From contig NZ_BMZT01000002.1 in assembly GCF_014652935.1 (NCBI RefSeq), forward strand, positions 62,001-126,000: 64,000 nt of DNA. Reading direction: 5' to 3'. The DNA is from Luteimonas padinae. GTDB taxonomy: Bacteria; Pseudomonadota; Gammaproteobacteria; Xanthomonadales; Xanthomonadaceae. Of this stretch, positions 1 through 64,000 are shown one piece after another. A program made the position numbers and the translations under genes. Each line of letters starts with the position of its first letter. Position 1 is the stretch's first letter. The notes under the pieces were generated by a model that saw only the letters and a program-made list of their open reading frames with translations, was not told where the DNA came from and made no database searches.

Positions 1-443
1 CCGGCGAGCAGGGCGTCGGCCATCTGCTCGACACGCTCCGGAGCGGTGTCCAGGGTGTGCGCAAGTGCGTTGCAGGCCGCCACCGCCTGCGCGGGCGTGC
101 CGGCGTCGCCGGCGACCTCGTCCAGCAGTCGGGCGAGCAGGGCGCGCCAGGCCGGATCGCGCGCCAGCCCGGTGGCCGGCAGCGGCGGCATCTCGTGCCG
201 GCGCGCCTGCGCGAGCACGTCGTCGTCGATCGCCGGCGCCTCGAACGATTTGAGCGCGCGCTGCTGCGCCTCGGCCAGGCGCGCCATCAGCCGCAGGTAG
301 CCCTCGATCGTGCTGGCGTCCGCCAGGCTGCGCAGGCGCGCGGCGCGGTCGGAGAACACGCCGGCGCGCTCGGGGATGCGCAGGCGCGGGATGCGGGTGT
401 GGTCGAGGTTTTCGATCTCGCCTCGCGGCAGGATGCGCGGCAC
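1..443 (-). CDS. fdhE: FdhE, formate dehydrogenase accessory protein (partial)
   Basis: Only the N-terminal 147 or so residues are visible; the frame runs off the left edge. They begin V-P-R-I-L-P-R-G-E and align from memory with the N-terminal half of FdhE, the cytoplasmic protein needed to produce active respiratory formate dehydrogenase. The rubredoxin-like cysteine pairs of the C-terminal half would lie outside the window. The start is a GTG at 443; GGAGG lies 4 nt upstream (448-452) and no ATG is available in frame nearby. It is the last visible gene of the fdoG-fdoH-fdoI-fdhE series, separated from fdoI by 117 bp that can form hairpins. Confidence 0.85.
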   Translation of the reverse strand, partial: MPRILPRGEIENLDHTRIPRLRIPERAGVFSDRAARLRSLADASTIEGYLRLMARLAEAQQRALKSFEAPAIDDDVLAQARRHEMPPLPATGLARDPAWRALLARLLDEVAGDAGTPAQAVAACNALAHTLDTAPERVEQMADALLA

Positions 444-472
444 GGTGCCTCCGTCGGGAGTGGAAAAAGGAC

Positions 473-554
473 GGCGCGCCGCGGGGGCGCGCCGATGTGC
501 CCCGTGGGGCAGGTTAGGCCATCGGTGCCGGCCGCGGCAAAGGCCGCGACCGGC
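473..554 (-). terminator. Hairpins between fdoI and fdhE (terminator or attenuator)
   Basis: Two stem-loops lie in the 117-bp gap. One (527-554) is a 12-bp stem with a single mismatch and an AAAG loop, starting 6 nt after the fdoI stop. The other (473-493) is an 8-bp perfect stem GGCGCGCC around GCGGG. Neither has a T tract, so they could stabilise the fdoGHI message or reduce read-through into fdhE rather than end transcription completely. Confidence 0.45.
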
Positions 555-560
555 GTGCCA

Positions 561-1220
561 TCACTTGGCGCTGGCGTCGCGGTCCACCTCGCGCAGCCAC
601 TCGCGGTGGTGCTTCCAGGCCCAGCCGCGCGTCACCCGCCCGCGCACCATCGCGCCCATCGAGCCCTTGACCCAGAACGCCGAGTAGGCGTGGAAGATGA
701 TCAGGCAGATGAGCACCGTGGCCAGGATCGCGTGCAGCACCGAGCCGAGGCGGACGATGGAAACCGGGAAGGCCGGCGCGAACCAGGGCTGCCACATCAC
801 GATGCCGGTCGCGAGCAGGCCGAGCATGCACAGCACCAGCAGCCAGAACAGGACCTTCTGCCCGCCGTTGTAGCGCCCGACCTCCGGCAGCTTCTCCTCG
901 CGCCCGGCGGCGACGTCGTCGATCTGCTTCAGCCACTGGCGGTCGCGCGCATCGAGCCGGTTGGAGCCGCCCATATGCCAGGCGAACAGCACGAACACCA
1001 CGAACATGAAGACGCCGAAGAACGGGTGCAGCACGCGCGTCCACGGCCCGCCGCCGAACAGGGCATAGAGCCAGCTCATCGCCGGGTGGTACAGGGCCAG
1101 TCCCGACAGGCCCGCCAGCAGGAAGCCGATCGCGATCAGCCAGTGGTTGGTGCGCTCGTTGGCGGTGTAGCGGACGATTTCGCGCGGATGCCCGCGGTCG
1201 GCCGGGGTGCGCTCAGTCAT
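561..1220 (-). CDS. fdoI: Formate dehydrogenase gamma subunit, cytochrome b556
   Basis: This 219-residue membrane protein anchors the enzyme and passes electrons from the beta subunit to quinone. Four hydrophobic segments are visible. Histidines expected to ligate two b hemes are present: one near the N-terminus (ERTNHWL), one before the second helix (LHPFFG), and two in the last helical region (SVLHAIL and IFHAYSAFW). Length matches the E. coli FdnI/FdoI family (about 211-217). An ATG at 1220 was chosen over an upstream frame extension because it overlaps the fdoH stop by 8 nt, a normal coupling arrangement, and gives the family's usual N-terminus. Confidence 0.93.
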
Positions 1221-2181
1221 GGCGGTGCTCCTCGTCGCGTGCGCGCTGCAGGGTCCCCGGCGGATAGTCGCCCGCGGGCCGACCATCGGCCAGCGAGGCC
1301 TCGGCGTCCGCTTCGTCCACGTCGGTGACCACCTGGCGGCCGGTGCGGATGAAGTGGAAGAAGCCGATCACCGCGGTCACCGCCATCGCCGCCAGGCCGA
1401 CCGGCTTGGCCACGCCCTTCCACAGCGCCACCATCGGGCTGATGGTCGGGTTCTCGGGCAGGCCGCTGTACAGCGCCGGGCGGTCGGCGTGGTGCAGCAC
1501 GTACATCACGTGCGTGCCGCCGACGCCCTGCGGGTCGTACAGGCCGGCGTTCTCGAAGCCGCGCGACTTCAGGTCGACGATGCGGCTGGCGGCGTGGTCG
1601 GTCATCGCCTCCTTGGTGCCGAACACGATCGCTCCGGTCGGGCAGACCTTGGCGCAGGCCGGCGACTGGCCCACGGCCACGCGGTCCGAGCACAGCGTGC
1701 ACTTGTAGGCCTTGTTGTCCTTCTTCGAGATCCGCGGCACGTCGAACGGGCAGCCGGTGATGCAGTAGCCGCAGCCGATGCAGTTCTCCTCGTGGAAGTC
1801 CACGATGCCGTTGGCGTACTGGATGATCGCGCCCGGAGAGGGGCAGGCCTTCAGGCAGCCCGGGTCCTCGCAGTGCATGCAGCCGTCCTTGCGGATCAGC
1901 CACTCCAGGCCGCCGTCCTCGGTCTCGTGCTCGGCGAAGCGCATCAGCGTCCACGACTGCGCGCTGAGGTCGGCGGGGTTGTCGTACACGCCGACGTTCT
2001 CGCCGATGTCGTCGCGCAGGTCGTTCCACTCCATGCACGCCACCTGGCAGGCCTTGCAGCCGATGCACTTGGTGGTGTCGATCAGCTTGGCCACCGAGCC
2101 GCCGGCGTGCGGCTCGCGGGCGCCGGGTGGTGCGTAGGTGGTTGCGGAGCGCCGCTTGATGTCGAGTGATTGCAATGCCAT
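1213..2181 (-). CDS. fdoH: Formate dehydrogenase beta subunit, 4x[4Fe-4S]
   Basis: This 322-residue electron-transfer subunit carries four cysteine clusters: [37 protein letters not shown] and CTLCSDR followed by CAKVCP. Together they would hold four [4Fe-4S] centres linking the catalytic subunit to the cytochrome b. A single hydrophobic helix (about residues 255-275) near the C-terminus is the membrane anchor, as in E. coli FdnH. The ATG at 2181 has AGGAG 7 nt upstream and starts 10 nt after the fdoG stop, so the subunits are co-transcribed. The protein has no export signal and probably leaves the cell with the Tat-signal-bearing alpha subunit. Confidence 0.95.
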
Positions 2182-2191
2182 GCCGGGGCTC

Positions 2192-5100
2192 CTATGCCTT
2201 TTCCACGTTCACCAGGAACGACTTGAACTCGGGTGTCTGCGAGTTGCCGTCGCCCACCGATGGCGTCAGGGTATTGGTCAGGTAGCCCGGCTTGGTGAGG
2301 CCGGTCAGACCCCAGTGCAGCGGGATGCCGACGTGGTGCAGGGTCTTGCCGTCGACCTGGAGCGCGCGGATGCGCTTGGTCACCACCGCCACCGCCACGA
2401 TGTGCCCACGCTTGGACGTGACGCGCACGCGGTCGCCGTGGGACACGCCGATCTCCTTCGCAAGTCCCTCGCCGATCTCGACGAACTGCTCCGGCTGCAG
2501 GATCGCGTTGAGGCGGACGTGCTTGGTCCAGTAGTGGAAGTGCTCGGTCAGGCGGTAGGTGGTGCCGACGTACGGGAACTCGTCGACCTTGCCCATCGTC
2601 GCCAGGTCGGCCTCGAACACGCGTGCGGCCGGGTTGCTGGTGGCGGCGGGCGTGTCCGGGTTCAGCGGGTTGTAGCCCAGCGGGGTCTCGAACGGCTCGT
2701 AGTGCTCGGGGAACGGGCCTTCGGCCATGCCGTCGCGGGCGAAGAACCGTGCGACGCCCTCGGGGTTCATGATGAAGGGGCTCATTCCGCCGGCGGGGTC
2801 CTCGTCGGCCTTGAAGTCCGGCACGTCGGCGCCGGTCCAGGCGGTGCCGTTCCACCACACCAGCGGCCGCTTCGGGTCGAAGGGCTTGCCGGACGGATCC
2901 GCGGAGGCGCGGTTGTAGAGGATGCGGCGGTTGGCCGGCCACGCCCAGGCCCACTTCAGGGTCTGGCCGATGCCGGTCGGGTCGCTGTTGTCGCGCCGCG
3001 CCATCATGTTGCCGTCCTGGGTCCAGGCACCGGCGTAGATCCAGCAGCCGCTGGACGTGCTGCCGTCGTCGCGCAGCTCGCCGAAGCCCGAGACCTGCTC
3101 GCCGCGGCGGCGGGTGATGCGGCTCGGGTCGCGCGGGTCCGGGAGGTCCTCCAGCGCCCGGCCGTTGTACTCCATCGCAAGCTCCGCGGCGGAGGGATGC
3201 AGCGGCTGGGCGTGGTTCCAGGTCAGGTTCAGCACCGGATCGGGGAACGCACCGCCCTCGGTGCTGTACATCTCCCGCATCCGCATGAACAGGCGGGCCA
3301 TGATCTCGATGTCGGTCTTCGCCAGGCCGGGCGGCTCGGCGCCTTTCCAGTGCCACTGCAGCCAGCGGCCGGAGTTCACCAGCGCGCCTTCCTCCTCGGC
3401 GAAGCAGCTGGTGGGCAGGCGGAAGACCTCGGTCTGGATGGCCGCCGGGTCGACGTCGTTGGCATCGCCGAAGTTCTTCCAGAACTCGGAGGTGTCGGTG
3501 GCCAGCGGATCCATGACCACCAGGAACTTCAGCTTCGACAGCGCCGAGATCATCTTGGCCTTGTTCGGCGCAGCCGCCAGCGGGTTGAAGCCCTGGCAGA
3601 TGTAGCCGTTGACCTTGCCCTGGTCCATCAGCTCGTAGGTCTGGAGCATGTCGTAGGGCTTGTCGAGCTTGGGCAGGTAGTCGAAGGCCCAGTCGTTGTC
3701 CGCGGTGGCGGCATCGCCATACCACGCCTTCATCAGGCTGACGTGGAACTTCGGGTAGTGCTGCCAGTAGCTGAGCTGGTTTTCACGCAAAGGCTTGAGC
3801 GTGCGCGAGGCGATGTAGGTGCCGTAGTCCTGCTCGTGCTCGTTGGGCAGCGTCAGGTAGCCCGGCAGCAGGTTCGACATCAGCCCCAGGTCGGTGAGGC
3901 CCTGGATGTTGGAGTGCCCGCGCAGCGCGTTCATGCCGCCGCCGGCGATGCCGATGTTTCCCAGCAGCAGCTGCAGCATCGCGCCGGTGCGGATGATCTG
4001 CGAGCCGATGGAGTGCTGCGTCCAGCCCAGCGCGTACAGGATGGTGCCGGCGCGGTCGGGGCGGGCGGTGGACGCCAGCATGTCGACCACGGTGTGGAAC
4101 TGCTCCTGGGTGGTGCCGCAGACGCGCTCGACCATCTCCGGCGTGTAGCGCGCGTAGTGCTTGCGCAGCAGCTGGTAGACGCAGCGCGGGTGCTGCATCG
4201 TCGGGTCGGTGACCACGAAGCCGTCGGCGCCGCGCTCGTAGTCCCAGGTGGCCTTGTCGTAGCGCCGCCGGTCCGCGTCGTAGCCGGAATAGAGGCCGCC
4301 GTCGAACGCAAAGTCCTCGCGCACGATGAAGGTCATGTCCGTGTAGTTGCGGACGTACTCGTGCTGGATGCGGTCGGTCTCGATCAGGTTGCTGATCGCC
4401 GCGCCCAGGAACACGATGTCCGTGCCGGTGCGGATCGGCGCGTAGTAGTCCGCGACCGACGCCGAGCGGTTGAACCGCGGGTCGACCACGACCAGCCTGG
4501 CGTTGTTATGCGCCTTGGCCTCGGTAACCCACTTGAACCCGCAGGGATGGGCCTCGGCTGCGTTGCCGCCCATGATCAGGACCACGTCCGCGTTCTTGAT
4601 GTCGACCCAATGGTTCGTCATCGCTCCACGGCCAAACGTCGGGGCAAGACCTGCCACCGTCGGGCCGTGTCAAACGCGGGCCTGGTTGTCGAATGCGAGC
4701 AGGCCGAGCGAGCGCGCGACCTTGTGGGTGATGTAGGCGGTCTCGTTGCTGGTGGCCGAGGCCGCGAGCATGCCGGTGGTGATCCAGCGGTTGACCGTGC
4801 GGCCCTCGGGCGTCTGCGCCACGAAGTTGGCGTCGCGGTCGTCCTTCATCAGGCGCGCGATGCGCTCGAACGCGTCGTCCCAGCCGATCGGCTCCCAGGT
4901 GTCGGAGCCGGGCGCCCGGTACTCGGGCTGCTTGAGCCGGTTCGGGCTGTGGATGAAGTCGATCAGGCCGGCGCCCTTGGGGCACAGCGTGCCGCGGTTG
5001 ACCGGGTGGTCCGGATCGCCCTCGATGTGGACGATGGCGGAGGCGGAGTTCTTCGCGCCGTCGCCAAGGCCGTACATCAGCAGGCCGCAGGCAACCGAAC

Positions 5101-5260
5101 AATAGGGACAGGTGTTCCGGGTCTCGGTCATGCGCGCCAGCTTGAACTGGCGGACTTCGGCCATGGCCGGCGCCGGACTGGCGCCGAGCAGGGCCAGGCT
5201 GGAACCGGCGAGGCCGGTGCCCGAGACCTTGAGGAACTGCCGTCGATTCATGTTGACCAT
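2192..5260 (-). CDS. fdoG: Formate dehydrogenase alpha subunit, selenocysteine-containing
   Basis: This 1022-residue molybdopterin enzyme oxidises formate to CO2 in the periplasm. An in-frame TGA at 4670-4672 is residue 197 and must be read as selenocysteine: the context is N-Q-A-R-V-U-H-G-P-T-V, as in E. coli FdnG (Sec196), and the frame continues without other interruption. The N-terminus is a Tat signal ([10 protein letters not shown], then an Ala-rich segment), followed by the [4Fe-4S] ligands CPYCSVACG and TLCPKG. The C-terminal MGD-binding domain is complete. The start at 5260 was chosen because GAGG lies 8 nt upstream and it places the twin-arginine motif near the end; an open frame extends further to 5341. 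Read naively, this gene would be split in two. Confidence 0.95.
4643..4672 (-). promoter_or_regulatory. Bacterial SECIS element of fdoG with the UGA codon
   Basis: On the minus strand the UGA codon (4672-4670) is followed by an apical stem GGCA/UGCC enclosing the loop GGUCU (4655-4643). The distance from UGA to the loop and the GGUCU loop match the E. coli fdhF and fdnG elements that bind SelB. A second possible pairing, GGCC at about 4666-4663 with a downstream GGCC, would lengthen the lower stem. Confidence 0.9.
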
Positions 5261-5460
5261 GAAGCGATCCTCGAGTCGTGGTGGCTGGAAGGCCCGGCGT
5301 GCCGGGCCACCTTGGCTTGTGCGCGCGTTCCGCGCAGGCACGCCCCAGCATAGTCCGGGCAGGTTGCAAGGTAAACGCGGCGGCGGAAGCCGTTGGCGGG
5401 CAATAGGTGGGCTCTATCGCGGCCCCGTAAGATGCGGCGACCCCGTCACGCGGCAACCCC

Positions 5461-6744
5461 ATGGCACAGGCATCCGATCGCGACCCGTATCCCGACGCCC
5501 TGCGTGCCTGCGCGCTGCTGGTGGTGGTGCTCGGGCACTGGGTCGCGACCCTGCCTCGGCTGGCCGACGGGCAGCTGGTCGACACCGACCACCTGCTCGG
5601 CATCTGGGATATGGCCGGCGTCCTGACCTGGCTGGTGCAGGTGGTGCCGCTGTTCGTGTTCGTGTCCGCCGCGGTCAGCGCCGACGGCGTGGCGCGGCGG
5701 CTGCGGCAGCACCGGCAGGCGCAGTGGTGGGCCGGGCGCGCACTGGGCCTGGCGCGGCCGACGGTCACCTACCTGGCGGTGCTGGTGGCGCTGGCGGCGG
5801 TGTCGCTGTTCACCGGCGGACGCCTGCTGGGCGTGTTCAACCAGTCGCTGACGATCCACCTCTGGTTCCTGCTGATGCTGCTCACCGTGCAGGCGCTGCT
5901 GCCGTGGTGCCTGCGGCTGGACGCGCGCTTCGGGCTGCGCGCGGTGCTGGGGCTGGTGGCGGTGGCCGCCGCCCTCGACGTGGCGCGTGCCGGCGCGTGG
6001 ACGCCGGAGGCGCTGCGCTGGCTGGGCCGCGGCGTGGCCGAAAGTCCACCCGGCATCGCCTGGCTCAACATGCTGGTGGTCTGGCTGCTGCCGCAGCAGC
6101 TTGGCATCGCGTGGAAGCGCGGGCGCTTCCGCGGCGTGGGCGCGGGCGTGGGCCTGCTCCTGCTGGGGTGTGCCTGGCTGGCCTGGGCGATGGCGAGCGG
6201 GTATCCGGTGGCGATGGTCGGCGTGGCGCTGGCCGGCAACAACATGCTGCCGCCGACGCTGGCCCTGGTTGGCGTGATGTGGCTGCAGGTGGGCGCCGTG
6301 CTCGCGTTCGAGCCGGTGGCGCGGCGCCTGCTGGCGGGCCGCGCGCTCGGGCGCGCGATCGCGGTGCTGGGCGCGCTCGGCATGCCGCTGTATCTCTGGC
6401 ACAAGCTGGCCGAGCTCCCGGCCGCATGGCTGGGCGAGAAGCTCGGGCTGCCGATCGACGCCGGTGTCCCCGGCGAGCCCGGGTTCTGGGTGGGGCGCGC
6501 GGGCTGGATCGCGCTCTGCCTGCTGGTGGTGGCGCCGCTGGTGGCGCTGGTGGTGCGCTACGAACTGCGGCGCACGCGCGAAGTTCCCGCCGTGGATGCG
6601 CTGGCGCCGGTACTCCTGGGCGGGCTGGCCCTGTACCTGGGCCTGGCGTCGGCGCTGGTCTGGGGCGTGTGGCCGGGCGCTGTGGTCGGACTGGCGGGTG
6701 TGGCGCTGGCCTCGCGGCTGCTGCGGAAACGCGGCGATGGCTGA
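5461..6744 (+). CDS. Acyltransferase family 3 membrane protein
   Basis: This 427-residue polytopic protein has about ten hydrophobic segments. The N-terminus reads YPDALRACALLVVVLGHW, the usual opening of OafA/YrhL-type acyltransferases with the catalytic histidine of the R-x10-H type. Late in the protein is GMPLYLWHK, also typical. Such proteins acylate surface sugars or other exported glycans; the substrate here is not evident. It is divergent from fdoG across a 200-bp gap (5261-5460) in which I see no other feature, and overlaps the next gene by 8 nt, so the two are probably one transcript. Confidence 0.85.
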   Translation: MAQASDRDPYPDALRACALLVVVLGHWVATLPRLADGQLVDTDHLLGIWDMAGVLTWLVQVVPLFVFVSAAVSADGVARRLRQHRQAQWWAGRALGLARPTVTYLAVLVALAAVSLFTGGRLLGVFNQSLTIHLWFLLMLLTVQALLPWCLRLDARFGLRAVLGLVAVAAALDVARAGAWTPEALRWLGRGVAESPPGIAWLNMLVVWLLPQQLGIAWKRGRFRGVGAGVGLLLLGCAWLAWAMASGYPVAMVGVALAGNNMLPPTLALVGVMWLQVGAVLAFEPVARRLLAGRALGRAIAVLGALGMPLYLWHKLAELPAAWLGEKLGLPIDAGVPGEPGFWVGRAGWIALCLLVVAPLVALVVRYELRRTREVPAVDALAPVLLGGLALYLGLASALVWGVWPGAVVGLAGVALASRLLRKRGDG

Positions 6745-7351
6745 GCCCGGCGCGATGCTTCGCGTGGCCAGGCTGGTGTCGATCCTGGTGCATCCGGTGG
6801 TGGTCATGGCCGCGGCAGCGGTGGTGGCCGCAGGCGACGGCCCGTCGCCTGCGCTGCGCTGGCAGGCGCTCGCGGTGGTCGTGGTGGCCGCGACCGGAGT
6901 GATGGTCTACAGCATGTCGAAGACGCGCTCGGGGCGCTGGGTGCACGTCGACGCGTCGCAGCGGCACGAGCGCGCGCAGCTCAATCGCTTCGCGTCGTGG
7001 TGGCTGCTCGTGCTGGCGGTCGGCCTCGCGATGGCGGGCGCGCATGCCGGCGTCGTGGCCGCGATCGCGCTGTCGGGTGGAATCGTGCTCGCCGGCCATC
7101 TGCTGCGGCGCTGGCTGAAGAGTTCGCTGCACGTCGCGTTCGCCGCCTTCGCGACGGGCATCGCCTGGCCGCATGTGGCCGCCGCGGGCGTGCTGCTGGC
7201 GGCGACGGTCGCGGTCGCCTGGTCGCGGCTTGTCCTGCGCCGGCACGTCCCGGCCGAGCTCCTGTCCGGATCGCTGCTCGGCGCCGCGGCCGGTGCCGCG
7301 CTGCACGCCATCGTGCAGGGCTGGATTCCGGCGCCTGCTCCGACGCCCTGA
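6737..7351 (+). CDS. Divergent PAP2-like membrane protein
   Basis: This 204-residue protein has five or six hydrophobic segments. Three short motifs resemble the PAP2 phosphatase signature in weakened form: a basic stretch SKTRSGRW for motif 1, KSSLHVAF for the S-x-H of motif 2, and SRLVLRRHVPAE for S-R-x5-H-x3-D, with Glu in place of the Asp. It may therefore be a lipid-phosphate phosphatase or a relative that has lost activity. The ATG at 6737 overlaps the acyltransferase stop by 8 nt, which suggests a shared role in lipid-linked or surface-polymer metabolism. The family assignment is tentative. Confidence 0.6.
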   Translation: MAEPGAMLRVARLVSILVHPVVVMAAAAVVAAGDGPSPALRWQALAVVVVAATGVMVYSMSKTRSGRWVHVDASQRHERAQLNRFASWWLLVLAVGLAMAGAHAGVVAAIALSGGIVLAGHLLRRWLKSSLHVAFAAFATGIAWPHVAAAGVLLAATVAVAWSRLVLRRHVPAELLSGSLLGAAAGAALHAIVQGWIPAPAPTP

Positions 7352-7357
7352 GGCCGA

Positions 7358-7509
7358 ATGAAGATCGTCCACTCGCCACTGCACCTGCGCTGGGCGTGGA
7401 CACCTTCGAGGGCGATCCGATCAGCGCCTTCCGCCTGGGCGAAGCGCACTTCCCGATGATCGACACCAACGTGGCCGGCGTGCTCGGCGCGTTCTGCGGC
7501 GCGCGTCGC
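7358..7509 (+). pseudogene. Deletion relic of an acetylpolyamine aminohydrolase / HDAC-like gene
   Basis: An ATG at 7358 opens with MKIVHSP, the normal start of class II histone-deacetylase-like acetylpolyamine aminohydrolases. After about 10 codons the sequence jumps, in another frame, to ALGVDTFEGDPISAFRL, a block from the C-terminal quarter of that family, then HFPMI, then TNVAGVLGAF, which resembles the last helix. Roughly 300 residues are missing through what looks like two internal deletions, and the native stop is gone where the converging hydrolase gene begins. This is read from family memory without an alignment. No functional product is expected. Confidence 0.55.
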
Positions 7510-7515
7510 GTGGCC

Positions 7516-8403
7516 TCAGGCCAGGTGGCGCTTGAACCACGCGGTCGTGCGCTCCCAGGCCAGGCGTGCCGCCGCCTCGTCGTAGCGCGGCGTCGAGTCG
7601 TTGTGGAAGCCGTGCTGCGTGCCGGGATACACGTGGGCCTCGTACTCCGTGCCCGCCGCCTTCAGCGCCGCCTCGTAGGCCGGCCACGTCGCGTTGACGT
7701 GCTCGTCGGTCTCGGCGAAGTGGATCAGCAGCGGCGCCCTGATGCGCGGCACGTCTTCCGGCTTCGCTTGGCGGCCGTAGAACGGCACCGCGGCGGCCAG
7801 TTCGGGATAGGCCACCGCCGCCGCGTGCGACACGCCGCCGCCGTAGCAGAAGCCGGTGATGCCGACCTTGTCCGTGGTGCGCGCATCGGCCAGCAGGAAC
7901 TCGATGGCGGCGAAGAAGTCGTTCATGAGCATTTCCGGATCGACCTTCGCCTGCAGCTCGCGGCCGCGCTCGTCGTTGCCGGGGTAGCCGCCGACGGAGT
8001 TCAGGCCGTCGGGCGCCAGCGCCGCGAAGCCGGCCTTGGCCACGCGCCGGGCGACGTCCTCGATGTAAGGGTTGAGGCCGCGGTTCTCGTGCACCACCAC
8101 CACGCCGGGCACCGGGTCTTCGGCGCCGGCCGGCATCACCAGGTAGCCGCGCACCTCGCCATGGCCCTTCGGCGAGGGGTAGGTGATGTACTCCGCGCGG
8201 ATGCCCGGGTCGGTGAACGCGACCTGCTGCGCCAGCGCATAGTCCGGGCTCAGCGCGGCCAGCAGGGCGACGGCGCTCATCCCCCCGATCGCCAGCGCGC
8301 CGGCGCGGTCCAGGAACTGCCGGCGGCTGAGCCGGCCATGCACGTAACCGTCGTAGAGCTCGAGCAGCTCGGGCGGAAAGTCCTTCGCGGTCAGGCGGGC
8401 CAT
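7516..8403 (-). CDS. Dienelactone hydrolase family protein, Tat-exported
   Basis: This 295-residue alpha/beta hydrolase shows the cysteine nucleophile of dienelactone hydrolases in GFCYGGG, the upstream glutamate in HENRG, an acidic residue in AETDEH and the histidine in QHGFHND. The N-terminus has SRRQFLDRAG followed by a hydrophobic stretch and A-L-A-Q, a plausible twin-arginine signal, so the enzyme probably works in the periplasm. The ATG at 8403 has GAGAGG about 7 nt upstream; a GTG three codons earlier is the alternative start. It converges with the pseudogene at 7358 and is divergent from the small gene at 8544. The substrate cannot be told from sequence. Confidence 0.88.
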   Translation of the reverse strand: MARLTAKDFPPELLELYDGYVHGRLSRRQFLDRAGALAIGGMSAVALLAALSPDYALAQQVAFTDPGIRAEYITYPSPKGHGEVRGYLVMPAGAEDPVPGVVVVHENRGLNPYIEDVARRVAKAGFAALAPDGLNSVGGYPGNDERGRELQAKVDPEMLMNDFFAAIEFLLADARTTDKVGITGFCYGGGVSHAAAVAYPELAAAVPFYGRQAKPEDVPRIRAPLLIHFAETDEHVNATWPAYEAALKAAGTEYEAHVYPGTQHGFHNDSTPRYDEAAARLAWERTTAWFKRHLA

Positions 8404-8460
8404 CTGGGGCACCTCTCATGCGGGCGTGCGCGCCCAAGATAGCGCAGGTACGCCACGCGC

Positions 8461-8474
8461 TTGACCCGGGTCAA
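8461..8474. promoter_or_regulatory. FNR/DNR-type dyad TTGACCCGGGTCAA
   Basis: A perfect 14-bp palindrome lies between the divergent genes at 8403 (minus) and 8544 (plus), about 58 and 69 bp from their starts. The TTGAC-N4-GTCAA form is that of Crp/Fnr-family operators. A near-identical site occurs at 17601-17614. Function is inferred from form and placement only. Confidence 0.5.
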
Positions 8475-8543
8475 GGACGGCCGGCAGGCGCCCGCCGACC
8501 ATGGCCGTCGCCGGGAATGCCGGCGCCATGACTGGAGATCCAC

Positions 8544-8780
8544 ATGCAGTTCGAACTCGACGGCCGGCCCGACGCCGCCACGCTCGCCGCCGCGCTCCGC
8601 CCGCTCGATCCTGATGCGCAGGTCGCGCTCGATGCCGGCAACGGCCGCCTCGACGTGGTCACCAGCGCCAGCCGCGAGCAGGTGGCCACCGCGCTGCGCC
8701 AGGCCGGCTACGGCGTGTCGCCGGTCGTGCAGGAGCTGCACGTCAGCGGCGGCAGCACCTGCTGCGGCGGCTGCAGCTGA
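8544..8780 (+). CDS. Small HMA-like protein with a CCGGC tail
   Basis: This 78-residue protein has a predicted beta-alpha-beta-beta-alpha-beta pattern like a heavy-metal-associated domain: the opening strand MQFELDG, the helix AATLAAALRPL, the strand RLDVVTS, the helix REQVATALRQAGY and a last strand. It lacks the usual N-terminal CxxC; its only cysteines are in the C-terminal STCCGGCS, which could bind a soft metal. GGAG lies upstream of the ATG. A perfect FNR-type dyad precedes it by 69 bp. I do not recognise a named family. It might be a metallochaperone or a redox-responsive accessory protein. Confidence 0.7.
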   Translation: MQFELDGRPDAATLAAALRPLDPDAQVALDAGNGRLDVVTSASREQVATALRQAGYGVSPVVQELHVSGGSTCCGGCS

Positions 8781-8870
8781 GGATTCGCCTGCGCCGCAGG
8801 CGGGGCCTGCGCTCACGCCGGGCGGACGCATGCGTTGCCATGATCGGGCCAGTCCACCAGGAGTTGACCC

Positions 8871-9401
8871 GTGTCCGACAACCCGCTCACCGGCGAGGTC
8901 TCCAACAGCAAGCTCGCCGCCGTGTTCGACAGCACCGCCGCCGCGCGCGACGCCGCGGCCGCGCTGCTGTCGGAGGCCGGCCTGCAGCCGCAGCAGGTCA
9001 AGGTGATCACTCCCGACGAGCCCGACGCCAACATCAAGCTGGAGCCGGAAGGCAAGGGCATCTGGCGCACCATCCTGGTGGCGCACGTGAGGCTCGGCAT
9101 CGTCGGAGCCATCCTGGGCGCGATCGCGTTCGGGATCATGATGTGGGCGGGGCTGCCGTTCGTGACGCGCTCGCCGGTGGCCGCCGGGCTGGTGACGATC
9201 TTCTTCGCGACCGTCGGCGGCCTGCTGCTGGGTGGGCTGGTATCGATCCGCCCCGACCACGACCGCTACGTCCACGCCACGCGCGACGCGATGGAGGCGC
9301 GGCGCACGACGGTCGTGGTGCACGCGCTGTCGAAGGACGAACAGCAGCGGGCCAGCGAACTTCTGTCCGCGCGCGGCGCTGACGTGACCGCCACGCTTTG
9401 A
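8871..9401 (+). CDS. Two-TM membrane protein, stress-protein-like ends
   Basis: This 176-residue protein begins with a soluble alpha/beta segment (KLAAVFDSTAAARDAAAALL), followed by two membrane helices at about residues 68-92 and 97-120 and a second soluble segment (TTVVVHALSKDEQQRASELL). The layout recalls DUF1269/YflT-like general stress proteins, but I cannot fix the family. The start is GTG at 8871 with GGAG about 8 nt upstream, so the usual ATG rule would miss it. It lies 90 bp after the small HMA-like gene and could share its transcript. Confidence 0.7.
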   Translation: MSDNPLTGEVSNSKLAAVFDSTAAARDAAAALLSEAGLQPQQVKVITPDEPDANIKLEPEGKGIWRTILVAHVRLGIVGAILGAIAFGIMMWAGLPFVTRSPVAAGLVTIFFATVGGLLLGGLVSIRPDHDRYVHATRDAMEARRTTVVVHALSKDEQQRASELLSARGADVTATL

Positions 9402-9441
9402 CGCGGCGCTGCGGTCCGGCTTCGGCCGTGGGCAATCCGCT

Positions 9442-10359
9442 TCAGCGCGGCGGCGGGATCTCCGGGCGGCCGTTGGCGAACGCCTCGGCCAGGTAGTCGA
9501 TCATCACCCGCACCTTGGCCGGCGGGCGCCGGTCGGGCGGGTAGAGCACGTGGATGCCGCCCAGCCGCACGCACGGCCGGTCGAGCTCCAGCACCACCAG
9601 CTCGCCGCGCGCCAGCGCCGCTTCGACGATGAACTCCGGCTGGTAGATGATCCCCTGGCCGCGCACCGCCGCCGCCAGCAGCGCATCGCCGTTGTTGGCC
9701 AGCAGGTTGCCGGTGACCGGCACGCGGACCTCGCCGTCGGCGCCGAAGGCCCAGTGCCCGCGTCCCTGCGTGCCCGAGAGCGTGTAGCCCAGGCAGTTGT
9801 GCTGAACCAGTTCGGCCACCCGCCGCGGCACGCCCCGCACGTCGAGGTAGGACGGGGACGCGCAGACCAGCATCGGGCTGTCGCCCAGGCGCCGCGCATG
9901 CAGCGGGCTGTCTGCCAGCCGGCCGATGCGCACGGCCAGGTCCCAGCTGCCGGCGACGAGGTCGAGTTCGGCGTCGCTCAGGCCCAGCTCCACCGTGACC
10001 TCCGGATGGCGGCGGCAGAATTCCGGGACCAGCGGCGCCACGAAGCAGCGCCCGAAGGACAGCGGCACGTTCATGCGCAGGGTGCCGGTGGCCTTGACCC
10101 GCTGGGAGGCGACGGCGGCCTCCGCCTCGTCGATCTCCGGGAGGATGCGCAGGCAGGCGTCGAGGTAGTCGCTGCCGGCCTCGGTCAGCGCCAGGCGCCG
10201 GGTGGTGCGATGGAACAGCTTCACGCCCAGCCGGGCCTCGAGCGCGTTGACGTGCTTGGTCGCCATCGCCGGCGACATGCCGAGATGGCGGGCCGCCGCC
10301 GAGAGGCTGCCGTCGGTCGCGGCGCGGACGAAGACGCGCATGCTGGTGATCCGGTCCAT
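9442..10359 (-). CDS. LysR family transcriptional regulator
   Basis: This 305-residue regulator has the LysR winged helix-turn-helix in residues 1-60 (SMRVFVRAATDGSLSAAARHL, split here by the recognition helix that follows) and a periplasmic-binding-protein-like effector domain from about residue 90. It belongs to the large CrgA/AaeR-like branch starting MDRI-x-M-x-x-F. It is divergent from the LigB/SDR/AKR operon with an 85-bp shared promoter region containing a clear inverted repeat, so it very probably regulates those genes, likely in response to an aromatic or quinone-type compound (inferred). Confidence 0.92.
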   Translation of the reverse strand: MDRITSMRVFVRAATDGSLSAAARHLGMSPAMATKHVNALEARLGVKLFHRTTRRLALTEAGSDYLDACLRILPEIDEAEAAVASQRVKATGTLRMNVPLSFGRCFVAPLVPEFCRRHPEVTVELGLSDAELDLVAGSWDLAVRIGRLADSPLHARRLGDSPMLVCASPSYLDVRGVPRRVAELVQHNCLGYTLSGTQGRGHWAFGADGEVRVPVTGNLLANNGDALLAAAVRGQGIIYQPEFIVEAALARGELVVLELDRPCVRLGGIHVLYPPDRRPPAKVRVMIDYLAEAFANGRPEIPPPR

Positions 10360-10370
10360 GGCGTCAATCT

Positions 10371-10392
10371 AACACTGTGGGTATCAAGTGTT
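10371..10392. promoter_or_regulatory. Putative LysR operator (AACACT-N10-AGTGTT)
   Basis: Perfect 6-bp arms separated by 10 bp lie in the 85-bp gap between the LysR gene (start 10359) and the dioxygenase gene (start 10445). The position and the dyad form with a T at one end fit a LysR binding site controlling both directions. Confidence 0.5.
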
Positions 10393-10444
10393 GATCGGTA
10401 GTGCCTGATTCTGTTCCTTCGGGGCGGAGACCATACTGTCGGGC

Positions 10445-11305
10445 ATGAACACGAACCCGTCCACTTCCCCCAGCGGCAACGGCAATGCGCCGGCCGCCGA
10501 CCGTGCCGCGCGCATGCCCGTGCTCTTCGTTCCGCACGGCGCCGGACCCTGCTTCTTCATGGACTGGAACCCGGCCGACACCTGGGACCGCATGGCCGCC
10601 TTCCTCAAGGGCGTGGCCGGCACCCTGCCGGAGGCGCCGCGGGCGATCGTGCTGGTGTCCGGGCACTGGCTGGAGCCGGGTTTCAGCGTCACCGGCAGCG
10701 CCCGGCCGGCGTTGATCTACGACTACAGCGGCTTCCCTGCGCACACCTACGAACTCACCTATCCTGCGCCCGGCGAACCGGCCCTTGCCGACCGCATCGT
10801 GCAGCTGCTGGGCGAGGCCGGTGAGCAGGCGCGCGTGGACCCGCAGCGCGGCTACGACCATGGCGTCTTCATTCCGCTCAAGCTGATGTTCCCGAAGGCG
10901 GACATCCCGGTGGTGCAGCTGTCGCTGCGCCGCGACATGGATCCGGCCGCGCACATCGCCGCCGGCCGCGCGCTGGCCGCGCTGCGCGACGAAGGCGTGC
11001 TGGTCGTCGGCAGCGGCATGAGCTTCCACAACATGCGCGGCTACGGTGATCCGCGCTACACGCCGGTCTCGGCGAAGTTCGATGCCTGGCTGACCGCGGC
11101 GATCGAAAGCCCGACAGAGCAGCGCGAGGCCCTGCTGCGCGAGTGGGCGAGTGCTCCGCACGCGCGCGACAGCCATCCGCCGGGGGGCGAGGAGCACCTG
11201 TTGCCGCTGCTGGTCGCCGCCGGCGCGGGCGCCGGCTCCGAGGGCCGCAAGGTCTACTCGGAAGATGTCATGAAGACCACGCTTTCCGCATTCCGCTTCG
11301 GCTGA
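10445..11305 (+). CDS. LigB-type class III extradiol dioxygenase (YgiD/DODA-like)
   Basis: This 286-residue enzyme resembles the single-subunit LigB proteins such as YgiD (4,5-DOPA dioxygenase extradiol). Candidate metal ligands and acid/base histidines are in VPHGAGP, VSGHWLE, YDHGVFIPL and HPPGGEEHLLPL. It should open catechol-type rings using Fe(II) or Zn(II). The first 20 residues are Asn/Ser/Pro/Gly rich and disordered-looking; a later ATG at residue 24 (MPVLFVPHG) would give the core domain and cannot be excluded as the true start. It heads an operon with a reductase and an aldo-keto reductase under a divergent LysR gene. Confidence 0.88.
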   Translation: MNTNPSTSPSGNGNAPAADRAARMPVLFVPHGAGPCFFMDWNPADTWDRMAAFLKGVAGTLPEAPRAIVLVSGHWLEPGFSVTGSARPALIYDYSGFPAHTYELTYPAPGEPALADRIVQLLGEAGEQARVDPQRGYDHGVFIPLKLMFPKADIPVVQLSLRRDMDPAAHIAAGRALAALRDEGVLVVGSGMSFHNMRGYGDPRYTPVSAKFDAWLTAAIESPTEQREALLREWASAPHARDSHPPGGEEHLLPLLVAAGAGAGSEGRKVYSEDVMKTTLSAFRFG

Positions 11306-11337
11306 TCCAGAGCCGCCCCACGTACAGGAGTTCCCCA

Positions 11338-12132
11338 ATGAAGATCGACCTTTCCGGCAAGTCCGCCATCGTCACCGGCTCCACCGGTGGCATCGGCCTG
11401 GCCATCGCCACCGGTCTGTCGAAGGCCGGCGCCGCGGTCACCGTCGTCGGCCGCAGCCAGGCGCGCGTGGACGAGGCGCTGGTGAAGCTGCGCCAGGACG
11501 GCGGCCGCGACGACGCCACCGGCGTGGTCGCCGACCTCGGCACCGCCGAAGGCGCCGCCGCGCTGACCGCCGCGCGCCCGGACGCCGACATCCTCGTCAA
11601 CAACCTCGGCATCTACGGCGCGCGCGAGTTCTTCGACATCGACGACGCGCTGTGGGACGAGTTCTGGCAGGTCAACGTCATGAGCGGCGTGCGCCTGGGC
11701 CGCCACTACGCGCGCGGCATGCGCGATCGCGGCTGGGGCCGCATCCAGTTCGTGTCCAGCGAGTCGGCGCTCAACATCCCCACCGAGATGGTCCACTACG
11801 GCGTCACCAAGTCGGCGCTGCAGGGCCTGTCGCGCGGCCTGGCCAAGGCCCTGGCCGGCAGCGGCGTCACCGTCAACACCATCCTGCCGGGCCCGACGCG
11901 CACCGAGGGCGCGGTGGACATGATGGCCGGCCTGGCCGCCGAGCGTGGCGTGACGCCGCAGGAGATGGAGGCGCTGTTCCTGGCCGAGAACCGGCCGTCG
12001 AACCTGCTGGGCCGCTTCGCGACGCCGGAGGAGGTCGCAGCGCTCAGCGTCTACGCGGCATCGCCGCAGGCCAGCGCCACCACCGGTTCGGCGCTGCGCG
12101 TGGACGGTGGTACGGTCGAGACCATCGCCTGA
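11338..12132 (+). CDS. Short-chain dehydrogenase/reductase
   Basis: This 264-residue classical SDR has the NAD(P) motif VTGSTGGIGLA near the N-terminus, the NNLG motif (usually NNAG), a catalytic serine in FVSSES, and Y-x3-K as YGVTK. The Gly-rich loop and the Arg-containing segment after beta-2 (GRSQARV) suggest NADP(H) use. The ATG at 11338 has AGGAG 7 nt upstream. It sits 32 nt after the dioxygenase and 45 nt before the aldo-keto reductase, forming one operon. Confidence 0.93.
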   Translation: MKIDLSGKSAIVTGSTGGIGLAIATGLSKAGAAVTVVGRSQARVDEALVKLRQDGGRDDATGVVADLGTAEGAAALTAARPDADILVNNLGIYGAREFFDIDDALWDEFWQVNVMSGVRLGRHYARGMRDRGWGRIQFVSSESALNIPTEMVHYGVTKSALQGLSRGLAKALAGSGVTVNTILPGPTRTEGAVDMMAGLAAERGVTPQEMEALFLAENRPSNLLGRFATPEEVAALSVYAASPQASATTGSALRVDGGTVETIA

Positions 12133-12177
12133 TTTCCTGCGGGGAAGGGCATGCACATCCTTGAGGAGTTGAACATC

Positions 12178-13125
12178 ATGCAGAAGCGCAAGCTGGGCCG
12201 CAGCGGCCCTGAAGTCGCCCCCCTCGTCTTCGGCGGCAACGTCTTCGGCTGGACCGCCGACGAGGCCACCTCCTTCAAGCTGCTCGACCGCTTCGTCGAG
12301 CGCGGCTTCAACGCCATCGACACCGCCGACGTCTATTCCGCCTGGGGTCCCGGCCTGTCCGGCGGCGAGTCCGAAACCGTCATCGGCAACTGGCTCGCGA
12401 AGCGCGGCCGCCGCGACGACGTGGTGCTGATGACCAAGGTTGCCAAGTGGGCGCCGCGCAAGGGCCTGTCGGCGGCCAACATCGAGGCTGCGGTCGAGGA
12501 TTCGCTGCGCCGCCTGCGCACCGACCATCTCGACGTCTACTTCGCCCACGAGGACGATGCCGCCGTGCCGCTGGAGGAAACCCTGGGCGCGTTCTCGAAG
12601 CTGGTGGACGCCGGCAAGGTGCGCACCGTCGGCGCCTCCAACTACGACGCCGCGCGCCTGCGCGAGGCGCTGGCGGTTTCCGCCGACCACGGGTTCGCGC
12701 GCTACGAGGTGCTGCAGCCGGGCTACAACCTGTACGACCGCGCGGGCTACGAATCGGAGCTGGCCGCGGTGACCGCGGAGCACGGGCTCGGCGTGGTGAG
12801 CTATTTCTCGCTGGCCAGCGGCTTCCTGACCGGCAAGTACCGCAGCGCCGACGACCTGGAAGGGAGCGCGCGCGCCGGATTCCTCGGCGGCTACTTCGAC
12901 GCCCGCGGCCTGGCGCTGCTGGACGCGCTGCGCAAGGTTGCCGACGACGTCTCCGCCACCCCGGCCCAGGTCGCGCTGGCGTGGCTGATGACGCGGCCGC
13001 AGGTCACGCCCATCGCCAGCGCCACCAGCCTCGCGCAGCTCGAGGACATCATGGGCGCGGCCGACCTGGTCCTGCCCGCGTCCGCGCTCCAGGTGCTCGA
13101 CGCCGCGAGCCGTCCCGCGGCCTGA
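12178..13125 (+). CDS. Aldo/keto reductase
   Basis: This 315-residue TIM-barrel oxidoreductase begins MQKRKLGRSG. It has the catalytic Asp and Tyr in AIDTADVYS, the Lys in MTKVAKW and the His of the tetrad in YFAHEDD. It resembles the YajO/Tas-like aldo-keto reductases, which reduce aldehydes or quinones with NADPH. The start at 12178 was taken over an upstream in-frame ATG (12151) because GAGGAG lies 8 nt before it and the family begins there. It is last in the LysR-controlled operon; the combination suggests oxidative breakdown or detoxification of an aromatic compound. Confidence 0.93.
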   Translation: MQKRKLGRSGPEVAPLVFGGNVFGWTADEATSFKLLDRFVERGFNAIDTADVYSAWGPGLSGGESETVIGNWLAKRGRRDDVVLMTKVAKWAPRKGLSAANIEAAVEDSLRRLRTDHLDVYFAHEDDAAVPLEETLGAFSKLVDAGKVRTVGASNYDAARLREALAVSADHGFARYEVLQPGYNLYDRAGYESELAAVTAEHGLGVVSYFSLASGFLTGKYRSADDLEGSARAGFLGGYFDARGLALLDALRKVADDVSATPAQVALAWLMTRPQVTPIASATSLAQLEDIMGAADLVLPASALQVLDAASRPAA

Positions 13126-13263
13126 GCCGGCCGCGTCGGGATGGCGCTGGTGCACCATCTCGCAAAGCGGGACGGCGTGCTTCGGCGCATGCTCTGAGCG
13201 GCGAGGCTGTACCGGCGGCGGAAGCCTGTCAGACTCGGGCTTCCGCCCACCACAGCCAACGCA

Positions 13264-14424
13264 ATGCACACCATCGAACTGCAGCGCAAGGTCTTCCTCT
13301 TCCTGTTGCTGGCGGTGACGCTGGCCTTCGGCTGGATCCTGCTGCCGTTCTACGGCGCGGTGTTCTGGGCGGTGATCCTGGCGCTGCTGTTCTCGCCGCT
13401 GTACCGCCGCCTGCTGGTGCGGATGCGCGGGCGGCGCAACCTCGCCGCGCTGTCCACGCTGCTGGTCTGCCTGCTGATCGCGATCCTGCCGGTGGCGCTG
13501 ATCGCGGTGTCGCTGGCGCGGGAGGCCAGTGCGATCTTCCAGCGCATGCGCGAGGGCGACATCGGCTTCGCGCACTACTTCGAGCAGGTCATGCGCCTGC
13601 TGCCGGACTGGGCCAGCGACCTGCTGGGGCGCCTCGGCCTGGGCACCATTCCCGAGCTGCAGGACAAGCTGGCCGACGGTGCCGCCACGCTCAGCCAGTT
13701 CGTCGCCACCCAGGCGGTGAACCTGGGGCAGGGCACGATGCAGTTCTTCGTGTCCTTCGCGATCATGCTCTACCTGCTGTTCTTCCTGTTCCGCGACGGC
13801 GCCGTGCTGGCCGCACGCATCCGCCGCGCGATTCCGCTGAACGAGGCGCACAAGCGCGCGCTGCTGGGCAAGTTCACCACCGTCATCCGCGCCACGGTCA
13901 AGGGCAACATCGTCGTGGCCCTGGTGCAGGGCGCGCTCGGCGGCCTGATCTTCTGGATCCTGGGCGTGCAGGGCGTGGTGCTGTGGTCGGTGGTGATGGC
14001 CTTCCTGTCGCTGCTGCCGGCGCTGGGCACGTTCCTGGTGTGGGGGCCGGTGGCGATCTACTTCCTCGCCACCGGCTCGGTGGTGCAGGGCCTGGTGCTG
14101 ATCGGCTACGGCGTGTTCGTGATCGGGCTGGTGGACAACATCCTGCGCCCGATCCTGGTCGGCAAGGACACGCGCATGCCCGACTACATCGTGCTGGTGT
14201 CGACGCTGGGCGGCATGGCGCTGTTCGGGCTCAACGGCTTCGTGATCGGGCCGCTGATCGCCGCGCTGTTCATCTCGGCATGGGACCTGTTCTCGGCGCC
14301 GGCCGAGTCGGTGGATGCCGCCTCGGATGCCGGCGCGGACCTCGACGCCGGCGCGGACCTCCATGCCGGCCCGCCAGCCCGTGGCAGGGCCATGGACCAG
14401 GCGGCGCCCGACGGCACCGCCTGA
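13264..14424 (+). CDS. AI-2E family transporter (PerM/YdiK-like)
   Basis: This 386-residue membrane protein has about eight hydrophobic segments and the family blocks LLPFYGAVFWAVILALLFSP (start) and VDNILRPILVGKDTRMPD (late). Members include the AI-2 exporter TqsA and Na+/H+ antiporter-type permeases, so the substrate is uncertain. The last 40 residues are cytoplasmic and contain a short acidic repeat D-A-G-A-D-L twice in a row (about 14326-14364). It stands alone, 138 bp after the aldo-keto reductase and convergent with the DUF1428 gene. Confidence 0.88.
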   Translation: MHTIELQRKVFLFLLLAVTLAFGWILLPFYGAVFWAVILALLFSPLYRRLLVRMRGRRNLAALSTLLVCLLIAILPVALIAVSLAREASAIFQRMREGDIGFAHYFEQVMRLLPDWASDLLGRLGLGTIPELQDKLADGAATLSQFVATQAVNLGQGTMQFFVSFAIMLYLLFFLFRDGAVLAARIRRAIPLNEAHKRALLGKFTTVIRATVKGNIVVALVQGALGGLIFWILGVQGVVLWSVVMAFLSLLPALGTFLVWGPVAIYFLATGSVVQGLVLIGYGVFVIGLVDNILRPILVGKDTRMPDYIVLVSTLGGMALFGLNGFVIGPLIAALFISAWDLFSAPAESVDAASDAGADLDAGADLHAGPPARGRAMDQAAPDGTA

Positions 14425-14427
14425 GGC

Positions 14428-15153
14428 TCAGGACGACCGGGCGGAATCGAAGACCGGCTCGAAGCCGGCCCACATCATGCGCTTGCCGTCGAAGGGCATC
14501 TCCGGCATGTCCTGCATGGCCGGGTCCTCCTGCATCGCCTTCGCCGCGCGGTCGCAGGTGGCGCGGTCGGGCCAGGCGATCCAGCTGAACGCCGCGACTT
14601 CGCCGTCCACCGCCTTGGTGGCACGGTAGAAATCGGTGCGCTTGCCATGGGGCACGTCCTCGCCCCAGGCCTCGACCACGCCGTCAGCACCGGCTTCGCC
14701 GAACATCTCCCAGCCCTTGCGGGCCATGTCGGTGTAGGCGGCCTTGTTCCCGGCCGGGACGGCCAGGGCGAAGCCCTGGTAGTAGTCCGAGCCCATCGGC
14801 TCGCCCGCCTCCAGCACCGGCGAGAAGCCGCCGTAGATCATGCGGCTGCCGTCGAAGGGCATCGGTGGCAGCGCGGCCATCGCTTCGTCGGTCTCCATCG
14901 CCTGCCATGCGGCGTCGCAGGTGGCGCGGTCGGGCCAGGCGATCCAGGAGAAGACGACCGTCTCGTCCCCGCCGGCCTCGACCGCGCGGTGGAAGTCGGT
15001 GGTGTGGCCGTGCGGGACGTCGACGCCCCAGGTCTCGACCATGCGCGTCGCACCGTGCTTCGCGAACACGTTCCACGAGGCGGCGGCATGGGCGATGTAG
15101 TCCTGCTTGCGGGCCGTGGGGACGGCGGCGACCAGGCCGGTGTAGTAGGGCAT
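14428..15153 (-). CDS. Tandem double DUF1428 protein
   Basis: This 241-residue protein is two DUF1428 domains fused head to tail. Both halves begin with YY-x-G-x-A-x-A-V-P, carry E-x-WG-x-DVPHG then T-x-F-R-A, contain FSWIAWPDRATCD, and end in MPFDG-x-RM-x-x-GGF or WAGF. Single-domain DUF1428 proteins are about 115-120 residues. The ATG at 15153 has GGAG 8 nt upstream. The domain is a ferredoxin-like dimeric alpha/beta barrel fold, so the fusion would make an internal pseudo-dimer. No enzymatic role is established; a small-molecule binding or stress role is possible. Confidence 0.9.
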   Translation of the reverse strand: MPYYTGLVAAVPTARKQDYIAHAAASWNVFAKHGATRMVETWGVDVPHGHTTDFHRAVEAGGDETVVFSWIAWPDRATCDAAWQAMETDEAMAALPPMPFDGSRMIYGGFSPVLEAGEPMGSDYYQGFALAVPAGNKAAYTDMARKGWEMFGEAGADGVVEAWGEDVPHGKRTDFYRATKAVDGEVAAFSWIAWPDRATCDRAAKAMQEDPAMQDMPEMPFDGKRMMWAGFEPVFDSARSS

Positions 15154-15238
15154 GCGATGTCTCCAGGGGGAGCGGGGCGGCGGCCCCGGCGGATGCCGGA
15201 GGCGCGGCCACGTTAGCGGCCGGAATGTTGCGCGCGCG

Positions 15239-16336
15239 TCATCCGCGGCTGCCGTCCGTCGGCGGAACGGGATCGGCCGCACCGGACAGGATGCCCGGCG
15301 CGTCGCAGGCCGGCTGCCCGAACCAGTCCAGGACGGCGGGCGCCAGCACGTCGAGCTGCATCGGCAGGCTGAGGTGGTCCTGCCCGGCCAGCTCGATGTA
15401 GCGGGCGTGGGGCGCCGAGGCCGCCAGCGCGCGGCCATGCGCGACCGGCACGTGGCGGTCGGCGTCGCCGTGCACCAGCAGCGGGCAGGGCACCCCGGCC
15501 AGCGCGGCCGCCACGTCCACGCGGTCCAGCGGCAGGCCCAGGGTGTCGCCCGCGCGCTCGATCGCGGCGTCGAGCACCGCATCGTTCAGCCGCCAGCGCA
15601 GCCATTGGCGGGTCAGCCAGGCCGAGGGAGGCGCCGGCGCGTCGGTGAGCATGTAGGGGACCATGTCGCGGATCGCGTCGTCGGCCATGGCGAAGGATTC
15701 CATCGCGACCACGCGCTCGGCGCCCAGCGCCGGATCCGCGCCGGCGAAGATCGCCGTGGCGGCCCCGTAGGACACGCCGAGGACGTGCAGCGGGCCCACC
15801 ACTTCGCCCTGGCGGCGTAGCGCGGCCACCACGTCCACCACGTCGGCGGCCTCGCGCATGCCGTAGCCCGAGGGTGCGGTGCCGGAGCGGCCGTGGTTGC
15901 GCAGGTCGATCGAAATCGTGCGGTAGCCGGCCTCGCCCAGGCGCAGCGCCCAGGGCAGCATCGAATCGCCGTGCATCATCCAGCCGTGCAGCAGCACGAC
16001 GGTGCCGCGCGGCGTGCCGGCGGGGGCGTCAGGCACCTGGAAGTCGAGGTCGGGGAAGGTGTCGGCCGCGCCCAGGTCGCGGGGCCAGGACATCCGCAGC
16101 GCGTAGTCCGCGGGATCGATCGCGCGCCAGAAGACGTCGACGCCGGCGCGCGTGGTGACGCGGCCTTCGCGGTCGCGCAGCCGCGCCAGCGCGGCGTCGA
16201 TCGGCGCGCGCGGCAGCAGCGGCGAGGTCCCGTCGGGCGCGACCAGGTGGGCGGCCAAGGAGGCCGGCAGGCCCGGCAGCGAAGAGAAGCCGGCGAGCAG
16301 CAGGCAGGCGAGGAGGAGGGCGGCAAGGCGGAGCAT
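15239..16336 (-). CDS. Alpha/beta hydrolase with N-terminal signal
   Basis: This 365-residue hydrolase has an N-terminal hydrophobic segment (residues 4-17) likely to be a signal peptide or anchor. The oxyanion region VVLLHGWMM, the nucleophile elbow GVSYGAA (serine), the aspartate in VHGDADRHVP and the histidine in GQDHLSLP make a complete triad. The segment from about 60 to 100 precedes the core and is not conserved in my memory. The substrate is unknown; it is probably an envelope esterase or peptidase-like hydrolase. It lies convergent to nothing and 180 bp from azurin. Confidence 0.85.
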   Translation of the reverse strand: MLRLAALLLACLLLAGFSSLPGLPASLAAHLVAPDGTSPLLPRAPIDAALARLRDREGRVTTRAGVDVFWRAIDPADYALRMSWPRDLGAADTFPDLDFQVPDAPAGTPRGTVVLLHGWMMHGDSMLPWALRLGEAGYRTISIDLRNHGRSGTAPSGYGMREAADVVDVVAALRRQGEVVGPLHVLGVSYGAATAIFAGADPALGAERVVAMESFAMADDAIRDMVPYMLTDAPAPPSAWLTRQWLRWRLNDAVLDAAIERAGDTLGLPLDRVDVAAALAGVPCPLLVHGDADRHVPVAHGRALAASAPHARYIELAGQDHLSLPMQLDVLAPAVLDWFGQPACDAPGILSGAADPVPPTDGSRG

Positions 16337-16461
16337 TCGGGCGGCGCGCTGGACAAGGCGGTCCAGCGTGCCGGGCGCCCGGCGCCGGCTCTACCGCAGC
16401 CGCATGACAGTGTGATGACGATTGTCGGGGCGTTCAGGCCGGCATCCTCCCCGTGAACGCG

Positions 16462-16494
16462 GACGCCCGCGCCGGAGCTGCCGGCGCGGGCGTC
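16462..16494 (-). terminator. Terminator-like hairpin after the azurin gene
   Basis: A perfect 14-bp GC-rich stem (16462-16475 with 16481-16494) closes an AGCTG loop 22 nt past the azurin stop codon on the minus strand. No T run follows, which is common in such G+C-rich genomes. Confidence 0.65.
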
Positions 16495-16516
16495 GACGAG
16501 CGGTCCTGCGGTGGCG

Positions 16517-17191
16517 TCAGCCGACGCTGATGCTGCCCTTCATGAGGGCCGCATGGCCGGGGAAGCTGCAGAAGAACTCGTAGGGGCCGCCGTCCTTGAT
16601 CTTCGACACGTCGAAGGTGACCGAGGTGCTCTCGCCGCCGCCGATCATCTCGGTCGCGGCGATGATGCGGCTGTCGCCGGCCTTGACGTAGCCGGCCGAC
16701 GCGCCGGCACTGATGCCGTCCGCGGCCACGCCGGCCATGTCGGAGGTGGCGGCGATGACCACGTTGTGGCCCATCGCGGCCTCGGGCAGGCGGCCGACGT
16801 GGGTCAGGTTGATGGTGAACTCGCTGCAGCTCGCCGGCACGGTGATCGACGACACGTTGAACTTCATCATGTCGTTGCCCTCGATCGCGACGCTGCAGCC
16901 GGTGACGGCGGCGTCGCCAGCGGCGGCCGGAGTGGCGCCGGCGGCGTCCACCGCGCCGGTCTCGCCGGTGGCGGTCGAGGTGCCGTCCAAGGGCGCGGCG
17001 TCGACGGGCACATCAGGGGTGGCGGTATCGTCGGCCGGAGCGGTGCCTGCCGGCGTCGTGGTATCTGCCGGCGTGGTCGGCGCCGGAGGCGGCGTCGCAA
17101 AGGCCGGATCGGCGGGCTGCGGGGACTCGCCGCCGCAGGCGGACAGGGCCAGGGCACAGGCGGCGGCGATCAGGGATGCTTGCAGTTTCAT
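16517..17191 (-). CDS. Azurin with lipoprotein signal and long linker
   Basis: This 224-residue blue copper protein ends in an azurin domain of about 127 residues. The copper ligands are visible with exact azurin spacing: His142 (MGHNV), Cys208, His213 and Met217 (CSFPGHAALM). The N-terminus is a lipoprotein signal with lipobox LSAC (Cys19), followed by about 75 residues rich in Ala, Pro, Thr and Asp that would tether the domain to a membrane. Azurins shuttle electrons from the bc1 complex or cytochromes to nitrite reductase, peroxidases or oxidases. It is downstream of a DUF6522 gene (71-bp gap), and a FNR-type dyad precedes that pair. Confidence 0.93.
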   Translation of the reverse strand: MKLQASLIAAACALALSACGGESPQPADPAFATPPPAPTTPADTTTPAGTAPADDTATPDVPVDAAPLDGTSTATGETGAVDAAGATPAAAGDAAVTGCSVAIEGNDMMKFNVSSITVPASCSEFTINLTHVGRLPEAAMGHNVVIAATSDMAGVAADGISAGASAGYVKAGDSRIIAATEMIGGGESTSVTFDVSKIKDGGPYEFFCSFPGHAALMKGSISVG

Positions 17192-17262
17192 GGAATCCTC
17201 GTGGTGGGAGAGAACAGGGGGATGATGCCGTTTCGCGGGCTGATCCGCGTGTGAAGGCGGCG

Positions 17263-17556
17263 TCAGGCCGGTGCAGTTCCGCGCGGGGGCGGCGGGGGCG
17301 GATCGATGCTCCGGCCCCGGGCATCGACCAACAGCCGCGCGCGCCGGCCCTGGTGGTAGAAGCTGGCGCGGTAGAGGCCCGCGTCCTCGCCGGTGCCGCG
17401 CTCGCACAGCACGCTCACCTTGCCGCGGGCCATCAGCCCGCGGAATTCCTCCACCTCCAGGCCCAGCTCCCGGGCCACCAGGGCACCGTCGACCTCGATG
17501 TCCGGGCGGTCGGCGAGTTCGAGCGGGATGGCGTCGCCCACGGCGTCCTCCGTCAT
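17263..17556 (-). CDS. DUF6522 family protein
   Basis: This protein of about 97 residues matches the small DUF6522 proteins from memory ([16 protein letters not shown], then [20 protein letters not shown] and YRASFYH), which I associate with nitrogen-oxide or low-oxygen gene clusters. The C-terminus has a run of six prolines. The start was set at the ATG at 17556, where homologous sequence begins; an ATG at 17601 would overlap the upstream dyad. No strong ribosome binding site is seen. It is in the same direction as azurin and probably co-regulated. Confidence 0.7.
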
Positions 17557-17600
17557 GTGTACCGATGCAGGCAGGCTCGCCGTTCGCCGCGCCGCCCGCA

Positions 17601-17614
17601 TTGACCTGGGTCAT
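17601..17614. promoter_or_regulatory. FNR/DNR-type dyad TTGACCTGGGTCAT
   Basis: Nearly perfect TTGAC-N4-GTCAA-type dyad centred about 51 bp upstream of the DUF6522 start, the right distance for an activator site near -41.5 with a short leader. It also lies 60 bp upstream of sstT on the other strand. It matches the site at 8461-8474 in 12 of 14 positions. Confidence 0.5.
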
Positions 17615-17674
17615 GCGGGTGGCCGCCGCCGCGACGCCCTATCATGGCCGGCTGCAGCATTCCCGGATCCGCAC

Positions 17675-18952
17675 ATGCCACTCCCGTCCTTCCTGCGCCG
17701 GCCGAGCCTGGTCACCCAGATCGTCATCGGCCTGCTCGCCGGCGTCGTCCTCGCCCTGGTCTCGCCGCGGGCGGGCGCGGCGGTGGGCCTGCTCGGCACC
17801 ATATTCATTTCCGCGCTGAAGGCGGTGGCCCCGGTGCTGGTCCTGGTGCTGGTGGCCGCGTCCATCGCCAACCACCGGCAGGGCCAGGACACGCGCATGC
17901 GGCCGATCCTCGGCCTGTACCTCGTCGGCACGGTGATGGCGGCGCTGGTGGGCGTGGCGGCGAGCTTCCTGTTTCCGACCACGCTGGCCCTGGACGTGCC
18001 GGCCGACGCCGCGCTGAGCGCGCCGGGCGGCATCGGCGAGGTGCTCCGGACCCTGGTCCTGAAAGTGTTCGACAACCCCTTCAACGCGCTGGTCGACGCG
18101 AACTACATCGGGCTGCTGGCCTGGGGCATCGCCATGGGCCTGGCGCTGCGGCAGTCGGGCGATGGCACCCGCCGGGTCCTGTCCGACTTCTCGGAGGCGG
18201 TCACGCGCGTGGTGCGGCTGGTGATCCGGCTGGCACCGGTGGGCGTATTCGGGATCGTGGCCTCGATGCTCGCCGGGACCGGGCTGTCGGCGCTGCTCGA
18301 CTACGCGCACCTGCTGGCGGTGCTGCTGGGCGCGATGCTGTTCGTCGCGCTGGTGGGCAATGCGCTGCTCGTGTTCGCGGTGACCCGGCGCAATCCCTGG
18401 CCGCTGGTGCTGCGCTGCCTGCGCGAGAGCGGCATCACCGCCTTCTTCACCCGCTCCTCGGCGGCCAACATCCCGGTGAACATGGAGCTCTGCGCGAAGC
18501 TCGGCCTGCACCGGGAAACCTGTTCGGTGGCGGTGCCGCTGGGGGCCACGGTCAACATGGCGGGCGCGGCGATCACCATCTCGGTGCTGTCGCTGGCCGC
18601 GGTGCACACGCTGGGCATCCAGGTCGACCTGGCGACGGCGCTGCTGCTCAGCGTGGTCGCGGCGATCGGCGCCTGCGGCGCGTCGGGCGTGCCTGGAGGA
18701 TCGCTGCTGCTGATCCCGCTGGCCTGCGGCCTGTTCGGAATCAGCGATGAAGTCGCCATGCAGGTGGTGGCGATCGGCTTCATCGTCGGCGTGGTGCAGG
18801 ACTCGGCGGAGACCGCACTCAACTCGTCCACGGACGTCGTCTTCATCGCCGCGGCCTGCGGCGTGACCTCGGGGCGGGACGTGGAAGGGCGGGACGCAGC
18901 AGCCGGATCCGTCCTGCCGGAGCGTGCGGGCGACGGCAGGACGGAGGCCTGA
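17675..18952 (+). CDS. sstT: Serine/threonine:Na+ symporter SstT
   Basis: This 425-residue member of the dicarboxylate/amino acid:cation symporter family has about eight membrane helices and two re-entrant hairpins. The conserved blocks match E. coli SstT closely: [52 protein letters not shown] and [15 protein letters not shown]. It takes up serine and threonine with sodium. The first few residues ([16 protein letters not shown]) are normal for the family, supporting the ATG at 17675. The C-terminal 25 residues after GVTSGRDV are variable. Confidence 0.93.
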
Positions 18953-18991
18953 GCCGGAGCGGCGCGCCGGCAGGCGGGCCGCGGCGGGCGG

Positions 18992-19279
18992 TCAGCCCTT
19001 GGTGCCGGCCTTGGCGGCCTTGGGCTCGACCTTGGTGGCCTTGCGCGTGGTGCTGCGGGCGGAATATGGGCGCAGCGGCGTGTTGCCGAGGACTTCGATG
19101 CGACCGCCGGCCTTCTTGAACGCGGCGACATCGGCCGCGATGCGCTGGCTGGTCAGGTGGGCGGCGCTGGTGGTGGCCGCGCTGCCGCTGCGGCGCAGCG
19201 GGGCGGATGCGCGCGGGCGCGCGGCGGCCGGGGCGGCGGCGGTGCTGGTGGTGGTCTTCTTGGTACTGCTGCGGGACAT
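18992..19279 (-). CDS. Small basic Ala/Thr/Lys-rich protein
   Basis: This 95-residue protein starts MSRSSTKKTTTSTAAAPAAA. Its N- and C-terminal parts are lysine/alanine rich and histone-H1-like; the middle (SQRIAADVAAFKKAGGRIEVLGNTPLR) could form a short folded unit. AGGAG 5 nt upstream supports the ATG at 19279. The composition suggests nucleic-acid binding, but this is inference only, and I do not recognise a named family. It is convergent with sstT, 39 bp away. Confidence 0.72.
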   Translation of the reverse strand: MSRSSTKKTTTSTAAAPAAARPRASAPLRRSGSAATTSAAHLTSQRIAADVAAFKKAGGRIEVLGNTPLRPYSARSTTRKATKVEPKAAKAGTKG

Positions 19280-19356
19280 CTCGACTCCTGTCGTGGGTGC
19301 CTGCGACGCGCGCGACGGCGGCGGGCAGGCCTGCGGAGGGCGGCCATGGGCAGTGT

Positions 19357-19371
19357 GGGGACCTGGTCCCC
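19357..19371. repeat. 15-bp palindrome GGGGACCTGGTCCCC
   Basis: A near-perfect palindrome (7-bp arms around one T) about 78 bp upstream of the small basic protein gene and downstream of the EAL gene. With a one-base centre it is more likely a protein binding site or chance palindrome than a terminator. Confidence 0.3.
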
Positions 19372-19454
19372 GGGAGTGCGGCGCGAAGCGCCATGGGAAT
19401 GGACTGCCGGACCAGGACGCGGCTGGCAGCCGTGGGGGCATGCGCGTCCTGCGG

Positions 19455-21233
19455 CTATTGTACCAATCGCGCATTAACAAAATGTTCGCCAGGTATTGAC
19501 GGCGGCTTCATGCCATGGCAGGCGCGCAGCAGGGCGATGAATTCGCCGGGCGGCATCGGCCGGACGATCCCGAAACCCTGCGCCGCGTCGCACCCGGCCG
19601 CCAGCAGCCACGCGCGCGTGGCGTCGTCCTCCACGCCCTCGGCGGCGACGCGCGCGCCCAGTTCGTGCCCCAGGTCGATGGTGGCGCGCACGATCGCCTG
19701 GTCCGACCGTGATGCCAGCAGCGGCTGCACGAAGGACCGGTCGATCTTGAGCTCGTCCGGGGCCAGGCGCCGCAGGTTCACCAGCGACGAGTGCCCGGCA
19801 CCGAAGTCGTCGACCGAGATCCGGATCCCGCACGCGCGCAGCCGCGGCAGCGCGCTGGCGACGAGTCCGGGCTCGCGCATCACCTCGGTCTCGGTGATTT
19901 CCAGCATCAGCCCGACCCTGCTGCCGGCGCTGGCCTCGATGATGGCGTCGACCAGCCGCGGGTCGGCGAGGTCGTTGGCCGAGACGTTGATCGAGATGTG
20001 CAGGGGATGCCCGGTGTCGGGCCAGTCACGGGAGTGCGCGAGGCCATGGCGCACCAGGTAGAGGGTCATCTCGCCGATGGTTCCGGACTGTTCGGCCGCG
20101 GGAACGAACATGTCGGGCTCCAGCGGGCCCAGCTGCGGGTGGTCCCAGCGGGCCAGGAGTTCGGCCCCGATCCAGCGGCCGCTGCGCAGGTTGATCCTGG
20201 GTTGCAGGGCGAAGCCGAGGCTGCCATCGGCGATGGCGTCGCGCAGTCCGGCGACCAGCGCGGCGTTGGCAGGGAGGCGGGTGCCGGGGGCGATTCCGCC
20301 GGGACTCCGCCGCACCCGGTGTCGCTGCCATGCCAGCAGCGCGAGGGTCGCGAGCAGCAGCGCCGCCGCGGTCATGGCGGCCAGGCGCCAATCCGGCCGG
20401 GAGTCGCCATCGGCTGCGGGGGCGCCGGCGCCCTGCATGACCGGACTGCCGATCCACTGCACGTAGAGGTCGTTCTGCACGCCGGCACGCCCCAGCCGCT
20501 CGAGCGCGCCGTTGATCCGCGGCACCAGGTCCGGGCGCCCGCGCCGGACGGCGTACACGTATTTGCGCTCCAGCAGCGGCGGACTCAGCGCGACCAGGTC
20601 GTGCAGGTCCGAACGCCGGATCGCGTCGTAGCCGATGCCGGTCGGGACCAGCGCGTAATCGGCACCGCCGCGGGCGACGAGCTGCAGGGTGTCGGCCTCG
20701 TTGTCGAGCCCGATGATGGTGATGCCCGGCCGGTCGAGGCCGCGCAGCGCTTCCCAGGCCAGGCCGGCGCCCTGGACCGCGACGCGGCCGCCACCGAGCG
20801 CCTCCAGCGAGTGGACCGTCGGGGTCTCGTAGTGGCCGAACAGCGCGTGGTGGCGCAGCAGGAGCGGCTCGGTGAACAGGAAGCGGCGCTCGCGCTCGGC
20901 GGACCAGAACATCGGCACGGCGTCGAGTTCGCCGCGCTCGAGGCGTTCCAGCGTCGTCGCCCAGTCGCCGAGTTCCACCACCAGTTCCAGGCCGAGGTCG
21001 GCGGCGACGGCCTGCGCCAGGTCGACGTCGAAGCCGTCCGCTTCACCCCGGGTGTTGCGGAAGTGGTACGGCGGATACGCGGCATCGCCGCCTAGGCGCA
21101 GCGTTCCGGTGGCCGGCGAGGCCCCGTCCGCCGCAGGCGCCAGCGCGGGGTGCACTCCGAGCGCGAGGACCAGCAGCACCGGCCACCACCAGCGTGGTCG
21201 CCATCGTTCCCGGCCCTTGCCATCGGCTTGCAT
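19455..21233 (-). CDS. c-di-GMP phosphodiesterase (EAL) with periplasmic solute-binding sensor
   Basis: This 592-residue protein has a signal/anchor helix near the N-terminus, a family-3 solute-binding domain (about 45-265; GTLRLGGDAAYPPYHF), a second membrane helix (about 282-300) and a cytoplasmic EAL domain (about 330-575). EAL residues needed for catalysis are present: ELL in IGAELLARW, N in INVSAND, E in ITETEV, DD in VDDFGAGHSS, K in LKIDRSF, E in AEGVED and Q in AAQGF. It should degrade cyclic di-GMP in response to a periplasmic amino-acid-like ligand. No GGDEF domain is present. The start at 21233 is preferred because it leaves a compact signal anchor; an in-frame ATG lies at 21278. 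Confidence 0.9.
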   Translation of the reverse strand: MQADGKGRERWRPRWWWPVLLVLALGVHPALAPAADGASPATGTLRLGGDAAYPPYHFRNTRGEADGFDVDLAQAVAADLGLELVVELGDWATTLERLERGELDAVPMFWSAERERRFLFTEPLLLRHHALFGHYETPTVHSLEALGGGRVAVQGAGLAWEALRGLDRPGITIIGLDNEADTLQLVARGGADYALVPTGIGYDAIRRSDLHDLVALSPPLLERKYVYAVRRGRPDLVPRINGALERLGRAGVQNDLYVQWIGSPVMQGAGAPAADGDSRPDWRLAAMTAAALLLATLALLAWQRHRVRRSPGGIAPGTRLPANAALVAGLRDAIADGSLGFALQPRINLRSGRWIGAELLARWDHPQLGPLEPDMFVPAAEQSGTIGEMTLYLVRHGLAHSRDWPDTGHPLHISINVSANDLADPRLVDAIIEASAGSRVGLMLEITETEVMREPGLVASALPRLRACGIRISVDDFGAGHSSLVNLRRLAPDELKIDRSFVQPLLASRSDQAIVRATIDLGHELGARVAAEGVEDDATRAWLLAAGCDAAQGFGIVRPMPPGEFIALLRACHGMKPPSIPGEHFVNARLVQ

Positions 21234-21379
21234 GGTCACAACACCGTCCCCAGGCCGCGCCAGACCGAGTATTAACACGGTTCAGGTGGCTTTGGGCGCC
21301 CGGCCGGTCCGGTCATGGCCGCCTGCGGGCCCTTCCGCGCGTGACGCGCGCCGGGCTGCCGGGCGTGCCTTGCGGGGGT

Positions 21380-21949
21380 TCAGTCGCCGGGGGCGGAGCG
21401 CTCCGCAGCCGCGCCCGGGATGCTGTCGAGCATCCGCTTCACGTGCTGCGCCGGATTCATGTCGGAGTGCACGGCCAGCACGCGGCCGTCCTGGCCGATG
21501 AGGTACGAGGTGCGGCTGGACATCTCCGGCTTGCGCTCCAGCACCGCGGCATAGCCGGCGGCGATCTTCGCGCCGGGATCGGCGGCCACCGGGAACTTGC
21601 CGGCGCAGGTGGCCTTGTCGGCGGAGAATGCGCGCAGCTGTTCCGTGTTGCCGGCGGTCACGCCGATCACCGACACGCCGCGGGCCCTGAAGTCGTCGAC
21701 CGCCAGCGAGAACAGCGAGGCCTCGATGTTGCAGCCGGGCGTGTTCGCGGCCGGGAAGAAGTAGAGCACCACGGGGCCGTCGCGCAGCGCCTTCGACAGC
21801 GAATAGTCGAACGGTTCGCCCGCGAGCCACGCCGGCGCGGTGAAGTCCGGCGCGGGATCACCCGGCTGCAGCGTCGCACGGGCCTGGAACGAGCAGGCGG
21901 AGGCGAGCGCGAGGGCGGCGAGGACAAGGCTGCGCGTGATGGTGTTCAT
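21380..21949 (-). CDS. Peroxiredoxin, BCP/AhpC-TSA type, exported
   Basis: This 189-residue peroxiredoxin has the peroxidatic motif as PAANTPGCNIEA (normally P-x3-T-x2-C) and a second cysteine 45 or so residues on (KATCAGKFP), close to the BCP arrangement. The N-terminus has a lipoprotein-type signal ending L-A-S-A-C (Cys19), so it is predicted to be an envelope lipoprotein rather than a cytoplasmic Bcp. It reduces hydroperoxides with thioredoxin-like donors. The last residues (AAAERSAPGD) are unconserved. Confidence 0.87.
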   Translation of the reverse strand: MNTITRSLVLAALALASACSFQARATLQPGDPAPDFTAPAWLAGEPFDYSLSKALRDGPVVLYFFPAANTPGCNIEASLFSLAVDDFRARGVSVIGVTAGNTEQLRAFSADKATCAGKFPVAADPGAKIAAGYAAVLERKPEMSSRTSYLIGQDGRVLAVHSDMNPAQHVKRMLDSIPGAAAERSAPGD

Positions 21950-22022
21950 GGCGGGACTCCTGGTGTCGGCTGATTCTAGCGGCCCGGGGCCGGCCGGCCG
22001 CAGCAGCGTGCGGGGGCTGCCG

Positions 22023-22059
22023 CGAGGCGGCGAGGGGCGGCGAGGGGCGGCGAGGGGCG
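22023..22059. repeat. 10-bp tandem repeat (CGAGGGGCGG) near the MscS gene end
   Basis: Almost four direct copies of CGAGGGGCGG, the first shortened, just downstream of the mechanosensitive channel stop codon (22074) in the short gap between that gene and the peroxiredoxin gene. Such GC-rich arrays slip easily in replication. Confidence 0.75.
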
Positions 22060-22073
22060 CGATGCCGGCGGCG

Positions 22074-22685
22074 TCAGACGTCCAGGCCCGATTCGCGGCG
22101 CCGGCCCGCCTTCAGTGCGCGCCTGCGGTCCTCCGCGCTGCCCCAGCGGCGCACGCTGCGCTGGAAGAACAGGCTGTTGGGCACGCGCAGCACGCTGCCA
22201 CGGGCATCGCCGGCGTCGTCGACTTCCTGCAGCGTGGTGTAGACGAGGTTGATGTCGGTGACGCGGCCACCCAGCCCGGGCTTGTCGCCGCTCTCCAGGA
22301 TCTCGACGTGGTCGTACAGCCGGAACGGGCGCGTGGCCAGGATCAGCATCGTGCAGAAGATGTTCGACAGCACGCTCCACGCGGCGAAGAAGGCCACCGC
22401 GGCCACCGCCGCGAAGCCGGTGAACGCCGTCCACAGCACCGTGCCCGAGACCCCGAGCCGCTGCAGCACCAGCAGAAGCGCCGCCGCCGAGATCAGGAAC
22501 GTCACCACCCGCCGCGAGCCGATCACCAGCTCCGGCGGCGCGTCGTAGCGGGCCCAGACGCGGTCGCCGACGCGGCGCACCACCAGGCGCAGCAGCCACG
22601 CCGCCAGCAGGATCAGCGCGACCTGGCCCAGGGGGATGATCACCCCCAGCCATTCCTGCATCCAGACGGGCAGATATCCGCGCAT
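22074..22685 (-). CDS. Small MscS-family mechanosensitive channel
   Basis: This 203-residue protein has three hydrophobic segments and the MscS pore/beta region: FFAAWSVLSNIFCTMLILATRPFRLYDHVEI is split here as AAWSVLSNIFC and TRPFRLYDHVEI, then RVTDINLVYTTL and VPNSLFFQ. It ends soon after the beta domain, without the long C-terminal cage of E. coli MscS. The ATG at 22685 has GGGGAG 5 nt upstream; a GTG one codon earlier is possible. It probably gates in response to osmotic down-shock. Confidence 0.85.
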   Translation of the reverse strand: MRGYLPVWMQEWLGVIIPLGQVALILLAAWLLRLVVRRVGDRVWARYDAPPELVIGSRRVVTFLISAAALLLVLQRLGVSGTVLWTAFTGFAAVAAVAFFAAWSVLSNIFCTMLILATRPFRLYDHVEILESGDKPGLGGRVTDINLVYTTLQEVDDAGDARGSVLRVPNSLFFQRSVRRWGSAEDRRRALKAGRRRESGLDV

Positions 22686-22763
22686 CACGGCTCCCCGACG
22701 GCACCGCGCCGTCGCGGCCGCGATTGTCCCAGATCGATCCGGCGCACGGAATGCGGCGACGCG

Positions 22764-23813
22764 CTACATCACCGCCAGCGTGCGGTTGTCGAACTGCCCG
22801 GGGTGCTGGCGGCGGATCTCGAGCTTGCGTTCGATCGCCGCCAGGATCTCCGCGGCGAAGTTGACGCCGGCCATGGTGCTGCACGAGCCGAGGTTGCCGG
22901 GCGAGAATACGTTCACCTCGAGGACGGTGTCACCGATGATGTCGACGCCGACCAGGAACATGCCGTCGCGCAGCAGCTTGGGCCGGATCATCTCGGCCAC
23001 GCGCAGCTCGCGTTCGGTGATGCGCACCGCGCGCGCCTTGCCGCCGGCGTGGATGTTGCTGCGGATGTCGCCCTTGGCGCCGACGCGGCGCATCGCCGCG
23101 TACTTCGTCCCGACCCTGAGCGGCTCGCCGTTCATGAGGAAGAAGCGGATGTCGCCCTTCTCCGCGCCCGGCACCCAGGCCTGGGCGATGATGTAGCCGT
23201 CGCGCCCGATGGCCTCGACCATCTGGTTGAGGTTCTTGCCGCTCTTGCCGTCCAGCAGGAACACGCCCTGGCCGCCCGAGCCCTGCAGCGGCTTCAGCAC
23301 CACCTTGCCGCCGTGCGCCTTGGCGAAGGCGCGGATGTCGGCGGTGGAGCGGCTGATCAGGGTTTCGGCGCGGACCTCGCGCGGGAAGGACTGGAAGTAC
23401 AGCTTGTTGATCGCCTCCGACAGCGAGGCCGGGTCGTTCAGCACCAGGCAGCCGCGGGCCGCGGCCAGGCGCCCGAACTGGATGCCCGCGAACTCGGCCC
23501 AGGGGCGCTCGCCGGCGTCGTTGGAGGGATCGTTGCGCAGCATCAGCACGTCGATCGAGGCGATCTCGATCAGCTCGCGCGGGCCCGCGGCCTGCAGGTC
23601 CTTGAAGAACCTCGGCCGCCCCCGCTTGCTGCCCTTGGTCGCGGGCAGCATGCGGGCGTGGACGCGCAGGTCGTCGTCGGTGCCGAGGACGAAGTCGCCG
23701 GGGGTGATGTAGGCGACGTCGTGCCCGCGGCGCGAGGCCTCGTGGGCGAGGATGGTGGTGGTATAGCCCTCGTATTCGAGCTCGATGTCGTTGACGAAGA
23801 AGGCGATCAGCAT
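22764..23813 (-). CDS. ATP-grasp ligase, glutathione synthetase-like
   Basis: This 349-residue protein has the GshB-type ATP-grasp fold: an N-terminal pre-ATP-grasp domain (residues 1-120), the glycine-rich loop LKPLQGSGGQGVF, and Mg/ATP residues in VGVDIIGDTVLEVNVFSPG (split across two strands). It should join a carboxylate to an amine with ATP. It overlaps the DUF1704 gene by 7 nt and is the third gene of a three-gene operon, unlike the housekeeping gshB, so it probably acts on another substrate. The start at 23813 is the only ATG that fits the family N-terminus MLIAFFVND. Confidence 0.9.
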   Translation of the reverse strand: MLIAFFVNDIELEYEGYTTTILAHEASRRGHDVAYITPGDFVLGTDDDLRVHARMLPATKGSKRGRPRFFKDLQAAGPRELIEIASIDVLMLRNDPSNDAGERPWAEFAGIQFGRLAAARGCLVLNDPASLSEAINKLYFQSFPREVRAETLISRSTADIRAFAKAHGGKVVLKPLQGSGGQGVFLLDGKSGKNLNQMVEAIGRDGYIIAQAWVPGAEKGDIRFFLMNGEPLRVGTKYAAMRRVGAKGDIRSNIHAGGKARAVRITERELRVAEMIRPKLLRDGMFLVGVDIIGDTVLEVNVFSPGNLGSCSTMAGVNFAAEILAAIERKLEIRRQHPGQFDNRTLAVM

Positions 23814-25678
23814 GGCGCGGGATCCTGCAGGTGGTCGAGGAAGGCACCCCCGGCGCGGATGCGCGCAATGCGCGCGCGGGCCTCGGGGCGGGTGAGGAAC
23901 TCGGGGGTCGCGGCCGGCGCGCGCAGGATGCCGCGGGCCTGGAGCTCCTCGACCATCGGCACGTGGGCCTCGGCGATCTTGCCCAGCCAGAACGGATCCA
24001 GCTCGCGGCCGGCGGCGACGAAGGCGAACACCTGGCGCAGCCCGCGCAGGTAGATCGCGTCCTTGGCCAGGCCGCCGGAGCGGAACACGCGGGCGATGAT
24101 GGTGAAGGCGGTACGCGCCGCGAAGCCGTGTTCGCCGACCAGCAGCCGCTGGCAGTCGCCGAACGCGGCGCCGGCCAGCATCGCGTCCACCACCAGCACG
24201 CGTGCGGCCAGGAGCCGCAGCCGCGCCGGCGTGAGCCCGCCGACCAGGTACTCGGCGAACACGCCCAGGCCTTCCTGCACGCCTTCGTAGCCGGCCAGCC
24301 CGGCGCCGAAGATGCCCAGTCCCTGCTGGCCGCCGTTGATGCAGGTGAGCACGTGCACGCCGACCTCGTGCTGCAGCAGCGCGTCCAGGCGCGCGCGGCG
24401 CATCCGGGTGGCGGTGGACACCAGCACGCTGTTGCCGCTGACCATGAGCCCCGGCGCGAGGTCCTCGCGCAGGCAGACGTCGGCCTTGAACACCGGCACC
24501 TTGTGGCGATAGCGCGCGATCATCCGCTGGGCCGCGTCGCCGACCTCGTGCGCCCCGACCATCTCCGGATCGCCCGCCGGCGGCTCGGCGACGCGGGCGA
24601 GGATGCCGTGCGCGTCGGCCAGCAGGGCGGGTTCGACCGCGCCGTACAGCATCACCGAACCGTGCCGGAACGCGGGCGTGTTGCGGCACTGGAGCAGGGT
24701 CAGCTGCAGGTCGAGTTCCTGCCGCTTCTGCTGGAACAGCGTCTCCAGCACCGGATCCTCCACCGCGCGCAGGTCGATCGCGTGCAGCGCGCGCTTGGCC
24801 AGCGCGGGGTCGACGGTCAGCGGGCGGTAGCGGAAGCGGGGGTCGGGCGCGGCCTGTCCGCGGCAGCGCTCGAACTGCTCCACGGTGTCGATCGGCGAGA
24901 CGCCGAGCAGGAAGTCGAAGGAGCGGCTGATGCGGGCCAGTTCGCGGTCGGCGACCACGGCCGCCTCGATGTAGCGGCTGCGTCCGAGCGAGCGGTGCTG
25001 CGGCGCCGGGCGGCCGCTGCCGGCGGCGACGAAGGCGGCAGCGGCGCGCAGAAGCGCATCGAACACCCGGGTTTCCAGCTCGTGGAAGACCTGCGGATAG
25101 ATCCCGCCGTGGCCCCCGGGCACCAGGTGGATGCGCGGCAGCCCCAGCGTCAGTCGGGAGAGGCGCGCGGCGTCGTCCGGCAGCCCGGCGGGAAGGGCAC
25201 GGGCATCGGCATCGTCGAGGCGCTCGATCCGGGGCTCGCGCAGGTCGATGCACAGGCCTGCCAGCGCCGCCGCGAGCTCGCCCGCGGCCGCCTGCGCCGC
25301 CGGGTCGCGGCTGCAGCCGATGGTGAAGCGGAACGGCTCCAGGCGCGCGCTGTCCTCCTCGAGGCTGTCGTCGCCGGCGAGGTCGTGGAGGCCGACGACG
25401 AGCAGGCGGGGACAGTCCTCGAGCTGCCGCGCCACCACGCTGCGCACGCAGTCGGCCACGCCGGCATCCCCGTCGCCGGCGGACCAGAGGATGCTGGCCG
25501 GACTGATCGCGGCCACGCGCCGGGCCAGGCTGTGCGCGGTGTCATCGCTGCGGTGCGCGACCAGGAAGGGCAGGGGGCGGTCGACGTAGACGCGACCGCC
25601 GTCCGGCAGGACGTGATGCTGCGGGCCGTCATCGGACCGGTCCGGCGCCGCGGACCACGCGGGCGTCCGGTCAGCCAT
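23807..25678 (-). CDS. DUF1704 'QEGLA' metallopeptidase-like protein (MATCAP relative)
   Basis: This 623-residue protein has an N-terminal region of about 220 residues and a C-terminal DUF1704 domain. The predicted zinc site is HEVGVH (His437, Glu438, His442), with the downstream EGVQEGLGVFAEY (about 465-477), the QEGLA signature with G in the last position. The bacterial family is named for a supposed effect on flavohemoglobin expression; eukaryotic members (MATCAP) are tyrosine carboxypeptidases that trim tubulin tails. A carboxypeptidase acting on a short peptide or tail is therefore a reasonable inference. It overlaps both neighbours (8 and 7 nt), indicating tight co-translation with an ATP-grasp ligase and an amidohydrolase. 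Confidence 0.87.
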   Translation of the reverse strand: MADRTPAWSAAPDRSDDGPQHHVLPDGGRVYVDRPLPFLVAHRSDDTAHSLARRVAAISPASILWSAGDGDAGVADCVRSVVARQLEDCPRLLVVGLHDLAGDDSLEEDSARLEPFRFTIGCSRDPAAQAAAGELAAALAGLCIDLREPRIERLDDADARALPAGLPDDAARLSRLTLGLPRIHLVPGGHGGIYPQVFHELETRVFDALLRAAAAFVAAGSGRPAPQHRSLGRSRYIEAAVVADRELARISRSFDFLLGVSPIDTVEQFERCRGQAAPDPRFRYRPLTVDPALAKRALHAIDLRAVEDPVLETLFQQKRQELDLQLTLLQCRNTPAFRHGSVMLYGAVEPALLADAHGILARVAEPPAGDPEMVGAHEVGDAAQRMIARYRHKVPVFKADVCLREDLAPGLMVSGNSVLVSTATRMRRARLDALLQHEVGVHVLTCINGGQQGLGIFGAGLAGYEGVQEGLGVFAEYLVGGLTPARLRLLAARVLVVDAMLAGAAFGDCQRLLVGEHGFAARTAFTIIARVFRSGGLAKDAIYLRGLRQVFAFVAAGRELDPFWLGKIAEAHVPMVEELQARGILRAPAATPEFLTRPEARARIARIRAGGAFLDHLQDPAPC

Positions 25679-26477
25679 GGCGGTCCAGCAGCTCGCGCGC
25701 GGTATCGACCACGTGCCCGATGAAGCCGCGCATGGCGGCCAGCTCCGCCGGGTCGGGCGCGCCGCTCCATTCGTCCATGAAGAACTTCTTGAACTCCAGC
25801 GCGATCGCGCAGCCGTGCTCCGGGTGGCGTTCGTGCACGAAGCGGGTGAGGGCGCCGCGGCCCTGGAAGGCCACGTTCTCGCGCACGTCCAGCCGGCGCC
25901 CGCGGAAATCGAAGTCGCGCATCGCGTCCATCAGCGGGTCGAGCACCGGCGCCCAGCGCGCCCTCGGCATCGAGAAGGTGCCGATGTTGATGTCCGGGGC
26001 GTCGGCCTGCGGCGTCGGCGGCGCGGCGGGTCCGTCGCGGCGGTGGTTGTAGCTGTGGACATCGATCAGCACATAGGCGCCGTGCGAGGCGCGGATGTCG
26101 TCGAGCAGCTGTCCCATCATCGCGTAGAAGGCGCGATGCAGGCGCAGCGAGCCTTCGACCAGCGATTCCGCCGGGGACGCGGCCCAGACCTGCAGGCCCC
26201 AGGACTGGTCGGGCGTCCGGTAGAAGGCTTCGTCCTCGCCGCGGTTGAGGTCGACCTCGAAGCGCGAACGGCCGGCGATCACGTGCGTCGGCGCCGCGGC
26301 GGCGGCCTGGCCGGTCCAGGGATCCTCCTCGCGCAGGCGGCCGGCTTCGTCCAGCGCCATGGCCGTCGCGATCTCCGGGCGCAGGCCGTGGCCGTCGTGG
26401 ATGGCGGTGGCGAGCACGCGGTCGTCGCTGCGCTGCACGGTCCACCAGGGCGGGGCGTGGGTGGGTGTGGTGTCCAT
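25671..26477 (-). CDS. N-formylglutamate amidohydrolase-like protein
   Basis: This 268-residue protein belongs to the HutG/N-formylglutamate amidohydrolase family (DLNRGEDEAFY, DVHSYNHRR, EFKKFFMDEW). These use a zinc site to hydrolyse N-formyl or related acyl bonds, and the family includes members whose substrate is not formylglutamate. No other hut gene is nearby. The start at 26477 (MDTTPTHAPPWW) was preferred to longer in-frame starts that would run into the divergent M13 promoter. It is first in the operon and overlaps the DUF1704 gene by 8 nt. Confidence 0.85.
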   Translation of the reverse strand: MDTTPTHAPPWWTVQRSDDRVLATAIHDGHGLRPEIATAMALDEAGRLREEDPWTGQAAAAAPTHVIAGRSRFEVDLNRGEDEAFYRTPDQSWGLQVWAASPAESLVEGSLRLHRAFYAMMGQLLDDIRASHGAYVLIDVHSYNHRRDGPAAPPTPQADAPDINIGTFSMPRARWAPVLDPLMDAMRDFDFRGRRLDVRENVAFQGRGALTRFVHERHPEHGCAIALEFKKFFMDEWSGAPDPAELAAMRGFIGHVVDTARELLDRHG

Positions 26478-26596
26478 GGCCGCCGGTTCTACGCAGGAGG
26501 GCGTGACCGGGGCGAAAACGCGGCCGTTGGGTATGCTTGGACGGTTGGCGCCCTTCGCGGCGCCTGCCCATCGCATCCAGTCCGGAGACATCCAGC

Positions 26597-28726
26597 TTGA
26601 AGACCAGCCTTCTCAGCGCGGCGACCGCGCTCGCCCTGTCGCTCGCCGCCCCCGTGCATGCCCATGACGTGCACGCGGCCGACGAGTGCATCGACATCGC
26701 CTGCGACGCCAGCCTGCTGTTCGAGGCCGGCGACTCCGCAGCGGATGCCGGCGGCACCGTTGCCGCCACCCGCTACGGCACCTGGGGCATCGACACCGCC
26801 GGCATGGACACCTCGGTCGAGCCGGGCGACGACTTCTTCCGCTACGTCAGCGGCACGTGGGCCGACAGCACGGACATCCCGTCGGACAAGTCGATGTACG
26901 GCTCGTTCCTGGTGCTGCGCGACCTGTCCGAGGCCCGCGTCCGCGGCCTGGTCGAGGGCTACGTGCAGCAGGGCGCGGCGGCGACCGGCGACGCCGCCAA
27001 GGTCGCCACGCTGTACCGCAGCTTCCTCGACGAGGCCGCGATCGAGGCCCTGGGCGCGAAGCCGCTGGCGCCGTACCTCGACGCCATCCGCGCCGCCGCC
27101 GACAAGGACGCGATGGCCGACCTGATGGGCGCGTCCTCGGGCAGCGTCGGCGCCACCCTGTTCCGCCTGGGCGTGTCCGACGACCAGCGCGATCCGGACC
27201 GCTACACGCTGTACATGAGCCAGTCCGGCCTCGGCCTCGGCGACCGCCAGATGTACCTGGACGAGAAGTTCGCGCCGCAGCGCGAGCGCTACGTCGCCTA
27301 CATCGCGCAGCTGCTGGAGCTGGCGGGCTGGGACGAGCCGAAGGCGAACGCGCAGCGCGTGTTCGATTTCGAGAAGTCGGTGGCCGAAGCCCACTGGACC
27401 CGCGCCGAAAGCCGCGACCGCAGCCGCACCTACAACCCGGTCGAGCGCGCCGCGTTCGCGACCACCGCGCCGGGCTTCAACTGGGAGCGCTATTTCGCCG
27501 CCGCCGGCGTCGGGCAGGCGCCGCGCGCGGTCGTGCGCCAGGACAGCGCGATGCCGAAGCTGGCGAAGCTCTTCGCCGACGCCGACCTCGACACGCTCAA
27601 GGCCTGGCAGGCCTTCCACGTGACCGACCAGGCCGCGCCGCTGCTGTCGAAGGCCTTCGTCGACGCGAACTTTGATTTCCGCTCGAAGTTCCTCTCCGGC
27701 CAGCCGGAGCAGAAGGAGCGCTGGAAGCGCGGCGTGGCGCACGCCGAAGGCGCGATGGGCGAGGCGATCGGCCGCGACTACGTGGCGCTGTACTTCCCGC
27801 CGGACGCCAAGGCGAAGATGGACGACCTGGTCGCCAACGTGAAGGCCGCCATGGGCGCGCGCCTGGACCAGCTCGAGTGGATGGGCGATGACACCAAGAA
27901 GGAGGCCCGCGCCAAGCTGGCCGGCTTCGGCCTGAAGATCGGCCACCCCGAGACCTGGCGCGACTACGCCGCGCTCGAGGTCCGCGATGGCGACGTGCTT
28001 GGCAATGCGCTGCGTTCGGCTGCCTTCGAATGGGACTACGACCGCGGGCGCATCGGCGGGCCGGTCGACAAGGCCGAGTGGGGCATGACGCCGCAGACGG
28101 TCAACGCTTACTACTCGTCGGTGAAGAACGAGATCGTGTTCCCGGCCGCCATCCTGCAGCCGCCGTTCTTCGATCCCGATGCCGATCCGGCCGTCAACTA
28201 CGGCGGCATCGGCGGCGTGATCGGCCACGAGATCATCCACGGCTTCGACGACCAGGGCCGCAAGTCCGACGGACAGGGCCTGCTGCGCGACTGGTGGACG
28301 GCCGAGGACGCGGCGAAGTTCGAGGCCCAGGCCGCGAAGCTCGGTGCCCAGTACGAGGCCTACGAGTTCCCGCAGCTGCCGGGCATGCACATCAACGGCA
28401 AGGTGGCGATGGGCGAGAACATCGGCGACCTCGGCGGCCTGACCATCGCGCTGGAGGCCTACCGCCGCTCGCTGGGCGGCCAGGAGGCGCCGGTGATCGA
28501 CGGCTTCAGCGGCGAACAGCGCTTCTTCATGGGCTGGGCCCAGGTGTGGCGCACGCTGTGGCGCGACGATGCGCTGCGCCAGCAGCTGGTGAACGGCACG
28601 CATTCGCCGGGCCACATCCGCGCCTTCGCGCCGCTGCGCAACATCGACGCCTGGTACGAGGCCTTCGGCGTGGACAAGGACGACGCGCTGTGGGTCGCGC
28701 CGGAAGACCGCGTGCGCATCTGGTGA
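26597..28726 (+). CDS. M13 family zinc endopeptidase (PepO-like)
   Basis: This 709-residue metallopeptidase of the neprilysin family has HEIIH (His544 to His548), the third ligand Glu607 in GENIGDLGG, and the substrate-binding NAYYS. The N-terminus is a signal peptide (LKTSLLSAATALALSLAAPVHA, split at TALAL), so it should act in the periplasm or envelope on short peptides. I chose a TTG start at 26597 because CGGAGA lies about 10 nt upstream and it begins the signal peptide directly; the next upstream ATG (26537) would add a non-signal stretch. It is divergent from the amidohydrolase operon by about 120 bp. Confidence 0.93.
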   Translation: MKTSLLSAATALALSLAAPVHAHDVHAADECIDIACDASLLFEAGDSAADAGGTVAATRYGTWGIDTAGMDTSVEPGDDFFRYVSGTWADSTDIPSDKSMYGSFLVLRDLSEARVRGLVEGYVQQGAAATGDAAKVATLYRSFLDEAAIEALGAKPLAPYLDAIRAAADKDAMADLMGASSGSVGATLFRLGVSDDQRDPDRYTLYMSQSGLGLGDRQMYLDEKFAPQRERYVAYIAQLLELAGWDEPKANAQRVFDFEKSVAEAHWTRAESRDRSRTYNPVERAAFATTAPGFNWERYFAAAGVGQAPRAVVRQDSAMPKLAKLFADADLDTLKAWQAFHVTDQAAPLLSKAFVDANFDFRSKFLSGQPEQKERWKRGVAHAEGAMGEAIGRDYVALYFPPDAKAKMDDLVANVKAAMGARLDQLEWMGDDTKKEARAKLAGFGLKIGHPETWRDYAALEVRDGDVLGNALRSAAFEWDYDRGRIGGPVDKAEWGMTPQTVNAYYSSVKNEIVFPAAILQPPFFDPDADPAVNYGGIGGVIGHEIIHGFDDQGRKSDGQGLLRDWWTAEDAAKFEAQAAKLGAQYEAYEFPQLPGMHINGKVAMGENIGDLGGLTIALEAYRRSLGGQEAPVIDGFSGEQRFFMGWAQVWRTLWRDDALRQQLVNGTHSPGHIRAFAPLRNIDAWYEAFGVDKDDALWVAPEDRVRIW

Positions 28727-28762
28727 GGCCGACAGGGCGGTGATCCGCCCGCCGGTCGAGGC

Positions 28763-28790
28763 GAAGGGCAGGCCAAGCGGCCTGCCCTTC
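28763..28790 (+). terminator. Rho-independent-like terminator after the M13 peptidase
   Basis: A perfect 12-bp stem GAAGGGCAGGCC / GGCCTGCCCTTC with an AAGC tetraloop, 36 bp after the peptidase stop. Only a short T-containing stretch follows. Confidence 0.75.
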
Positions 28791-28923
28791 GTCGTTCCAG
28801 GACAGGCACCGCGGCGGCCGCCCCCTTTCCATCGCCCCCCGTTCCGTGGCGTAATCGGGCAACCCACGTCGTCCGCTCTACCCGAGGTCCGCAGTCCGAA
28901 CAGCCACAGGAGCCAGCCACGCG

Positions 28924-29205
28924 ATGCATCCGGAAGTGATCAGCGAGGAGTACGGGATTCCCGCCGCACAGGCGAGGGACATCATCGGCCGCGAGACGCG
29001 GCGCGCGCTCCTGCGGCGCTGGCAGGCATGGGCCTGGCTGGTGGTGACGGCCGGGCTGGCGGGCGCGCTGTACGCCATGCAGCCCGGGAACGGCCTCTGC
29101 GCCCTGCTCATCGGAACCGGCGCGCTGCTGGTGTGGTACCAGGTCGGGCGCTTCCTCGCCGAGCCGGCGGTGCACGCCGCCGCACGGGAGCGCTCCACGG
29201 CTTGA
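28924..29205 (+). CDS. Small two-TM membrane protein, unknown
   Basis: This 93-residue protein has a charged N-terminal part (residues 1-35, Glu/Arg rich) and two hydrophobic segments (about 36-54 and 60-76). It ends in a charged tail. AGGAGC lies about 11 nt upstream of the ATG. I do not recognise the family. The stop codon region forms part of a weaker TTGAC dyad at 29202-29215. Confidence 0.65.
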   Translation: MHPEVISEEYGIPAAQARDIIGRETRRALLRRWQAWAWLVVTAGLAGALYAMQPGNGLCALLIGTGALLVWYQVGRFLAEPAVHAAARERSTA

Positions 29206-29215
29206 CCGCGGTCAG
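29202..29215. promoter_or_regulatory. Weaker FNR-type dyad TTGACCGCGGTCAG
   Basis: Dyad of the same form as the sites at 8461 and 17601 but with one mismatched end base and overlapping the stop codon of the small membrane protein gene. It is 59 bp upstream of the UbiM-like gene at 29274. It may be coincidence in G+C-rich DNA. Confidence 0.3.
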
Positions 29216-29273
29216 GGCCGGCCCGCGCCGGCCCGCCTAGGCTTGCACGCTCGCCTTCATCCCGAGCGCCTGC

Positions 29274-30533
29274 ATGTCCGAGCCATCCATCCTCGTCATC
29301 GGAGCCGGCCCGGCCGGCCTGTCGCTGGCGCGCGCGCTGTCGATGCGCGGCCTGCATGTCGACGTCATCGAACGGCAGCCCCGCGCCGCGATCGCTGAGC
29401 CGGCGCCCGACGGCCGCGAGATCGCGCTGACCCGGTCCTCGATGCGACTGCTTCGCGAGCTGGGCATCCTCGATCGCATCGACGCCGCGAAGGTGGCACC
29501 GCTGGTGCGTGCACGGGTCGCCGACGGCGACGCCGGCGAGGGCTTCGAGGTCGATGCCGGACCGTTCGGGCACGAGGCGCTGGGGAGCCTGGTCGCGAAC
29601 AGCGACATCCGCGCTGCTGCCTGGGCCGTGGTCGAGGCCGATCCGCGGATCCGCGTGCACTTCGACGCGCGCGTGGCGTCGGTGGCGGCGGGCTCGCGAA
29701 CGGCGGAGGTGGTGCTCGAGGACGGCCAGCGCTTCGAGGCGCCGCTGCTGGTCGCGGCCGACAGCCGCTTCTCGTCCACGCGCCGCGCCCTGGGCATCCC
29801 GGTCGCCATGCACGATTTCGGCAAGACCATGCTGGTCAGCCGCGTGCGTCCGGAACAGGGCCACGACGGCGTGGCCTGGGAATGGTTCGGCCACGACCAG
29901 ACGCGCGCGCTGCTGCCGCTCAACGACGGGCTCGCCTCGGCGGTGCTCACGGTGACCGGCGCCGAGGCCGACGCGCTGCTGGCGCTCGCGCCCGACGCCT
30001 ATGCGCGCGAGCTGGAAGCGCGCTACCGCGGCCGCTTCGGCGCCATGGTGCCCGAGGGGCCGGTGCATGCGTATCCGCTGGTGGCGACCTGGGCGCACCG
30101 CTTCGTCGGCCCGCGCTTCGCGCTGGTGGGGGACGCGGCGGTGGGCATGCATCCGGTGACCGCGCACGGCTTCAACCTCGGCCTGGCCAGCGTCGAGCGG
30201 CTGGCCTGTGCGGTGGCCGATTCGATGTCACGGCACGGCGATCCTGCCGATCCGGCGCTGCTCGCGCGCTACCAGCGCCGGCACCGCGCCGGCTGCGCGA
30301 CGCTGTTCCTGGGCACGGCGCTGGTGGTGCGCGTGTTCACCGACGACCGCCTGCCGCTGCGACCGCTGCGGCGCGCGATCATCGGCGCCGGGCGTGCGCT
30401 GCCGCCGCTGCGGCGTGCGCTGGCCGATGCGCTGCTGGACGATGGCCCGGTGGACCCGACGCCGCTGCAGCGCCTGCGCCGCGGCTTCGAGGTCCTGCGG
30501 CCGAGGTCGCCCGGCGGCCGGCGGCTACAATGA
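29274..30533 (+). CDS. ubiM: UbiH/UbiM-like FAD monooxygenase
   Basis: This 419-residue flavoprotein hydroxylase has the dinucleotide motif VIGAGPAGLSLARAL, the FAD DG-type region and the GD motif LVGDAAVGMHPVTAHGFNLGL. That last block resembles UbiM, the 5-demethoxyubiquinol hydroxylase found in Neisseria and several proteobacteria, more than UbiH/UbiI (usually VAGQG). It probably inserts a ring hydroxyl during ubiquinone synthesis. The symbol is given with moderate confidence, because UbiH-type paralogs are hard to separate by eye. The stretch before 29274 holds no strong ribosome binding site beyond a weak GAGC. Confidence 0.6.
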   Translation: MSEPSILVIGAGPAGLSLARALSMRGLHVDVIERQPRAAIAEPAPDGREIALTRSSMRLLRELGILDRIDAAKVAPLVRARVADGDAGEGFEVDAGPFGHEALGSLVANSDIRAAAWAVVEADPRIRVHFDARVASVAAGSRTAEVVLEDGQRFEAPLLVAADSRFSSTRRALGIPVAMHDFGKTMLVSRVRPEQGHDGVAWEWFGHDQTRALLPLNDGLASAVLTVTGAEADALLALAPDAYARELEARYRGRFGAMVPEGPVHAYPLVATWAHRFVGPRFALVGDAAVGMHPVTAHGFNLGLASVERLACAVADSMSRHGDPADPALLARYQRRHRAGCATLFLGTALVVRVFTDDRLPLRPLRRAIIGAGRALPPLRRALADALLDDGPVDPTPLQRLRRGFEVLRPRSPGGRRLQ

Positions 30534-30560
30534 ACGGCCCGATATCGCTCCGGAGCCGCC

Positions 30561-30905
30561 ATGCCCGCCATCCCCGCCTGCCCGCAATGCGGCCTCGAGA
30601 ACACCTATGCCGACGGCGCACTGCTGGTCTGCGCCGACTGCGGCCACGAGTGGGCGCCGGGCGAGGGTGGCGACGCGGCGGGTGACGCGCCGGTGGTGCG
30701 TGACGTCAACGGCAACCCGCTCGCGGCGGGCGACACCGTGGTCGTCATCAAGGACCTCAAGGTCAAGGGGTCGTCGATCCCGCTCAAGCAGGGCACGGTG
30801 ATCCGCAACATCCGCCTGGTCGAGGACGACGCCGAGCACATCGAAGGCCACTCCGACCGGATCAGGGACCTGGTGCTGAAGACCTGCTTCCTGCGCAAGG
30901 CCTGA
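30561..30905 (+). CDS. yjdM: YjdM (PhnA) zinc-ribbon protein
   Basis: This 114-residue protein has an N-terminal zinc ribbon CPQCGLEN and CADCGHEW and a C-terminal beta-barrel block (VVVIKDLKVKGSSIPLKQGT). It closely matches E. coli YjdM, formerly called PhnA. Despite the old name it is not a phosphonoacetate hydrolase; its role is unknown. GGAG precedes the ATG, and it lies 8 nt upstream of the next gene, suggesting one transcript with the flavoprotein. Confidence 0.93.
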   Translation: MPAIPACPQCGLENTYADGALLVCADCGHEWAPGEGGDAAGDAPVVRDVNGNPLAAGDTVVVIKDLKVKGSSIPLKQGTVIRNIRLVEDDAEHIEGHSDRIRDLVLKTCFLRKA

Positions 30906-30912
30906 GCAAGCG

Positions 30913-32178
30913 ATGGGTGAAGCGGCCGCCAGCGGCACGGTGCCAGCCGGACGACGCCGCGTCGCGGTGGTCGGCGGCGGGCCGGCCGGGCTGTTCGCGG
31001 CCGAGCGGCTGCGCGCGTCCGGCTGCGAGGTCCATGTCTTCGAAGCCAAGGGCTCGGCGGGCCGCAAGTTCCTGGTGGCCGGCAAGGGCGGGCTCAACCT
31101 CACGCACTCCGATCCTCCGGCGCTGTTCGCCAGCCGCTACCGCGAGCGCGCGGGCGAGGTCGCGTCCTGGCTCGAGGCCTTCGACGCCGACGCGCTGCGC
31201 GCCTGGGCGCTTGGCTTGGGCGTGCCGACCTTCGTCGGCAGCTCGGGCCGCGTGTTTCCCGAGGACCTGAAGGCGGCGCCGCTGCTGCGCGGCTGGGTGC
31301 GACGCCTGCGCGCGCAGGGCGTGCATCTCCACGTCCACCATCGCTGGGCGGGGTGGGCCGACGACGGCAGCCTGCGCTTCGACGCGCCCGACGGTGCGCT
31401 CGCCTTCGACGCCGACGCCACGGTGCTGGCGCTGGGCGGCGGCAGCTGGCCGCAGCTTGGCTCAGACGGCGCCTGGCAGGCGCTGCTGCGCGACGCCGGG
31501 ATCGACCTCGCGCCGCTGCAGCCGGCCAACTGCGGCTTCGACGCCGGCTGGTCGCCGCATTTCGCCGCCAGGCACGCCGGTGCACCGCTGAAGCCGGTGG
31601 TCGCGCACTGGCGCGAGGCCGACGGCAGCGTGCATGCGCTGCAGGGCGAGTGCGTGGTGTCGGAGCACGGGATCGAAGGCAGCCTGGTCTATGCCATCTC
31701 CGCTGCGCTGCGCGACACCATCGCCCGCGAGGGCCACGCGATCCTGGAGCTGGACCTGGTGCCCGGCCGCGACCTGGCCCGGCTCCAGCACGACCTGGCG
31801 CGCCCGCGCGGCAAGCGCAGCGTGTCGGAGCACCTCCGCCGCGCCGCGGGCATCGACGGCGCCAAAGCGGGCCTGCTGCGCGAGGTGCTGGGCGCCGATG
31901 CCATGCACGATCCGGCCGCCGTCGCGGCCGCGGCCAAGCGCCTCCCGCTGCGGCTGGTCCGCGCGCGCCCCATCGCCGAGGCGATCAGCAGCGCGGGCGG
32001 CATCCGCCTGGAAGCCCTGGACGCACAGCTGATGCTGCGCGCGCGTCCGGGCACCTTCGCCGCCGGCGAAATGCTCGACTGGGAGGCGCCGACCGGCGGC
32101 TACCTGCTCACCGCCTGCTACGCCAGCGCCCACGTGGCCGCGGCGGGCGTGCTGCGCTGGCTGTCGACGCCGGCGTGA
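30913..32178 (+). CDS. HI0933-type flavoprotein (TIGR03862 branch)
   Basis: This 421-residue NAD(P)/FAD-binding protein begins with a Rossmann motif VVGGGPAGLFAAERLR and has the G-x-G-G block GRKFLVAGKGGLNLTHS, a hallmark of the HI0933/BaiN superfamily, here in the form of the TIGR03862 subfamily. The C-terminal block EAPTGGYLLTACYASA (WEAPTGGY) binds the FAD end. The reaction is not known for this branch. The ATG at 30913 lies 8 nt after yjdM. A BaiN-branch paralog is at 38430-39611 on the other strand. Confidence 0.88.
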   Translation: MGEAAASGTVPAGRRRVAVVGGGPAGLFAAERLRASGCEVHVFEAKGSAGRKFLVAGKGGLNLTHSDPPALFASRYRERAGEVASWLEAFDADALRAWALGLGVPTFVGSSGRVFPEDLKAAPLLRGWVRRLRAQGVHLHVHHRWAGWADDGSLRFDAPDGALAFDADATVLALGGGSWPQLGSDGAWQALLRDAGIDLAPLQPANCGFDAGWSPHFAARHAGAPLKPVVAHWREADGSVHALQGECVVSEHGIEGSLVYAISAALRDTIAREGHAILELDLVPGRDLARLQHDLARPRGKRSVSEHLRRAAGIDGAKAGLLREVLGADAMHDPAAVAAAAKRLPLRLVRARPIAEAISSAGGIRLEALDAQLMLRARPGTFAAGEMLDWEAPTGGYLLTACYASAHVAAAGVLRWLSTPA

Positions 32179-32234
32179 CGACCGCGCCGCGCCGATCGGG
32201 CATGCTGTCCCGCCCGGATCGCGAGAGGTTTCCG

Positions 32235-32693
32235 ATGGACCGCGCACTGATGACCACCCTGTTGATCGCGGCGCTGCCGCTGGCCGGCTGCGACCGCGCC
32301 CCGTCCGCCGTCGATCCGGCAGCGACGGCCGATGCGCCCGTGCAGGCGCCCGCTGCAAGCGCACCGGCGCTGCCGGCCGAATTCGTGGTGTCCACCAACG
32401 AACCCTTCTGGCAGGCGCGGGTGGAGGGTGGCGAGGTGGTCCTGGACGGCCCCGACGTGGATGGCCGGCGTTTCAGCATCGACCGCCAGGATGAGGGCGA
32501 CGGCGTGCGCGTTGTCCACGCCCGCGATGGGGCGGGCACGATCTCGGTGACGCTGAGGCCCGGTCCCTGCCAGGACAGCATGTCCGGCGCGGAGTTTCCG
32601 CACGCGGGCGAAGTGACCATCGACGGCGTCGGGCCAGCGCCGGGCTGCGCGCGTCCGGCGGGCACGCCGCCTCCGCGGCCGTCGGAGGAGTAG
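32235..32693 (+). CDS. COG3650-like lipoprotein
   Basis: This 152-residue protein has a lipoprotein signal with lipobox LAGC (Cys20). After a Pro/Ala-rich linker it shows FVVSTNEPFWQARVEGG and GPCQDSMSGAEFPHAGEV, which match the COG3650 family of predicted envelope proteins from memory. The function is unknown. GAGAGG lies upstream of the ATG. It follows the flavoprotein gene by 56 bp in the same direction. Confidence 0.78.
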   Translation: MDRALMTTLLIAALPLAGCDRAPSAVDPAATADAPVQAPAASAPALPAEFVVSTNEPFWQARVEGGEVVLDGPDVDGRRFSIDRQDEGDGVRVVHARDGAGTISVTLRPGPCQDSMSGAEFPHAGEVTIDGVGPAPGCARPAGTPPPRPSEE

Positions 32694-32712
32694 CCCGGGA
32701 TTCCGCCGCGGC

Positions 32713-32946
32713 TCAGCCGGCGGCGTTCGACCTGCGCGCGGTGCCCGGCATTGGCCCCGGTTCGACCAGGATGGTGTCGCCCCAGTCGCAGGGCATGACG
32801 ATGGCGACCGGGCGGCCGCTGGCGGTGGCGTCGCCGAGCGCGACCGCATGGGCCGCCATGGTCGCCTTGAAGCGGCTGTGGAAGACCTCGTCGTACGTCG
32901 CGCCGGAGACCTGGAAACCCGCCGCAATCTGCTTGATCTCGACCAT
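32713..32946 (-). CDS. Small protein of unknown family (77 aa)
   Basis: This 77-residue protein starts MVEIKQIAAGFQVSGATYDEVFHSRFKATM (split at SGATYDE). It has no signal or membrane segment and a moderately conserved look with a beta-rich middle (RPVAIVMPCDWGDTILVEPG). GAGG lies upstream of the ATG. I do not recognise it. It is convergent with the lipoprotein gene and is followed upstream by a 187-bp gap (32947-33133) with no gene. Confidence 0.55.
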   Translation of the reverse strand: MVEIKQIAAGFQVSGATYDEVFHSRFKATMAAHAVALGDATASGRPVAIVMPCDWGDTILVEPGPMPGTARRSNAAG

Positions 32947-33133
32947 TGGCGCGCCTCGCTGATTGGGTGCCCCGGCCCAGCTTCACGACTTGCTCAAGGT
33001 CGCGGCCATTCCGTTGCTGAGCGGCATCCGTGTCCGGTGCAGGGCCGTGCTGCCGGGGCATCCGCAAGCTTGCGCCGCGGCGGTCCGCAGTCCTGTCGGG
33101 CGCTTCTCCATTACGGGGTAGGAAAACTCCGAA

Positions 33134-34540
33134 TCAGCGCGGCGGTGGCGCGGCGCCGGTCGCCTCCTCGGGAAGCAGGGTCTCGTGCGCGTGCGCGCGC
33201 TGCTCCGCCGCCAGGTGCTCGTCCAGGTCGTGGTTGACCGAGGTGTCCGCGGCGTCCCCGCCGGCGTCGGCGATTGGGGCCGACGACGTGGGCGCGGGCG
33301 GGCCTTCCACCAGCTCGGTGGTGTACTGGATGTTGCGGGGCGTCCGCACTCCGGCGCCGGCCAGGCAGGTGCGCACCGCATGGATCGCCTCGCTGCGCAC
33401 CTTGCCGATGTCGCTCTGGCGCTGGTCGACCCAGGCGTAGAAGCGCAGCGTGATCCCGCTGGCGTCGTAGGCGTCCACGGTCCAGGACGGTCCCGGATCG
33501 GTGGCCACGCCATCGATCGACCGGATCGCGCCCAGCGCCAGCTCCTGCACGCGCCGGATCGACTCCTCGACGTCGAGCGGAATGGTGAACTCCAGCCGCC
33601 GCTTGGGGTTGCTGGAGAAGTTCAGCACCACCGACTTGAACACCAGCGCGTTCGGCAGGGTGAGGCGGTTGCCGTCGTGCGTGACCAGGACGGTCGCGCG
33701 CGAGGTCAGCGCGGCCACCTTGCCCTCGTGGGTGTCGTCGATGCGCAGCGACTCGCCGGGCGCGAAAGGGCGGCGGATGCTGAGCAGCACGCCGGCGACA
33801 TAGTTCTCGGCGATGTCCTTGAACGCGAAGCCCAGCGCCAGGCCGAGCACTCCCGCCGAACCCATCACCGCGCCTACCAGCGCGGTGGCGCCGAGCAGGT
33901 CCAGCGCGATCAGCACCCCGCCGAGCAGCACCAGCCACTGCACCAGCTGTTGCACCAGGTTGGCGAAGAACGGGTTCTCCGCCTGCCAGTTGCGGCGCGC
34001 GATGCGGCTGCCCAGGCGGCGGCCCAGCCACTTGCCGAAGGCCCAGGCCGGGGCCACCACGACGATCGCCACCAGCAGCAGCGGCAGCGCGGCGAGCAGC
34101 CGGGTCACCTTGTCGACGGCCAGGTCGGACGCGGTGGCGACGCGGTCGGTGAAGCGCGTGCTCAGCGTCACGCCGTTGTCGACGCGCTCGATGCCCGGGT
34201 GCTGGGCGGCCACCTGTTCGGCCCGCTCGCGGTCCTCGGGGGCCAGCACCACGCCCTGCAGCGCCGCGACGCCGTCGTGCACGGTGACCGAGACGTCGGA
34301 CAGGCCGGAGGTGTCCTGCAGGCGCCGGGCCAGGCGACGGCTTTCGACGAGGTCGCGAGCGGCGGACTCGGCTCCGGGTGCGGGCGCTGTGTCCGCGCTT
34401 TCGGCCGCAGCGGCATCCACGGGCACGTCGGTGCCGGCGGTGGCCGGGGGCGTGGCGGGCTCCTGGGCATGGGTCGTGCCGGTGGCGAAGACCAGGGTGA
34501 GCAGGAGGGCGGCGAAGGGTCTGGCGAGGTCTGCACGCAT
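33134..34540 (-). CDS. BON-domain MscS-type mechanosensitive channel
   Basis: This 468-residue channel has a signal peptide (residues 1-24), a variable acidic linker, a BON domain (about 70-140; SDVSVTVHDGVAALQGVV) and then MscS helices and beta domain (GSAGVLGLALGFAFKDIAENYVAG split at GFAFKD; RPFAPGESLRI, VLVTHDGNRLTLPNALV). The BON domain should sit in the periplasm. The C-terminal 60 residues are low in conservation (Ala, Pro, His). The ATG at 34540 is preferred to a longer frame (34588), as it begins the signal peptide. It is divergent from the zinc-finger protein at 34678. Confidence 0.88.
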   Translation of the reverse strand: MRADLARPFAALLLTLVFATGTTHAQEPATPPATAGTDVPVDAAAAESADTAPAPGAESAARDLVESRRLARRLQDTSGLSDVSVTVHDGVAALQGVVLAPEDRERAEQVAAQHPGIERVDNGVTLSTRFTDRVATASDLAVDKVTRLLAALPLLLVAIVVVAPAWAFGKWLGRRLGSRIARRNWQAENPFFANLVQQLVQWLVLLGGVLIALDLLGATALVGAVMGSAGVLGLALGFAFKDIAENYVAGVLLSIRRPFAPGESLRIDDTHEGKVAALTSRATVLVTHDGNRLTLPNALVFKSVVLNFSSNPKRRLEFTIPLDVEESIRRVQELALGAIRSIDGVATDPGPSWTVDAYDASGITLRFYAWVDQRQSDIGKVRSEAIHAVRTCLAGAGVRTPRNIQYTTELVEGPPAPTSSAPIADAGGDAADTSVNHDLDEHLAAEQRAHAHETLLPEEATGAAPPPR

Positions 34541-34677
34541 GCGGGAATGGTCGCATGCGCTCGTGAAGGGGCGATCGCAGCCGTCCATGCGCTGGTGGCC
34601 AGCGTCGCGCGCCCTTGCGTGGAGCGCCCTTCGCCCCGATAACGCGGGTTCGGACCCCCATCGTGCAGGAGCAGACC

Positions 34678-34944
34678 ATGGCCACCGGCTGGGCCGGCGA
34701 CGGCGCCGTGCAGGACCAGATCGACGCGACCGTGAAGGACGCCATCGAACGCGCGCGCAGCCGCCTCGGCACCGGGCCGGGGCGGGCGACCTGCGAGGAG
34801 TGCGACGCGCCGATCCCCGAGGCGCGGCGGAAGGCCGTGCCCGGCGTGCGCCTGTGCGTGGCCTGCCAGTCGGCGCTCGACAAGGACGAGGCCGGCCATG
34901 CCGGCTACAACCGCCGCGGCAGCAAGGACAGCCAGCTGCGCTGA
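34678..34944 (+). CDS. DksA/TraR-type C4 zinc-finger protein (YbiI-like)
   Basis: This 88-residue protein has the C4 zinc finger CEECDAPIPEARRKAVPGVR then CVACQSALD. Its length and motif match E. coli YbiI, a DksA/TraR family member of unknown role lacking the long coiled coil of DksA. AGGAG lies 8 nt upstream of the ATG at 34678. It precedes the spermidine synthase-like gene by 44 bp. Confidence 0.85.
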   Translation: MATGWAGDGAVQDQIDATVKDAIERARSRLGTGPGRATCEECDAPIPEARRKAVPGVRLCVACQSALDKDEAGHAGYNRRGSKDSQLR

Positions 34945-34988
34945 GCCGCCTGCGCTAGGCTGCGCTTTCACACCAAGGGATCAAGACC

Positions 34989-35825
34989 GTGGCAGGACAG
35001 GGACGCGGGCCGGGCTGGCTGTCTTCGTGGTTCGCGCGCCTGCGCGGGGCAGGGGCCGTGGATCCGACCGGCCTGCCGCTGCCGCCTGTGCGCCTGCGCC
35101 GCCACGACGGCCATGTGTCGCTGCAGTTCCGGCGCGGCCAGACCCAGAGCCGCATGCGCGGCGCCGAGCCCGACCGCCTGCTGATCGACTACACCCGCAC
35201 CATGCTCGCGGCGCTGCTGTGGCAGCCGCGCCCGGTGCGCATCGGCATCGTCGGCCTGGGCGGTGGCTCGCAGGTGAAGTTCCTGCACCGCCACCTCGCG
35301 CAGGCCCGGCTGGAGGTGGTGGAGAACCATCCCGGGGTGATCGCGCTGCGCCGCGAGTTCGGCATTCCGGACGACGATGCGCGGCTGGAGGTGCTGCTGG
35401 ACGATGGTGCGCGCTTCGTCGCCGCGCGGCCCGGGCGCTACGACCTGCTGCTGGTGGACGGCTATGACGCGTCCGGCATCCCCGCCGCGCTGTCGACGCC
35501 GGCCTTCCACGCCGCCTGCCGCGACGCGCTCGCGCCCGGCGGGGTGATGGCCAGCAACCTGCATGGTGACAACCCGGCACCGCGCATCGAGCGGTTGAGG
35601 GAGGCCTTCGGGCCGGACCAGGTGCTGGTGGTGGAGGAAGAGAAGATGAGCAACCAGGTCGCCTTCGCCTGGACCGGGGACGCGCCCGACGGCCGCGATG
35701 CCTGCGTCGCCGCCGTGCACGCGGCGCTGCCCGCGCCGGCGCGGCGCGAGCTGGCGGTGGTGCTGGAGCGGATCGCGCATGCGCTGCGCGGGCGCGGCGG
35801 CGGGTCGGCAGCATGCGCGAGCTGA
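34989..35825 (+). CDS. Spermidine synthase-like protein
   Basis: This 278-residue protein has the aminopropyltransferase/SAM-binding fold: VRIGIVGLGGGSQVKFLH, the acidic VVENHPGV and LLVDGYDASGIP. Residues typical of the putrescine site (the catalytic Asp and Tyr) are in a shortened form, and the N-terminal 50 residues are unlike SpeE. It may be a non-canonical methyltransferase-like relative rather than a polyamine enzyme. The start is GTG at 34989 with AAGGGA 9 nt upstream. It overlaps the HD gene by 13 nt. Confidence 0.8.
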   Translation: MAGQGRGPGWLSSWFARLRGAGAVDPTGLPLPPVRLRRHDGHVSLQFRRGQTQSRMRGAEPDRLLIDYTRTMLAALLWQPRPVRIGIVGLGGGSQVKFLHRHLAQARLEVVENHPGVIALRREFGIPDDDARLEVLLDDGARFVAARPGRYDLLLVDGYDASGIPAALSTPAFHAACRDALAPGGVMASNLHGDNPAPRIERLREAFGPDQVLVVEEEKMSNQVAFAWTGDAPDGRDACVAAVHAALPAPARRELAVVLERIAHALRGRGGGSAACAS

Positions 35826-36433
35826 TCCCGCTGCCGCCGGACATGCTGGAGGCGCTGCGCGCGGCCTACGCCACGCCACCGCGGGCCTACCACCACTTCG
35901 GCCATGTCGAAGCGCTGCTGCGGCTGTTCGATGAAGTCGAGGCCGGGCCTGGCTGGGCGCGGCCGCGCGAGGCCTGGTTGGCGATGCTGTATCACGACGC
36001 CGTCTACGAGCCCGGCCGCCGCGACAACGAGGCGCGCTCGGCCGCACTGGCAGCATCCTCGATCACGCGCTGGCTGCCGCACGAGGGCCTCGACGTGGCC
36101 CATGTCGCCGGGCTGATCGAGCTGACGGCGCGCCACGGCGCACTGTCACCCGATGAGCTCGGGCCTGGCCCCGACGACGACGACCGCCGCAACTTCCTCG
36201 ACTGCGACATGGCCATCCTCGGCGCGGCCCCGGATGTGTTCGACGCCTACGACCGCGCGATCGCGGAGGAGTACCGCGGCGTGGTCCCGGCATGGCTGTA
36301 CCGCCTCAACCGGCGCCGTTTCCTGCGCGGACTGCTGCGCCGCGAGCGCATCTACCTGGGCGACTTCTTCCATGCGCGCCTGGACGCGGCGGCGCGGGGC
36401 AACCTGCGGCGCGCGCTCGGCGTCGAACGCTGA
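35813..36433 (+). CDS. HD superfamily metal-dependent phosphohydrolase
   Basis: This 206-residue protein has the HD signature: YHHFGHVEALL near residue 27 and LYHDAVYEPG near 60, with a further conserved acidic block DDDDRRNFLDCDMAILG. It resembles the family of predicted HD hydrolases often annotated as N-methyl-D-aspartate receptor NMDAR2C subunit-like in old databases. The nucleotide substrate is unknown. The overlap with the upstream gene indicates co-translation. Confidence 0.86.
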   Translation: MRELIPLPPDMLEALRAAYATPPRAYHHFGHVEALLRLFDEVEAGPGWARPREAWLAMLYHDAVYEPGRRDNEARSAALAASSITRWLPHEGLDVAHVAGLIELTARHGALSPDELGPGPDDDDRRNFLDCDMAILGAAPDVFDAYDRAIAEEYRGVVPAWLYRLNRRRFLRGLLRRERIYLGDFFHARLDAAARGNLRRALGVER

Positions 36434-36494
36434 CCCGCGCCGGCGCCGTGGGCGGCTTCCCACGCCTGCCACATGCCGCGGGTATCCTTGCCTG

Positions 36495-36869
36495 ATGGCG
36501 AAGCTCCTGCTGAACATGCGGATGGTGCCCGAGGACGAGGCGGACGATGTCCGCGCGTTCCTGGGCGAGCACCGGATCGCCTTCCACGAGACGAAGCCCA
36601 GCCGCTGGGGGATCTCCTACGGCGGGATCTGGGTGTCCGAGGACGCGGATTACCCGCGCGCGCGACAGCTGATGGACGACTACCAGGCCGCCCGCCAGGC
36701 GCGCGCGCGCGCCGAACACGCCCGCGCGCTGGCCGACGGCAGCGCCGACACCTTCGCCGCGGTCTTCCGCCGCGAGCCGCTGCGCGTGCTCGCGGTGCTG
36801 CTGGGCATCGCCGGCCTGCTGCTGCTGGTGGCGCTGCCGGTGGCCCTGCTGTGGCGGGCGGGGACATGA
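36495..36869 (+). CDS. DUF6164 membrane protein
   Basis: This 124-residue protein has an N-terminal soluble part (AKLLLNMRMVPEDEADDVRAFL, then ISYGGIWV) and one C-terminal membrane helix (about 97-117). It matches DUF6164 proteins common in gammaproteobacteria, of unknown function. The ATG at 36495 begins this conserved opening. It overlaps the following gene by ATGA. Confidence 0.8.
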   Translation: MAKLLLNMRMVPEDEADDVRAFLGEHRIAFHETKPSRWGISYGGIWVSEDADYPRARQLMDDYQAARQARARAEHARALADGSADTFAAVFRREPLRVLAVLLGIAGLLLLVALPVALLWRAGT

Positions 36870-37762
36870 GCAGGACCCGGCCGGGCAGGACTCCCTACTG
36901 GCCTGACCGCTCCGCGCTGCGCCGCCGGCGCAGCGCCAGGCGCGCATTCTGGGTGGCGGTCGCGCTGGTGCTGGTGCTGCCCTGGTTCGGCTATCGCCAC
37001 GCCCGCGACTGGCTGCGTCCCGAGGCCGGGGCGCCGCCGGTGCCGGTCGTGGCCGATGCGGCCAGCGTGCCTCCAGTGACCCGGGCGCAGCCTTCGGAGG
37101 CGCGTGATCCCGGCCCGCCGCTGGTCGCGGCACCCGCCGGGGGCGACGCCCGGCCCGACCCGGCCGAGAGCGATCCCGACGCCGGCATCGATGCCATCGG
37201 CCGCGACGCGCGTGCCGGTGACGGCGAGGGCGCCGCGGCGCGGCTCGCCGACCTCGGCGCCAGGGTCCATCGCGAGGTGCTGCTGGCCGATCGCGGCAGC
37301 GCGATCCGCCGCGAAGCGGCGCGGCGCGACGTATCCGACATCGCCGGCGTGCGCGCGGCCGGCTGGGTCGACCGGATGACCGTGCTGCTGGTGATGTCCT
37401 CGCGCGGCGGGTATTCGACCATCGCCGAAGCCTGCCGGCGCCTGGCCAGGCACGGCGACGTGACCGGCCTCGCGGTGCGCGTGCAGGAAGTCGCGGGCGA
37501 CGAGGTCGCGGCCGGGGCGCTGCAGGGCGAATGCAGGCCCGGCCTGCAGGCCTCGGGCCCGGTCGATCCGCTGCAGCCCTTCCCAGGCACCCCGCTGCGC
37601 GCCCGGGGCGGGCAGGGCGCGCTGGCGGACGCCGAACCGGAGGATCCGGAAGCCGCGCAAGCGCGTCGCCTGCGCGAGGAGGAAAGCCTGCGCATCCTCA
37701 GCGAAAGCACGCCCGAACTGCCCGCCGCACCGCAACCCCGGGCCGACCCTGACGCGCGCTGA
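36866..37762 (+). CDS. Single-pass membrane protein of unknown family (298 aa)
   Basis: This 298-residue protein starts with an Arg-rich stretch, then one membrane helix (about residues 32-49), a Pro/Ala/Asp linker, and a soluble domain with RMTVLLVMSSRGGYSTIAEACR and LAVRVQEVAGDEVAAGALQGECR. The tail is Pro/Glu rich. I do not recognise the family. The ATGA overlap with the DUF6164 gene suggests a functional pair. A link to cell-envelope surveillance is only a guess. Confidence 0.6.
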   Translation: MSRTRPGRTPYWPDRSALRRRRSARRAFWVAVALVLVLPWFGYRHARDWLRPEAGAPPVPVVADAASVPPVTRAQPSEARDPGPPLVAAPAGGDARPDPAESDPDAGIDAIGRDARAGDGEGAAARLADLGARVHREVLLADRGSAIRREAARRDVSDIAGVRAAGWVDRMTVLLVMSSRGGYSTIAEACRRLARHGDVTGLAVRVQEVAGDEVAAGALQGECRPGLQASGPVDPLQPFPGTPLRARGGQGALADAEPEDPEAAQARRLREEESLRILSESTPELPAAPQPRADPDAR

Positions 37763-37813
37763 ACGCACGCGGCTTATCATCCCCACGCATCCTTCACGAT
37801 CCGGATCCCGCCT

Positions 37814-38428
37814 TTGGACCTGTGCCACCGCTACGCCGCCGCCGCGCTCGCGTTCGTCTTCCTCGCATCCACGGGCTGTGCCCGCGACGACGTTCCGGCG
37901 GCCGGCGCCGCCCAGCCGCCGGCCACCAGCGCGCCGCCGCCCGCGCCGCGCACCTCGCTTGAGCCCGACCCCGCCACGGCGCCGATCGAGCGCGCGGCGC
38001 CGCCGACGCTGCAGCCCGTCGCGCTTGGCGACTTCGTGGCCGCCGACCGCGTGGCCACCGCGATGACCGGTGCGATCGAGATCGCCGACGCGCGCATCAG
38101 CGGCGCCAACGGCGCGGCCTTCGTCACCGAGCGCGTGGCCATCGTCCGCGGTGGCGACGAGTACAGCGCCGGCGAGCGCTATGCCGACATGATGAGCATC
38201 GACGCCGGCCATCCGGTGGAGTTGCGGCGGGTGCTGGACGAGGTCCGTGGACAGGACGGCCAGGGCTTCTGCGGCAGCATGAAGACCGGCTTCCTGGCGC
38301 TGGCCAGCTACGAAGAGGCCGGCTTCCAGGTGGTGAAGCTGCTCGCGCTGCAGGGCGACGGCATTCCCGCCGCCACCGCCACCGATACCCGGCTCTGCGC
38401 CGCCACCAGCTACGAAGCCGCGCCCTGA
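37814..38428 (+). CDS. Lipoprotein of unknown family
   Basis: This 204-residue protein has a lipoprotein signal with lipobox ASTGC (Cys22), a Pro/Ala-rich linker of about 30 residues, and a mostly alpha/beta domain (LGDFVAADRVATAMTGAIEIADARIS split at AMTG; MKTGFLALASYEEAGFQVVKL). The start is TTG at 37814, chosen because it begins the signal peptide; no ATG or GTG fits. No named family comes to mind. It converges with the BaiN flavoprotein gene, whose stop is 1 bp away. Confidence 0.65.
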   Translation: MDLCHRYAAAALAFVFLASTGCARDDVPAAGAAQPPATSAPPPAPRTSLEPDPATAPIERAAPPTLQPVALGDFVAADRVATAMTGAIEIADARISGANGAAFVTERVAIVRGGDEYSAGERYADMMSIDAGHPVELRRVLDEVRGQDGQGFCGSMKTGFLALASYEEAGFQVVKLLALQGDGIPAATATDTRLCAATSYEAAP

Positions 38429-38429
38429 G

Positions 38430-39611
38430 TCAGGCGACCTGGCCCGCCGCGCGGCCCGAAGCCCAGGCCCACTGGAAGTTGTAGCCGCCGAGCCAGCCGG
38501 TCACGTCCACGACCTCGCCGATGAAGAAGAGGCCCGGCACCAGGCGCGACATCATCGTCGTCGACGACAGCCCGTCGGTATCGACGCCGCCGAGCGTGAC
38601 TTCCGCGGTGCGATAGCCCTCGGTGCCGCTGGCCACGACCGGCCACGCCGACAGCGCCGCCGCGGCGCGCGCCAGCATCGGCTCGTCGAACTGCCGCAGC
38701 GGCCGGTCGCCGAGCCAGTGTTCGCACAGCCGCTGGGCAAAGCGCCTGGGCATGCGCTCGGCCAGGACCGTGCGCAGCTCGCTGGCCGGCCGCGCCGCGC
38801 GCTGCGCCCGCAGCCAGTCGAGCGCGTCGGTGCCCGGGAGCAGGTCGATCGACAGCGCCTGCCCGGGTTCCCAGTAGGAGGACGCCTGCAGGATCGCCGG
38901 CCCGCTGAGCCCGCGATGGGTGACCAGCATGGCGTTGCGGAACGACGGCCCGCGGGCCGTGGCCTCGACCTCCAGCGCGACGCCGCTGAGGCCGTCCAGC
39001 CGCTCGGCGTGGCTGCCGGTGAGCACCAGCGGCACCAGTCCGGCGCGCGTGGGCAGCACGTGGTGTCCGAACTGCTTCGCCAGGGCATAGCCCAGGCCGC
39101 TGCCGCCGAGGCTGGGGATCGACAGGCCGCCGCTGGCCACCACCAGTGACGCGGCGGCGACGCGACCCCGCGCGGTCTCGACGACGAAGCCCTCGCCCTC
39201 GCGCGCGACGCCGTGGACGTCGCAGCCGGTGTCGACGTGGACGCCGGCATCGGCGCATTCGTCGAGCAGCATGCGCACGATCTGCTTCGATGAGTCGTCG
39301 CAGAACAGCTGGCCGAGTTCCTTCTCGTGCCAGGCGATGCCGTGGCGGTCGACGAGGTCGATTAAGTCGGCGGGCGTGTAGCGTGCCAGCGCCGACTTGC
39401 AGAAGTGGGGATTGGCCGAGATGAAATTGGCGGGCGTGGTGCCGGTGTTGGTGAAATTGCAGCGGCCGCCGCCGGACATCAGGATCTTCTTGCCGGGCTT
39501 GTTCGCGCGCTCGACCACGCGCACGCGCCGGCCACGCTGGCCGGCCGTCATCGCGCACATCAGGCCCGCGGCGCCGGCCCCGATGACCAGCACGTCGCAG
39601 GAAATCGTCAT
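38430..39611 (-). CDS. BaiN/YhiN-type HI0933 flavoprotein
   Basis: This 393-residue flavoprotein has the FAD motif VIGAGAAGLMCAMTAGQRG and the HI0933 signature GKKILMSGGGRCNFTN, plus GEVVDVTGWLGGYNFQWAWASG at the end (split at GWLGGY). Members include YhiN of E. coli and the BaiN oxidoreductases; the physiological substrate in proteobacteria is not known. The start at 39611 follows the standard N-terminus MTISCDVLVIG. Upstream lies the 790-bp repeat-rich gap. Confidence 0.88.
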   Translation of the reverse strand: MTISCDVLVIGAGAAGLMCAMTAGQRGRRVRVVERANKPGKKILMSGGGRCNFTNTGTTPANFISANPHFCKSALARYTPADLIDLVDRHGIAWHEKELGQLFCDDSSKQIVRMLLDECADAGVHVDTGCDVHGVAREGEGFVVETARGRVAAASLVVASGGLSIPSLGGSGLGYALAKQFGHHVLPTRAGLVPLVLTGSHAERLDGLSGVALEVEATARGPSFRNAMLVTHRGLSGPAILQASSYWEPGQALSIDLLPGTDALDWLRAQRAARPASELRTVLAERMPRRFAQRLCEHWLGDRPLRQFDEPMLARAAAALSAWPVVASGTEGYRTAEVTLGGVDTDGLSSTTMMSRLVPGLFFIGEVVDVTGWLGGYNFQWAWASGRAAGQVA

Positions 39612-39747
39612 CGCGACAGGATAGCGGGTGGGGCGTAGCTCGATCCGCCTTCGGGGGGATCTGCCTGCTGTTTTGGGGACAAATGTGGGGGGCTTGGTAT
39701 CTCGTAGGGAGCGTGCTTCGGGAGGGCGCGCGCGGCGGGAGGCGGCT

Positions 39748-39838
39748 GGCGGGGGGAGTGCTCCGCCCGGCCGCAGACGTCCGTGTCTGAAGCCGGGGCG
39801 TGGGCCATCCATGGCCTACTCTCCGCACTCCCCCCGCC
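39748..39838. repeat. Cloverleaf-like inverted repeat element A
   Basis: A 91-bp element with perfect 13-bp outer arms GGCGGGGGGAGTG (39748-39760) and CACTCCCCCCGCC (39826-39838). Between them lie two smaller hairpins: a CAGAC/GTCTG hairpin at 39774-39789 and GGCCAT-CC-ATGGCC at 39803-39816. The CTAC next to the second (39816-39819) is GTAG on the other strand. It is intergenic and of the same plan as element B but in the opposite orientation. Confidence 0.8.
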
Positions 39839-39970
39839 ATCCACCTCCCGCACGACCGGCATCGGCCTCGTGGAGGTCGGGCTGCCGTGAGTTCGTGGAG
39901 TCCGGTCAACCTCGAAGTCGCATGTTGGAGAGTCGCCGAAGCCGCGCGCCACCAGCCACCGAAGCGGGGC

Positions 39971-40064
39971 GCTGTGGGGTGGGGATGGACAGCGCACATG
40001 GATGTGCGCGGTAGGCGAATCAGCCATGGATGGCTGCTTCGCCGGTCCATCCCCACCCCGCAGC
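39971..40064. repeat. Cloverleaf-like inverted repeat element B
   Basis: A 94-bp element with 20-bp outer arms matching at 19 positions (39971-39990 and 40045-40064). Inside are two hairpins: GCGCACAT-GG-ATGTGCGC (39992-40009), then GTAG overlapping a longer stem with apex CAGCCAT-GG-ATGGCTG (40014-40043). The GTAG head recalls Stenotrophomonas SMAG/REP palindromes. The whole can fold as a three-way junction in DNA or RNA. Confidence 0.82.
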
Positions 40065-40096
40065 GACACGCTCCCCCACGAAGCCGTATGCCCAAC

Positions 40097-40260
40097 GGCA
40101 TCCGGCATCCGGCACCCGGCACCCGGCACCCGGCACCCGGCACCCCGCACCCCGCACCCCGCACCCCGCACCCCGCACCCCGCACCCCGCACCCCGCACC
40201 CCGCACCCGCACCCCGCACCCCGCACCCCGCACCCGGTACCCGGCTCCGGCTCCGGCTCC
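40097..40260. repeat. Heptanucleotide tandem repeat (CGCACCC / GGCACCC)
   Basis: About 20 consecutive 7-bp units: two GGCATCC, five GGCACCC, twelve CGCACCC with one unit shortened to 6 bp, one GGTACCC, and then three 6-bp GGCTCC. All are on the plus strand, between the divergent BaiN and small membrane protein genes. Long open frames seen here in several phases are artefacts of the repeat. Confidence 0.95.
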
Positions 40261-40401
40261 GGCGTTGCGCACCCGGCTGCGCGGTGTGCGCCGCTGCTGC
40301 AGCCGGTCCACGTAGAATGTCCGGATGCACGAACAGGCACGTCATCACCGTCATCGAATGGCCAGCGCCGCGACCGCAGAGCGGCGTGCAGGGGCGCGCC
40401 C

Positions 40402-40578
40402 GTGACCTGGCTGGGCCTGGTCGCGATCGTCATCGGCCTGTACCTGGCGTTCAAGGTCGCCGGCGTGGTGCTGAAGCTCGCCCTGTGGCTGCTGATCGTG
40501 GTCGCCGCCTACTGGTGGCTGGCGCCGATGTTCGGCTGGCCACCGCTCGAGGAAGTGATCCACGTCCTCGGCCCCTGA
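40402..40578 (+). CDS. Small hydrophobic membrane protein (58 aa)
   Basis: This 58-residue protein is nearly all hydrophobic, starting VTWLGLVAIVIGLYLAFKVAG and ending PLEEVIHVLGP. Two membrane segments are likely (about 5-22 and 24-42). The start is GTG at 40402 with AGGGG about 9 nt upstream. It is shorter than most annotation cut-offs. Composition and codon use look genuine, but there is no family match from memory. Confidence 0.6.
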   Translation: MTWLGLVAIVIGLYLAFKVAGVVLKLALWLLIVVAAYWWLAPMFGWPPLEEVIHVLGP

Positions 40579-40597
40579 GCCGGCGGACCTGGAATCT

Positions 40598-40665
40598 TGC
40601 AGGAGCAGCTATGGCTGCGACCGGGTGTGCGGTGGGCCCGGGTCGCAGCTTCAGTTGCTCCTGCA
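40598..40665. repeat. Dispersed REP-like palindrome (TGCAGGAGCAGC type)
   Basis: An inverted repeat with 10-bp perfect outer arms TGCAGGAGCA and TGCTCCTGCA and inner arms CTGCGACC(C)GGG (40615-40625 with 40637-40648, one base indel). The unit resembles the copy at 57160-57206. It lies between the small membrane gene and the deaD stop codon. Confidence 0.75.
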
Positions 40666-40699
40666 GGGTTGCTTCGGCAGTTTCGTGAGGCCTTGCGGC

Positions 40700-42508
40700 T
40701 CACTCGGAGTGCGGGCCCTTGCGGTGCGGGTTGCGCGGCGGGAAGGGCTTCCTGCCGAAGGTCTTCTTCGGGAACGGCTTGCGGCCCGGCACTTTGCCCG
40801 CCGTGTCGGGGGCCTCGCCGTCGCGCGTGATGCGCAGCTGCTGGCCCGCGCACCAGACACCCTTCAGGTGAGCCATCGTCTCCGGCGGCATGCCCTCGGG
40901 CAGGTCGATCAGGCTGTGGTCCTCGAAGATCTCGATGCGGCCGATGTGCTTCGCCTCGAGATTGGCCTCGTTGGCGATGGCGCCGACGATGTTGCCCGGC
41001 TTCACGCCGTGGTCGTAGCCGACCTCGACGCGGAAGGTCTGCATGCCGGCCTGCGGCGGACGCGGCACGCGCTCCTTCTTCGGGAAGGCGGGACGGTCGC
41101 CGCGATCAGCGCGTTCGTGGCGGGCCGGATGCTCGCGGTTCCCGCGCTCGCCGAAGGCAGGCGCCGGCCTGGGTTCACGCTTGGGCGCCTCCATCAGCAG
41201 CGGCACGTCGCCGCGCGCCATCTTCGCCAGCGCCGCGGCGATCTCCACCGCCGGGACGTTGAACTCCTGCTCGTAGTCCTCGACCAGCGACTGGAACAGC
41301 GACAGCCCGCCGCCGGCCAGGGTGTCGGTGATCGACTGCTTGAACTTGCCGATGCGCGCGTCGTTGACGTTCTCCACCGTCGGCAGGTCCATCTGCTCGA
41401 TCGGCTGGCGCGTCGCGCGCTCGATCGCGCGCAGCAGGTTGCGCTCGCGCGGGGCGATGAACAGGATCGCCTCGCCGCTGCGCCCGGCGCGGCCGGTGCG
41501 GCCGATGCGGTGGACGTAGCTCTCGGTGTCGTAGGGCACGTCGTAGTTCAGCACGTGGCTGATGCGGTCGACGTCCAGGCCGCGGGCGGCGACGTCGGTC
41601 GCCACCAGGATGTCGACCTTGCCGTCCTTGAGCTGGGCGATGGTGCGCTCGCGCTGGGCCTGGGCGATGTCGCCGTTGATGGCGGCCGCGGCGAATCCAC
41701 GCGCCTGCAGCTTCTCCGCCAGCTCTTCGGTGGCGATCTTGGTGCGGGTGAACACGATCATGCCGTCGAAGGGCTCGGCCTCGAGGATGCGCGTGACCGC
41801 GTCGAGCTTGTTGGTGCCGCTGACCATCCAGTAGCGCTGGCGGATGTTGCGCGCCGTGCTGGTGGCGGACTTGATCGCGACCTCGATCGGGTCCTTCAGG
41901 TAGGTCTGCGCGATGCGTCGGATCGGCGGCGGCATGGTGGCCGAGAACAGCGCCACCTGGCGCGTTTCCGGCGTCCGCGCCAGCACCGCCTCGACGTCGT
42001 CGATGAAGCCCATGCGCAGCATCTCGTCGGCTTCGTCCAGCACCAGCATGCGCAGCTCGGACAGGTCCAGCGAGCCCTTCTCGATGTGGTCGATCACGCG
42101 GCCCGGGGTGCCCACGACCACCTGCACGCCGCGGCGCAGCGCCTGCAGCTGCGGGCCGTAGCCCTGTCCGCCGTAGATTGGCAGCACCTGGAAGCCGGGC
42201 ATGAAGGCGGCGTATTTCTGGAAGGCCTCGGCCACCTGGATCGCCAGCTCGCGGGTCGGCGCCAGCACCAGCACCTGCGGCTTGCGCGCGGACGCGTCCA
42301 GGCGCGCCATCGCCGGCAGCGCGAAGGCGGCGGTCTTGCCGGTGCCGGTCTGGGCCTGGCCGAGCACGTCGCGGCCTTCCAGCAGCGGCGGGATGGTGGC
42401 GGCCTGGATCGGCGAGGGGGCTTCGTAGCCCACCGCGGCCAGGGCCTGCAGCAGCGGCTGCGGCAGGCCAAGGTCGGTGAACAGGATGGCGGGGGCTTCG
42501 GAACTCAT
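40700..42508 (-). CDS. deaD: ATP-dependent RNA helicase DeaD/CsdA
   Basis: This 602-residue DEAD-box helicase has the Q motif (FTDLGLPQPLL, then APSPIQAATIP), motif I AQTGTGKT, DEAD, SAT and HRIGRTGRAGRSG. The C-terminal part has the DbpA/CsdA-type RNA-binding domain (about 475-560; FRVEVGYDHGVKPGNIVGA) and a basic Pro/Lys/Arg tail. It unwinds RNA in ribosome assembly and in mRNA decay, especially in the cold. It is on the minus strand with its 3' end near the REP-like repeat. Confidence 0.96.
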   Translation of the reverse strand: MSSEAPAILFTDLGLPQPLLQALAAVGYEAPSPIQAATIPPLLEGRDVLGQAQTGTGKTAAFALPAMARLDASARKPQVLVLAPTRELAIQVAEAFQKYAAFMPGFQVLPIYGGQGYGPQLQALRRGVQVVVGTPGRVIDHIEKGSLDLSELRMLVLDEADEMLRMGFIDDVEAVLARTPETRQVALFSATMPPPIRRIAQTYLKDPIEVAIKSATSTARNIRQRYWMVSGTNKLDAVTRILEAEPFDGMIVFTRTKIATEELAEKLQARGFAAAAINGDIAQAQRERTIAQLKDGKVDILVATDVAARGLDVDRISHVLNYDVPYDTESYVHRIGRTGRAGRSGEAILFIAPRERNLLRAIERATRQPIEQMDLPTVENVNDARIGKFKQSITDTLAGGGLSLFQSLVEDYEQEFNVPAVEIAAALAKMARGDVPLLMEAPKREPRPAPAFGERGNREHPARHERADRGDRPAFPKKERVPRPPQAGMQTFRVEVGYDHGVKPGNIVGAIANEANLEAKHIGRIEIFEDHSLIDLPEGMPPETMAHLKGVWCAGQQLRITRDGEAPDTAGKVPGRKPFPKKTFGRKPFPPRNPHRKGPHSE

Positions 42509-42581
42509 CTGCGGCCTCGATTCGGGGCCGGGACGGCCTTGCGGGGCTGCGGATTCTACGCTTCGCGGTGCCTGCGTGTCG

Positions 42582-43430
42582 TCAGCGCAGCCGCGTCGCC
42601 AGGCGCTGGCCGAGCCGGACCGGCGTTTCCGCGCCGAGGCCCGCGGCCAGTTCGGCCACGCCGGGGGGCAGCAGCACGATCACGGTGGAGCCGTAGTTGA
42701 ACCGCGCCATCTCGGCGAAGCGCGCGAGTTCGACCGTGGCGCCGCCCACGTAGTCCTTGCTGGTGACGCGGTCGCCGTAGGGGGGGATCTCCTCGCCGCT
42801 CCACACCGTTTCCACGCCCGACACCAGCAGCGCGCCGACCATCACCACCGCCATCGGGCCGAAATCGGTGGCGAAGTGGCAGACCAGGCGCTCGTTGCGC
42901 GCGAACAGGCGCGGCACGTGTGCCACCGCCGCCGGGCCGACGCTGAAAAGCCGGCCGGGGACGTGGACCGTGCGCAGCAGCCGGCCGTTCCAGGGCATGT
43001 GCACGCGGTGGTAGTCCTTCGGGGACAGGTAGACCGTGGCGAACAGGCCGCCGTCGTAGGGCGCGGCGGCGGCCTCGTCGGCGAGCAGCTCGGCGGCTGT
43101 GAACGAGCGGCCCTTGGCCTGGAAGATGCGGCCGCCTTCGATCGGCCCGCACTGGCTGATGCGGCCGTCGGCCGGCATCAGGATCGCGTCGGGGTCGGCA
43201 TCGGCCGCGCGCGCGCCGGGGCGCAGGGCGCGGGTGAAGAAGGCGTTGAACGTGGGATAGGCGGCGGGGTCGGACTGGGCCGCCTCCGACAGGTCCACGC
43301 CGAAGCGGCGTACCACGGTGTCGATCAGCCACGCGCGCAGGCGCGGGTTGTCGGAGTACGCCAGGCGGCGCGCGGCCGAGGACAGCAGACGGTGCGGCAG
43401 GGCGTAGGTGAGCGCGGTGGCGAGGCTCAC
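42582..43430 (-). CDS. psd: Phosphatidylserine decarboxylase proenzyme
   Basis: This 282-residue membrane-associated enzyme makes phosphatidylethanolamine. The self-cleavage site for the pyruvoyl group is in [10 protein letters not shown], with Ser as the residue converted to pyruvate (usual motif LGST). Other conserved blocks are [34 protein letters not shown] and [15 protein letters not shown]. The start is GTG at 43430, overlapping the SCO gene stop as GTGA and indicating coupled translation. The usual upstream ATG is absent. Confidence 0.94.
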
Positions 43431-44074
43431 TGCAGGACCTCGCCGGTCAGCGCGGTGAGGTCGGCGGCGATCGCGGCCGGCTCCAGCGGCGCCTGCACGA
43501 CGCCGGCCATGCGGCCCTCCGGGTCGAGCACGGCGAGCGCGGCGGAATGATCGATGGTGTACGCATCCTCGGGCGCGCCGTCGGGGCCGGGGACCTTCAT
43601 GAACACCAGCGACAGCGAGCGCGCGAACGCCTCCAGCGACGGAATGTCGGCGGTGGCGGCCAGCGTGTCGCGATGGAAGAAGGCGGCGTATTCGCCGATG
43701 CGGTCCGGGCTGTCGCGCTCGGGGTCGACCGAGACGAACAGCACCCGCGGCCGCCTGGCCTCGGGCAGGGCTTCCCATTCCTTCTGCGCGCGCGACAGGT
43801 CGGCCAGCGTGGTCGGGCAGACGTCCGGGCAGTGGGTGAAGCCGAGGAACACCAGGGTCCAGTGGCCGTGCAGTTCGCCGGGCACCAGCTGGGTGCCGTC
43901 GGACTGCTGCAGGGCGAAGGGCGGCAGCTCGCGCGCCTGCGGGAACAGGCGCACCGTCTGCAGCTCGGGGCGGGGCGGGGCGTCGTTGCGGCCGAACCAG
44001 CGCTGCGACGCCACCAGGCCAAGGCCGGCGGCGAGGGCGATCACGAGCACGATCAGGATGCTGCGGTTGAACAT
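43427..44074 (-). CDS. SCO family protein (copper chaperone)
   Basis: This 215-residue membrane-anchored thioredoxin-fold protein has the SCO copper ligands: C-x3-C in [10 protein letters not shown] and the distant histidine in YTIDHSAA. One N-terminal helix (about 5-24) anchors it. SCO proteins deliver copper to the Cu-A centre of cytochrome c oxidase. It is translationally coupled to psd and is on the other strand from prmB, 108 bp away. Confidence 0.94.
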
Positions 44075-44182
44075 GGGGCCTCGTGGCGTCCGGGGGCGGG
44101 CCATCATAGCGGCCCGCGCGGGGCGCGGCATGGCTTCCCTATATACTGCGTGGCCCCGGCGGAACGCGCCGCGAAACGCGCC

Positions 44183-45166
44183 ATGACGACCCATCAGCTC
44201 CAGACCATCATCGACCTGATCCGCTACGGCGCCAGCCGCTTCAACGCGGCGGGCCTGACCTTCGGCCACAGCTACGACAACGCCCTGGACGAAGCCACGC
44301 AGCTGACCCTGCACGCGCTGCACCTGCCGCACGACCTCAGCCCGGTCTACGGCCAGGCGCGGGTGACCGAGGCCGAGAAGGAGGACGTGCTGGGCCTCTT
44401 CATCCGCCGCATCGAGGAGCGCATCCCGGCGGCCTACCTGTGCGGCGAGGCCTGGTTCGCCGGGCTCAGCTTCAAGAGCGACCCGCGTGCGCTGGTGCCG
44501 CGTTCGCCGATCGCCGAACTCATCGAGTCCGGCTTCGAGCCCTGGCTGGCCGGGCGCGAGGTGCGCCGGGCGCTGGACCTGTGCACCGGCTCGGGCTGCA
44601 TCGCGATCGCGATGGCGCACTGGAACCCGGACTGGCACGTAGACGGCGTCGACCTGAGCGACGACGCGCTGGCGCTCGCGCGCGAGAACGAGCGCCGGCT
44701 GGACGTGCACAACACCCGCTTCCTGCGCTCGGACCTGTTCACCGCGCTGCAGGGCGAGCATTACGACCTGATCGTCACCAACCCGCCCTACGTCACCAAC
44801 GACGAGACCGACGCGCTGCCGCGCGAGTACTCGTACGAGCCCGAGATGGGCCTGCGCGCCGGCGACGACGGCCTCGACCTGGTGCTGGAGATCCTGCGCG
44901 ACGCGCCGCTGCACCTCTCCGAGGACGGCCTGCTCATCTGCGAAGTCGGCGAGGCCGAGCGCGCGCTGTCGCGCCTGCTGCCCGAGCTGCCGCTGATGTG
45001 GATCGAGTTCAAGGTCGGCCAGATGGGCGTGTTCGTCGTCGAGCGCCACGACCTGGTCACGCACAACGCGCGCATCGCCGCGCTGGCGGCCGAGCGCGGT
45101 CGCGGGGCGCCCGCCGCGGTGCCGTCGCAGCGGCCGCGCGGCGCCGACCCGGACAGCCTGTTCTGA
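44183..45166 (+). CDS. prmB: Ribosomal protein L3 glutamine methyltransferase PrmB
   Basis: This 327-residue enzyme methylates a glutamine of ribosomal protein L3. It has SAM motif [13 protein letters not shown] and the catalytic NPPY of Gln methyltransferases, plus the PrmB-type [13 protein letters not shown]. The N-terminus [16 protein letters not shown] is the family start. It is upstream of aroC by 40 bp; this prmB-aroC order is common in Xanthomonadales. Confidence 0.95.
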
Positions 45167-45206
45167 TGCGCGCACCCGCGGGCCAGGCGTCGCGCGGGGC
45201 GCGGCC

Positions 45207-46316
45207 GTGAACACCTTCGGGCAGCTGCTGCGCGTCACCACCTTCGGCGAGTCCCACGGGCCGGCGATCGGCTGCGTGGTCGACGGCTGCCCGCCGGGCA
45301 TCGCGCTGGCACCGGGGGACTTCGCGCACGACCTCGAACGCCGGGCGACCGGCCGTAGCCGCCACACCTCCGCCCGGCGCGAGGAGGATGCGGTCGAGAT
45401 CCTCTCCGGCGTCTACGAAGGCGTGACCACCGGGACCCCGATCGCGCTGCTGGTCCGCAACACCGATGCCCGCAGCAGGGATTACACGGCCATCGCCTCG
45501 CAGTTCCGCCCCGGCCACGCCGACTACGCCTACTGGCAGAAGTACGGCATCCGCGACCCGCGCGGCGGCGGCCGCAGCTCGGCGCGCGAGACCACGATGC
45601 GCGTGGCCGCGGGTGTAATCGCTAAGAAGTGGCTGGCGGACCGCCACGGCGTGCGCGTGCGCGGCCACCTCGCGCAGATCGGCGACGTGCAGCCGCATGC
45701 GCACGACTGGGATGCCGTCGAAGCCAACCCGTTCTTCTGGCCGGACGCCGCGCAGGTGCCGGAACTCGAGGCGTACATGGACGCGCTGCGCAAGTCCGGC
45801 GATTCGGTCGGCGCGCGCGTCACCGTGGTCGCCGACGGCGTGCCGCCGGGCTGGGGCGAGCCGGTGTACGGCAAGCTCGACGCCGGCATCGCCGCGGCGA
45901 TGATGTCGATCAACGCGGTCAAGGGCGTGGAGATCGGAGACGGCTTCGCCAGCGTCGCGCAGAAGGGCAGCGTGCACCGCGACGTGATGACGCCCGAAGG
46001 CTTCCTGACCAATCATGCCGGCGGCGTGCTCGGCGGCATCAGCAGCGGCCAGCAGGTGGTGTGCTCGGTGGCCTTCAAGCCGACCTCGAGCCTGCGCCTG
46101 CCGGTCGAAGGCCTGGACGTCGACGGCCGCGTGGTGGACATCGTCACCACCGGCCGCCACGACCCCTGCGTCGGCATCCGCGCCACCCCGATCTGCGAGG
46201 CGATGCTGGCGCTGGAGCTGATGGACCAGGCGCTGCGGCATCGCGCGCAGTGCGGGGACGTCGGCAACGTGGCGCCGCGAATCCCGGCGTCGGCCGGCGG
46301 TCGCGATGATGGCTGA
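45207..46316 (+). CDS. aroC: Chorismate synthase
   Basis: This 369-residue FMN enzyme converts 5-enolpyruvylshikimate-3-phosphate to chorismate, the last step of the shikimate pathway. Signatures are [15 protein letters not shown] near the start, [10 protein letters not shown] and the [16 protein letters not shown] block, with AFKPTSSL and [13 protein letters not shown] near the C-terminus (split). The start is a GTG at 45207. Its product feeds the trp genes downstream. It overlaps the next gene by 11 nt. Confidence 0.96.
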
Positions 46317-47304
46317 GCCGCGTCCGCGCGTCTGGGTGTCGCAGCCGCTGTACCCGGACATCGAGGCGCGCCTGGACGCCTGGTTCGATGTCACCCGCAC
46401 GTCGCAGGTCACCGACCATGCGCCCGACGCCATCGCCGCCGCGCTGGCTGAGGCCGACGGCGCACTGGTGACGCTGAACGACCGCATCGGCGCGGCCGAG
46501 GTGGCGAACGCACTGAGGCTGCGCGCCGTCGCCAACGTCGGCGTCGGCTACAACAACCTCGACGTCGCGGCGCTGGCCGCGCGCGGCATCGTCGCCACCA
46601 ACACGCCGGGCGTGCTGACCGAGACCACCGCCGACTTCGGCTTCGCCCTGATGATGGCCGCCGCGCGGCGGATCACCGAGGCCGAGCACTGGCTGCGCGA
46701 AGGCCGCTGGCAGGGCTGGGGCTTCCACCAGCTGCTGGGTGCCGACATCCACGGCAGCACGCTGGGCATCCTCGGCATGGGCCGCATCGGCCAGGGCATC
46801 GCCCGCCGCGCGCGCGGCTTCGACATGCGCGTGCTGTACCACAACCGCAGCCGGCTGCCGGAGGCGATCGAACGCGACTGCGCCGCCACATGGGTGGAGC
46901 GCGACGCACTGTTCGCCGACGCCGACCACCTGGTGCTGGTGCTGCCATACACCGCGGCCAACCACCACATCGTCGACGCCGCGGCGCTGGCGCGCATGAA
47001 GCCGACGGCTACGCTGACCAGCATCGCCCGCGGCGGCCTCATCGACGAAGACGCGCTGGCCGACGCGCTGCAGGCCGGGCGCCTGGCCGCGGCGGGGCTG
47101 GACGTGTTCGAGGGCGAGCCCGTGGTCAACCCACGCCTGCTGGACTGTCGCAACGTCGTGCTGACGCCGCACATCGCCAGCGCCAGCCTGCCGACGCGCA
47201 GGGCGATGGTGTCGCTGGCGGTGGACAACCTCATCGCGGCGATGGGGTTCGGGCCGGATGCGGGGCGGCCGCCCAGCGTGGTGACCGCGCCGATGGCGAC
47301 CTGA
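46306..47304 (+). CDS. 2-hydroxyacid dehydrogenase (GhrB-like)
   Basis: This 332-residue D-2-hydroxyacid dehydrogenase has the NAD(P) motif [19 protein letters not shown] and the catalytic Arg ([12 protein letters not shown]), Glu (VFEGEPVV) and His (LTPHIASAS). It resembles the glyoxylate/hydroxypyruvate reductases, which use NADPH. The N-terminus can start at 46306 or 46309 (two ATGs); both overlap the aroC end, suggesting coupling. Confidence 0.93.
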
Positions 47305-47380
47305 GTCGGAAGGCAGCGCCTGGGCGCTCGTCCCCGGGCAGGCGCGGTGGCCCGCCGGCGGCATTCCGTAGAATGCGGCG

Positions 47381-48124
47381 ATGTACACCAGCACCGCCGC
47401 CTACCATTTCGTCGCCATCGACGATCCCGCCGCCGTGGCTTCGGACGTGCGTGCCCTTGCTGAGCAGCAGGGCCTGCTCGGTACCGTCCTGGTCGCGGGG
47501 GAGGGCATCAACCTGTTCCTGGCCGGGGAGGGCGGCGCCATCGACGCCTTCCTCGCCGGGCTGCGCGCGGATCCGCGGTTCGCGGCCCTCCAGGCCAAGC
47601 TCAGCCACAGCCGCACGCCGCCCTTTGCGCGCCTGAAGGTCAAGGTCAAGCCCGAGATCATCAGTTTCCGCCGCGAGGGGGCGTCGCCGCTCGACGGCCG
47701 CGCGCCGGCGGTGGCGCCGGCGGACCTGGCGCGCTGGATCCGCCAGGGCCATGACGACGACGGCCGCCGCCTGGTCCTGCTCGACACCCGCAACCGCGAG
47801 GAGATCGGCCACGGCACCTTCGCCGGGGCGCTGACCCTGCCGATCGACCGGTTCACCGAGCTGCCGGCGGCGCTGGAGTCGCACCGCGAGACTCTGGCCG
47901 ACGCCACCGTGGTCGGCTTCTGCACCGGCGGCATCCGCTGCGAGAAGGCGGTGAACTGGATGCGCAGCGAGGGCTACGGCCGCGCGCTGCAGCTGGAGGG
48001 CGGGATCCTGGGCTATTTCGAGGCCGTGGGCGGCTTCGGGTACGAAGGCCGCTGCTTCGTTTTCGACGAGCGCGTGGCGCTGGATCCGTGCCTGTGCGCC
48101 GCGGCGGACGCCGACGCGCGATAA
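47381..48124 (+). CDS. trhO: tRNA U34 hydroxylase-type rhodanese TrhO
   Basis: This 247-residue protein has an N-terminal ferredoxin-like part (LLGTVLVAGEGINLFLAG) and a rhodanese domain with the cysteine loop CTGGIRCEKA. This matches TrhO (YceA), which makes 5-hydroxyuridine at tRNA position 34 with oxygen. It is shorter than E. coli YceA (about 350 residues), lacking a C-terminal cysteine extension apart from DPCLCAA. It lies 77 bp after the dehydrogenase gene. Confidence 0.88.
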   Translation: MYTSTAAYHFVAIDDPAAVASDVRALAEQQGLLGTVLVAGEGINLFLAGEGGAIDAFLAGLRADPRFAALQAKLSHSRTPPFARLKVKVKPEIISFRREGASPLDGRAPAVAPADLARWIRQGHDDDGRRLVLLDTRNREEIGHGTFAGALTLPIDRFTELPAALESHRETLADATVVGFCTGGIRCEKAVNWMRSEGYGRALQLEGGILGYFEAVGGFGYEGRCFVFDERVALDPCLCAAADADAR

Positions 48125-48170
48125 TGGCCCGCTGCGCGGCGAGGCCGCGCGACCAGTCAACGGAGTCACG

Positions 48171-49187
48171 ATGGGCAGGCAGTACAGGGTGGCCGTGGTC
48201 GGTGCGACCGGCGCGGTGGGCGAGACCATGCTTTCGATCCTGGCCGAGCGCGGCTTCCCGGTGGGCGAACTGGTGGCGCTGGCCAGCGCGTCGTCCGCGG
48301 GCTCGACGGTCGCGTTCGGCGACGAGGACGTGGTGGTGCGCGACCTGGCGGAGTTCGATCCGGCGGGCGTCGACATCGCGCTGTTCTCCGCCGGCGGCGC
48401 GGTGTCGAGGGAATACGCGCCGAAGTTCGCCGCCGCCGGGGCGGTGGTGATCGACAACTCCTCGGCCTTCCGCATGGACGCCGATGTGCCGCTGGTGGTC
48501 GCCGAGGTCAATCCCGAGGCGGCGAAGCAGCGCCCGCGCGGCATCATCGCCAACCCCAACTGCTCGACCATGCAGATGCTGGTGGCGCTGGCGCCGATCC
48601 ATCGCGAGGCCGGCATCGAGCGCATCAACGTCGCCACCTACCAGTCGGTGTCGGGCGCGGGGCGCTCGGCGCTGGAGGAGCTGGGCCGGCAGACCGCCTC
48701 GCTGCTCGGGTTCCAGGGCGCGGAGCCGGTGCGCTTCCCGGTGCAGGTCGCCTTCAACCTGATCCCGCACATCGATGACTTCATGGATAACGGCTTCACC
48801 CGCGAGGAGATGAAGCTGGTGTGGGAAACCCGCAAGATCCTCGGCGACGAGTCGATCCAGGTGAACCCGACCGCGGTGCGCGTGCCGGTGTTCTACGGCC
48901 ACGCCGAGGCGGTTCACGTCGAGACCCGCGAGAAGATCAGCGCCACGCGCGCGCGCGAACTGCTCGAGGCGGCGCCCGGCGTGGAGGTGGTGGACGAGCG
49001 CGCGGCGGGCGGCTATCCGACGCCGGTCACGCATGCTTCGGGCAACGATGCGGTGTACGTCGGGCGCATCCGCGAGGACATTTCGCATCCGCGCGGACTC
49101 GACCTGTGGATCGTGGCCGACAACATCCGCAAGGGCGCGGCCTTGAATGCGGTACAGGTCGCGGAACTGGTCGCGGCCGAGGCGTGA
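48171..49187 (+). CDS. asd: Aspartate-semialdehyde dehydrogenase
   Basis: This 338-residue enzyme makes aspartate semialdehyde for lysine, threonine and methionine synthesis. The NADP motif VVGATGAVGETML opens the protein; the catalytic cysteine is in ANPNCSTMQM and the His/Arg region in NLIPHIDDF and VRVPVFYGHAE. It follows trhO by 46 bp and precedes fimV, the order seen in Xanthomonas. Confidence 0.96.
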   Translation: MGRQYRVAVVGATGAVGETMLSILAERGFPVGELVALASASSAGSTVAFGDEDVVVRDLAEFDPAGVDIALFSAGGAVSREYAPKFAAAGAVVIDNSSAFRMDADVPLVVAEVNPEAAKQRPRGIIANPNCSTMQMLVALAPIHREAGIERINVATYQSVSGAGRSALEELGRQTASLLGFQGAEPVRFPVQVAFNLIPHIDDFMDNGFTREEMKLVWETRKILGDESIQVNPTAVRVPVFYGHAEAVHVETREKISATRARELLEAAPGVEVVDERAAGGYPTPVTHASGNDAVYVGRIREDISHPRGLDLWIVADNIRKGAALNAVQVAELVAAEA

Positions 49188-49239
49188 TGCCCGTGGCGCG
49201 TTGCCATCCACGGTGCGCGGCCGCTAGAGTCCACGCGAT

Positions 49240-51207
49240 ATGACGGGGGAACGAGTGGCCACGACACCGCGTTTGAAGCGAGCGTTCTTGCGGGCGGCCC
49301 TGTGCGGGCTCGCGCTGGTGCTGTTCGCGGGCCAGGCGTTGGCGCTGGGTCTGGGCCGGATCGAGGTCAAGTCGCGCGCGGGCCAGCCGCTGCTGGCCGA
49401 GATCCAGGTGGTGTCCAGCGATCCCGCGGAGCTCGACCAGCTGCGCGCGCGCCTGGCGTCGCCCGAGACCTTCCGCCGTATCGGCCTCGCGGCCCCGGAT
49501 GCCGTGGTGTCGGGCCTCGAGTTCACGGTGGCGCTGGATGCCCGCGGCAACCCGGTGATCCGCGTCACCACGCGCGAGCCGGTGACCCAGCCCACGCTGA
49601 CCTTCCTGGTCGAGGTGGATTGGGGCCAGGGCCGGCTGGTGCGCGAGTACTCGGCGCTGGTGGACGCGCCTCAGACCGTATCCGCGCCGGCGCAGCCCGC
49701 GATCCAGGCGCCGGTCGCGGCCTCGTCGGACACGATCCTGCGCGAGCCGGAAGCGGCGGCGGAAGCCGTCGCGGACGATCCGCGCGCCGGGACGGACGCC
49801 GCGGCCCCGGAGGAGGCCATGGCCGCGGAGGCGCCGCCGTCCGCCGAGGCGGGGGAGGCCGCTCCGGCGGCACCGGTGGCGACGCCAGCGCCGGCACCTG
49901 CCCCGGTTGCCGCATCGGCTCCCGCCCCCGCTCCGGCCGCGGCCGCCCCGGTGGCCGCTGGCGAGTACGGCCCGGTCAAGGAAGGCGACACCCTGGGCGA
50001 AATCGCCGCGACGCTGGCCGGCGACGGTATCAGCCGCGAGCAGGCCATCGTGGCCCTGTTCCGGGCCAATCCGCAGGCCTTCATCGCCGACAACCTGAAC
50101 CTGATGCGCCGGGGCGCGGTGCTGCGCATTCCCGACCGGGCCGATATCGCCGCCCTGGACCAGCGCGAATCGCGCGCGCTGATGCGCGAGCAGATCGCCG
50201 CCTGGCGCGACATGACCCGGCCGGCGCCGCAGCCCGAAGCCGCGGTTGCCGACGCGGCCGCGCCGGTGGGCGAGGGCACGGGGCAAGGCCAAACGGCCGG
50301 GCAGGCGACGGGCGACGCGGCGGCGGGCGACACCGCGCCCCGGACCGCGGACGCGCGCCTGGAAATCGTGCCGCCGTCGGCTGGAGACGGCCGCCAGGCA
50401 GGCATTCGATCCGGCATCCAGGCCGGTGGCGAGGGTGAGATGCTTCGACAGGAACTGCAGCAGGAGCTGCAACAGCGCCAGGAAACCCTGGCCGCGCGCG
50501 ACGCCGAAGTCGCCGAGCTCAAGGCCCGCGTGGCCGACCTCGAGCGCCTGCAGGCGCAGCAGGCGCAGCTGATCACGATGAAGGACAGCGAGCTGGCGGC
50601 GGCCCAGGAGCGGCTGGCCAATGCGCCGGCGTCCACGGCCGCGCCCGCGCCCGACGCTGCGGCGGCGGACACGGGCGGCCTGCCCTGGGCCTGGATCGGC
50701 CTCGGGCTGCTGGTCGCGATGCTCGTCGCCTGGCTGCTGCTGCGTCGCGCGCCGAAGGCGACGGCGCGTCCGCGCTTCGACACGGCCGCCCTGGCCGCGG
50801 CCGCGCCGCAGCGTGCCGAGGCCGCCGTGAAGCCCGAGCCGCCGGCGGCCGCGCCGGCGACCCCGACCTGGCACGCGGCCGACGCCGCGGCCGTGGACCT
50901 GCCGCGGGAGCCCGCTCCAGCGCCCGCCGCCGGCCCCGCGACCGCGGAGGCCCCGCCGGCACCCGCGCCCGTGGGCGACGACCTCCCCGATGACACCGCG
51001 CCCGGCGCGGACGCGGCGGACACCGACGCCGCCGTGATCGCGTCGCTCAACCCGGCACCCGGCGGAAGCGAGCGCATCGAACTGGCGCGCGCCTACCTCG
51101 ACCTCGGCGACACCGAGACCGCCCGCGACCTGCTGCGCGAAGTGGCCGAAGCCGGCAATCCAGCCGCCCGCGCCGAAGCCTCGCGCCTGCTGGACAGCAT
51201 CGCCTGA
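49240..51207 (+). CDS. fimV: FimV-family polar landmark protein
   Basis: This 655-residue protein has a signal peptide (about 17-37), the FimV N-terminal domain ([19 protein letters not shown]), a LysM-type motif ([17 protein letters not shown], about 245-265), a coiled coil (about 395-455, Glu/Gln/Leu rich), one membrane helix (about 478-500) and the C-terminal FimV segment ([21 protein letters not shown]). It helps place type IV pili and twitching machinery at the pole. It is shorter than Pseudomonas FimV (over 900 residues). A GTG at 49255 is an alternative start. Long Ala/Pro linkers make the composition low in complexity. Confidence 0.9.
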
Positions 51208-51262
51208 CGGCCGCGCCGTCGCCGCGGACGCCCGCGGCGCGGCCGGACCGTGGACGCACGCC

Positions 51263-52096
51263 ATGCGCTACGCCTTGGGCATCGAATACGACGGCGGCGG
51301 CTTCCTCGGCTGGCAGCGGCTGACCCCGCACGGCGTCGAAAGCGTCGACACGCTGCAGGCGGCGCTGGAAGGCGCGCTGTCGAAGGTTGCCGACGCACCC
51401 GTGGGCACCACCTGCGCGGGCCGCACCGACGCCGGCGTGCATGCGCGCTGCAACGTGGTGCATTTCGACAGCGAAGCCGGGCGCAGCCCGCGCAACTGGG
51501 TGATGGGCACCACCTCGCTGCTGCCGCCGGCGATGTCGGTGCGCTGGTGCCGCGAGGTCGGCGACGACTTCAACGCGCGCTTCTCGGCGCGCGCCCGGCG
51601 CTACCGCTACAGCATCCTCAACCGCCCGGTGCGGCCGGCGCTGGGCCGCCAGTACCTGGCCTGGACCCGCAAGCCGCTGGACGCCGGGGCGATGCACCGG
51701 GCCGCGCAGGCCCTGGTGGGCGAGCTGGACTTCTCCTCGTTCCGCACCGTGCACTGCCAGGCGCCGCACGCGCGCCGCGACCTGCAGGCGATCCGGATCA
51801 CGCGCGAGGGCGAGGTGGTGGTGGTCGAGGTGCAGGCCAACGCGTTCCTGCATCATATGGTCCGCAACATCGTCGGCTCCCTGCTCGAGGTCGGTGACGG
51901 ATCGCGGCCCGAAGGCTGGATCGCCGAGGTCCTCGAGGCCCGGGACCGGCGCTGCGCGGGGCCGACCGCACCGCCCGGGGGCCTCGTGTTCCTGGGCCCG
52001 CTGTACCCGGCCGCGTGCGGCCTTCCCGACGAGGTCACGCTGGACGCCCCGGGCGCCGGCGGCACTTCCGTTTCCTCCCACCTTCCGGCCTCCTGA
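51263..52096 (+). CDS. truA: tRNA pseudouridine(38-40) synthase TruA
   Basis: This 277-residue enzyme makes pseudouridine at tRNA positions 38-40. It has [16 protein letters not shown], the catalytic Asp in [11 protein letters not shown], and [18 protein letters not shown] with the C-terminal [19 protein letters not shown] (in two parts). The start ATG at 51263 gives the conserved beginning. It is followed by trpF after one base, so tRNA modification and tryptophan genes share a transcript. Confidence 0.95.
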
Positions 52097-52097
52097 C

Positions 52098-52780
52098 ATG
52101 CCACGCAGCCTGTTCCGCACCCGCATCAAGTTCTGCGGCCTCACCCGCGCCGGCGACGTGCGCCTGGCCAGCGAACTTGGCGTCGACGCCGTGGGCTTCG
52201 TCTTCGCCCAGGGCAGCCCGCGCCGCATCCATGCCGCCGAGGCGCGCGCCCTGCGCGAGGCGCTCGCGCCGCTGGTCGACGCGGTGGCGGTGTTTCGCGA
52301 CAACAGCGCCGAAGAGGTACGCGAGGTGGTCCGGCAGGTGAAGCCCAGCCTGCTCCAGTTCCACGGCGGCGAGGACGATGCCTTCTGCCGCCGCTTCGAC
52401 CTGCCGTACGTGAAGGCGGTGGCGATGGGCGCGGGCGCCCCGGCCAGCGGCCCGGCGCTGCTGGCCGCGTTCCCGGGCGCCTCGGCCTTCCTGTTCGACA
52501 GCCACGGCGGCGGCCACGACGGCGGCAGCGGCCGCTGCTTCGACTGGAGCGCCCTGCCCGCCGGCCTGGGACGGCCGTTCCTGCTGTCGGGCGGGCTGAC
52601 CCCGGACAATGCCCACGATGCCGTCGCCACGACCCAGCCCTGGGGCGTGGACGTGAGCAGCGGCATCGAAACCGCGCCCGGCCTGAAGGACGGCGAGCGC
52701 ATGCGCGCCTTCGTTTCCGAGGTGCGGCGGGCCGACTGCCGACCCGACGACGACGCCACGAGCCCGGAAGGAGGGGCCCG

Positions 52781-52784
<4 letters not shown>
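52098..52784 (+). CDS. trpF: Phosphoribosylanthranilate isomerase
   Basis: This 228-residue TIM-barrel enzyme of tryptophan synthesis has [13 protein letters not shown] near the start (catalytic Cys) and the phosphate-binding loop [10 protein letters not shown] with [15 protein letters not shown]. The Asp acid is in FLFDSHG. The ATG at 52098 begins one base after the truA stop. The end overlaps trpB by ATGA. Confidence 0.95.
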
Positions 52785-53991
<1,207 letters not shown>

Positions 53992-53995
<4 letters not shown>

Positions 53996-54831
53996 GCGCC
54001 GCCGATGTCGCACCGCGCATCGCGCGCCGCTTCGCCGCCCTGCGCGCCGCCGGCCGCAAGGCGCTGGTGCCCTTCATCACCGCCGGTGACCCGGGGTTGG
54101 AGGACACCGTGCCGGTGATGCACGCCATGGTCGAGGCCGGCGCCGATGCCATCGAACTCGGCGTGCCGTTCTCCGACCCCATGGCCGACGGCCCGACCAT
54201 CCAGCGCAGCTCCGAGCGCGCGATCGCGCGCGGCGCCGGCATGGCCTGGGTGCTGGAGCGGGTGCGCGAGTTCCGGCAGCGCGACGACGCCACCCCGGTG
54301 ACCCTGATGGGCTACCTGAATCCGGTCGAGATCCGCGGCGCCGCGGCCTTCGCGGCCGCCGCGGCCGATGCCGGGGTCGATGGCGTGCTGCTGGTCGACC
54401 TGCCGCCGGAGGAGGCCGTGGAGTTCCGCGAGGCCTTCTCCGCCCACGGCGTCGCGCTGGTGCTGCTGGCCTCGCCGACCACGGATGCCGCGCGCATGGA
54501 CATGCTGTGCGGGCTGGCCCAGGGCTATCTGTACTACGTGAGCATGGCCGGCGTGACCGGCGATTCCGCGCGCCTGGACGCCGCCGCCGCCGCCGCGCAC
54601 CTGCGCGCCATCCGCGCGCGCAGCCCGGTGCCGGTGGTGGTCGGCTTCGGCATCCAGGACGCCGCCAGCGCCGCGGCGATGGCGGTGGATGCCGACGGCG
54701 TCGTGGTCGGCAGCGCCCTGGTCAAGGCCATGGACGCGGCGGGGGCCGGCCGTGCCGCCGATGCCGCCGCGGCCTTCCTCGCCCCCCTCCGGCAGGCGCT
54801 CGACGCCGGTGCCGGCGGGGCGGTGGGCTAA
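53992..54831 (+). CDS. trpA: Tryptophan synthase alpha subunit
   Basis: This 279-residue TIM barrel cleaves indole-3-glycerol phosphate. The catalytic Glu is in [18 protein letters not shown] (also the Asp), with the phosphate loop [10 protein letters not shown]. It starts within the trpB stop codon. The last 20 residues are Ala/Gly rich and variable. It precedes accD by 44 bp, a linkage of tryptophan and fatty acid genes typical of gammaproteobacteria of this group. Confidence 0.96.
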
Positions 54832-54875
54832 ACTTTCCGGGTTCGCGGCCCCGTCCGCAGAGGATCAAGCAACGC

Positions 54876-55759
<884 letters not shown>

Positions 55760-55763
<4 letters not shown>

Positions 55764-57124
55764 GCGCCGGCAAGCGCCGCTGGTTCGGCACCGACGGCAT
55801 CCGCGGGCGGGTGGGCGAGGGCCCGATCTCGGCCGACTTCATGCTGCGCCTGGGCAATGCCTACGGCCACGCGCTGACCGCGCAGGTCAAGAGCGGGGGC
55901 GAGTGGCGCAAGCCGCTGGTCATCATCGGCAAGGACACCCGGATCTCGAACTACATGTTCGAGGCCGCGCTCGAGGCCGGCCTGGTCGCCGCCGGCGTCG
56001 ACGTGCAGCTGATGGGGCCGATGCCGACCCCGGCCGTCGCGCACCTGACGCATTCGATGCGCGCCGACGGCGGCATCGTGATCTCGGCCTCGCACAATCC
56101 GCACCACGACAACGGCATCAAGTTCTTCTCCGCCGAGGGCGAGAAGCTCGACGATGCCACCGAGCTCGCGATCGAGGCCGCGCTGGACCAGCCGTTCTCG
56201 ACCGTCGCCTCGGACCGCCTGGGCAAGGCGGTGCGCACGCGGGACGCGGTCGGCCGCTACGTCGAGGCCTGCAAGGGCTCGGTGCCGCGCAGCTTCGATC
56301 TCGAAGGCATGCGCATCGTCGTCGACTGCGCGCACGGCGCGACCTACCAGATCGGGCCGATGGTGCTGCGCGAGCTCGGCGCGCGGGTCGACGCGATCGG
56401 CGTCGATCCGGACGGCACCAACATCAACGACGGCGTCGGTTCCACCCATCCCGAAGGCCTGGCCGAGCGCGTGCGCGCGACCGGCGCCGAGCTTGGCATC
56501 GCCTTCGACGGCGACGGCGACCGCGTCATGTTCGTCGACGGCGACGGCGTGGTCCGCGACGGCGACGACCTGGTCTACCTGCTGGCCTGCGACTGGCAGG
56601 AGAGCGGGCGCCTGCGCGGCCCGGTGGCCGGCACGCTGATGACCAACTTCTCGCTCGAGCAGGCGCTGGCCAGGCGCGGCATCGGTTTCATGCGCACGAA
56701 GGTGGGCGACCGCTACGTGCACCAGGCCCTGGTCGAGCATGGCGGCATCCTCGGCGGCGAGGCGTCGGGCCATCTGCTATGCCTGGACCGCGCCACCACC
56801 GGTGACGGCATCGTCAGCGCCCTGCAGGTGCTGGAGGTGCTGCACCGGCGCGGCCTGTCACTGGCCGACGCGCTGCGCGACCTGCGCAAGGTGCCGCAGC
56901 GCACCGTCAACGTGCGCATCGCCAACGGCGCGAAGCCGGCGGACGCCGCAAGCGTGCAGGCGGCGCTGGCCGAGGCGCAGCGCGCCGTCGAAGGCCGGGG
57001 CAGGGCGTTCCTGCGGCCTTCGGGCACCGAGCCGGTGGTGCGCGTGACCGTGGAGGCCGATGACGAAGCCCTGGTGTCTGCCACCCTCGAACGGCTGGCC
57101 GCGGCGGTGCAGGCCGCGGCCTGA
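55760..57124 (+). CDS. glmM: Phosphoglucosamine mutase
   Basis: This 454-residue enzyme converts glucosamine-6-phosphate to glucosamine-1-phosphate for peptidoglycan and LPS. The phosphorylated serine is Ser111 in [17 protein letters not shown], the metal loop is [11 protein letters not shown], and [11 protein letters not shown] binds the sugar phosphate. The start is GTG at 55760, overlapping accD; no ATG gives the family start ([12 protein letters not shown]). An REP-like repeat follows. Confidence 0.96.
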
Positions 57125-57159
57125 GCCCCGGTTCTTCTTCGGAGCCATCCGGCGGCTTC

Positions 57160-57245
57160 TGTAGGAGCCGCCATGGCGGCGATCGCGGCTGTAGCCGCTC
57201 CCACAGGCTGCTGCCGCTCCTGCAGGCAGGTACAGCCGCTCCCAC
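57160..57245. repeat. REP-like palindromes after glmM (TGTAGGAGCCGCC type)
   Basis: 57160-57206 is an inverted repeat TGTAGGAGCCGCCATGGCGGCGATCG... closed by ...GCCGCTCCCACAG. A second, partial copy CTGCCGCTCCTGCAGG with CAGCCGCTCCCACGG follows to about 57245. The head resembles the copy at 40598 (TGCAGGAGCAGCTATGG). It probably also ends or stabilises the glmM message. Confidence 0.75.
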
Positions 57246-57309
57246 GGGGCGGGGCAGTATCATGGACGCCCTGCGCCCCCGCCCGGGGGCGCCGCCTTCC
57301 GAGTGAGCC

Positions 57310-58263
57310 ATGGCCCCGCGAATCCCCACCCTCGACATCCGCCGTTTCACCCATCCCGCCAGCCCCGCCGACCGCGAGGCCTTCGTGGCCGACCTCGGCG
57401 CCGCCTACCGCGAGTGGGGCTTCGCCGGCATCCGCAACCACGGCATCCCGCAGCCGCTGATCGACGAGGCCTACGCCGCGTTCAAGGCCTTCTTCGCGCT
57501 GTCCGAAGCAACCAAGAAGCAGTACCACGTGCCCGGCGGCGGCGGCGCGCGCGGCTACACGCCGTTCGGCGTCGAAACCGCCAAGGACTCCAAGCACTTC
57601 GACCTCAAGGAGTTCTGGCACATCGGCCGCGAGATCCCCGACGGCTCGAAGTACCGCGACGTGATGCCGCCCAACCAGTGGCCCGCCGAAGTGCCGGAGT
57701 TCCGTGAAAAGGGCTACGCCCTGTACCAGGCCCTGGACGACCTGGGCTCGCAGGTGCTGCGTGCGCTCGCGCTGCACATCGGACTGCCCGAGGACTACTT
57801 CGCCGACAAGACCAATGTCGGCAACTCGATCCTGCGCCCGATCCACTATCCGCCGATCACCGCCGACGACATCCCGAACGTGCGCGCCGGCGCGCATGGC
57901 GACATCAACCTGATCACGCTGCTGGTGGGCGCGAGCGCCGCGGGCCTGGAAGTGCTGTCGCACGACGGCGAGTGGGTGCCCTTCACCTCGGACGAGGACA
58001 CCATCGTGGTCAACATCGGCGACATGCTGCAGCGCCTGACCAACCACGTGTATCCGTCGACCATCCACCGCGTCGTCAATCCCCCGGGCGAGCTCGCGCG
58101 CCAGCCGCGCTATTCGGTGCCGTTCTTCCTGCACCCGAACCCGGACTTCCTGATCGACGTGCTGCCGTCGTGCATCACGCCGGACAATCCCAGCCGCTAT
58201 CCCGAGCCGATCACCGCGCAGGGCTACCTCGAAGAGCGCCTGCGCGAGATCAAGCTGGCCTGA
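57310..58263 (+). CDS. 2-oxoglutarate/Fe(II) dioxygenase, isopenicillin N synthase-like
   Basis: This 317-residue oxygenase has the Fe(II) ligands in GAHGDINLIT (His and Asp) and STIHRVVNP (His), with the 2-oxoglutarate Arg-x-Ser in PRYSVPFF. The fold is that of plant and bacterial isopenicillin N synthase/gibberellin oxidases; bacterial members of this type oxidise small molecules of unknown kind. GGAG-type sequence lies weakly upstream. It is separated from glmM by the repeat region, so it may have its own promoter. Confidence 0.9.
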   Translation: MAPRIPTLDIRRFTHPASPADREAFVADLGAAYREWGFAGIRNHGIPQPLIDEAYAAFKAFFALSEATKKQYHVPGGGGARGYTPFGVETAKDSKHFDLKEFWHIGREIPDGSKYRDVMPPNQWPAEVPEFREKGYALYQALDDLGSQVLRALALHIGLPEDYFADKTNVGNSILRPIHYPPITADDIPNVRAGAHGDINLITLLVGASAAGLEVLSHDGEWVPFTSDEDTIVVNIGDMLQRLTNHVYPSTIHRVVNPPGELARQPRYSVPFFLHPNPDFLIDVLPSCITPDNPSRYPEPITAQGYLEERLREIKLA

Positions 58264-58273
58264 CCCGCACGCA

Positions 58274-58309
58274 CCGTCACGGCCGCGCCGCGGCGCGCGG
58301 CCATGACGG
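58274..58309 (+). terminator. Terminator-like hairpin after the dioxygenase gene
   Basis: Outer stem CCGTCA / TGACGG (58274-58279 with 58304-58309) encloses GGCCGCG...CGCGGCC. It begins 11 nt after the stop codon and lies ahead of tpiA. Confidence 0.6.
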
Positions 58310-58362
58310 AATGCGCGCGAACGCCTAGAATCCCCGCTCCCGCCACACCCGAGGTCACTGGA

Positions 58363-59106
58363 ATGCGCACCCGCATCGTCGCCGGCAACTGGAAGCTCAA
58401 TGGCAGTCGCGAGTTCGCCGCGCAGCTTCTGCCGGGGATCGCGCCGGCCGCGGGCGTGGAGGTGGTGGTGCTGCCGCCGGCCACCCTGCTGGCGGGCCTG
58501 GTGGAGGCGCACGGCGGGCGCGGCCTCGGCTTCGGTGGCCAGGACGTCAGCGAACATGGTGACGGCGCGTACACGGGCGAAGTCTCGGCCGCGATGCTCG
58601 CCGACGCTGGCGCACGCTTCGCCCTGGTCGGGCACTCCGAGCGCCGCCAGTACCATGGCGAGGACAGCGGCCTGGTCGCGCGCAAGTTCGCCGCGGCCCT
58701 GGCCGCCGGCCTGCGTCCGATCCTGTGCGTGGGCGAGTCGAAGGACGAACGCGAGGGCGGCACCACCGAGGCCGTGATCGCCTCGCAGCTGCGCCCGGTG
58801 CTGGACCTGGTGGGCGCCGAGGGCTTCGCCGATGCCGTGGTGGCCTACGAACCGGTCTGGGCGATCGGCACCGGCCTGACCGCCAGCCCGCAGCAGGCCC
58901 AGGACGTCCATGCATTCATCCGTAGCGAGGTCGCTGCGAGGGATGCTAAGATTGGAAATTCGCTGCCGATCCTTTACGGCGGCAGCGTGAAGCCCGCCAA
59001 CGCCGCCGAGCTGTTCGCCCAGCCCGACGTCGACGGAGGCCTCATCGGCGGAGCTTCGCTGGTGGCCGCGGACTTCATGGCCATCGTGGCCGCGGCGGTC
59101 CGCTGA
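58363..59106 (+). CDS. tpiA: Triosephosphate isomerase
   Basis: This 247-residue TIM barrel interconverts dihydroxyacetone phosphate and glyceraldehyde-3-phosphate. The catalytic Lys is in AGNWKLNG, the His in VGHSERRQ, the Glu in AYEPVWAIGTG, and the phosphate site in YGGSVKPAN. The start at 58363 (MRTRIVAGNWKL) is the family N-terminus; an upstream ATG at 58303 would run through the hairpin. secG follows 25 bp later, as in many proteobacteria. Confidence 0.97.
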   Translation: MRTRIVAGNWKLNGSREFAAQLLPGIAPAAGVEVVVLPPATLLAGLVEAHGGRGLGFGGQDVSEHGDGAYTGEVSAAMLADAGARFALVGHSERRQYHGEDSGLVARKFAAALAAGLRPILCVGESKDEREGGTTEAVIASQLRPVLDLVGAEGFADAVVAYEPVWAIGTGLTASPQQAQDVHAFIRSEVAARDAKIGNSLPILYGGSVKPANAAELFAQPDVDGGLIGGASLVAADFMAIVAAAVR

Positions 59107-59131
59107 CCGCCGGGCACAAGAGAACTGGAAC

Positions 59132-59584
59132 ATGCTGCAGCTCATCCTCAACATCGTCTTCGTGCTCGTCGCCATCTCGATGATCGCGCTGATCCTGATG
59201 CAGCGCGGCGCGGGCGCCCAGGCCGGGTCCGGTTTCGGCGGCGGCGCGTCGGCCACCGTGTTCGGCGCCCGGGGCGCCTCCAGCTTCCTGACCAAGTCCA
59301 CCAAGTGGCTTGCGATCGTCTTCTTCGCGCTGACCCTGTTCATGGCGTGGCAGGCCACGCACATGGCCCGCCAGGCCGGTCCGGCCGCGGTCGATCTGGG
59401 TGTGATGTCCGAAATCCCCGCGGCCCCCGCGGCCCCGGCAGCCGACAGTGCGGTTCCCGCGGCGCCCCAGGCCGCGCCGGTCGTCCCCGACGCCACGGTT
59501 CCCGCCGTGCCGGAGGACCAGCCGCCCGCCGCATCGCCCCCCGCGCAGGGGGAAACGGGGCAGGAAGTCCCGCAGGGCGGCTGA
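59132..59584 (+). CDS. secG: Preprotein translocase subunit SecG
   Basis: This 150-residue membrane protein has two helices (about 2-22 and 53-72) joined by a Gly-rich cytoplasmic loop with MQRGAGAQAGSGFGGGASATVFG and RGASSFLTKST (split). It supports SecYEG protein export. The C-terminal tail of about 65 residues is rich in Ala and Pro and longer than in E. coli SecG (110). The tRNA-Leu gene lies 55 bp downstream. Confidence 0.95.
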   Translation: MLQLILNIVFVLVAISMIALILMQRGAGAQAGSGFGGGASATVFGARGASSFLTKSTKWLAIVFFALTLFMAWQATHMARQAGPAAVDLGVMSEIPAAPAAPAADSAVPAAPQAAPVVPDATVPAVPEDQPPAASPPAQGETGQEVPQGG

Positions 59585-59639
59585 TAGCGATTACAATGTC
59601 GCGCTCCCGCAGCCATGCGGGGTGGAAGTAGCAAGATTT

Positions 59640-59724
59640 GCCCAGGTGGCGGAATTGGTAGACGCACTACCTTGAGGTGGTAGCGGCTTAGGTCGTGGGG
59701 GTTCGAGTCCCCCCTTGGGCACCA
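59640..59724 (+). tRNA. tRNA-Leu (GAG)
   Basis: An 85-nt tRNA with complete secondary structure: acceptor stem GCCCAGG/CTTGGGC type, D-loop with GAATTGGTAGAC, anticodon stem CTACC/GGTAG around the loop TTGAGGT (anticodon GAG at 59674-59676), a long variable arm as expected for Leu, and the T arm GGGGGTTCGAGTCCCCC. CCA is encoded at 59722-59724. It reads CUC and CUU codons. Confidence 0.97.
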
Positions 59725-59734
59725 TACAAAGCGT

Positions 59735-59762
59735 CGGGCGGGACCGGTCATGGTCCCGCCCG
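59735..59762 (+). terminator. Hairpin between tRNA-Leu and nuoA
   Basis: A perfect 11-bp stem CGGGCGGGACC / GGTCCCGCCCG with loop GGTCAT, 11 bp downstream of the tRNA and 52 bp before the nuoA start. It probably terminates the tRNA (or secG-tRNA) transcript; it lacks a T tract and might also act on the nuo leader. Confidence 0.65.
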
Positions 59763-59813
59763 GCACCAGCAAGCAAAGGGTCGCTGCGTACGGCCCGTAG
59801 CCGAGAGAACACC

Positions 59814-60170
59814 GTGCTGGCCGAATACCTGCCGACCCTGCTGTTTCTTCTTGTCGCCACCGGAATCGGCGTCGCCCTGATCCTGATCGGCAACACGCTC
59901 GGACCCAAGTTCCAGTTCGCCGACAAGTACACGGCCTTCGAGTGCGGCTTCCCCGCGTTCGAGGACTCGCGGATGCAGTTCGACATCCGCTACTACCTCA
60001 TCGCCATCCAGTTCATCGTCTTCGACCTGGAAATCATCTTCATCGTGCCCTGGGCCACCGTGTTCCGCGAACTCGGCGTGCTCGGCCTGATCGAGATGGG
60101 CATCTTCGTCGGCATGCTGCTGATCGGTTTCATCTACGTGTGGAAGAAGGGAGCGCTCGAATGGGAGTGA
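59814..60170 (+). CDS. nuoA: NADH-quinone oxidoreductase subunit A
   Basis: This 118-residue complex I membrane subunit has three helices and the conserved [20 protein letters not shown] (Cys loop near the quinone channel) and [11 protein letters not shown] blocks. The start is GTG at 59814, with the conserved N-terminus V-L-A-E-Y-L-P; no ATG fits. It ends by overlapping nuoB by 10 nt. Confidence 0.95.
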
Positions 60171-60748
60171 TCCAGGCTGCGCGCAGCCTTGCGGATGCGG
60201 CAAGCAACCCGCTGTCCGAGGGCCGCGTCGACGACATCCTGCGCCCCGAGGGCGAGAACCCGCTGCTGGAACAGGGCTTCGTCACCACGAGTTCGGACAT
60301 CCTGCTCAACTGGGCACGCACGGGCTCGATGTGGCCGGTGACCTTCGGCCTGGCCTGCTGCGCGGTGGAGATGATGCATGCCGGTGCCGCGCGCATCGAC
60401 ATGGACCGCTTCGGCGTGATCTTCCGCCCGTCGCCGCGCCAGTCCGACGTGATGATCGTGGCCGGCACGCTGTGCAACAAGATGGCCCCGGCGCTGCGGC
60501 GCGTGTACGACCAGATGCCCAATCCCAAGTGGGTGATCTCGATGGGCAGCTGCGCCAACGGTGGCGGCTACTACCACTACTCCTATTCGGTGGTGCGTGG
60601 CTGCGATCGCGTGGTTCCGGTCGACATCTACGTGCCCGGCTGCCCGCCGACCGCCGAAGCGCTGGTGCACGGCATCCTGCAGCTGCAGCGCAAGATCCGC
60701 CGCTCGACCAACTTCGGCGACGAGAAGACGGGGCAGCGCAATGTCTGA
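60161..60748 (+). CDS. nuoB: NADH-quinone oxidoreductase subunit B
   Basis: This 195-residue subunit holds cluster N2, the last iron-sulfur centre before quinone. Ligand cysteines are the tandem pair in [11 protein letters not shown], one in GSCANGGG and one in GCPPTAEAL. It is soluble and sits at the junction of the peripheral and membrane arms. The ATG at 60161 has GAAGGGAG upstream, inside nuoA. Confidence 0.97.
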
Positions 60749-61529
60749 GTCCGCGACCGCGTTCGCCGCGCGCCTGCGCGCGCGCTTCCCGCAGGCCTTC
60801 GTCGACGTCACGCTGCCGCGTGGCGAGGTCGGCATCGTGCTGGCCGCGTCCGAATGGCGCGAGTCCTGCCGGGTGCTGCGCGACGAATTCGGCTTCGAGG
60901 TCCTCGTCGACCTCTGCGGCGTCGACCACCTGGGCTACGGTACCGACGAGTGGGACACCAACACCTCGTCCGAAGGCTTCAGCCGCGGCGTCGAGGGGCG
61001 TGGCCCCGGCCGCTTCCGCTACGGCGAGGCCTTCACCCAGCAGCTCGACCAGCCCGACGGCGAGGGCGCGATCCCGCTGCCCGAGAACCGCTTCTCGGTG
61101 GTGGTGCAGCTGCTGTCGATCGCCAACAACCGCCGCCTGCGCGTGACCTGCTTCGCGCCGGACGACGCGCTGCCGGTGGTGGATTCGCTGTGCGACGTCT
61201 GGGCGGGCGTGAACTGGTTCGAGCGCGAGGCCTTCGACCTGTTCGGCATCGTGTTCCCGGGCCATCCGGACCTGCGCCGCCTGCTGACCGACTACGGCTT
61301 CATCGGCCATCCGTTCCGCAAGGACTTCCCGCTGATCGGCAACGTCGAAGTGCGCTACGACCAGGAAAAGCAGCGCGTGGTCTACGAGCCGGTGACCTCG
61401 GTCGAGCCGCGCGTGCTGGTGCCGCGCGTGATCCGCGATGACGCCCGCTACGCCACTTCGGTCGGCGAGGACCGCGACCTCAAGGTCGGGACGGTGCGCG
61501 GCCATGCCGCGGCAGGAGACACCAAGTGA
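60741..61529 (+). CDS. nuoC: NADH-quinone oxidoreductase subunit C
   Basis: This 262-residue 30-kDa-type subunit shows the family block [24 protein letters not shown] (split at GIVF) and [19 protein letters not shown]. NuoC and NuoD are separate here, unlike E. coli, where they are fused. It overlaps nuoB by 8 nt and nuoD by 4 nt. Confidence 0.96.
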
Positions 61530-62830
61530 GCATCCAGCCCCCCAGCGAGCTGCTGGCCAGCAACCCGGCCGAAGCCCGCCAGGAAATCCGCAACTACACC
61601 CTGAACTTCGGTCCCCAGCATCCGGCCGCGCACGGCGTGCTGCGCCTGATCCTGGAGATGGACGGCGAAGTAGTGCAGCGTGCCGATCCGCACGTGGGCC
61701 TGCTCCATCGCGGCACCGAGAAGCTGGCCGAGTCCAAGCCGTTCAACCAGTCGATCGGCTACATGGACCGCCTCGACTACGTGTCGATGATGTGCAACGA
61801 GCACGCCTACGTCCGTGCGATCGAGACCCTGCTGAGCATCGAGGCGCCGGAGCGTGCGCAGTGGATCCGCACGATGTTCGACGAGATCACGCGGATCCTG
61901 AACCACCTGATGTGGATCGGTTCCAACGGCCTCGACCTCGGCGCGATGGCGGTAATGCTGTACTCGTTCCGCGAGCGCGAAGAGCTCATGGACGTGTACG
62001 AGGCGGTCAGCGGCGCGCGCATGCACGCGGCCTACTACCGCCCTGGCGGCGTGTACCGCGACCTGCCCGAGCGCATGCCGCAGTACCGCGAGTCGCCCTG
62101 GCGCAAGGGCGCCAAGCTCAAGCGCTTCAACGAGTGGCGCGGCGGCTCGATGCTCGACTTCCTGGAGGCCTTCACCAGGGACTTCCCGGCGCGCATCGAC
62201 GAGTACGAGACCCTGCTCACCGAGAACCGCATCTGGAAGCAGCGCACCGTCGGTGTGGGCGTGATCCCGCCGGAGCAGGCGATGGCCTGGGGCATGTCCG
62301 GCGTGATGCTGCGCGGCTCGGGCATCGAATGGGACCTGCGCAAGAAGCAGCCCTATGCGCGCTATGACCAGGTCGACTTCAAGGTGCCGGTCGGCGTCAA
62401 CGGCGACTGCTACGACCGCTACCTGGTGCGCGTGGCCGAGATGCGTGAATCCAACCGCATCATCGCGCAGTGCGTGGACTGGCTGCGTGCCAATCCCGGC
62501 CTGGTGATGGTCGACAACTTCAAGGTCGCGCCTCCCTCCCGCGAGGAGATGAAGGACGACATGGAAGCCCTGATCCATCACTTCAAGCTGTTCTCCGAGG
62601 GCTACTGCGTGCCCGCCGGCGAGACCTACCAGGCCGTCGAGGCGCCCAAGGGCGAGTTCGGCTGCTACCTGGTCTCCGACGGCGCCAACAAGCCCTTCCG
62701 CGTGCACCTGCGTGCCCCGGGCTTCGCGCACCTGTCCTCGATGGACACGGTGGTGAAGGGGCACATGCTGTCCGACGTCGTGGCGATGGTCGGCACCTAT
62801 GACCTCGTCTTCGGAGAAGTGGACCGATGA
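61526..62830 (+). CDS. nuoD: NADH-quinone oxidoreductase subunit D
   Basis: This 434-residue 49-kDa subunit lines the quinone site: [15 protein letters not shown] with the quinone-site His, [16 protein letters not shown], and the C-terminal [15 protein letters not shown] with [19 protein letters not shown] (split). The start is a GTG at 61526 within the nuoC stop region. The next gene begins in its stop codon. Confidence 0.97.
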
Positions 62831-63354
62831 AAGCGACCGGCAACTTCGAGAATGCCCGCAACGTGGACCCGCTGGCGGTGCTCAGCGACGACACGCGCGC
62901 GCACATCGACCACTGGGTGGCCAAGTTCCCGCCCGACCGCAAGCGCTCGGCCGTGATCCAGGGGCTGTTCGCGACCCAGCAGCAGAACGGCGGCTTCCTG
63001 ACCGACGAGCTGATCGCCGCGGTGGCGAAGTACCTCGGCATCCCGCCGGTGTGGGCCTACGAGGTCGCGACTTTCTACTCGATGTTCGAGACGCGGGAGG
63101 TCGGCCGCAACAACGTCGCCTTCTGCACCAACATCAGCTGCTGGCTCAACGGCGCCGAGGACCTGGTCGCGCACGCCGAGAAGAAGCTCGGCTGCAGGCT
63201 GGGCGAGTCGACCGCCGACGGCCGCGTCTACCTCAAGCGCGAGGAAGAGTGCGTGGCCGCGTGCTGCGGCGCCCCGGTGGTCGTGATCAACGGCCATTAC
63301 CACGAGAAGCTCGACGCCGCGAAGGTCGACGAGCTGCTCGACGGACTGAAGTGA
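62827..63354 (+). CDS. nuoE: NADH-quinone oxidoreductase subunit E
   Basis: This 175-residue 24-kDa subunit binds the [2Fe-2S] cluster N1a: cysteines in [11 protein letters not shown] (C-x4-C) and in [10 protein letters not shown] (C-x3-C; the third Cys of this run is extra). [19 protein letters not shown] is the N-terminal block (split). It overlaps nuoD by 4 nt. Confidence 0.96.
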
Positions 63355-63368
63355 GGCTCGACGCAGGC

Positions 63369-64000
<632 letters not shown>

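Follow-up and report, generated by a model that had tools for sequence, protein, structure and literature searches.

Does the TGA codon that interrupts a formate dehydrogenase gene of Luteimonas padinae break this gene, or is it read as selenocysteine (Sec)? The gene lies in a stretch of 64,000 nucleotides, the window (G000:C2:62001-126000, where G000 is the organism's own genome; L017 is the window's own locus), and coordinates below are those of the window unless another sequence is named. In a plain list of open reading frames, the sole setting tried, the gene is broken into two fragments of 223 aa (4670-5341) and 821 aa (2192-4657), as a sequence-only reading of this DNA had expected of automatic gene callers in general.

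The fdnG gene and its in-frame TGA

With the TGA read through, the minus-strand frame 2192-5260 yields 1022 residues and contains a single internal stop. This is the TGA at 4670-4672 (minus strand), the inferred Sec codon, which falls at residue 197 in the context ARV-U-HGPTV; the sequence-only reading had both coordinates and context right for the read-through translation. The product is the formate dehydrogenase-N/O alpha (major) subunit, FdnG/FdoG: it matches TIGR01553 with 1472.4 bits (cut-off 814.2) over the full length of the model (positions 2-1009 of 1009) and E. coli FdnG (1kqf chain A) with 1542 bits. Residue 197 pairs with position 196 of 1kqf_A, printed there as X, which we take to be selenocysteine, and the equivalence to Sec196 of the E. 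coli enzyme proposed earlier is thereby borne out by the alignment. The N-terminus, MNRRQFLK, presumably represents a twin-arginine export signal motif, which it resembles. Altogether, the fdnG gene at 2192-5260 very probably encodes a Sec-containing FdnG/FdoG, with Sec insertion and enzyme activity attributed to it from the known families.

A scan of 5200-5470 found no sigma-70-like promoter. An open frame of 1071 aa on the plus strand (2138-5353) runs antisense to the entire fdnG gene and most likely results from G+C-rich codon usage.

The SECIS element and the conservation of the Sec codon

A bacterial SECIS element (Rfam RF01989, SECIS_3) overlaps and follows the Sec codon at 4617-4675 on the minus strand. 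It scores 84.4 bits against a gathering score of 63, with an E-value of 1.3e-18 over the whole window, and resembles the family over all 59 of the 59 model positions, with nothing notable that differs. The hairpin has a GGCA/UGCC stem and a GGUCU loop, exactly as it had been described from the letters alone. Folded by itself, the segment 4672-4626 (minus strand) reaches -25.5 kcal/mol (z -3.15), and only 1 of 200 shuffled sequences folds as well.

The Sec codon itself is invariant among the close homologues. Residue 197 could be aligned in 106 of 129 loci, with TGA in 90 and TGC in 16, the latter being distant molybdoenzymes of 22-31% identity. The 90 comprise the window's own gene (L017), L020-L099, and L100-L108; when L017 is left out, TGA occupies the Sec codon in 89 of 89 FdnG rows, namely 80 named relatives and nine rows from the genus, which count the organism's own genome (L105) and among which L102 is identical to the named relative L020 in the tree columns. 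Because the 80 named relatives are the best 80 of 594 confirmed candidates by similarity, this count gives no fair picture of Cys-type homologues.

In the 89 FdnG rows, the silent positions directly after the TGA form the least variable stretch of fdnG. At the 15 amino-acid-conserved codons within residues 198-215, the mean codon entropy is 0.46 bits, as against 1.13 bits (sd 0.08) for identical amino acids at conserved positions in the rest of the gene, and none of 20000 draws was as low; the six lowest of 394 sliding codon-entropy windows all lie within residues 198-221. For covariation, 27 sequences were hand-picked from the 37 distinct SECIS stretches. Pairing according to the SECIS_3 structure holds in 94.2% of cells, and four pairs are changed on both sides; none of 500 shuffles was as high in either respect (7 of 500 for further pair types), and slid versions of the structure are paired in only 27-51%. 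Pairing is complete in the upper helix (100% of cells) and reaches 89.7% in the lower one, with certain lower-stem pairs often open in these 27 sequences (columns 8-48 in 9, 15-42 in 10, and 12-44 in 5).

The operon and the adjoining Sec machinery

All the genes downstream of fdnG lie on the same strand, in the order fdnH-fdnI-fdhE-selA-selB-selC-selD. The iron-sulphur beta subunit FdnH/FdoH is encoded at 1213-2181 (minus strand; TIGR01582, 453.6 bits, cut-off 334.7), and the cytochrome b gamma subunit FdnI/FdoI at 561-1286 (minus strand; TIGR01583, 169.7 bits, cut-off 115.85; also PF01292), where, by inspection, translation more likely begins with the ATG at 1220 than at the start of the listed frame. 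The 5' part of fdhE, encoding a formate dehydrogenase accessory protein, occupies 1-443 (minus strand; TIGR01562, 280.7 bits, cut-off 187.65), and its frame runs past the left window edge (L017:13514-14443). The rest of fdhE and the sel genes sit beyond this edge, out of reach of the sequence-only reading: selA (G000:C2:60096-61469, 585.8 bits), selB (G000:C2:58195-60084, 403.1 bits), selC for tRNA-Sec (G000:C2:57948-58039, 83.4 bits; a tRNA-SeC with anticodon TCA according to ARAGORN), and selD (G000:C2:56965-57894, 436.9 bits). The genome therefore contains all four components of the bacterial Sec-decoding trait, each over its cut-off. The absence of selB or selC had been named as what would overturn the Sec reading; both are present, together with selA and selD, on the fdnG strand and adjoining it. 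Genes, order, strand, codon, SECIS, and tRNA are all directly visible in the DNA.

Another accessory gene, fdhD, is located elsewhere in the genome (C2:298084-298809, 210 bits). A second use of selenium, through mnmH/ybbB, gave no match in this genome, nor was the nitrate reductase partner NarG found there over its cut-off; the only hit was FdnG itself. Elsewhere in the window, at 39964-40071 on the plus strand, there is a match to the Rfam family TwoAYGGAY (50.7 bits, gathering score 43) at 25 bases from a tandem array of the 7-base unit GCACCCC (40096-40242); given the unusual sequence there, the match may be fortuitous.

These data bear on two other readings of the TGA. According to the first, which the two fragments in the plain list of frames would favour, the TGA truly interrupts the gene of a Cys-type formate dehydrogenase, as the result of pseudogene formation or a sequencing error. 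Such an origin is most improbable given a TGA shared by 89 of 89 FdnG rows, nine of them from the genus (own genome counted), a SECIS element under silent-site constraint and with covariation, and complete Sec machinery next door; this reading was rejected, as the conserved TGA and SECIS contradict it. According to the second, for which no supporting point was found, the UGA would be read through as another residue, such as Trp or Cys, which appears hardly credible and was likewise rejected in view of the tRNA-Sec with anticodon TCA, SelB, and SECIS in one cluster, and of the non-standard residue X196 aligned in E. coli FdnG.

It is thus nearly certain that the locus encodes a standard Sec-containing, membrane-bound respiratory formate dehydrogenase of the FdnGHI/FdoGHI type, clustered with the genes of its own Sec machinery in the order fdnGHI-fdhE-selA-selB-selC-selD. 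The known families indicate how Sec would be inserted, how the protein would be exported, and how the enzyme and its electron path would work. SelD would provide selenophosphate, with which SelA would convert Ser-tRNA-Sec to Sec-tRNA-Sec; SelB would bind the SECIS hairpin just 3' of the UGA at 4670-4672 and deliver Sec-tRNA-Sec there. In the active site of FdnG, Sec is expected to serve as a metal ligand. The protein would be exported via the Tat system, and electrons would pass from FdnG through FdnH and FdnI to quinone.

Distribution within the genus and the order

Selenoproteins had been considered unexpected in this bacterial group, which is partly right: FdnG scores over its cut-off in 8 of 52 genomes of the genus, and 33 of 299 genomes from the order match the FdnG of one of these eight (G081) at E 1e-100 or better, the organism's own genome being included in both counts. 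All 33 matches have exactly one internal stop, and it is TGA. SelA is found in the same 8 of the 52 genomes as FdnG. SECIS is found in nine; the ninth genome, G040, which is 73% complete and split over about 280 contigs, carries SECIS and part of an FdnG with TGA, and no SelA match was found in it, likely because of the incomplete assembly. The FdnG of Luteimonas granuli (L020) is 94% identical to that of the window; genome G015 carries the very same FdnG as L020, with matching chromosome coordinates.

SelA and FdnG were counted here because the Rfam tRNA-Sec model, which exceeds its cut-off in 71 of 81 genomes, is misleading as a count of Sec users. Among the matches listed, nine score above 71 bits (seven from the genus, including the own genome, and two from elsewhere in the order), and the others, all below 53 bits, are probably other long-arm tRNAs.

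Gene trees and lateral transfer

The FdnG tree was built from 52 rows chosen from 88 (LG+G4), with the FdnG of G033 and G081 as the outgroup. The seven main-type FdnG rows of the genus form one group inside a set of 17 rows otherwise composed of Alcaligenaceae and Oceanisphaera (support 100/99), apart from seven other Lysobacterales rows (Stenotrophomonas, Pseudoxanthomonas, Rhodanobacteraceae, and a MAG). A single clade of the seven genus rows and these seven others is rejected (p-AU 0.0048), in a test that is weakened by the groups having been named after the first tree was seen.

For SelA and SelB, only the window and L020 represent the genus, against six other Lysobacterales rows. The smallest supported SelB set beyond the L. 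granuli pair comprises eight Alcaligenaceae and two Aeromonadaceae rows (support 96), and one clade of the genus with other Lysobacterales has a p-AU of 0.040, from a quick tree with long-branch and composition warnings. The corresponding SelA clade is not rejected (p 0.23, a quick tree with the same warnings). In view of the FdnG and SelB trees and clade tests, FdnG has likely been acquired laterally from an Alcaligenaceae-like source, and the same may be proposed, less firmly, for SelB; in both cases, we infer the direction of transfer. The trees do not speak with one voice on lateral transfer, as SelA lends it no support.

Sec genes that lie apart from an fdn operon

The species relationships were approached with an rpoB tree of 29 rows, consisting of the eight FdnG-containing genomes and a hand-chosen 21 of the 43 others without FdnG; rpoB gave no match in G040. 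One clade of all eight is rejected (p 1.6e-10), as is one of the six with main-type FdnG (p 9e-73). In this tree, G029 pairs with G033, G081 groups with G000, G018, and G044, and G006 (470 contigs), which lacks FdnG, falls among the genomes that have it. Two irregularities were seen in rpoB itself: in G016 (G016:C1:2356277-2360399), it is read as two open frames with a slight overlap, as a frameshift or an assembly error would produce, and one rpoB match of G006 contains TAG.

The FdnG proteins of G033 and G081 are only 61% identical to that of the window and are split from the other FdnG rows with support 100; against the 299 genomes of the order, G081 FdnG finds none better than 62% identity among the matches listed. 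Both genes contain the TGA and belong to an fdnGHI-fdhE set unlinked to the sel genes: in each genome, the only FdnG over cut-off and the single SECIS lie on a contig other than that of the sel genes. The sel genes themselves are of the genus type, a label based on identity to the window genome, not on a tree, and weakest for G033 SelB (SelA 83%, SelB 82%, and SelD 97% in G081; 78%, 70%, and 88% in G033; named relatives from other genera attain 73%, 66%, and 78% at best). tRNA-Sec is present in both genomes.

In G081, the sel genes have the same neighbourhood as in G000, and an acyltransferase match starts 236 bases from the selA match, whereas G000, G018, and G012 have fdnGHI-fdhE between the two. 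In G033, an assembly of 310 contigs, the 4.9 kb searched before selA gave no fdhE or fdn match. This arrangement suggests that in G081 and G033 the home fdn operon may have been lost and a foreign one gained, the sel genes having stayed in place. It seems somewhat more probable than not that Sec genes of this genus can outlive their formate dehydrogenase, with the machinery kept and the client selenoprotein swapped laterally, and do not travel with it as one moving unit.

A tmRNA gene lies at most about 2 kb from the end of the divergent G081 fdn operon: in L165 (G081:C1:1515001-1530000), the fdhE match starts at 4916 (minus strand), and the tmRNA gene occupies 2484-2836. tmRNA genes are common landing sites of mobile islands.

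Relation to known systems and significance

The closest known counterparts are FdnGHI and FdoGHI of E. coli (1kqf), which share with the present locus an alpha subunit of full length whose special residue stands in the same column, genes for the beta and gamma subunits, and the accessory gene fdhE. The difference is that the sel genes are here inside the fdn cluster; E. coli selAB, selC, and selD are located elsewhere and not with the formate dehydrogenase genes.

Clusters of the present kind were described long ago, and the Sec-containing formate dehydrogenase with its sel genes is, in this sense, a correct but ordinary case. Passages of a 2006 paper (PMC1794560) describe selA-selB-selC operons, with fdhA beside them, as common to the Alpha- and Betaproteobacteria and Pseudomonadales that decode Sec and have FdhA as their only selenoprotein, and infer lateral transfer; an fdoGHI-selABCD cluster of supposedly transferred origin, with cases in Rhodanobacteraceae, appears in passages of a 2021 paper (PMC8124441). 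As far as these passages go, the clusters of Alpha-, Beta-, and some Gammaproteobacteria resemble the present one in having selA-selB-selC beside a Sec-containing formate dehydrogenase. Unlike the cases in the passages of PMC8124441, selC (L017:9948-10039) does not overlap here with the selB frame, which ends at 10132. Among the 80 named relatives (best 80 of 594), a selA match within the locus stretch is found in 67 and a selB match in 69.

Luteimonas is not named in the passages of PMC1794560 and PMC8124441 on such clusters. Judged by their titles, the papers listed for Luteimonas together with selenocysteine do not deal with a Sec-containing formate dehydrogenase, and the list returned by a search on Stenotrophomonas held nothing relevant. 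The modestly fresh point is evolutionary, namely the sel genes without an adjacent fdn operon in G081 and G033.

For the organism, the analysis yields the right model of a gene that a plain list of frames breaks, and it adds one genus to the bacteria whose use of Sec is driven by formate dehydrogenase. This agrees with the published view that such bacteria keep Sec decoding because of formate dehydrogenase as its client, and the possible client swap in two relatives would be a small natural experiment on that view.
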